From: a virus
Direction: 5' to 3' (one strand)
Length of the DNA stretch: 25,490 nucleotides
IMG/VR virus record: IMGVR_UViG_3300021475_000052
Span: 1 to 25,490 of that record
The number at the start of each line of letters is the position of its first letter. Position 1 is the first letter of the stretch. The notes beneath the pieces are model-generated. The model did not search any database. It saw only the letters and a list, made by a program, of their open reading frames with translations, and was not told the origin of the DNA. Positions 1 through 25,490 of the stretch are shown piece by piece. The translations under genes were made by a program, and so were the position numbers.

Positions 1-120
1 AATGCGGACTTCGCCTGTCGGTGGCGCTGATCCAGATTCTACTACAGGTTTGCTATCCTGACGTTTCCGTAACCAATTGACGAGGGGCAGGTTTTCTGCG
101 CGGTGATGGAGTCCCGACAG

Positions 121-145
121 AAAAACCCGGCGTTACAGCGCCGGG
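121..145 (-). terminator. Rho-independent terminator closing the leftmost minus-strand transcript
   Basis: Read on the minus strand, a perfect 7-bp GC stem (CCCGGCG/CGCCGGG, loop CTGTAA) is followed directly by five T residues. It lies about 180 bp past the stop of the 405-aa TnpB-like gene, so that transcript should carry a substantial 3' noncoding tail. Confidence 0.8.
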
Positions 146-327
146 CTTGTCAATCATGGGACGGAAAGGCGGTGGTCCTATGTACACCGTGCGGCTGACG
201 TTTGCGATCCATTCGATCGTAATCACAGTCACGCTATCGATCCGAAAGGGCCGGTAGCCTGACTGCAGGGAGCCGGATCAAGCCCGATCCGGCTCCCTCA
301 GCCGCAAATATAACACAGTCGTCCGAT
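146..327 (-). ncRNA. Candidate 3' noncoding RNA of the TnpB-like gene (hypothesis)
   Basis: Between the stop codon at 328 and the terminator at 121-145 there is no gene. The stretch contains a perfect 12-bp inverted repeat (268-279 with 286-297, 6-nt loop). A 7-bp palindrome (321-327 with 331-337) has the TAA stop in its loop. TnpB and nuclease-dead TldR proteins are known to use a guide RNA made from the region downstream of, or overlapping, the 3' end of their gene. The position and hairpins here fit that pattern, but I cannot identify a scaffold or guide by homology. No CRISPR-type repeat array is visible. Confidence 0.3.
268..297. repeat. Perfect 12-bp inverted repeat (hairpin)
   Basis: GGGAGCCGGATC and its exact reverse complement are separated by AAGCCC. 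There is no T-tract on either side, so it is less terminator-like than the hairpin at 121-145. It could be an RNA structural stem in the 3' tail of the minus-strand transcript or a protein-binding palindrome. Confidence 0.7.
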
Positions 328-1545
328 TTAATCGGACAACTCAGCGACCGTCTCGCCGCTGACTTCTTCTTCGAGTGCTATGAGCTCGATCGACGCGGCG
401 TCGGCCTTGGTCGCCAGCTTGCCTTTCAAATCGGCCCAGACAAAATCCGGTGCGAAGGTGCGGATCGAATCGTCCCAGCGGATCGCGCGGAAGCGCCGGC
501 GCACGGCGTAGTTCACGATCATCGCGGCCAGCTCGTGCGCGGCCGTCTGCATCCGGTGATGGTACCGTTCCGAGGCGTGATTGCGAAGCCTTTCGAAAGG
601 CGGTGTCGGACGATGCTCGGCTTTGGTGTCGTCGGCCCAGTCCTGCAGGCGTTTCTTATGCTCGATCGACCAGCCGGGGATCTGGTTGCCGTGGTAAGTC
701 CAGAGCGCCTCATCTTTGACGTTGAGGGCTACGGCCATTGCCTCCGCGGTCGAGCGCACGAACAACGTGTTGACCTCGCGCTCCGCCATCGCGGTGCGTG
801 GCAGCCAAGCCACCATTTTGACCATGATGGTGGCTCCCTTGCCATGACCCTGGCGATAGATGTCCACCTGGCCCTGCTCGGCCTCGCCCGAGACAATCTG
901 CTTAACTGCCTTGAGCTGGCGGTGGAAGCCGCCCGCCGCGCCGCGCAGCCGCAAGTGAATGCGTTCTTTACCGCCGATGGGCACGCTGATGATCGGCTGG
1001 CCATTGTCGAGCGCGATCGACCAGCCCTGTCCCGGGATCGGGAACGGCGAAGGATAGCGGTAGGTCGGCAGGCTTCGCCGGCAGGTCCAGATGATGTCTT
1101 TCCGCAGAGCCTTGTATTTCTGCGTGATGGCCTTTTCCATCGCCGCGACGGTTTGCGACGGCAGATCCGGAAAGCGCTCGCGCGCCTTGGGGTAAAGATA
1201 GACCCCGGCCATTGCCGGCATCTTCTCTTCGCCGGCAAAGCGCCGGACATCCTTCGCGTAGAGTTCCGTCATCAGCCAGTTGCTCGCCTGGGTGGTGACG
1301 GCCCACAGCGCATGCAGGCTTTCATTCAATTCATCCCATGTACAGTCGAGCGGGCTTGCTACCGGGAGACTGACCGCACGCAGGATAAAACGCTCACCCC
1401 AGCACTTATCGCAGTACACCTTGGCCTGGTGCCGCTTCCAGCCCGAGGGCAGCCGTTTTTTGGACTTCGGCGGCTTCTTCCAGCGGACAGTCTTGCCGCA
1501 AATGCTGCAAGGGACGCTCGGATATCCTTCTTCTTCTGTAACCAC
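328..1545 (-). CDS. TnpB/Cas12-like protein, truncated, apparently RuvC-inactive
   Basis: This 405-aa protein has an N-terminal CxxC...CxxC pair (C13, C16, C45, C48). A helical segment at about 70-155 reads like the TnpB/Cas12 recognition lobe (LYPKARERFP, then LPSQTVAAME, then KYKALR). A beta-rich WED-like part follows at about 160-250 (SLPTYRYPSPFPI, then GKERIHLRL, then MVKMVAWLP). Residues 258-275 align by eye with RuvC-I (usually GIDLG), but the catalytic Asp position reads LFVRST. Residues 351-361 (RAIRWDDS) match RuvC-II with Asp for Glu. Residues 368-390 match the W..L...L..KA helix that normally precedes the zinc finger, after which the protein ends. The C-terminal zinc ribbon and RuvC-III Asp are therefore missing. 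A guided DNA binder without cleavage, like TldR, is the inference; a decayed transposon gene is the alternative. It is the last gene of the minus-strand cluster. Confidence 0.6.
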   Translation of the reverse strand: MVTEEEGYPSVPCSICGKTVRWKKPPKSKKRLPSGWKRHQAKVYCDKCWGERFILRAVSLPVASPLDCTWDELNESLHALWAVTTQASNWLMTELYAKDVRRFAGEEKMPAMAGVYLYPKARERFPDLPSQTVAAMEKAITQKYKALRKDIIWTCRRSLPTYRYPSPFPIPGQGWSIALDNGQPIISVPIGGKERIHLRLRGAAGGFHRQLKAVKQIVSGEAEQGQVDIYRQGHGKGATIMVKMVAWLPRTAMAEREVNTLFVRSTAEAMAVALNVKDEALWTYHGNQIPGWSIEHKKRLQDWADDTKAEHRPTPPFERLRNHASERYHHRMQTAAHELAAMIVNYAVRRRFRAIRWDDSIRTFAPDFVWADLKGKLATKADAASIELIALEEEVSGETVAELSD

Positions 1546-1588
1546 TTCCCGATACTATATACGCAAACAAGCGGCGAAGTGTCCGACC

Positions 1589-1780
1589 CTACAGCCCGAG
1601 CGCCTTCAAAGTGGGCCACGTCAGGTAGACAGCCAGGAAAAATACTCCCCAGAAGAACGCTGCGCCAGCCGCGCCTCCGTACCACGGCGTGGGCCCGGGC
1701 TGGGCGACTCTCCACCACCACGATGATCCGAGGGCCGCGAATAAAAGCAGCACCACACACACAACGGCGATAAACGGCAT
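1589..1780 (-). CDS. Small two-helix membrane protein
   Basis: This 63-aa protein has two hydrophobic segments (about 3-20 and 36-55) with a Trp-rich, Pro/Gly-containing turn between them. An AGGTGA ribosome site lies just upstream and overlaps the end of the preceding gene (stop at 1785), which points to coupled translation. It ends in TAG. Function is not recognisable; small phage membrane proteins are often lysis or inner-membrane factors, but nothing here proves that. Confidence 0.6.
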   Translation of the reverse strand: MPFIAVVCVVLLLFAALGSSWWWRVAQPGPTPWYGGAAGAAFFWGVFFLAVYLTWPTLKALGL

Positions 1781-1784
1781 GGTT

Positions 1785-2075
1785 TCACCTCACCAGCTTT
1801 GCTATGCCGCGCTCGATCAGGCTGTCAGCCATGAACTCTGCCAGCACGGCTTGTTCACCGGGTTCATATGTGCGCTTTACACCGGCAGCAGTGTAAAGCT
1901 GCAAAAATTCGACCGTCTTGAACCGAGTCTGACTCACGGACAGCTCACCGGCCCGGTCGAGGCCGCTGAACTGGCGGTAGAGTTTCAGCGCCGCCGCGTA
2001 CGATGGCGCGTTCCTGATTCTGTCGTCCCATTCTTTGCGCCACTGTTGAAGCAGCTCGCCGTCCCCGGCAGTCAT
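1785..2075 (-). CDS. Hypothetical protein, 96 aa
   Basis: This small, soluble, mostly helical protein has no recognised family. It overlaps the upstream gene by ATGA, typical of translationally coupled phage genes, and is followed within a few bases by the small membrane protein. Confidence 0.6.
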   Translation of the reverse strand: MTAGDGELLQQWRKEWDDRIRNAPSYAAALKLYRQFSGLDRAGELSVSQTRFKTVEFLQLYTAAGVKRTYEPGEQAVLAEFMADSLIERGIAKLVR

Positions 2076-2368
2076 GGAATGCTTTTCACCGGCTTCGGGA
2101 AAGCCGGGTCGAATAATTCAATCTGCTGCCCCTGCCAGTCGAGGCGCGCATGCACCGGGCAGAGATCAGTGTCCGGAGCTTGATGAAACGCGCAGTTCGC
2201 GCAGAGCGGCCGGTCACAGGTCTTACCCGCCTTTGCTCCGGTCAACGGGAAATCGCAGAGCTTGCCGACGCCGAGCATGCCGCACACCGAACAGCGCTTG
2301 CGCGGCTTCGCGGCCATCTTGACGATCGCCGTCACGCCGTTGCCGAGGTTAACGACTTTGCAGGGCAT
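2072..2368 (-). CDS. Cys-rich zinc-binding small protein
   Basis: The 98-aa protein contains C26xxC29, C38, C51, C56xxC59, H62 and a CPVH at 70-73. That is enough ligands for two zinc sites of treble-clef or ribbon type. It sits in a run of overlapping genes, overlapping its upstream neighbour by about 20 bp and its downstream one by ATGA. The exact function is unknown; nucleic-acid or protein binding is an inference from the cysteine pattern. Confidence 0.6.
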   Translation of the reverse strand: MPCKVVNLGNGVTAIVKMAAKPRKRCSVCGMLGVGKLCDFPLTGAKAGKTCDRPLCANCAFHQAPDTDLCPVHARLDWQGQQIELFDPAFPKPVKSIP

Positions 2369-2648
2369 GGCCTCTCTTCTTTGCGAGCTCCCGGTACTCC
2401 TCCATCGTCAATCCTAACGGAGGAAAACACTTCAGCAAAAAATCCGCCGCCAGATCAGCCGCATTGGCGTGCACGCGGCAAAGGCCGTTTCTGACCGCGC
2501 GTGTGCGGCATCGTGTCTCCGGTTTTTTAGAAGATTGGGCAGTGCATCGCTCATCCCTCAGGACAAGCGCCGGGATCACATCCTGAATATTCAGGAACGC
2601 CAGCTCGATGAAATCCAGATCGGCGGCTATGGTGTGGAGATCGGCCAT
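2349..2648 (-). CDS. Hypothetical phage protein with C...C...C..H motif, 99 aa
   Basis: The central segment has the RCRTRAVRNGLCRVH pattern, preceded by a Cys. Such C/H knuckles occur in small phage proteins and in some terminase-adjacent genes. It overlaps the next gene downstream and is spaced 4 bp from the upstream one. Function unknown. Confidence 0.6.
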   Translation of the reverse strand: MADLHTIAADLDFIELAFLNIQDVIPALVLRDERCTAQSSKKPETRCRTRAVRNGLCRVHANAADLAADFLLKCFPPLGLTMEEYRELAKKRGHALQSR

Positions 2649-2652
2649 GCTC

Positions 2653-2928
2653 TTACTGGACCGCCGCCCGCTTCGCGAACGCCTGCAGCATGTAAGCCTC
2701 GGTGCGCTCGTTCTTGTCCGGGTAGCTGTAGCATTTCTCGCACAGGGCGTAGATCACCACGCGCTGGGCGTCAGCGCCATCGCTCTCAATCGGGCCGAGT
2801 AACGCCGAAAATTGCCGGGTGGGCAGGAAAACACCACTGTATGCCGCCGGTTCGCCGCAGATCGAACAGGCGTCAATGCCGTCGGCCATGGCATGCAATA
2901 AGCTCTGTTCGGAGTCGGAGAGTGGCAT
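2653..2928 (-). CDS. Small protein with two CxxC motifs, 91 aa
   Basis: CSIC near residue 21 and CEKC near residue 63 probably form one zinc site around a beta-rich middle. It lies 3 bp from the gene at 2932-3231, in the same minus-strand operon. No family is recognised. Confidence 0.55.
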   Translation of the reverse strand: MPLSDSEQSLLHAMADGIDACSICGEPAAYSGVFLPTRQFSALLGPIESDGADAQRVVIYALCEKCYSYPDKNERTEAYMLQAFAKRAAVQ

Positions 2929-2931
2929 AGG

Positions 2932-3231
2932 TCAGGCGCCTCCGTCGAAGTCCTCGTACCGCCGCGTGTCGGCCGCCGTCGTTGCCGCCGTCGTTGCCAC
3001 ACTTCCCCGCCCTGCACTTCCCCGCCCCGGCCTGTTGTGTTCGATTGTGTCCGATTCAGCGGCTGATTGTGTTAGCTCGTCCGGAGCCAGCCCGTTCGCC
3101 TGCTCGATATCCAGCCTGGCCTGGTCGGCCAGCTTGCGAGAGCTTCGACGCGCCCGCTGATACAGGCCGTCATATTGCGCTTGCGTCAGCCGGATATGAA
3201 GCGTCGGGCTTTGCATCAACACGTCGAACAC
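2932..3231 (-). CDS. Hypothetical protein, 99 aa
   Basis: The N-terminal part (LHIRLTQAQYDGLYQRARRS) looks like a ribbon-helix-helix or amphipathic helical element. The C-terminal third is low-complexity Ala/Thr/Gly/Arg. The listed start is GTG; an ATG at 3216 is equally possible because no clear Shine-Dalgarno is seen. The gene contains copies of a repeat that also occurs inverted upstream of it (3236-3256). Confidence 0.5.
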   Translation of the reverse strand: MFDVLMQSPTLHIRLTQAQYDGLYQRARRSSRKLADQARLDIEQANGLAPDELTQSAAESDTIEHNRPGRGSAGRGSVATTAATTAADTRRYEDFDGGA

Positions 3232-3256
3232 GATTAGCTAACACAATCGAACACAA
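3035..3256. repeat. Inverted/direct repeat family around the terminase-like gene's 3' side
   Basis: TTGTGTTCGATTGTGT at 3035-3050 recurs as an exact 16-nt reverse complement at 3241-3256. GATTGTGTTAGCT at 3065-3077 recurs as its reverse complement at 3236-3248. The 3236-3256 element is therefore a composite of both. One arm is inside a small gene; the composite lies in the 68-bp gap after the terminase-like gene. Possible roles are operator, packaging-initiation site or transcript hairpin. Confidence 0.7.
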
Positions 3257-3299
3257 AGGCCACCCTGTAAAGGCTGTAATGGTGCAATTCGTACTCTTC

Positions 3300-3803
3300 C
3301 TACTGGATCACCGGGTGAGGCAGGCCGTTCGGCTTCTCGTCCGGATCCCGCGGCGAGTCGCGGATCGCCGCCGCCAGCTCCTTCAAGCCCTCGGCCTCCG
3401 CTGGCCGGCCCTGATCGTCGAGACGCTCCGGCAGCCGGTCGCGCCACAAACCCGGTTGCCTGTTCTTCAGCCAGATGATCGCCGCGGCCGTGTCAGGCGG
3501 GTAACGCTCGATGTACTTCTGCTCCACAATGGCGCCGTCGACCACGAAGAACTTCGAGGCTTCATGCGCGTAACCCGTAGCCCGCTGGTACAGCCCGACA
3601 GCAACGTTTGCGTCTGCGGGTGCTTTGCCGTCTTTTATGGCCTGTCGAAACTCCGGATAGCGGGCGATCCAGCGGTAGAACACGCGCTCGGAAACGCCCA
3701 GAAACTCAGCAACTTGCGGATCCGTCCAGCCGAGGAAATAGAGCCTGCGGATTTGCTTCGGGAGTTCGGCGTTGTACTTCGTGGGCCTGCCGTGTCGTGC
3801 CAT
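3300..3803 (-). CDS. Terminase small subunit-like protein
   Basis: The 167-aa protein starts with the GRPTKY signature and has a helix-turn-helix (about residues 25-50, LGVSERVFYRWIARYPEF). A conserved tail follows: ADANVAVGLYQRATGY, then YPPDTAAAIIWLKNRQP and WRDR. This is the pattern of small terminase (DNA-packaging recognition) proteins of many phages and prophages. TerS binds the packaging site and regulates the large subunit. No large subunit is in the window; to the left come only small genes and the TnpB-like gene. It ends in TAG, and the frame stays open for 21 more codons to a TAA. The start is ATG. Confidence 0.8.
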   Translation of the reverse strand: MARHGRPTKYNAELPKQIRRLYFLGWTDPQVAEFLGVSERVFYRWIARYPEFRQAIKDGKAPADANVAVGLYQRATGYAHEASKFFVVDGAIVEQKYIERYPPDTAAAIIWLKNRQPGLWRDRLPERLDDQGRPAEAEGLKELAAAIRDSPRDPDEKPNGLPHPVIQ

Positions 3804-3820
3804 TTGTTGTCAGATTATTG

Positions 3821-4057
3821 TCAATTCGCTGCCGTTTTATTGCGATTTGATACCAATTCGGCGTCAGAAAGCCCGTGTTCGTACCGCTGGTGTTTCTCGA
3901 GGCAGGCTTTCGAAGCGAACAGTTCGTCGTTGCGCGGCGAGCCTTCGCCGTGATCGGCGTGGCTGCAGGCCCATGCTTCACGAATAATTCTGCCGCAGCC
4001 GCAGGCGCAGTGGATGTTGCCACCACCGCCGATCATTCTCTGGGTTTCACCGGCCAT
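3821..4057 (-). CDS. Cys-rich small protein, 78 aa
   Basis: The N-terminal CACGCG cluster plus later Cys/His residues (C31, H33, C52, H55) suggests a zinc site. Its start codon abuts the stop of the gene at 4058, and it precedes the terminase-like gene by 17 bp. Function unknown. Confidence 0.55.
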   Translation of the reverse strand: MAGETQRMIGGGGNIHCACGCGRIIREAWACSHADHGEGSPRNDELFASKACLEKHQRYEHGLSDAELVSNRNKTAAN

Positions 4058-4543
4058 TCACGCGCCGATCGCCAGCTGGTAAGCCCGCAGGGTGGGAAAG
4101 AGCGCGAATTGCGGCCTGGTTATATTGTCGGGATTGAAGCGGGCCAGCGGGAAAGTATCGTTCTCGCCCCAGTTGCTGAAATGCTCGCCGTCGCCGCCTG
4201 TCGAGGTCGCCGCGGCTGGCACGCAAACGGGCTTGATCTTGCGCAGGACATTCACCGAGCCTGTGACCGGTGAGCCTTCGCGCCGCTTCCCTGAATAGAC
4301 CGGTTCCTCCTGCACGGTATTGAGAGCCGCGACACAGCCGCTCGAGGCCGACTCTTTGTGCGTGCGTTCTTTGGCTGGAGGAGTTCTGACCGCTTCGATA
4401 TAAGCCGCGAAGGTCAGCCTGATGGACGAATCGCTTGCCGGCTCTGCCGCGCCGGACATAATCATCTGAATGGCGACGCGCGCCGTGATGGTCGAGGAAC
4501 CGAGAATGAAACCGTTTTCGATCCTGACAGATGCATCTTTGGA
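4058..4543 (-). CDS. Hypothetical protein, 161 aa
   Basis: The frame is open from 4771, but a sigma70-like promoter overlaps that first ATG. I therefore take the internal ATG at 4543 (MSKDASVRIENGF). No good Shine-Dalgarno is visible there. The N-terminus is beta-like, the C-terminus aromatic (NWGENDTFPLARFNPDN). It could be a small single-strand-binding or DNA-modifying accessory protein, but no family is recognised. It is the first gene of the transcript running through the terminase-like gene. Confidence 0.5.
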   Translation of the reverse strand, partial: SKDASVRIENGFILGSSTITARVAIQMIMSGAAEPASDSSIRLTFAAYIEAVRTPPAKERTHKESASSGCVAALNTVQEEPVYSGKRREGSPVTGSVNVLRKIKPVCVPAAATSTGGDGEHFSNWGENDTFPLARFNPDNITRPQFALFPTLRAYQLAIGA

Positions 4544-4576
4544 CATATTTTTGCGGTGCAGATGGGAGGAACAATT

Positions 4577-4607
4577 CTTGTCAGGCGGAAACACTTCTCC
4601 TGACAAG
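4577..4607. repeat. Perfect 9-bp inverted repeat in the 5' leader
   Basis: CTTGTCAGG at 4577-4585 pairs exactly with CCTGACAAG at 4599-4607 across a 13-nt loop. It lies about 35 nt upstream of the chosen start at 4543, within the presumed untranslated leader, so it could be an RNA control hairpin or an operator. Confidence 0.65.
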
Positions 4608-4684
4608 GTGTACTCGGGAGGATCCCGATCGCCCGTCTTACGGGCTAGCAAGGGGGTTGGTGATCCGGTTCCCTGCCGGTGGGT

Positions 4685-4720
4685 GAGCTTGAACTTGAGC
4701 TTGAGCTTGAGCTTGAGCTG
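4685..4720. repeat. Hexamer tandem repeat (GAGCTT), 6 units
   Basis: Four units are exact GAGCTT; one is GAACTT and the last GAGCTG. It sits in the leader just downstream of the minus-strand promoter. If translated on the minus strand it gives a Leu-Lys alternation, which is more likely an accident than a protein. Confidence 0.85.
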
Positions 4721-4741
4721 TTGGGGAGAGTGCTGAGCGCA

Positions 4742-4771
4742 AGAATAAATCACGATCCGTGCCGTTGTCAA
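4742..4771 (-). promoter_or_regulatory. Sigma70-like promoter for the terminase-side operon
   Basis: On the minus strand, TTGACA (4771-4766) is followed after 18 bp by TATTCT (4747-4742). The predicted start, near 4735, gives a leader of about 190 nt before the ATG at 4543. The promoter is placed right after the terminator of the tRNA unit. Confidence 0.5.
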
Positions 4772-4803
4772 ACGAGTAACAGTGGATGGATCGCGACCGG
4801 ATT

Positions 4804-4839
4804 AAAAAAACCGGCGTATTTTTTAACCGCCAGCCGGTT
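4804..4839 (-). terminator. Rho-independent terminator downstream of the tRNA genes
   Basis: Read on the minus strand, AACCGGC pairs with GCCGGTT around a 17-nt loop and runs into a T-tract of seven or more. It ends the transcript carrying the Pth2-like gene and both tRNAs. Confidence 0.8.
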
Positions 4840-4857
4840 CTGTTAAAGATTCTGAAG

Positions 4858-4934
4858 TGGGGCGCGAGGCCGGATTCGAACCGGCGATCAGAGAGTTTAG
4901 AAGTCTCTGCTTTGGGCCACTAAGCTACTCGCGC
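4858..4934 (-). tRNA. tRNA, anticodon best read as CUA (possible amber suppressor); UCU-Arg alternative
   Basis: The acceptor stem GCGCGAG/CTCGCGC is perfect. The D-arm has a 4-bp stem (GCTT/AAGC), and the T-arm GCCGG-TTCGAAT-CCGGC is canonical. The discriminator is C and the CCA end is encoded. With standard spacings (one base at 26, five in the variable loop) the anticodon stem is GAGA/TCTC with a C-C mismatch at 31-39 and A26-T44 also pairing. The loop is then TTCTAAA and the anticodon CTA, which reads UAG. Shifting the stem by one gives loop CTTCTAA and anticodon TCT (Arg), but that loses a position and two pairs. A C discriminator is unusual outside tRNA-His. Confidence 0.85.
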
Positions 4935-5373
4935 ATTCGGGAACTGGTTCCTCGGGATGGACTCGAACCACCGACCGCGTTGGCAGCTTTTGAGGGCCGC
5001 CAGCTGCTCTATCCAGCTGAGCTACCGAGGAAGAAACTGTTGGCGCCAACGTTGGCGATGACGTTGGCGATGGCGTTGGCGATGACGTTGGCGACGTTGG
5101 CTGCCACAGACGATAATTCCGCAGGCACTGCTTTTGATCCGGCCGCAGCGGAATCGTAGAAATCGCCGTGAAGCCGAGATCGAGATCGGGCTCACGCCAC
5201 GCGCAGTGAGGGATGGCATTGTCGGCCAGCTTCGCGGCCACTCGCATGAGTGCCCGGGTGTCCGGAACGCCGATGAGGATGATGTTGGGTATGCCGTCGA
5301 CCTCGTATCCGGCCGCGCCGGCGATGGTATGCGTGGCGTGATTCGACTGGACCAGCTGATCGGCGAGCGACAT
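4897..5373 (-). CDS. Pth2-like peptidyl-tRNA hydrolase with Ser/Pro/Thr tail, reading into the tRNAs
   Basis: The N-terminal ~95 residues match the Pth2 fold by eye: LADQLVQSNHA, then IILIGVPDTRALMRVAAKL, IPHCAWREPDLDLGFTAIST and a late PLRPDQK. Pth2 enzymes release tRNA from stalled peptidyl-tRNA. The listed ATG probably is not the true start. Upstream codons in frame read YYIFVFVRQD, which is the expected first beta strand (...VRxDM). They have no ATG until ATG-ACG-TAG at 5448-5440, where an in-frame UAG interrupts. After the domain comes an S/P/T repeat tail. There is no stop before the tRNA genes, so the frame runs through tRNA 4945-5031 into the next one. Confidence 0.6.
   Translation of the reverse strand: MSLADQLVQSNHATHTIAGAAGYEVDGIPNIILIGVPDTRALMRVAAKLADNAIPHCAWREPDLDLGFTAISTIPLRPDQKQCLRNYRLWQPTSPTSSPTPSPTSSPTLAPTVSSSVAQLDRAAGGPQKLPTRSVVRVHPEEPVPECASSLVAQSRDF
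4945..5031 (-). tRNA. Unusual tRNA with extended anticodon stem
   Basis: The acceptor TCCTCGG/CCGAGGA, D-arm (GCTC...GAGC), T-arm (GGTGG-TTCGAGT-CCATC) and encoded ACCA end are all canonical. The part between D- and T-arm is 33 nt instead of about 23. It folds best as a 9-position stem (GCTGGCGGC with GCTGCCAAC, one C-A mismatch and one G-T pair) closed by the 8-nt loop CCTCAAAA. If the T is position 33, the anticodon is CAA (Leu); if the loop is read one base earlier it is TCA (UGA). It does not fold as a class II tRNA with a long variable arm. The anticodon is therefore uncertain, though the tRNA framework is clear. Confidence 0.75.
5039..5104. repeat. Tandem repeat, 12-bp unit GTTGGCGATGAC
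   Basis: Successive units begin at 5039, 5051, 5063 and 5075 with small changes, then shortened units follow at 5087 and 5096. The array abuts the 5' end of the second tRNA. On the minus strand it encodes the Ser/Pro/Thr-rich tail of the Pth2-like protein. Confidence 0.85.
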
Positions 5374-5492
5374 GTCCTGACGGACAAAGACAAAAATGTA
5401 ATACGAGGAACCGGAGGAGGCGGGAGAAGCTTTGGTGATCTACGTCATTACGATCAGACGATAGCGCGAGGCCGCCGGATTGTCAACGCCTG

Positions 5493-5825
5493 TCAGGGCG
5501 CGCATAACATCTCGGTAATAATCGCCCCGGCGTTGAGCTCTTTACCGTCTTCCGCGGCTATGACCTGTTTCAGGCTTTCCAGTGCGATGCGCCGCTTCCA
5601 CTCAGGCGGGTATGGCTTTCCCGCTACGCTTTCGGCCCAGCCCGCGCACAGCCGCTCTTTGCCTTCCGGTATCTTGTCCTCGACCGCGTTCGAGTGGCAG
5701 AAGAAAGGCTGGTAAGCTATCACACACAATTCCGCTTTAAGACGTGTGATCTCGTCCTTATTGGCCGGTGTTCCAGCCGTGAACGCACAGGTTTTACATC
5801 GTGGCTTGAACTTGATTTTCTTCAT
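5493..5825 (-). CDS. Cys-rich small phage protein, 110 aa
   Basis: From the ATG at 5825 the protein begins MKKIKFKPRCKTCAFTAGT. It has four spaced cysteines (CxxC, then PFFCHSN and RLCAGW). This layout recurs in small phage proteins of unknown function and may bind zinc or an Fe-S cluster. The frame extends to a GTG at 5900, but that overlaps the start region of the divergent gene at 5908. It lies upstream of the Pth2-like gene on the same strand. Confidence 0.55.
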   Translation of the reverse strand: MKKIKFKPRCKTCAFTAGTPANKDEITRLKAELCVIAYQPFFCHSNAVEDKIPEGKERLCAGWAESVAGKPYPPEWKRRIALESLKQVIAAEDGKELNAGAIITEMLCAP

Positions 5826-5907
5826 CACAACGCAGCCGGGCTTAATTATAATAGTCCCGGCTAAGGCACTTACCTGCCTTTTTCTGCTAAAAGGAAACAC
5901 AAACGCA

Positions 5908-6498
5908 ATGGCACTGAGAAAAGTATTGATTCCCGCTTATGTCGAACGGTATGGGTTTGGTCATCCCGATCAGGGACTGCCTGAAGGCCCTTCTGGTCAT
6001 CCCGATCAGGGACTGCCTGACGAACCACCTTACGTCGATAACACGCTGCCGCCTTATGTCGATAACGGCTTGCCGCCGATTGTCATCCCGCCGATCTTCC
6101 TGCCGGGTCATCCGTCGCATCCGATTTATCCGGTGGGCGGACCGGGCCGGCCGTCGCATCCGATCTATCCGGTGATTCCGATTGATCCGTCGTGGGGAGT
6201 GCCGATCGATCCGCCGAAGCCGCCGGGCTGGTGGATTCCGGTGCATCCCGGTAACGGACTGCCGCCGGTTTTGGGCTGGTTGCCAGTAGATCCCGGTTAT
6301 GGCTTGCCTGTCGGGGGCGGCCCTGACAACACGCTGCCGAAGCCGCCGGGCCATTGGCTGCCGATCGATCCCGGCTTTGGGGTTGGTGGATGCCCGTCGA
6401 CGCCGCCAGCTCGTCCGAAGTTCTGGGTCTGGATTGCCGAAATCGGTCCTGACTTCGGTACGCTTCCGGCTCCTGTGCCTCAGCCCAAAAAGCTGTAG
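5908..6498 (+). CDS. Proline-rich repeat protein of phage type
   Basis: The start is the ATG at 5908 after AAAGGAAAC; longer in-frame starts upstream lack a ribosome site. The 196-aa protein is built of short Pro/Gly/Asp repeats: GHPDQGLP twice, then PPYVDN, SHPIYPV twice, and WLPVDPGYGLP/WLPIDPGFG. A hydrophobic beta-like end (KFWVWIAEIGPDFG) follows. Proteins with this composition are found in tailed phages and some plasmids. Their function is not settled; a virion or scaffold-like role is a guess. It forms its own plus-strand unit with a strong terminator, unlike its minus-strand surroundings, suggesting high or separately timed expression. It ends in TAG. Confidence 0.7.
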   Translation: MALRKVLIPAYVERYGFGHPDQGLPEGPSGHPDQGLPDEPPYVDNTLPPYVDNGLPPIVIPPIFLPGHPSHPIYPVGGPGRPSHPIYPVIPIDPSWGVPIDPPKPPGWWIPVHPGNGLPPVLGWLPVDPGYGLPVGGGPDNTLPKPPGHWLPIDPGFGVGGCPSTPPARPKFWVWIAEIGPDFGTLPAPVPQPKKL

Positions 6499-6531
6499 AC
6501 TGTTTTCCAGTAGTGTGGAGTAAGTAGAAAG

Positions 6532-6569
6532 AGCCCGCTTGCCTGGGGAGGCCAAAGCGGGCTTTTTTT
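6532..6569 (+). terminator. Rho-independent terminator after the proline-rich gene
   Basis: AGCCCGCTT at 6532-6540 pairs perfectly with AAGCGGGCT at 6555-6563, followed by seven T. The last T residues also form the stop codon of the convergent minus-strand gene. Confidence 0.9.
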
Positions 6570-6843
6570 ACGGGTTCACGTACTCTTTCGAAGCATCGCC
6601 GCCCGGCCGCCGCCGTCCTGTCTCAGGGTGGCGAAACCAGCCAGCCGGTTCCGGTTCAGTCAACGGGTCCCACTGTTGTGCCGCCGCGACCGCGGCAGTC
6701 GGCGTGTCGTATCACCACACGTCATCAAAGAACATCGGATCGTGGCGGGCTATTGTGACGCGCGCGCGGCCGAATGTAATCGGAATAACCGCGACGATGC
6801 TGCCGTCCGATGCGGTCTTTTCATACAATTCGAACTCGCTCAT
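6568..6843 (-). CDS. Small phage protein split by an in-frame TGA
   Basis: From ATG 6843 the frame reads MSEFELYEKTASDGSIVAV and continues to DDVW, then TGA at 6714-6712. It then stays open as YDTPTAAVAAAQQWDPLTE and reaches GWFRHPETGRRRPGGDASK before TAA. Both halves read as one small phage protein: the second half has no start of its own at the break and keeps a GW.R...TGRRRP.GD signature. The TGA may be a nonsense mutation, an assembly error or a read-through codon, as one base separates it from Trp, Cys, Arg or Gly codons. The start overlaps the cold-shock gene stop by ATGA. Confidence 0.6.
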
Positions 6844-7136
6844 GGGATCTCGTCAGGAAGCATGACCACGTTAACGGCTTTGGGCCCGCGCCGTCCTTCC
6901 ACAATATCGAAGATAACCTGCCGGCCCACGACCAGCGGATAGCTCAACATCTCGACGTCGGAGCCATGCACGAACACATTGGCGGCGCCGTCGTCCCGTA
7001 TGATAAAGCCGAAGTGACCGCCGGTGCCTTCCCCGCCCTCATTGAGAATGCGCTCTCTGAACCATTTCACTGTGCCCGTTACGTTGGATTCCAGCAGCTT
7101 TTCGCCGAACTGCCGACTGTTCGATGCTGACGGCAT
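6840..7136 (-). CDS. Cold-shock domain (CspA-like) nucleic-acid-binding protein
   Basis: The 98-aa protein has GTVKWF at about 21-26, an RNP1-like HFGFI at 41-45, RNP2-like VFVHG at 54-58 and the closing GPKAVNV. This is the whole cold-shock fold, which binds single-stranded RNA or DNA. The loop between strand 1 and RNP1 is longer than in standard CspA (ERILNEGGEGTGG), and about 18 residues precede the domain. The frame is open upstream to 7499, but the ATG at 7136 fits the domain and a promoter. A likely role is as an RNA chaperone during infection. Confidence 0.85.
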   Translation of the reverse strand: MPSASNSRQFGEKLLESNVTGTVKWFRERILNEGGEGTGGHFGFIIRDDGAANVFVHGSDVEMLSYPLVVGRQVIFDIVEGRRGPKAVNVVMLPDEIP

Positions 7137-7142
7137 AGCCGA

Positions 7143-7172
7143 ATTGTAGGAGCCAGCGCTTTCTATTTGCAA
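7143..7172 (-). promoter_or_regulatory. Putative promoter of the cold-shock gene
   Basis: On the minus strand TTGCAA (7172-7167) and TACAAT (7148-7143) are 18 bp apart. The predicted transcription start falls on or next to the ATG at 7136, so the transcript would be leaderless or nearly so. Confidence 0.4.
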
Positions 7173-7244
7173 GCCGTTATTCCCTTTCCCCGGGATATCC
7201 ACATATGGCAAGCTGAATAGTAACAGGGTTATCACAGGTGCAGT

Positions 7245-7478
7245 ATGACCATCGAAGATCATCGCGCGGAACGCGGCGAGCGCCGCAAGCATCACCATTG
7301 CCCGTGGTGTCATGCCGCCACGCCGTTGCATCGCGCCGGCTGTCCGGATGAGCCCGAGATCGCAACCCGGCCGGTAGCCATCGATCCGCAGCCGAAGCTT
7401 TGGGGCACTTTTCGTATGCGCGGCTGGCTGGCGCTCTTGAAACCAGACATCGCCCGGTTGACTAAGACGGGCCTGTAA
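7245..7478 (+). CDS. Hypothetical protein with CPWC motif, 77 aa
   Basis: A basic protein with HHHCPWCH near residue 16-23 and a further Cys at 33, probably a zinc knuckle. An AGGTG lies 5 nt before the ATG. It is the first of a run of five small plus-strand genes. Confidence 0.5.
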   Translation: MTIEDHRAERGERRKHHHCPWCHAATPLHRAGCPDEPEIATRPVAIDPQPKLWGTFRMRGWLALLKPDIARLTKTGL

Positions 7479-7497
7479 CTGCATAGGAGGTTCCGGC

Positions 7498-7716
7498 ATG
7501 TTGCGACGGCTTGTCGACCGCTTGCTCGGTTGCAGTCACGAGCATCTCACCTGGCCGCAGACAGTCGGCGAGGCCACCACGCGCAGTTGTCTCGATTGCG
7601 GCCGCAGCTTCACTTACTCCTGGCGCGAGATGGAGACCGGCGCCGAGATCGAGACCGTGATCCCGGTCGATGTCGATCGCATCAAGCCACCGCGCAGTTA
7701 TCCGGTCAGCAGATGA
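7498..7716 (+). CDS. Zinc-ribbon-like small protein, 72 aa
   Basis: A good AGGAGG ribosome site precedes the ATG. CSHEH near the N-terminus and SCLDCGRSF in the middle form a C/H...CxxC zinc ribbon of the kind seen in many phage and integrated-element proteins. It overlaps the next gene by ATGA. Confidence 0.65.
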   Translation: MLRRLVDRLLGCSHEHLTWPQTVGEATTRSCLDCGRSFTYSWREMETGAEIETVIPVDVDRIKPPRSYPVSR

Positions 7717-7982
7717 AGAACAGCCAGCCACTTCCGCCAGCCTGCCGTGATTGCGCGCCGCACCGCGGCCTGTGGTGCCGGACCGCCGATGGCGCATACG
7801 CCCGATGCTCGTGTCCGCGCGGCCGGCGGCTGGCTTCCGGCGAGCCGGTCAAACGAGTCCGATTCCGGCCGCGCCGGTACCAGCCCGATAACGACAGCCA
7901 GCAACGCCTGCCGCTGCCGACGGCGCGTATTCACGACGGCAAGCGCGCGGCGAGCGGCGAGCGTGAATTCGCACTATCCTGA
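7713..7982 (+). CDS. Basic Cys-containing small protein, 89 aa
   Basis: The start overlaps the previous stop (ATGA). The N-terminal half has CRDC, a Cys at about 22 and CSC at about 32-34, followed by a strongly Arg-rich tail, consistent with a small nucleic-acid-binding protein. No family is recognised. Confidence 0.5.
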   Translation: MKNSQPLPPACRDCAPHRGLWCRTADGAYARCSCPRGRRLASGEPVKRVRFRPRRYQPDNDSQQRLPLPTARIHDGKRAASGEREFALS

Positions 7983-7987
7983 TAGCC

Positions 7988-8233
7988 ATGCGCGTCACCT
8001 ATATCGACGTCGAAGAGCTGGCAGTGCGTCTCGCCGAGGCGTGCAGCGGCATTAAACGCCCGCGTAATGCATCAGCATCGCTGGCTTTGGAAATACTGTC
8101 GCCGGCAACAGCGCAGAAGTTCATAGATGGCGCGATCGCTGCCACTGAATACATCGCCGAGTGCTGCAATGCCGACAGCCCTGGCTCCGTCGAAATCAAA
8201 CACGTAAGCATCACGACAACGGCCACGCAGTGA
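7988..8233 (+). CDS. Hypothetical protein, 81 aa
   Basis: A soluble helical protein beginning MRVTYIDVEELAVRLAEA, with no recognised family. It has no obvious Shine-Dalgarno and starts 5 bp after the previous stop, so coupling is likely. Confidence 0.5.
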   Translation: MRVTYIDVEELAVRLAEACSGIKRPRNASASLALEILSPATAQKFIDGAIAATEYIAECCNADSPGSVEIKHVSITTTATQ

Positions 8234-8234
8234 C

Positions 8235-8564
8235 GTGGAACGAGCCGTGTTCCATGACCGCATCACCGGATCCAATTCGTCCGGCGCCCAATCGTGGGTG
8301 ACAGGGCCGGCCGTGGTTTACTGCGACATCATTCCGCCCGACGCTCCGCAGGATTGGGAGTTCGGGCCGAAGATGAAGCCGGGGCAGTTCGGCATTTTCC
8401 TCGAGCATCGCTGGTATCCGCGTCTGCATAGCCCGTATGCCGTGCTGACAGCCTTGACGCCCGAGGATGCGAAGAGAAGCGCGCCCGGCCTGTTCCGCCC
8501 GGTCAAAGGACCGGACGGCAAGTTCTGTTTGCAGACCGGCATCTGGGAGATCGTGCCGGTCTGA
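8235..8564 (+). CDS. Hypothetical protein, 109 aa
   Basis: A GTG start one base after the previous stop is chosen because no ATG gives an equally complete product. Coding character is good (PAVVYCDIIPPDAPQDW, GIFLEHRWYPRLHSPYAVL, GIWEIVPV). A small beta-rich protein of unknown family and the last gene before the noncoding stretch. Confidence 0.5.
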   Translation: MERAVFHDRITGSNSSGAQSWVTGPAVVYCDIIPPDAPQDWEFGPKMKPGQFGIFLEHRWYPRLHSPYAVLTALTPEDAKRSAPGLFRPVKGPDGKFCLQTGIWEIVPV

Positions 8565-8669
8565 GAATCTGCACTGGTTTGCTGCAGTTTCGCCGACGCA
8601 GCCGATGCAGACGGAATGCAGACGGCAGATCGTCCGCGGTCTCTCGAACTGCATCAAAACGCACCACTT

Positions 8670-8688
8670 CGCCGTAAAACGGCGGTTT
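8670..8688 (+). terminator. Possible terminator after the 7.2-8.6 kb gene group
   Basis: A 6-bp stem (CGCCGT/ACGGCG, loop AAA) is followed by GTTTT. The T-run is short but the position, 100 bp past the last stop, is sensible. The DNA just upstream also has a 10-bp direct repeat, ATGCAGACGG at 8605 and 8616. Confidence 0.45.
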
Positions 8689-8749
8689 TCCGGCCCCAAC
8701 GGGTACTTTACCAAACAAACTACCCAACCAAACGTAAATCCTTCATTCT

Positions 8750-9456
8750 AAAGGGTATTTTCGAGCGAATAAAGGGCGAAAACAGCTCGGAATCATGCGG
8801 TTTTGAGCCTCAATTTGATACACTATTACTTGGTAAGTAGTTGATAACAAACTACTTGCTGGATTGGGACGAGTCGCTGGCCCCGGGTTGAAAGTGACCC
8901 AAATTGCCCCAGGGATTCGAGATGGCCGATGGCGAAAGCCGAGTAACGAGGGGACGAAGAGCCTCCTGGACGGTTCCCTCAAAAGCCCGAGCCCAAATGA
9001 ACCACTGGTATTTGACAACTAAATGAGAGCGCACCGGACGTGAGATTCCGGCTCCTGGAAAACTAAACAGGCAAACCGTGTGGGCCTTCGGGCCATCGAG
9101 AACGCAGCGGGTAAAAGACCCTGGTCGGCGAGACTGAGGCTGCTAGTAACCCACGGATGGCGAAGACGAGAGACACCCCGATAGAAAGGGGACCCGAAAA
9201 CCTCGACAGCAAGTACAGGACGTGTCGCGATAGCAAGCACACGGAAAACGTAGAAAGCGGGCAGGATCACATTGCAACGGATTTGAAGCAATGCCTGTCC
9301 GGTTCCGGCAAGCCACCTGGATGGAAAAGAATACCAGACGGTCAGCCGGGACGAAATGGTCCGCAGAAAGCATCAGCCTCCCCGTGGCGCGGACCGGGCA
9401 ATGGGACTCGGCAAGCGAGCCAGCAATGATGCCTCCATTCCAAAACGTAGAAAGTC
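8750..9456 (+). ncRNA. Candidate large structured phage RNA (~600-700 nt)
   Basis: No convincing gene lies between 8565 and 9472. From about 8750 the plus strand is packed with stable hairpins and GNRA- or UUCG-type loops. Examples are CGAGC/GCTCG in 8756-8796, AAGTAGTT/AACTACTT at 8835-8857, GGC-GAAA-GCC near 8931, GGCC-TTCG-GGCC at 9083-9094 and CCCC/GGGG near 9176-9190. A two-part helix joins 9259-9265 with 9294-9300 and 9270-9275 with 9288-9293, with a 4-nt bulge. GGTCCGC/GCGGACC joins 9358-9364 with 9389-9395. The DNA is rich in unpaired A-runs between stems. The size, position near the head of an operon and phage context resemble the known giant phage RNAs GOLLD and ROOL, but I cannot match either consensus. 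CGTAGAAA occurs inside (9249) and at the 3' end (9446). Confidence 0.5.
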
Positions 9457-9472
9457 AAAAAGGACAAACAAA

Positions 9473-9925
9473 ATGAAAACGACGACACTGTACTTCCAGA
9501 ATGCAACGAGCAACAAGACCTACTTCGCTTCGCTCGCCGGATCGATCGTAACTCTCATGTGGGGCAAGATCGACGGTGAGCTTCAGGGCTTTGAATACAC
9601 CTGCGACAGCAGAGCCGAAGCCGATGAGATGTACCGCACGAAGATAGCCGAGAAACTCGAGAAAGGCTACCAGACATATCGGTTGCGCGGCATCGCAGAC
9701 AAGCCGGTCGTAGAAAAGCCGGTGGCGAAGAAAGCCAGCAAAACCGTTGTGAGCATCACCGACAACGCCTGGCGCGGGCCGGCCGCGGTGACTGCATGGG
9801 TCAAGATCCGCCGCATCAAGGCCATCGCCGAAGCGAAGGGTATCACCTACGCGCAGGCGGCCGAGATCGACGCCAGAAATCAGGCGAAGACGGCGGGTAA
9901 GGGTAAGGGCAAGAAAGCAGCCTGA
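9473..9925 (+). CDS. WGR-like domain protein with basic C-terminal module, 150 aa
   Basis: The start at 9473 follows AAAAAGGACAAACAAA. Residues 1-75 read as a WGR-like domain (LYFQNATSNKTYFASL, VTLMWGKIDGE, EADEMYRTKIAEKLEKGYQ), a fold found with DNA ligases and PARPs and thought to bind nucleic acid. After a Lys/Val linker, residues about 92-135 form a module (VVSITDNAWR, AVTAWVKIRRIKAIAEAKG, ITYAQAAEIDAR) that is nearly repeated in the gene at 11180. A Lys/Gly tail ends the protein. A DNA-binding or chromatin-like role is inferred. It is the first gene after the putative large RNA. Confidence 0.65.
   Translation: MKTTTLYFQNATSNKTYFASLAGSIVTLMWGKIDGELQGFEYTCDSRAEADEMYRTKIAEKLEKGYQTYRLRGIADKPVVEKPVAKKASKTVVSITDNAWRGPAAVTAWVKIRRIKAIAEAKGITYAQAAEIDARNQAKTAGKGKGKKAA
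9746..9874 (+). repeat. 129-bp duplicated segment, copy 1
   Basis: Closely similar to 11288-11416, equal in length with no gap and about a dozen differences, most of them clustered near one place. It encodes the shared VVSITDNAWR...EIDAR module of the two proteins. Confidence 0.9.
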
Positions 9926-9934
9926 TCGTAGAAC

Positions 9935-9960
9935 GGCGGGACTCAGCAATGGGTCCCGCC
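9935..9960. repeat. Perfect 8-bp intergenic hairpin
   Basis: GGCGGGAC and GTCCCGCC enclose a 10-nt loop right after the stop at 9925 and a CGTAGAAC copy. There is no T-tract, so it may be a 3' stabiliser or attenuator rather than a full terminator. Confidence 0.6.
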
Positions 9961-9994
9961 ACTGAAAAGGACAAAAGGAAAGGGACAAAACACG

Positions 9995-10084
9995 ATGACA
10001 CCGAAGCCGAAGTTCTACTGTCAGCACGGTAAACAGACACACAAGCCATGCCGGTGGTGCAAGAAGAAAGGGGGCCGGTCGTAG
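9995..10084 (+). CDS. 29-aa zinc-knuckle micro-protein
   Basis: The ORF starts after AAAGGGACAAAACACG and reads MTPKPKFYCQHGKQTHKPCR, then WCKKKGGRS. It has CxxH and CxxC ligands, enough for one zinc finger, in a very basic peptide. Its TAG stop is inside a CGTAGAAA copy, and the next ATG follows after three A. The leader plus zinc ligands support a real gene despite its size. Confidence 0.55.
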   Translation: MTPKPKFYCQHGKQTHKPCRWCKKKGGRS

Positions 10085-10087
10085 AAA

Positions 10088-10435
10088 ATGGCGATGCGAA
10101 AATCCTCCCGCCGGGAGCTGAACAAGCTTCGCGAGCTGCTCTGGTTCTTCGTCCGCGGCAAGACCTGTTACTTCTGCAAACAGGCGCTGGCGCCGGATCA
10201 GAAACGCATTACGGACGGTGACGGGACAGCCGAGCCTTTCACTGCGCTCGACATCACTCTGCATCACCTGAACGGGGACCACGACGACAAGGCGAAGTCG
10301 AACGAACGGCTAAGCCACTTCAGTTGCCACAAAGCGCATCACGCGCGGCATCATCCACGGGCCGGCGGCAAGTTCGTCAGCCGTACGCCCGAGACAGTCT
10401 ATCTGCAATTGAAACGCAAGAGAGAGAGAACGTAG
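10088..10435 (+). CDS. HNH endonuclease-like protein
   Basis: The 115-aa protein has C27xxC30 and an HNH core: ITLHHLNGDHDD at 56-67, N72, then HFSCHKAHH at 77-85. This is a compact ββα-metal nuclease, as encoded by many phages, acting on double-stranded DNA for homing, packaging or host attack. A basic tail (KRKRERT) ends in TAG within a CGTAGAAA copy. The start is ATG 10088, with a second ATG two codons on. A fully separate Shine-Dalgarno is not seen. Confidence 0.8.
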   Translation: MAMRKSSRRELNKLRELLWFFVRGKTCYFCKQALAPDQKRITDGDGTAEPFTALDITLHHLNGDHDDKAKSNERLSHFSCHKAHHARHHPRAGGKFVSRTPETVYLQLKRKRERT

Positions 10436-10437
10436 AA

Positions 10438-10665
10438 ATGCCGAGAAGTAACTGGCAGCCCGAGATCGAAGTGAGAGCCTGGCATCCGGACACCGGACAG
10501 TGGGTGCCGGTCATCCCGACGCCAGCCGAGTTCGACATGCTGGCAAAAGGCCCGAGTATCCCGCTGGCTATGGGCAAGTTCGAAATGAAATGGCCGCCGG
10601 AAAAGCAAACGTTCGAATCGGTCACCGCCGCAGAAACGCAAGAAAGGACAAAACGTAGAAAATGA
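10438..10665 (+). CDS. Hypothetical protein, 75 aa
   Basis: The start overlaps the 3' end of a CGTAGAAA copy two bases after the previous stop. The sequence begins MPRSNWQPEIEVRAWHPDTG, small and Trp/Pro-rich, with a basic end. It overlaps the next gene by ATGA. No family is recognised. Confidence 0.55.
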   Translation: MPRSNWQPEIEVRAWHPDTGQWVPVIPTPAEFDMLAKGPSIPLAMGKFEMKWPPEKQTFESVTAAETQERTKRRK

Positions 10666-11102
10666 ACATCAGCAAAGAGCAAATGAAGAGTTGGGTGTCC
10701 GGCCAGATCGACATCCTGTACTCCGATAACGAGCCGCACACATTCCCTGAAGGGCTCTCCACGATCGTCAGCGTTCATTACCACGGCGAGCCTGATGAGC
10801 AGGAAAGGGCATCCCTCCCTGGGCAAGTCCGAACGCTTGCCTATAGCCTCTGGCCAAACGAGCAACTGGCCGAGCTCATCGCCACACTGCAAAAAGACCT
10901 GGACAAAAGGCTGGCCCTGCCGCCGGTTTTGAATCCGGGTCTGATCGAAATGCTCGAAGCCTGGATCCACTCGATCAAAACCGGCGAGATCGGGGCCGAT
11001 CCCAGCGATCCGGTGGACAACGGCACGGCCACTGCAAAGGAATACGGCGAGGCCTTAGCCGGATTCGCCAGCGGTTTCATGGACCACAAGAATCGCATCT
11101 GA
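10662..11102 (+). CDS. Hypothetical protein, 146 aa
   Basis: The start lies just behind a combined AAAGGACAAAACGTAGAAA leader and overlaps the previous stop. An acidic, helical protein, for example LWPNEQLAELIATLQKDLD in the middle. Followed by a 77-bp gap that holds two small hairpins. No family recognised. Confidence 0.6.
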   Translation: MNISKEQMKSWVSGQIDILYSDNEPHTFPEGLSTIVSVHYHGEPDEQERASLPGQVRTLAYSLWPNEQLAELIATLQKDLDKRLALPPVLNPGLIEMLEAWIHSIKTGEIGADPSDPVDNGTATAKEYGEALAGFASGFMDHKNRI

Positions 11103-11179
11103 CCAGGGTAAACGAACCTTGCGCCGCCGTAGAAAGGCGACGCGAGGCCCGTTGATCGGGACAAAGGACAAAACGACAA

Positions 11180-11530
11180 ATGAAAACCACTACTAAGAAC
11201 GCGACGAAGAAAGCCACTGCAGTCACGACGAAGAAAGCAAAGCTGAAGGTCGTAGAATCGCCGAAGTCGAAGGCGAAGACCGCCAAGGTTGTGAGCATCA
11301 CCGACAACGCCTGGCGGCACGATGCAGCCGTGACCGCATGGGTCAAGATCCGCCGCATCAAGGCCATCGCCGAAGCGAAGAGCATCACCTACGCGCAGGC
11401 GGCCGAGATCGACGCCCGCAACATCGCCAAAGCCGAAGCTGCCAAAGCGAAGGGCAAAAAGAAGCTGGTTGTCGCCGGCACGAAGACCGCGTGGGTCGGC
11501 AAGCCGGTGAAGAAAGCGAAGGTTGCGTAA
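11180..11530 (+). CDS. Lys/Ala-rich basic protein sharing a module with the 9473 gene
   Basis: The 116-aa protein is Lys/Ala/Thr-rich at both ends, like histone H1-type bacterial and phage proteins. The central module (residues about 37-79) is nearly identical to residues 92-135 of the gene at 9473. It lacks the WGR-like part. The module looks like a HeH/SAP-like or other short helical DNA-binding unit, but I cannot name it with certainty. A DNA-coating role is inferred from charge. The start follows AAAGGACAAAACGACAA. Confidence 0.65.
   Translation: MKTTTKNATKKATAVTTKKAKLKVVESPKSKAKTAKVVSITDNAWRHDAAVTAWVKIRRIKAIAEAKSITYAQAAEIDARNIAKAEAAKAKGKKKLVVAGTKTAWVGKPVKKAKVA
11288..11416 (+). repeat. 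129-bp duplicated segment, copy 2
   Basis: Partner of 9746-9874. High identity at third codon positions points to a recent duplication or gene conversion rather than selection on protein alone. Confidence 0.9.
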
Positions 11531-11533
11531 GTA

Positions 11534-11779
11534 ATGCCCGACTGCCCGATCTGGGTCGAGCAGATGTATGGAGTATTCGGCTTCGTCACTCCGGCCACAC
11601 GGGCCGGGGAGGTCGAAGCCGAATTTAATCGGCACCTGGCGGCATGCGACTCGTGCCGCCAGGCACACCAGCAGCTGGTCGACCAGCGGCTGATTGCACT
11701 CGAACGCGAGCTCATAAGGGAGAACGTAGAAAATGCCGAAATACACAATCGTAATCGCAGCAGACGGCGAAGTGCTTGA
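11534..11779 (+). CDS. Small protein with anti-sigma-type HxxxCxxC finger, 81 aa
   Basis: HLAACDSC (H34, C38, C41) preceded by a helix is the zf-HC2 pattern of zinc-binding anti-sigma factors. The rest is a short helix and a basic tail, without a membrane segment. It could interact with host RNA polymerase machinery, but that is inference. The last 47 bp overlap the next gene. Confidence 0.6.
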   Translation: MPDCPIWVEQMYGVFGFVTPATRAGEVEAEFNRHLAACDSCRQAHQQLVDQRLIALERELIRENVENAEIHNRNRSRRRSA

Positions 11780-11954
11780 CCACTTCGAAGTCGTCATCGC
11801 CGGGACGCCACGCGCTGAAGAGATCCAAGAGTTGGATGACTTCGACGGCGAGGAAATCGGCCCGGACCGTGCCGGGTTTGCAAGCCGAGGGTATGATGCC
11901 GAACTGGCATCCCGTATCCGCCACGAGATCCTCAAGCGCGAGAAACGGTCATGA
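11733..11954 (+). CDS. Hypothetical acidic protein, 73 aa
   Basis: The ATG directly follows AACGTAGAAA, with AAGGGAGAA further upstream as a possible ribosome site. MPKYTIVIAADGEVLDHFEV suggests a beta-hairpin start, then acidic residues. Overlaps the next gene by ATGA. Confidence 0.55.
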   Translation: MPKYTIVIAADGEVLDHFEVVIAGTPRAEEIQELDDFDGEEIGPDRAGFASRGYDAELASRIRHEILKREKRS

Positions 11955-12199
11955 GGGAGAGGAACCGCCGCGGCCGGCTCACTCAGTTCCAGTGGATCAG
12001 CCTGCAAGGGGATCCGCTGCGGGCCTTCTCAGTCTGCAACAGGCGCGGCAAGTGCCTGGCCATCGGCGCGATGCACGGCGCCGATTCGCCCGGTTTTCTG
12101 GTCATGCACGCCAAACGCTATCAGCGCGACAACAGCCTGGTAGGAGCCGTAGAACGGCTGACGGGCTTGAAAATCAGGCCCATCAGGGAGGGGACATGA
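11951..12199 (+). CDS. Hypothetical basic protein, 82 aa
   Basis: Coupled at both ends by ATGA-type overlaps. Contains FSVCNRRGKCLAIGAMHG and is Arg-rich, consistent with a small nucleic-acid binder, but the family is unknown. An internal AGCCG-TAGAA-CGGCT hairpin carries a CGTAGAAC copy. Confidence 0.55.
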   Translation: MRERNRRGRLTQFQWISLQGDPLRAFSVCNRRGKCLAIGAMHGADSPGFLVMHAKRYQRDNSLVGAVERLTGLKIRPIREGT

Positions 12200-12345
12200 A
12201 GAAGAAGCGCAAGTCGCTCAAGGAACTCAGGAAGGCGGCTGACGCGGAGTTCGACCGCAATCTCGACACTCACATGAAGCAGTGGGGAGCCGCGATGGAG
12301 CGCATCTACAAGGGAAAGGACAAGGACAAGGACAAAAGCAAATGA
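12196..12345 (+). CDS. 49-aa charged protein ending in a KD repeat
   Basis: Coupled to its neighbours by overlapping stop/start codons on both sides. It is Lys-rich and helical. Its C-terminus (KGKDKDKDKSK) is encoded by four AAGGAC units, the same unit that forms the ribosome leaders elsewhere. That stretch thus serves both as coding DNA and as leader for the next gene. Confidence 0.6.
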   Translation: MKKKRKSLKELRKAADAEFDRNLDTHMKQWGAAMERIYKGKDKDKDKSK

Positions 12346-12503
12346 CAAACGACGAGGACATCAAAACGGAGATCACGACCATGCTCGCCGAAATGATCGA
12401 GCAGGGACTGATCGAGCGCACGCCGCAAGGCGTGCGTATCACCGAACTGGGCAAGAGGACTCGCAAGCTGGCATCGGCGGAAGATAGGGTCATACTGCAA
12501 TGA
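12342..12503 (+). CDS. 53-aa winged-helix-like fragment protein
   Basis: The start overlaps the preceding stop. The sequence has the end of a winged-helix fold: EMIEQGLIERTPQGVRITELG is a recognition-helix and wing pattern as in MarR/PadR-like regulators. It is far shorter than such regulators, so it may be a minimal DNA binder or a fragment. Confidence 0.5.
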   Translation: MTNDEDIKTEITTMLAEMIEQGLIERTPQGVRITELGKRTRKLASAEDRVILQ

Positions 12504-12808
12504 CCGCGCACACCGTCGTGAACCGGGTGTTGGGCCTGTTCCGTAGAAAAGCGCCGGTCTTCAACAGCTACCCGATCATAGTCGGGACCGCGAAGCCGAT
12601 CTGCTGTACAGTGTGCGGGCTCGACCGGGACAAAGCCTATTACATCGTGGTCGAGCTCAATCTGTGGAATGCTGACTGCTGCGACGCGGCAGCCATGATC
12701 ACTCCCGCCGAAAGGACAAACGTAAATGACGAACACACCGCCGACACTCGAAGAGCTTCGCCAGCTCGGTCTGACATGGATCGAAAACGCGCGGCAACAA
12801 CTCATTGA
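12500..12808 (+). CDS. Hypothetical protein with CCxxC motif, 102 aa
   Basis: Coupled by ATGA to the previous gene. CCTVCG at about 35-40 and DCCD near 59-62 could bind zinc. The last 83 bp overlap the next gene, whose own leader lies within this one, so the true protein might end functionally before that point. Confidence 0.5.
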   Translation: MTAHTVVNRVLGLFRRKAPVFNSYPIIVGTAKPICCTVCGLDRDKAYYIVVELNLWNADCCDAAAMITPAERTNVNDEHTADTRRASPARSDMDRKRAATTH

Positions 12809-13247
12809 AACCAGACAAGTGATCCCGGTTATTTATCTGGGCGATCCGGTTGACGGGACAGCGTCGGTGCTGATCGGCATCGATGGCAATATCATGAACA
12901 GCCCTGCAGCCAAGCAGGATCTGGTGACCAGAGTCAAAAAGGAAATCGGCGAGCACGGGTACATGCACGTCGTTACCGTGACCGACAGTTACGGCATGGA
13001 AGTCGGCAAGGAAGACTGGCTGAAAATTGAATTGCTGCGGCGAACTTTCAATCTGAGCCTGCCTGACATTGCAAAAGCAGGCTTCGGCGAGGTTACGGAA
13101 ACGGTATCGGTCTTCATCGAAACGGTTACCAGCGCGCTCGTTCTGCAACTCAAATATCATCGCGGGCCGGATGGCAACGTAGAAAGCTTCGATCCTGTAT
13201 CGGAGCTTGAAGGCGGTCAGTTCAGCGGCAGATTCAAATTCTTCTAA
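12726..13247 (+). CDS. Hypothetical protein, 173 aa
   Basis: A clear leader (AAAGGACAAACGTAA) precedes the ATG. A balanced alpha/beta protein (VIPVIYLGDPVDGTASVLIG, then GYMHVVTVTDSYGMEVG). It lies directly upstream of the AAA ATPase gene. No family is recognised. Confidence 0.6.
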   Translation: MTNTPPTLEELRQLGLTWIENARQQLIETRQVIPVIYLGDPVDGTASVLIGIDGNIMNSPAAKQDLVTRVKKEIGEHGYMHVVTVTDSYGMEVGKEDWLKIELLRRTFNLSLPDIAKAGFGEVTETVSVFIETVTSALVLQLKYHRGPDGNVESFDPVSELEGGQFSGRFKFF

Positions 13248-13267
13248 ACGAAAAGGACAAAACGACT

Positions 13268-14419
13268 ATGAACAACGAAGCGTTTCTTTCAGACCTGGGC
13301 GAGCTCGTCCAGCGTCACCGGGGCTCCGACATTCCGGCACTCACGCAGCCGCTTACACCGCGCGAGGCCGGCGAATTCATCCAGACCTGCATCAAAGCCG
13401 ACCGGTCTTTCATGGCTCACGGCAAGCCGGGCGTCGGCAAGTCGGAGATAGCCATGCAGCAGGCGGATATCGCCTTTGCCGCAAAGTACGATTGCACGAT
13501 CGATGACTACACGGTGCGCGACGCGAAAGGAAAGATTCTCGGGGTGCATCAACGCCCGTGGTTCTATGACTTTCGCGTGGCGCAGCGCGACGGCGTCGAT
13601 CTGACCGGCGTGCCCTACGTAGAAAAGGGCAAAGGCGAGGCATCGACCAGATGGGCCACGCCGGACATCATCGCCGATCTGGATCCGCGCGGCGGTCTTT
13701 TCTTCTTCGATGAGATCAATCGCGGCTCGGACATGACGCGCAACGCGGCGTTTTCGCTGGTTACGACCAAGAACGTCGGCAAGACTGCTATGCCGCCGAC
13801 ATGGGTGTGCGGCGCGGCCGTCAACGATCAGGACATCGGCGTATCGAAGATGAGCGCGGCTTTGACTCGCCGGTTCGCTCACTTCGAAATGGACACGGAC
13901 CTGAACGACGTTTGCTTTTATGCAATCAAGCGCGGATGGGAGCCGGTCGTCGTAGCGTTTCTGAAGATGTTCCCTGCCATGCTCAATTCCTTCAATCCGA
14001 AGGAGAGGGTATCGCCCAATGCCAGAGCATGGGAATTCATCAGCAACATCGTCGCGGCCGGACCGGCCAGCAGTCGCGTCCAGCACGCGCTGTTCGCCGG
14101 CAGCGTGGGCGAGGCCGCGGCCATCAGCTTCAGCGCTTTCCTTCGGATGTTCAACGAGCTTCCGCACATGGATGCCGTGATGAACACGCCGAAGACCGCA
14201 CCACTGCCGACCAGTCCGGGCGCCATGTATGCCATCAGCGCCGCGCTGGCAAAACGCATGACCGATAAGAACATCGGGCGCTGCCTGACTTATCTGAACC
14301 GTCTCGAGCAGAAGGACTATGCGGTATTCGCCGTGACTTCGGCGATGGGCCGCAACCCCGATCTGGCAAAGACGCCCGAGAGCATGAAGTTTCACGTAGA
14401 ACACCAGGAATTGATGTAA
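13268..14419 (+). CDS. MoxR/CobS-like AAA+ ATPase
   Basis: The 383-aa protein has Walker A GKPGVGKS (52-59), Walker B LFFFDE (144-149), a sensor-1-like Asn at 186 (AAVNDQD) and the MoxR-type ALTRRFAHFEM (199-209), which includes the arginine finger. MoxR-family ATPases form rings that remodel partner proteins, usually with a VWA-domain protein. Here a VWA/metallopeptidase gene lies 1.6 kb downstream with a DUF3150-like gene between, the layout of a MoxR-VWA chaperone system in phages and large plasmids. The start follows AAAAGGACAAAACGACT. Its target is unknown. Confidence 0.85.
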   Translation: MNNEAFLSDLGELVQRHRGSDIPALTQPLTPREAGEFIQTCIKADRSFMAHGKPGVGKSEIAMQQADIAFAAKYDCTIDDYTVRDAKGKILGVHQRPWFYDFRVAQRDGVDLTGVPYVEKGKGEASTRWATPDIIADLDPRGGLFFFDEINRGSDMTRNAAFSLVTTKNVGKTAMPPTWVCGAAVNDQDIGVSKMSAALTRRFAHFEMDTDLNDVCFYAIKRGWEPVVVAFLKMFPAMLNSFNPKERVSPNARAWEFISNIVAAGPASSRVQHALFAGSVGEAAAISFSAFLRMFNELPHMDAVMNTPKTAPLPTSPGAMYAISAALAKRMTDKNIGRCLTYLNRLEQKDYAVFAVTSAMGRNPDLAKTPESMKFHVEHQELM

Positions 14420-14452
14420 GCAACAGGACGAAAGGACAAAGGACAAAACGAT

Positions 14453-15448
14453 ATGACCTCGACAAAAGGAAGCACCATGAAAAGCAAAACGAACGCACTG
14501 ACCACGATCTCGGAACGCGCCCTGCTGGTGGATCTCAGCATCTCCTGCCTCGGCACCAGCCGCAAAGACGCGAAGATCACGCGTGACACAATCGAACGCC
14601 ACGGCATGAAAGAGGGTACGGGCCGGTTCACCAAAGACATCATCGACCCGAAGGCTCTCGATCCGCTCAAGAAAATCATCCGCGCCGCCGGCAGCGAGCA
14701 CAAGGAACTCACTCTGCCCTGGGCGAACGACGGCAGCCGCATCGTCGCCGCGCAAGGGCTCTCCGCCTACAAGGAAAAGATGAAGGTTCACGAGCGGGCC
14801 TATTGGGACATCCTGCTGAAGGACATCAAGCCGAATTTCCCGAAGATGGTAGCCGAGGCAAAAGCCAATCTCAACGGCGGCTTCGACATCACGCAATACC
14901 CGGATTACAAGCTGCTTGATCTCAGCAATCCGGCCAAACCGCGCTGGCACAATTCGTCGGCAACGAATCAGTTCGACAAAAAGTTCGGGTTCGCAGTGCA
15001 GGTTTCACCGGTCCCGACCGGCGATGACTTCCGCTGCGAGATGGACACAAAGACCATCGCGGGCCTGCAGAAGGACTACGAGGCGTTCGCCGCGGAACGT
15101 ATTCAGGGCGCTCTCGGGAGCGTCTGGGCGAGACTGCACGACACCGTCGAGCACATGCTGGAACGCCTGAAATCCTACGGCAAGCCGATCACCGACGAGG
15201 ACGGCAATCCGACCGGCAAGAATTCGTTCTTCCTCGACACGCTGGTCAGCAACGTCTCGGACGTGCTCGATCTCGTGCCTCTGCTCAACATCACCGGCGA
15301 TCCGGCCATCAATAAGATCGCCACGCAGATGCGGGCCGGCCTGACCGAGCACTCGCCGGAAACACTCCGTAGAAATGAGTTTGCCAGAAACGACACGGCA
15401 AATCGCGCGGAAGAAATCCTCAGCAAGATGTCGGCGTTCATGGCATAA
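14453..15448 (+). CDS. DUF3150-like protein
   Basis: The 331-aa frame starts at 14453 right after a doubled AAAGGACAAAGGACAAAACG leader. A second ATG at 14477 also has a ribosome-like AAGGAAG, so the first eight residues may be absent. Its features are an N-terminal SERALLVDLSISCLGTSRKD, a long helical middle and a C-terminal helical part. Its size and place between a MoxR-like ATPase and a VWA protein fit DUF3150 proteins, whose function is unknown. The family call rests partly on context. Confidence 0.6.
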   Translation: MTSTKGSTMKSKTNALTTISERALLVDLSISCLGTSRKDAKITRDTIERHGMKEGTGRFTKDIIDPKALDPLKKIIRAAGSEHKELTLPWANDGSRIVAAQGLSAYKEKMKVHERAYWDILLKDIKPNFPKMVAEAKANLNGGFDITQYPDYKLLDLSNPAKPRWHNSSATNQFDKKFGFAVQVSPVPTGDDFRCEMDTKTIAGLQKDYEAFAAERIQGALGSVWARLHDTVEHMLERLKSYGKPITDEDGNPTGKNSFFLDTLVSNVSDVLDLVPLLNITGDPAINKIATQMRAGLTEHSPETLRRNEFARNDTANRAEEILSKMSAFMA

Positions 15449-15452
15449 CAAC

Positions 15453-15665
15453 ATGGCCATCACGCGCAAAGCACTCGCCGCCTGGGTTAACGCCCCGGGC
15501 GGCGGGCCGGACGACATGATCGGGATCGAGGATGGTGGCTTAACCCTCGTCCACCCTGAAAGCGGTGAGCACATCGAAGTCGGCGGCATACCGCACGCGG
15601 ATGGCTCTGAGCCCGCTCCACGCGAGGAGGAGTATTCGGATGTTCTCGGGTGGATCGCCTACTAA
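15453..15665 (+). CDS. Hypothetical protein, 70 aa
   Basis: Starts 4 bp after the DUF3150-like stop without a Shine-Dalgarno, so coupled translation is likely. An acidic small protein (MIGIEDGGLTLVHPESGEHI). Longer in-frame starts upstream lie inside the previous gene and are not chosen. Confidence 0.5.
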   Translation: MAITRKALAAWVNAPGGGPDDMIGIEDGGLTLVHPESGEHIEVGGIPHADGSEPAPREEEYSDVLGWIAY

Positions 15666-15689
15666 CGACAGCAACGAAAGGACAAAACA

Positions 15690-16049
15690 ATGGACATCAA
15701 CACACAGAAAGCCTTCAGCCTGGCCATGGCGGCCGTGCTGAAAGCGCACTTCCCTGCCCTCGGCACTCAGAATGAAATGCCTGGCGCGGCCACCGTGGAC
15801 GCGCTCAGCAGCCTGTACGAAAAGGCAAAGCTCGGCCAGCCGCTGGCGGGCCGGCCTGACGGCAACCCGGATCCGACCACTGACCGGCGCCGGACACTCA
15901 AGGCGATCAGCGACGCCATTCGCGATCTGGTGTCGTCCCATCACTTTATGAAGCGTGCGAAGTTCCGCGATTCGCTTCTATCGGAGCTCGTCATTCTCAT
16001 CGAGCACCTGCGGCAATTCCGGATCGTAGCGGAGGAACTCAGCAAATGA
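15690..16049 (+). CDS. Hypothetical helical protein, 119 aa
   Basis: A leader AAAGGACAAAACA precedes the ATG, and the end overlaps the VWA gene by ATGA, which suggests matched amounts. Mostly alpha-helical with an N-terminal hydrophobic helix pattern. It may be an accessory part of the MoxR-VWA group, inferred from position only. Confidence 0.55.
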   Translation: MDINTQKAFSLAMAAVLKAHFPALGTQNEMPGAATVDALSSLYEKAKLGQPLAGRPDGNPDPTTDRRRTLKAISDAIRDLVSSHHFMKRAKFRDSLLSELVILIEHLRQFRIVAEELSK

Positions 16050-17368
16050 TCCCGGTATCAGACGAAACACTCATAGAGCAGGTCCGATCGGAACTGTTGC
16101 TCGACAGCGAGCATCCTTCCGCGGCCTTCTTTGCAACGTGCGCGTACCATCTGACGTTCGTTGCCGACCGCAACGTAGAAACGATGGAAACCAATGGGAC
16201 GATTCTGAAGTTCAACCCGGACCACGCGCGATCGCTTCCGCCGAGCCGCCGCCTTGCCGTGTTCGCGCACGAGGTAGCACACGTAGCCGGCCTCGATCCT
16301 TACCGGCGCGGCAGTCGCGATAACCACCTGTGGAACGTCAGCTGTGACCATGTCGTGAATCTCGAGCTGAAGCAAGCCGGATACGACGTGGGCGACGACT
16401 GGTATTGCAGCGACGACTACAAAGGCATGTCGAAGGAGGCCGTGTATGCCAAACTCGCCAGCGCACAACAGGACGAGCCGCCGCCCAATCCGCAAGAGCC
16501 GGAACCTGATCCGGAACCGGAGGAACAGCCGGACGACGAACCGGACGGAGACGACACGCCGGCACCGGGCGACGGTGAGGGCGACGGCGATGTAGACGGC
16601 GATGTAGACGGTGAGGGCGAGGGCGCCGCACCTTCGATCATGCCGGGTTGTGAAACGGGCCACTTCGTAGACGCCGACACCGCGCCTCAGCAGACGGACG
16701 AAGACGGCAATCCGGGCCCACCGCCCATGACCGCCGAGGATTGGGCGATTGTGACGGAGCAGGCAGCCAGCGCCAGCCGTGCTGCCGGATCAATGGGAGC
16801 GGGGATCGACCGCCTGATCCAGAGCGTTCGTGAGCCGCAGACCGATTGGCGCGAGGAATTGAAGGCATGGATCAGCGATTCCGTCGCCGTCAATACCAGC
16901 TGGACGCGGCCGAATCGGCGCTTCGTCGGGGCCGATACTTACCTGCCCGGTCCCATTAAAGATCAGGTAGGTTCGATCGTCATCATCGTGGATACGTCCG
17001 GATCGGTCAGCCAGCGGATGCTCGACTCGATCGCGGCACACGTCAATATCATCGCCAGCGAAGTGAATCCGGAATCGATCGACGTGATTTACTGCGATGC
17101 CGACATAAAGGGCCACGAGGTATTCGGCCCTGGCGATGATGTTGTGCTTCACGCGAAAGGCGGCGGCGGGACAAGGTTCGCCCCGGCACTTGCCTACATC
17201 GAGGAAAAGGAGATCGAACCGATCGGCGGGATCTTCCTGACGGATCTGGAGAACTACGACCGGGATCCGCTGAAGGAACCAACATGGCCCATGTTGTGGG
17301 CCACACCGCTCTGGATCACGGCGCAGCCGCAGTTCGGCGACGTCCTCAGGGTGGATATCGAGCAATAG
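16046..17368 (+). CDS. VWA-domain protein with metallopeptidase-like HExxH N-terminus
   Basis: The 440-aa protein has HEVAH at 75-79 within RLAVFAHEVAHVAGLD, followed by HLWNVSCDHVVNLEL (93-107), the putative metallopeptidase-like part often linked to VWA proteins (DUF2201 type). Residues about 143-195 are an acidic Pro/Glu/Asp/Gly linker with a GDVDGDVDGEGEG repeat. The C-terminal VWA domain carries MIDAS residues DTSGS (316-320), Thr376 (GGGGTRF) and Asp400 (FLTDLENYD). It is the expected partner of the MoxR-like ATPase. Whether the HExxH part is an active protease is unknown. Ends in TAG. Confidence 0.85.
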   Translation: MIPVSDETLIEQVRSELLLDSEHPSAAFFATCAYHLTFVADRNVETMETNGTILKFNPDHARSLPPSRRLAVFAHEVAHVAGLDPYRRGSRDNHLWNVSCDHVVNLELKQAGYDVGDDWYCSDDYKGMSKEAVYAKLASAQQDEPPPNPQEPEPDPEPEEQPDDEPDGDDTPAPGDGEGDGDVDGDVDGEGEGAAPSIMPGCETGHFVDADTAPQQTDEDGNPGPPPMTAEDWAIVTEQAASASRAAGSMGAGIDRLIQSVREPQTDWREELKAWISDSVAVNTSWTRPNRRFVGADTYLPGPIKDQVGSIVIIVDTSGSVSQRMLDSIAAHVNIIASEVNPESIDVIYCDADIKGHEVFGPGDDVVLHAKGGGGTRFAPALAYIEEKEIEPIGGIFLTDLENYDRDPLKEPTWPMLWATPLWITAQPQFGDVLRVDIEQ

Positions 17369-17389
17369 GCCGTAGAAAAGGGAGAAAGC

Positions 17390-17617
17390 ATGACTGACGG
17401 ACGCGGGACGGCCTGGAGTGACCGGGTAGCCGAGATTCTCGGAGATGAGCGTAAGGCTAAGGTAGCTGCGCTCCTCTATTGGGTGATTGACCGGCATATC
17501 GGAATCTGTACGCATCGGCGGCAATGCCCGGAAAAGTCGCTGATGGAAGAGGCGAAAACCTACCTGAACCATGTCGCAGCCGAGCAGGCGACATGGGGCG
17601 ATGGAACGCGCGACTGA
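17390..17617 (+). CDS. Hypothetical protein, 75 aa
   Basis: Starts after CGTAGAAAAGGGAGAAAGC, where GGGAG serves as ribosome site. Helical, with C40 and C46 in a short loop. Followed by a 7-bp hairpin. Confidence 0.55.
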   Translation: MTDGRGTAWSDRVAEILGDERKAKVAALLYWVIDRHIGICTHRRQCPEKSLMEEAKTYLNHVAAEQATWGDGTRD

Positions 17618-17624
17618 ATTCTCG

Positions 17625-17643
17625 CGGCGCTGAGTGAGCGCCG
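17625..17643. repeat. Perfect 7-bp intergenic hairpin
   Basis: CGGCGCT and AGCGCCG enclose GAGTG, then ATTTC. It is a weak terminator or attenuator between the gene at 17390 and the next leader. Confidence 0.55.
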
Positions 17644-17671
17644 ATTTCAAAGGACAAGGACAAAACGAAAA

Positions 17672-18139
17672 ATGAAAGCAATCACAACGAAGGTTTACCC
17701 ATCAACAGAAACAAAATCGTCTCGCATCACCGCGAGCGACCTGGACGGTAATCGCATCTCGATCAGGTCGGATCTCTCCACGTCGGATGACGGGCACGAC
17801 ATGGCCGCGATCGCGCTGTGCCGCAAAAAGAACTGGAACGGCGTTCTCGTTCGCGGTGCAGTGAAAGAGGGGAACGTTTATGTCTTCCTCGATGACTCCG
17901 CGCTGGTTCAGGTGCCGAAGGCGGATCAACTCTTGCCGTATCCCGAACCGCTCCGCACCAGAAGCGGGAACAAGGTGGCATGGAACATCTATGCCAGCGA
18001 GGAGGAAGCACGAGTTACATCGCGTGTTGCCGTCCACAACGCCAGCATCAAGGAGAAGCAGGGCTACGACTTCGGCTTCTGCTCACCCGGCAGCATCAAG
18101 AAGCTGGACAGTGGCGAATTCGAGGTCTGCATCCCGTGA
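17672..18139 (+). CDS. Hypothetical protein, 155 aa
   Basis: The leader is AAAGGACAAGGACAAAACG, with the AAGGAC unit doubled. A beta-rich protein (ITASDLDGNRISIRSDL, VKEGNVYVFLDDSALVQVP). The stop overlaps the GTG start of the next gene, so the two are coupled. No family is recognised. Confidence 0.6.
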   Translation: MKAITTKVYPSTETKSSRITASDLDGNRISIRSDLSTSDDGHDMAAIALCRKKNWNGVLVRGAVKEGNVYVFLDDSALVQVPKADQLLPYPEPLRTRSGNKVAWNIYASEEEARVTSRVAVHNASIKEKQGYDFGFCSPGSIKKLDSGEFEVCIP

Positions 18140-18606
18140 AAGCTTTACGATTCATCACCAAACAATTCGTCCGCGGCAACCTGCTGATCACCCATTCGCA
18201 GCGGGCTATCCACGAGCGCCGCGCTGTCATCCGCATCGCCATCAACGGGAGCAACGAACTGTTCATGTATCAGGACGGCGTGCGCTACCTGCTGGACCAG
18301 AACGAGTTTGCGAAGTCGACGCTGGAAAACATCATGCGCTACGTCGAAGACGTACAACTCGGCGGGCGCCCCGGCGGCTGGCATCATACCGGCACCACGG
18401 CGGAGACAACGACGTGGGAGTCTGCCACGCTGCTCGGGGACAGTGGAGGCAACGGGTTCAATGAAGAAGAACTGGACCTGATCCGTAAATCACGCGCTCC
18501 GAAGGTGAATGCCAATAAACATCACTTCGAATCGCATGGGCAGTATCCGCTGGCCTGTCTGCACTGCGGCAAGCCCGTAGAAAACTGGAGACATCAGCTG
18601 ACATGA
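18136..18606 (+). CDS. Hypothetical protein with C-terminal CxxC, 156 aa
   Basis: The GTG start in the GTGA overlap with the previous stop is chosen because the coding pattern starts there (KALRFITKQFVRGNLLITHS). The end has LACLHCGKPVENWRH, a zinc-knuckle-like motif. Overlaps the next gene by ATGA. Confidence 0.55.
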   Translation: MKALRFITKQFVRGNLLITHSQRAIHERRAVIRIAINGSNELFMYQDGVRYLLDQNEFAKSTLENIMRYVEDVQLGGRPGGWHHTGTTAETTTWESATLLGDSGGNGFNEEELDLIRKSRAPKVNANKHHFESHGQYPLACLHCGKPVENWRHQLT

Positions 18607-18821
18607 GGTACAAGCTGAAGTGCTCGCAGTGCGGTGCAATCACATCGGTCGACGGCACTTGGCAGCCGTCGACCGGAGAGACAGTGCTCGACCAGAATGC
18701 CATCGATCTGTCGGAGGCCTGCGATCACATACTCGACGGCGGCGCCTACGAAGTGCTGGCCGAGGAATCGAACGAACGCGACGACTACGAAGGCGACGGC
18801 GTCTTCGCTGACAATCACTAA
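18603..18821 (+). CDS. Acidic small protein with CSQC motif, 72 aa
   Basis: MRYKLKCSQCGAITSVDGTW looks like the first half of a zinc ribbon; the rest is acidic. Coupled to the previous gene by ATGA. Confidence 0.55.
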   Translation: MRYKLKCSQCGAITSVDGTWQPSTGETVLDQNAIDLSEACDHILDGGAYEVLAEESNERDDYEGDGVFADNH

Positions 18822-18846
18822 TCAAAACAAAAGGACAAAACGACAA

Positions 18847-19224
18847 ATGTATTCACTCACAAACGAACCGAACGCGATATATCCGAACTACCCGATCTGC
18901 AAGATATGCGACCGGGGAGCGATGACTCAGAAGAAAGTCTGGCGCATGAGCACGCCGGTGGTGGTCATCGGCTTTCTTCTCCTGATTCCGTCGGTGTTGG
19001 TAATGATCTTCTGTGCGGCGGCGGTTTTGATGTCTGTCGCCGGCATCGGCGCCGGAGCCTTCTCTGACAGTGGGAATGCTACTGCCGGCTCCGCTTTCGT
19101 TGGCTGGTTCTTCTTTTTCGTTGGCATCGGGGCGTTCATCAGCGGAATATTCGGCTGGTTGCTCGTAATGAAAAAGAGCGTTCTCCAGTGCCAGCAGTGC
19201 GGCGCGACCATTACCGCCTCGTAG
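18847..19224 (+). CDS. Membrane protein with a CxxC pair at each end, 125 aa
   Basis: Start after AAAAGGACAAAACGACAA. C18xxC21 and C115xxC118 flank two strongly hydrophobic spans (about 36-68 and 81-107), so the two CxxC pairs would lie on the same side of the membrane and could share one zinc ion. The role is unknown. The TAG stop lies in a CGTAGAAA copy. Confidence 0.65.
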   Translation: MYSLTNEPNAIYPNYPICKICDRGAMTQKKVWRMSTPVVVIGFLLLIPSVLVMIFCAAAVLMSVAGIGAGAFSDSGNATAGSAFVGWFFFFVGIGAFISGIFGWLLVMKKSVLQCQQCGATITAS

Positions 19225-19262
19225 AAATTCAACCGGACAAAACAGCAAAGGACAAAGGACAA

Positions 19263-20402
19263 ATGACAATCACAGACTCGGCAGTAACGCAGGTACGCCT
19301 TGAAGCACCAGGTGCTTCAGGGAAGAAGTTCTATATCGTCTCGGTCCGGCCGAACGGTTCGAAGTACACCGTTGACTTCAGCTATGGCGCGGTCGGGGAC
19401 ACGCCGCGGATCGGCACAAAGACACCGACGCCGGTATCGCTCGAGAAAGCCTCCGCGATCGCGGAGAAACTCGTCAAAGAGAAGATGAACGGCGAGAGCC
19501 ACTACAAGATCATCAACAGCAACGGCACAGCCGCGCCGGAGATGATCGCGCCGGTCAAGACAACGGCGGTGGGCGACACTCAGCCAGCGTGTATCTCGCC
19601 GCGCCTGCTCCGTGACATCGAGCCGGCTCAGGTGCTCGTGCTGACGAAGCTGGATAACTGGTGGGTGCAGATCAAGCACGACGGCGACCGGGTTCAGCTG
19701 CATGACGTAGACGGCGCCCTGACGTTCTATTCGGGCCGGTCCGGAAAGCTGCGGGCTATTCCCAAGGTCATCGCGGACGCGATCGCGGCCAGCGGTTTGC
19801 TCAACGCGGTGTTTGACGGCGAGCTGGTCGACCAGACTTTGTGGGTCTTCGATCTTCTGCGCACTGGCACCGGAGCCACCGAGTGCGACTGCAGGACTCT
19901 GCCGTATGAGGAACGCTATCGGACTCTGGCCAGTCTCGTCACTATGATCGGCAGCCCGGCGATCAAGCTGGTCGTGGCGGCGAAAACATCGGACGAGAAA
20001 GCGCGTCTGATCCTCGACGCGAAGGAAGCCAGCGCGGAAGGCGTCGTGTTCGTCAACAAGAACGCGCCATACAGGGCCGGGCGTCCGTCGAGCGGAGGCG
20101 ATACGCTCCGCTGGAAGTTTGTCGAGAGCGGGTTCTTCATCGTGCACGAGCACAGGCCGGACGGCAAGGAGTCGATCAGCGTGAAACTCCACAAGGCGAC
20201 CGAGCCCATCGGGACCTGCAGCGTCATCGGCAAGGAACTGCCGCCCGTTGGCGCCGTCGTGGAAATCAAGTACCTTTACGCTCAGTCGAGCCTGGTGCAG
20301 GCGCGCCTGATGCGAATGAGGACGGATATCCCGGTCTACTTCTGCCGTCGCAGTCAGCTGAAGTTCAAGGACGGGATCGATCCGCAGAAAGGAAAGAAAT
20401 AA
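19263..20402 (+). CDS. ATP-dependent DNA ligase with N-terminal WGR-like domain
   Basis: The 379-aa protein has an N-terminal WGR-like part at 1-85 (KKFYIVSVRPNGSKYTVDF, YGAVGDTPR, AEKLVKEKMNGE). The ligase core has motif I KHDG-R with catalytic Lys138, FDGELV (184-189), EGVV (259-262) and WKFV (284-287). A C-terminal OB-like part follows (IGTCSVIGKELPPVGAVVEI). It should seal nicks in DNA using ATP by forming a ligase-AMP on Lys138. WGR fusions to ligases are known in bacteria. Start chosen after AAAGGACAAAGGACAA; the next gene overlaps the TAA by one base (TAATG). Confidence 0.85.
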   Translation: MTITDSAVTQVRLEAPGASGKKFYIVSVRPNGSKYTVDFSYGAVGDTPRIGTKTPTPVSLEKASAIAEKLVKEKMNGESHYKIINSNGTAAPEMIAPVKTTAVGDTQPACISPRLLRDIEPAQVLVLTKLDNWWVQIKHDGDRVQLHDVDGALTFYSGRSGKLRAIPKVIADAIAASGLLNAVFDGELVDQTLWVFDLLRTGTGATECDCRTLPYEERYRTLASLVTMIGSPAIKLVVAAKTSDEKARLILDAKEASAEGVVFVNKNAPYRAGRPSSGGDTLRWKFVESGFFIVHEHRPDGKESISVKLHKATEPIGTCSVIGKELPPVGAVVEIKYLYAQSSLVQARLMRMRTDIPVYFCRRSQLKFKDGIDPQKGKK

Positions 20403-20833
20403 TGCCTGAAACATCGTTCGCAGGGTTCACCGGCGAGGACCGGCTGAATCTCCTCGATGGCGTCGAGAACACGACCATCGGGCTTCTGAAAGCCATGTGC
20501 GATGACTACCGCCTGGTCGCCAGGAATTCATTCACGGTCGACGGGAAACTGCGCGAGCGTGAATGGAAGAAAGACGATCCGGCGGGATACGCCCTCTGGA
20601 AACGCGCCCGGAAAGTGATCGCCGCGGCGGAGAAATCCGGCGAGAGCGAGTTCATTCAGGGGGTTGCGCGTCAGATAAAGGACGGCGAATGCCGCACCTG
20701 CGGCAAAGACGGGTTCGAAGAGAACCCGGACTGCAAGACGCATGATCCCTACGATCTGCCGAATGACGAAGCTGTGGACACCCTGCACGCGCTGATCGAA
20801 GAGGCGCGGGAAATCCTCGAGGCAAGAGTCTGA
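20402..20833 (+). CDS. Hypothetical protein with CxxC motif, 143 aa
   Basis: Translationally coupled at both ends (TAATG and TGATG). A charged helical protein with CRTCGKDGF around residue 97 and a further Cys at about 110. Placed between ligase and ASCH genes, but no function is recognised. Confidence 0.6.
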   Translation: MPETSFAGFTGEDRLNLLDGVENTTIGLLKAMCDDYRLVARNSFTVDGKLREREWKKDDPAGYALWKRARKVIAAAEKSGESEFIQGVARQIKDGECRTCGKDGFEENPDCKTHDPYDLPNDEAVDTLHALIEEAREILEARV

Positions 20834-21249
20834 TGCGAATCCTCTCTATTCGGCAGCCGTGGTGCACGCTCATCGCCAGCGGCATCAAAACCGTAGAAAA
20901 CCGGTCGTGGGCTACACACTACCGCGGCCCGGTTTATCTGCACGCCAGCAAGAAAAGCGAGGCCGGCAAACCCGACATCATCGAGTACTGCAAGGCGCGC
21001 GGCGTGGATATCAGCACGATGGAATTCCCGCTCGGCGGGATCATCGGCGTCGCCAACCTGAATGACTGCTTTGGTCCAGCCGAAGCCCGGGTACGCAAAT
21101 CGGAAACATGGCAACAACTCCTGCGCTGGTACGAAGGCGAATTCGGTTTCACTTTCGTCGGCGGCAGAATGATCGATTTCATTCCATCGAAAGGCCAGCT
21201 CGGACTCTACTACCCCGACAAAAAGCTGCTGGAGAAACTCAGGCCATGA
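20833..21249 (+). CDS. ASCH-domain protein
   Basis: Begins MRILSIRQPWCTLIASGIKT with VENRSWATHYRGPVYLHASK, then GGIIGVANLNDC. These are the hallmarks of ASCH (PUA-like) domains that bind RNA or modified nucleosides and are common in phages. At 138 aa it is a single-domain protein. It overlaps the next gene by ATGA. One CGTAGAAA copy lies in its early codons (Thr-Val-Glu-Asn), in an ACCG/CGGT hairpin. Confidence 0.85.
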   Translation: MRILSIRQPWCTLIASGIKTVENRSWATHYRGPVYLHASKKSEAGKPDIIEYCKARGVDISTMEFPLGGIIGVANLNDCFGPAEARVRKSETWQQLLRWYEGEFGFTFVGGRMIDFIPSKGQLGLYYPDKKLLEKLRP

Positions 21250-21995
21250 AGCGCCAACGCGAAAAATGGCCGCGCAGACCGTGGAGCGAGGCCGAATTTC
21301 GCCTGCTCCGTAGTCTCTACCCGGATCGCCCGACACAGGAGATAGCCGACTTCCTGAAAAGGGGCGTCAGCGCCGTTTACCGCATGGCGGGTAAACTCGA
21401 CCTGCACAAGTCGGAATCATTTCAGAACTCGGCGCTGTCCGGACGTCTTATCAAAGGCGGCGACACGTCGCGCGGCGCCGCAACCCGCTACGTCAAAGGT
21501 CAGGCGCCGGCGAACAAGGGCGTGAAGCACCCTCCAGGCTGGGGCCCTGGCCGGATGAAACAAACCCAATTCAAGAAAGGAGAACGCACAGGCATCGCAG
21601 CAAAGAACTGGAAACCGATAGGCACGATTCTCAAGGATCCGGACGGCTATCTGCGGATCAAAATCCGGGAAGCCGTGTCCGGCAAGGAACCCACCGGGTT
21701 CGGCAATACGAAGGTATGGCCGCTTCTGAACAGGGTGGTATGGGAGCAGCACAAGGGGCCGATCCCGCCGAAGCACATGGTCATATTCAAAGACCGTAAC
21801 AGGGACAACTGCGCGATCGACAACCTCGACTGCATTTCAATGAGGGACAATGCGGCTCGCAACAGGATGTGGACCAAATATCCGCGCGAGTTGGCGGAAG
21901 TAATGCAACTGACCGGCGCTTTAAGGCGCAAAATCAAAGGACTGAGCGAAAGGACAAACGACAATGCCGAAGAACAGAATAGACGACCTGCGTAA
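21246..21995 (+). CDS. HNH endonuclease with N-terminal helix-turn-helix
   Basis: The 249-aa protein starts with a Myb/SANT-like HTH at about 11-55 (WSEAEFRLLRSLYPDRPTQE). A linker with KGQAPANKG and FKKGE repeats (82-113) follows, as in homing endonucleases. The HNH core is at about 160-200 (LLNRVVWEQHKGPIP, then DRNRDNCAIDNLDCIS). It likely recognises and cuts DNA and may be a free-standing homing gene. Its last 32 bp overlap the next gene's leader and start. Confidence 0.75.
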   Translation: MKRQREKWPRRPWSEAEFRLLRSLYPDRPTQEIADFLKRGVSAVYRMAGKLDLHKSESFQNSALSGRLIKGGDTSRGAATRYVKGQAPANKGVKHPPGWGPGRMKQTQFKKGERTGIAAKNWKPIGTILKDPDGYLRIKIREAVSGKEPTGFGNTKVWPLLNRVVWEQHKGPIPPKHMVIFKDRNRDNCAIDNLDCISMRDNAARNRMWTKYPRELAEVMQLTGALRRKIKGLSERTNDNAEEQNRRPA

Positions 21996-22272
21996 CCATC
22001 TCTTTGAACAGCTGGAACGCCTGAAAGACGAGAACGACCCCGAGAAACTGGCGGTCGAACTGGCGCGAGCCAAAGCCATCAGCGATGTATCGAAGGTGAT
22101 CATCGAGACGGCAAAAGTCGAGCTCGATCTGGTCAGGACTGTCGGCGACTGCGTTCCCGGCAGTGGCTTCTTCATCCACCCGGACGAGCGGGAGCTGCCG
22201 GAACGGCCGCGGACAGCCATCACTCGCGAAGACGCCTTCAGCCAGCGCCGCGTGCGCCAGATCGCCGGCTGA
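21964..22272 (+). CDS. Hypothetical helical protein, 102 aa
   Basis: Start after AAAGGACAAACGACA inside the HNH gene's end. Residues 1-60 are a long charged helix or coiled coil (LRNHLFEQLERLKDENDPEK); the end is Pro/Arg-rich. It resembles small phage proteins next to HNH genes, but the family is unknown. Confidence 0.6.
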   Translation: MPKNRIDDLRNHLFEQLERLKDENDPEKLAVELARAKAISDVSKVIIETAKVELDLVRTVGDCVPGSGFFIHPDERELPERPRTAITREDAFSQRRVRQIAG

Positions 22273-22315
22273 TCCGGCGAACTTGCTTCAAGGACAAAAC
22301 AAAAGGACAAACTCG

Positions 22316-22597
22316 ATGCGACTAAAACGACTCACGGCACAGGAGCGCCGTGACAGAGCCAAGTCTCCCAAACCACTGCCACCCGTCAGCGCGACGGCGA
22401 CGGTGAACCGCAACGGCGAACTGTCGGCAGTGCCGGTCACAATGTACGACAAGCTTCCCGGCTGGTGGAGCCGGGGAACCCTCGATCAGCGTGATAAGTG
22501 GCTGAAGGAATTCTTCGGCCGCCAGATCGCCTTCCCGAAGGAGACGCTCGAGCCGGGCGTCTCCATTGTGGCCGTGGTGTGCGAGGTAAGGCGATGA
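22316..22597 (+). CDS. Hypothetical protein, 93 aa
   Basis: A doubled leader (AAGGACAAAACAAAAGGACAA) precedes ATG 22316. It is basic at the start and has LPGWWSRGTLDQRDKWLKEF in the middle. Overlaps the next gene by ATGA. Confidence 0.55.
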   Translation: MRLKRLTAQERRDRAKSPKPLPPVSATATVNRNGELSAVPVTMYDKLPGWWSRGTLDQRDKWLKEFFGRQIAFPKETLEPGVSIVAVVCEVRR

Positions 22598-23130
22598 GCG
22601 ACGTGCTTGCCTTGAAAAACACCATCGTTGACCTTCAGACCAGGATGGACAGCATAACTGCGGATCTGGCGGCTTTGAACGGGACGTTTCAGAACGCCAT
22701 CGTTGACCTGCTTTCCTGCCTGAAGGATCGCGAGGGACTAACGCTCAATCCTGACCATGTGGAGATCGTCCACCGGGCCGAGATGCTGTTACAGTCCGAT
22801 CCGCCCGAACTGTGCGTCTCGGGCTTCGCGGCAGTCGGCGGGCATTGCTCAGACCGTGAATGTGTCTGCAATATGCCCGACGGCTTCAAAACGGAAGTGA
22901 ACGACGAGGACATCGACCTTGGCTGTGTCGTCCGCTGGATCGCTGACGGCAAGGCGTTCAGTGGCAACGTAATGGCCATCTTTGGAGACAACGGCGATTA
23001 CGAAATCGAAGTGGAACCGATAGACGATGCCGCGCTTGCAGCCGGAATGGACGTGCCGGACATCATGCTTCGTCGATCGGAGATTGTTGGCGTTCAGCCG
23101 CTCCGCAAGAAAGGGGGAGCCATATGCTAA
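22594..23130 (+). CDS. Hypothetical protein, 178 aa
   Basis: The N-terminal 50 residues are coiled-coil-like (VLALKNTIVDLQTRMDSITA). The middle has a Cys cluster (C..GGHCSDRECVCN at about 71-91), then a beta-rich acidic part. Coupled to both neighbours by overlaps. No family recognised. Confidence 0.55.
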   Translation: MSDVLALKNTIVDLQTRMDSITADLAALNGTFQNAIVDLLSCLKDREGLTLNPDHVEIVHRAEMLLQSDPPELCVSGFAAVGGHCSDRECVCNMPDGFKTEVNDEDIDLGCVVRWIADGKAFSGNVMAIFGDNGDYEIEVEPIDDAALAAGMDVPDIMLRRSEIVGVQPLRKKGGAIC

Positions 23131-23357
23131 CGCGAATACACGTCAACCAACACGTTATCCGCGCCAACAAAAAGCTGGGCCAGAACGAGCCTCCGCTTTG
23201 CGTGAAGCGCGGCAAGACGAACACCAAATGCCATGAGGCGGAAGTACTCGGGCCGGTGCGGGTGATCTACCGCCCGGAAAAGCCGTTGAGCTGCGGCGCG
23301 CGGGTGTGGATTGAAACTACGGCTGAAGTACGAACGGCGATATGGGAGGGCAAATGA
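23124..23357 (+). CDS. Hypothetical basic protein, 77 aa
   Basis: Starts within the end of the previous gene and shows beta-rich coding character (VLGPVRVIYRPEKPLSCGAR). Ends in ATGATG overlap with the next start. No family recognised. Confidence 0.55.
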   Translation: MLTRIHVNQHVIRANKKLGQNEPPLCVKRGKTNTKCHEAEVLGPVRVIYRPEKPLSCGARVWIETTAEVRTAIWEGK

Positions 23358-23560
23358 TGAAGGGCGAGCGTACGTTTACGGCAAAGCTGGTCGAGGGTGA
23401 TGGAGATAAATACCTGGTGCTGATCGAACGTGAAGTGGTGGGCAGGATCAACACATGGCCGGGCAAACCGGATCGCAAGAAATGGCATGAGGAGAGAGTT
23501 ACCATCACGCTGCCTGAACTGGAAATGCTGGCGAAACGCTACTTGGGGGGCGCAAAGTAA
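23354..23560 (+). CDS. Hypothetical protein, 68 aa
   Basis: Start chosen at the ATGATG overlapping the previous stop. A short beta-rich protein (FTAKLVEGDGDKYLVLIERE) with a helical end. The next gene's ATG overlaps its TAA. Confidence 0.5.
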   Translation: MMKGERTFTAKLVEGDGDKYLVLIEREVVGRINTWPGKPDRKKWHEERVTITLPELEMLAKRYLGGAK

Positions 23561-23772
23561 TGGCTCGCAAACCGAAACTCACACCACGGCGCTCGACCAG
23601 AATACTGGTGGCGCTGCGTCGGGCTCAAGCCGCTCAGACCGAGTACTGGGAAGCCCTGGGAGAACTGGAATCCGCTGTTGGTTTCGACTTCAGCATGGAC
23701 AACAGCGACCTGGAAAACTACTCCACGCCAGAAGATTTCATCGAAGCGGCCTGGGCGGTCCGCGACAAATGA
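23560..23772 (+). CDS. Hypothetical protein, 70 aa
   Basis: A basic N-terminus followed by a helical acidic part (QTEYWEALGELESAVGFDF). Coupled to the methylase-like gene by ATGA. Function unknown. Confidence 0.5.
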   Translation: MARKPKLTPRRSTRILVALRRAQAAQTEYWEALGELESAVGFDFSMDNSDLENYSTPEDFIEAAWAVRDK

Positions 23773-24716
23773 AACGGCAGAAGGCAACCGTTCAACCGGC
23801 ACCGCCTGACAAGACCGTAACCCTGCTCGACACTTCGATCCTGCTCAATGCGTTCGTCATGCAGAACGGGCGCATACCGATGCTCGGCGACGAGATCCCG
23901 CCGTGGAAGTACCGCGGCTGGATGCTCTACCAGATCCAGGTCGGCCATTTTCACCCGGACGTCTGCAATCGGTGGGGCTACTACCTGCGAACGCTGCAGG
24001 CCGGCAAACTGCTGGACGAGCCGATCCCGCGGATTGAGTTCGATATGCAACATCCAAAACGCGGCGAGGCGCAAAGTATGCTGCGCAAAGCGCTCGACAT
24101 CATGTTCCAGGATGCCGGATCCTGGTCCGCCTTCCCTGCCCTGATCGACTGGCTGGCATGGGCGGTCGGCCTCAAAGTTGACGAGCCGCGCGTCAGCGAG
24201 AAAACCAATGAGGCGTTATACCGGCACTTCAACTTCGGGCCCATGCTGCTGGCGCCCTACGATTACCTGGGCGCTCTCTACTCGGAGGGCAAGACCAACT
24301 CCTGGAACGTCAACGCCTTTTATCCGACACCGCACAACCTTATCGAAATGATGGTCCGGATGCAGATGTATGACGGCTTCAATCTGCCCGGCGGCCGCGA
24401 TCCGCGTACAGCCACGGTCTGCGATCCGTGCGTGGGCTCGGGCCGGATGCTACTCCACGCTTCCAACTACTCCTTCTGCCTGTACGGGATGGACATCGAC
24501 CGCACCTGCGTCAACATCACCAAAATCAATGGCGTGCTTTATGCGCCATGGCTCACCTTTCCCTTCCCTGCCGAACTGCTTGGCATCGAGGAAACCCCGG
24601 CGATCGCGGAGGGCAACGCCCTGACCGCCGGCATCGAACCACCAAAAGTGGAGACGCCGGTCTTCACGACGGCCGAACCGCGCTTCACGAAACGCGGGCA
24701 AGGCTTGCTCTTTTAA
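23769..24716 (+). CDS. N6-adenine methyltransferase-like protein lacking the catalytic NPP[YF] motif
   Basis: The 315-aa protein has an N-terminal helical part, then AFYPTPHNLIEMMVRM (183-198, the usual entry to N6 methylase domains). SAM-binding motif I is DPCVGSGRMLL (219-229), and the acidic strand-2 end is MDID (241-244). It ends at residue 315 after INGVLYAPW and GNALTAG without any NPPY/NPPF-type motif IV. SAM binding is plausible, but methyl transfer as known in this family is not. It may be a DNA-binding decoy or regulator, or may need a partner. Coupled to the preceding small gene. Confidence 0.7.
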   Translation: MKRQKATVQPAPPDKTVTLLDTSILLNAFVMQNGRIPMLGDEIPPWKYRGWMLYQIQVGHFHPDVCNRWGYYLRTLQAGKLLDEPIPRIEFDMQHPKRGEAQSMLRKALDIMFQDAGSWSAFPALIDWLAWAVGLKVDEPRVSEKTNEALYRHFNFGPMLLAPYDYLGALYSEGKTNSWNVNAFYPTPHNLIEMMVRMQMYDGFNLPGGRDPRTATVCDPCVGSGRMLLHASNYSFCLYGMDIDRTCVNITKINGVLYAPWLTFPFPAELLGIEETPAIAEGNALTAGIEPPKVETPVFTTAEPRFTKRGQGLLF

Positions 24717-24998
24717 ACGCCTGACCAGCGGAAGAGGTCTAAGAGAGGACAGACGATGAATACGCATGTAGTACTGCTTCAGTCGGAGAACAACACGATG
24801 AGTGTCATCGGCGAGAACGGTCAGCCGATGAGCCTCGCAGCGGCCGAAAAGCTCGCAAAAAAATACCGCGAATCCACATTCAATCTGCGAGCGGCTTTCG
24901 CGGCGCCCATCCAGGGATTGTCCGTGGAGAACACGCCGCTGCCGAGGGGTAAGTAAAAGCTTCACTTACGAACACGCCTGACCAGCGGAAAAGAGGTC
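24717..24998 (+). repeat. Direct repeat of a gene leader
   Basis: ACGCCTGACCAGCGGAAGAGGTC at 24717-24739, right after the methylase-like stop, recurs at 24974-24998 after the next gene with two extra A. Each copy is followed by a GGAC-containing ribosome leader. It may be a regulatory leader duplicated together with its gene position. Confidence 0.8.
24756..24956 (+). CDS. Hypothetical protein, 66 aa
   Basis: GAGAGGACAGACG gives the ribosome site. Starts MNTHVVLLQSENNTMSVIGE and continues into a helix (SLAAAEKLAKKYRESTFNL). It is flanked by the two copies of the direct repeat at 24717 and 24974. No family recognised. Confidence 0.55.
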   Translation: MNTHVVLLQSENNTMSVIGENGQPMSLAAAEKLAKKYRESTFNLRAAFAAPIQGLSVENTPLPRGK

Positions 24999-25022
24999 GG
25001 ACAAAAAAAGGACAATGGACAA

Positions 25023-25490
25023 ATGGCAACAACAGCACAGGCACCAAAACTGAACGAACACTTTGAAATGATTGCGCTCGCGGCCATCGCGGAGAGCAAA
25101 ACCAATCCGCGCAAGAGCTACAGCGACAAAGGCATGGCCGAATTGACGGCCAGCATTCTGCAGAAAGGGATACTGGTGCCGATTATTCTCCGGCCCCACC
25201 CGAAACCATCGAAGGCGATTACGCATGAGATTGTCGTCGGAAGCCGCCGCTTCAGGGCCGCGGCAGCAGCCAAAAAATCCCATGTGCCGGCGCTGATCCG
25301 CAACTACAGCGACGAGCAGATGCTCGAGGTTCAGATCATCGAGAACCTGCAACGCGAGGACGTGCACCCGCTCGAAGAGGCCGAGGGCTTCGCGCTGCTG
25401 CTGAAGCAGTCGGGCTATACAGCGGAAGTGATCGCCGAGAAGATCGGCCATGACGTAGGTTACGTTCAGAAGCGGCTGGCCTTCTGCAAA
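25023..25490 (+). CDS. ParB/RepB/Spo0J-family protein (5' part; runs off the window)
   Basis: The first 156 residues are visible from ATG 25023, after AAAAAAAGGACAATGGACAA. They contain the ParB N-terminal fold: TNPRKSYSDKGMAELTASIL, GILVPIILRP, the GSRRFRAAAAA box, IIENLQREDVHPLEEAEGF and then the helix-turn-helix start (TAEVIAEKIGHDVGYVQKRL). ParB proteins bind parS-like sites and partition DNA; phage relatives also act as nucleases or regulators. No ParA is in the window and no parS palindrome was noticed nearby. The C-terminus is outside the window. Confidence 0.9.
   Translation, partial: MATTAQAPKLNEHFEMIALAAIAESKTNPRKSYSDKGMAELTASILQKGILVPIILRPHPKPSKAITHEIVVGSRRFRAAAAAKKSHVPALIRNYSDEQMLEVQIIENLQREDVHPLEEAEGFALLLKQSGYTAEVIAEKIGHDVGYVQKRLAFCK

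Follow-up and report, generated by a model that had tools for sequence, protein, structure and literature searches.

A phage-borne, C-terminally truncated Cas12f relative as a probable RNA-guided DNA-binding protein

The window, meaning the whole stretch of DNA that was analysed, was a partial (fragment) IMG/VR virus record of 25,490 bases. Near its first base it carried the gene of interest and the region downstream of that gene, with the following features on the minus strand:

328..1545 (-): gene for a shortened Cas12f-like protein, predicted to be nuclease-dead; 405 aa, GTG start, TAA stop
1402..1509 (-): N-terminal CxxC...CxxC element, C13/C16/C45/C48, from an alignment of seven members
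706..765 (-): RuvC-I counterpart (residues 261-280), catalytic Asp absent, from alignment with relatives and active Cas12f
460..486 (-): RuvC-II equivalent, residues 354-362, AIRWDDSIR, from alignment
150..327 (-): structured untranslated tail, from folding; the family scaffold has no match here
121..149 (-): probable intrinsic terminator, AAGCCCGGCG-CTGTAA-CGCCGGGTTTTT, a GC-rich stem-loop plus a run of T, from sequence and fold
36..41 (-): possible -10 element TAGAAT of a separate guide-RNA promoter (weak), read from the sequence
1..33 (-): 5' end of the family scaffold, with hairpin CGCCACCGACAGGCG at 26-12, from a covariance model (11.0 bits, 3' truncated)

The window protein belonged to a family of 14 distinct proteins, its 13 relatives being encoded on 10 phage or mobile contigs and 3 bacterial chromosomes. 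PADLOC profiles for Cas12f (1.9e-13) and Cas12u3 (2.2e-12) matched the window protein nearly end to end, with the last ~55 profile positions unmatched, and profiles from Pfam, PHROGs and NCBIfam gave no match. An AlphaFold2 model was built from four family members (mean pLDDT 78, pTM 0.53). The structural comparison that had been proposed as a check on the original prediction placed AsCas12f first in the Foldseek ranking of the predicted fold (1.7e-17), and PDB ranks 1-22 were all Cas12f. The matches included the dCas12f-gRNA complex 9n9c (8e-13). TnpB first appeared behind the 22 Cas12f entries (8.8e-9), and Cas12m far below the best Cas12f value (2e-4 and weaker). Global TM-scores of the model were modest (~0.4), as expected because the protein is flexible and multi-domain and model confidence is moderate. 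Judged by predicted fold and profile, the family is nearer to Cas12f than to TnpB and is placed in the Cas12f lineage.

Relatives and the missing nuclease parts

Exact 8-mer scans with the window protein alone found nothing in viral or genome collections, and tblastn with it found nothing among named phages or plasmids. Search patterns were widened by artificial conservative substitutions, and these rows were used as patterns only; each match so obtained was confirmed by tblastn with the real protein, and later alignments held real sequences only. The first relaxed pattern search returned a 43% identical protein on an 82-kb phage contig (G001, locus L011), and the second returned the chromosomal loci L019 (Paludibaculum MAG) and L020 (Verrucomicrobiia MAG). 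Among 396 Acidobacteriota and 388 Verrucomicrobiota genomes, profile searches uncovered three more loci, in only two genomes, both of Acidobacteriota (L026/C112, L027/C799 and L028), so the family is rare. The last protein scan added L058, L059, L060, L062 (the same as L063), L064 and L065 and re-found C112, and L068 and L067 came from a scan that used only the scaffold sequence. Contig C112 was circular (63.6 kb, 103-nt end overlap), and its terminase, portal and major head protein identify it as a phage. The terminase and one ORFan gene of the window phage, used as queries, returned no near relatives of that phage.

Nuclease sites were aligned with AsCas12f and one active phage Cas12f as references. 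The active phage Cas12f has GIDLG at the RuvC-I position, where the window protein has no Asp. The window ORF stops ~43 residues after RuvC-II, where active Cas12f has TS..C..C; RuvC-III is missing because the ORF ends where this zinc ribbon should begin, and no frame downstream of the stop restores the ribbon. Zinc ribbon and RuvC-III were absent, with the same end point, in every complete family member (L060, cut by its contig end, was not among these), and the RuvC-I Asp was missing across full-length open frames differing by up to ~70%. The acidic residue of RuvC-II was kept in most members (E to D) and lost in L020. The shared truncation and the missing Asp in intact frames of such divergence argue against decay. 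On these alignments it is well supported that family members do not cut DNA, and the window protein is almost certainly a non-cutting relative of Cas12f. A partner nuclease may act in trans with the family protein.

The original prediction had described a shortened, RuvC-dead TnpB/Cas12-like protein that reads WDD in RuvC-II and stops right ahead of the zinc ribbon and RuvC-III, and the Cas12f profile, the fold, the missing RuvC-I Asp and the alignments all agree with that description. Its reading of RuvC-I as LFVRST was right as to the missing Asp, but the residues depend on the alignment, which gives either LFVRST or MAVALN, with Asp in neither. The CxxC...CxxC element, described there as an extra N-terminal element, was indeed present but is a family trait rather than an addition of the window copy: C13, C16, C45 and C48 were invariant in 7/7 aligned proteins. 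The element is a probable zinc finger, and would bind zinc through these cysteines. The L065 protein appeared to be without it in the frame read, its start being uncertain.

Scaffold RNA, arrays and single guides

A conserved RNA of ~115 nt lay downstream of family genes, and a covariance model of this scaffold was built from seven relatives. Among these seven founding scaffolds, 13/19 pairs had compensatory changes, and covariation was 0.506 (0.193 when shuffled; <=0.128 when slid). Eight later scaffolds, from outside the model, had 92.5% paired cells and a covariation of 0.628 (0.196 when shuffled), values that lean towards the model because the eight-sequence alignment was fitted to it. The scaffold adjoined every family gene tested. 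Four whole genomes held one scaffold match per family gene, save for the duplicated end of circular C112. L068, found by scaffold alone, encoded a family protein directly upstream of the scaffold, which makes it an independent test of the linkage between scaffold and gene. Two scaffold copies were present in one locus at L062/L063 (5180 and 5626, +), as in G001. On a 106-kb viral contig, L067 (6626-6739, -) had a scaffold followed by a hairpin resembling a repeat and by what may be a single guide, with no family gene in the 9.7 kb covered; it is possibly a stand-alone guide RNA.

The scaffold model matched the 330-nt flank of the window gene at 33-1(-) (E=0.0015), and with filters off this stretch also ranked first across the entire window (E=0.13). 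These 33 nt are read as the start of the family scaffold; the match is thin evidence when taken alone, and is carried by its position, its strand and its loop ACCGACA. The scaffold runs off the contig end at position 1, so the guide or array of the window is out of sight. The window contained no CRISPR array, and the contig ends before the place where one would stand. A promoter scan upstream of the scaffold start gave no full sigma-70 match and no clear -35.

In eight phage or mobile loci the scaffold led into a CRISPR array. The array of C799 (G353:C799) had a 36-nt repeat (CTCGCAGCGGCTAACGAAACGAAGCGTCGCTGCGGG) and spacers of 34-38 nt, and that of C112, directly after the scaffold, had repeats of ~34 nt and spacers of ~38 nt. 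Repeats numbered 13 in L058, 6 in L059, 5 in L064, 3 in L062 and 2 in L068. Besides two copies of the scaffold, G001 carried five repeats of 38 nt (CCCGTGAGGTGACC-loop-GGTCACTTCGGG) and ~30 lone copies of the 3' 12 nt of the repeat (GGTCACYTCGGG), at intervals often of 12-37 nt; repeats and half-repeats all lay within 2.3 kb beside the gene and were confined to the locus. Directly behind the G001 scaffold came the first repeat's 5' half, able to pair with the half-repeats, and scaffold and half-repeats would together form a tracr-like arrangement. At 5340-6560 of L011, the G001 locus, the ~30 12-nt half-repeats with their short, variable intervals made an unusually compact array.

In the three chromosomal members (L019, L020 and L028) the scaffold was followed by a single hairpin resembling a repeat and a single putative guide. 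The L019 gene overlapped the stop codon of a protein kinase by 4 nt and was followed by scaffold, repeat-like hairpin, putative guide (AACAAGGAACGTAATTCG...) and then the kdpFABC potassium-pump genes; upstream lay a response regulator and a sensor kinase with DUF4118. The L020 gene followed a pump of the AcrB type (RND) and was flanked by two small histidine-rich proteins similar to each other; it lay upstream of a metal-efflux-linked gene. The L028 RNA ended just before the gene of an outer-membrane beta-barrel receptor. The contrast between arrays and single guides fits domestication. The putative guides of L019 (~7330) and L020 (~7357, +), from different phyla, started alike (AACAAGGAACGTAAT and AACAAGAATGTAACT).

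Searches for guide matches in phage or host, also proposed with the original prediction, returned no credible target. In their own phage the G001 guides had no more seed matches than expected, and those of L019, L020 and L028 had no credible second site in their own genomes at <=3 mismatches in 20 nt. Spacers of C112 and C799 gave nothing convincing in their metagenome bin, and the spacers of two arrays gave no match among named phages.

Proposed function and rival readings

The window protein is read as an RNA-guided DNA binder of a nuclease-dead, C-terminally truncated Cas12f family that represses transcription, with a probability of about 0.74. RNA binding, DNA targeting and repression by the family complex are what we infer from the anatomy. 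The protein would bind a structured RNA, the scaffold, that is transcribed immediately past the gene, the scaffold being fused to, or paired with, repeat and guide. The complex would find DNA by base pairing and, with no cutting, would block transcription (CRISPR interference). RNA-guided double-strand DNA cleavage is predicted to be absent in the family. Repression would be the simplest consequence of an RNA-guided binder that does not cut, by analogy with TldR, Cas12m2 and a phage 'dCas14'. In phage members with arrays several targets would be addressable, and chromosomal members, with one guide, would probably control the neighbouring operon; the family appears rare, mostly phage-borne and sometimes fixed in bacterial operons. 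Phages carrying the family are probably equipped with a natural means of turning off selected genes without cutting.

A broader scenario is evenly balanced between holding and failing. It takes the family as a distinct, phage-spread clade that lost the C-terminal nuclease part and performs multiplex natural CRISPR interference, with at least three bacterial captures as single-guide regulators of neighbouring operons (potassium uptake, metal efflux, outer-membrane receptor) and one phage in which repeats shrunk to 12-nt half-repeats are served in trans by a shared scaffold.

The strongest rival, held tentatively and clearly below the repressor reading, is an RNA-guided binder that silences competing phages or plasmids, an immunity as proposed for Cas12m, instead of regulating own or host genes. 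Phage arrays carry many different spacers, and Cas12m2 gives protection by silencing transcription, with no cutting (PMC10442227). The two arrays compared had, however, no spacer match in known phages, the stretches read held no adaptation gene, and single-guide chromosomal members sit in metabolic operons. Some phage members might nevertheless use their arrays to exclude rival phages.

Guide-directed activation or recruitment, as in dCas12f-sigma factor systems, is unlikely. The nuclease-dead dCas12f complexes 9n9c and 9n9m, whose partner is a sigma factor, were among the fold matches, an ECF-like sigma gene lay 3 kb from the L019 gene, and L028 stood upstream of an outer-membrane receptor gene; but no sigma gene was recognised beside the window gene among the genes examined, or found conserved beside relatives, and the L019 sigma gene looked unrelated, with the reverse orientation and a kinase gene of its own next to it.

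The structured tail at 330-121 had been put forward as the guide RNA of the window copy, which is very improbable. It does follow the gene directly with a very stable fold and then a terminator: 100-330(-) folded at -114.1 kcal/mol (-78.5 for shuffles, z -7.5), and the T-run hairpin at 149-121 followed. The hairpin of the original prediction stood, except that the perfect hairpin has 13 bp and not 12, and its strong terminator stood as a probable one, the 121..149 element not being listed by a consensus terminator scanner. Against the tail, the family scaffold model gave no match there and alignment to the G001 scaffolds was not above shuffles, the scaffold start was found at 33(-), from where it leaves the contig, and L065 likewise has a gap between stop and scaffold. 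Aligning homologous loci thus did reveal a conserved, covarying scaffold, but beyond the proposed tail. Least probable of all is a decaying Cas12f/TnpB pseudogene, in that the truncated C-terminus and lost catalytic residues are set against full-length conserved frames with a shared end point in all complete relatives, a covarying scaffold and maintained arrays.

Among known systems, the family shares with Cas12f (type V-F, AsCas12f branch) its fold, sequence, compact size and scaffold RNA with a repeat-spacer array. Unlike Cas12f, the family is without RuvC-III, zinc ribbon and RuvC-I Asp, has the N-terminal CxxC...CxxC element and is mostly phage-borne. Complexes 9n9c and 9n9m are likewise naturally nuclease-dead Cas12f, but no sigma-factor neighbour was seen to be conserved in the family. 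Cas12m (type V-M) silences without double-strand cuts, as is proposed for the family, and is a distant fold match to it. By description, the family also resembles the single phage 'dCas14' of Al-Shayeb et al. 2020, a phage-encoded V-F effector with an array, lacking one catalytic residue and suggested to repress and not to cut (PMC7162821); 'dCas14' is a single case, whereas the present family is without the whole C-terminal nuclease part.

The original prediction had likened the protein to TldR, nuclease-dead TnpB-like repressors (PMC13418256). The likeness held in that the window protein is nuclease-dead, phage-borne (chromosomal in some relatives, as in TldR) and followed by an RNA from downstream of the gene, and is most plausibly a repressor; it failed in lineage and guide layout, TldR being of the TnpB lineage with single guides and the present family of the Cas12f lineage with mostly multi-spacer CRISPR arrays. 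The three chromosomal members had a TldR-type single guide without array, unlike the majority of phage members.

Phage V-F arrays, one catalytically impaired phage Cas14 (PMC7162821), TldR and dCas12f are already on record. The open-access literature gave no account of a family with the C-terminal nuclease part lost throughout, borne by phages with arrays and by operons with single guides. If true, the repressor reading would connect CRISPR arrays borne by phages, the nuclease-dead TnpB regulators known as TldR, and Cas12f, which have so far been described apart. The guide-RNA layouts form a series (36-nt-repeat array, half-repeats, single fused guide), so that conversion between array and single guide is directly testable. 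The family protein would also be a natural DNA-binding effector of very small size whose scaffold is defined, and its single-guide members point to concrete operons.

Other features of the window and related phages

The stable tail at 150-327 (-), between the window gene and the terminator, had no counterpart seen in relatives, and an 11-nt match between the tail and window position 595 was put down to chance. Between 9459 and 25017 (+), AAAGGACAA (often AAAGGACAAAACGA) stood just upstream of many plus-strand start codons, with 17 exact copies of AAAGGACAA on the plus strand of the window and none on the minus strand; by sequence it is a predicted ribosome-binding or promoter motif of the phage.

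A tRNA gene lay at 4858-4934 (-) (ARAGORN anticodon CTA, tRNA-Pyl label), with a second tRNA-like stretch, not called by ARAGORN, at ~4950-5033. The CTA-anticodon tRNA is a possible amber suppressor. The window genes checked were open in the standard code, several ending in TAG. Genes at 13268-14419 and 16046-17368 (+) formed a pair that many phages have: an AAA ATPase (phrog_1297) and a metallopeptidase/VWA-like DUF2201 protein, whose family phrog_1314 carries the label HNH endonuclease. Many Salinibacter phages (L010 at 948-2450 and 182 Salinibacter phage records) encode a protein without annotation that matches AsCas12f in its C-terminal part.
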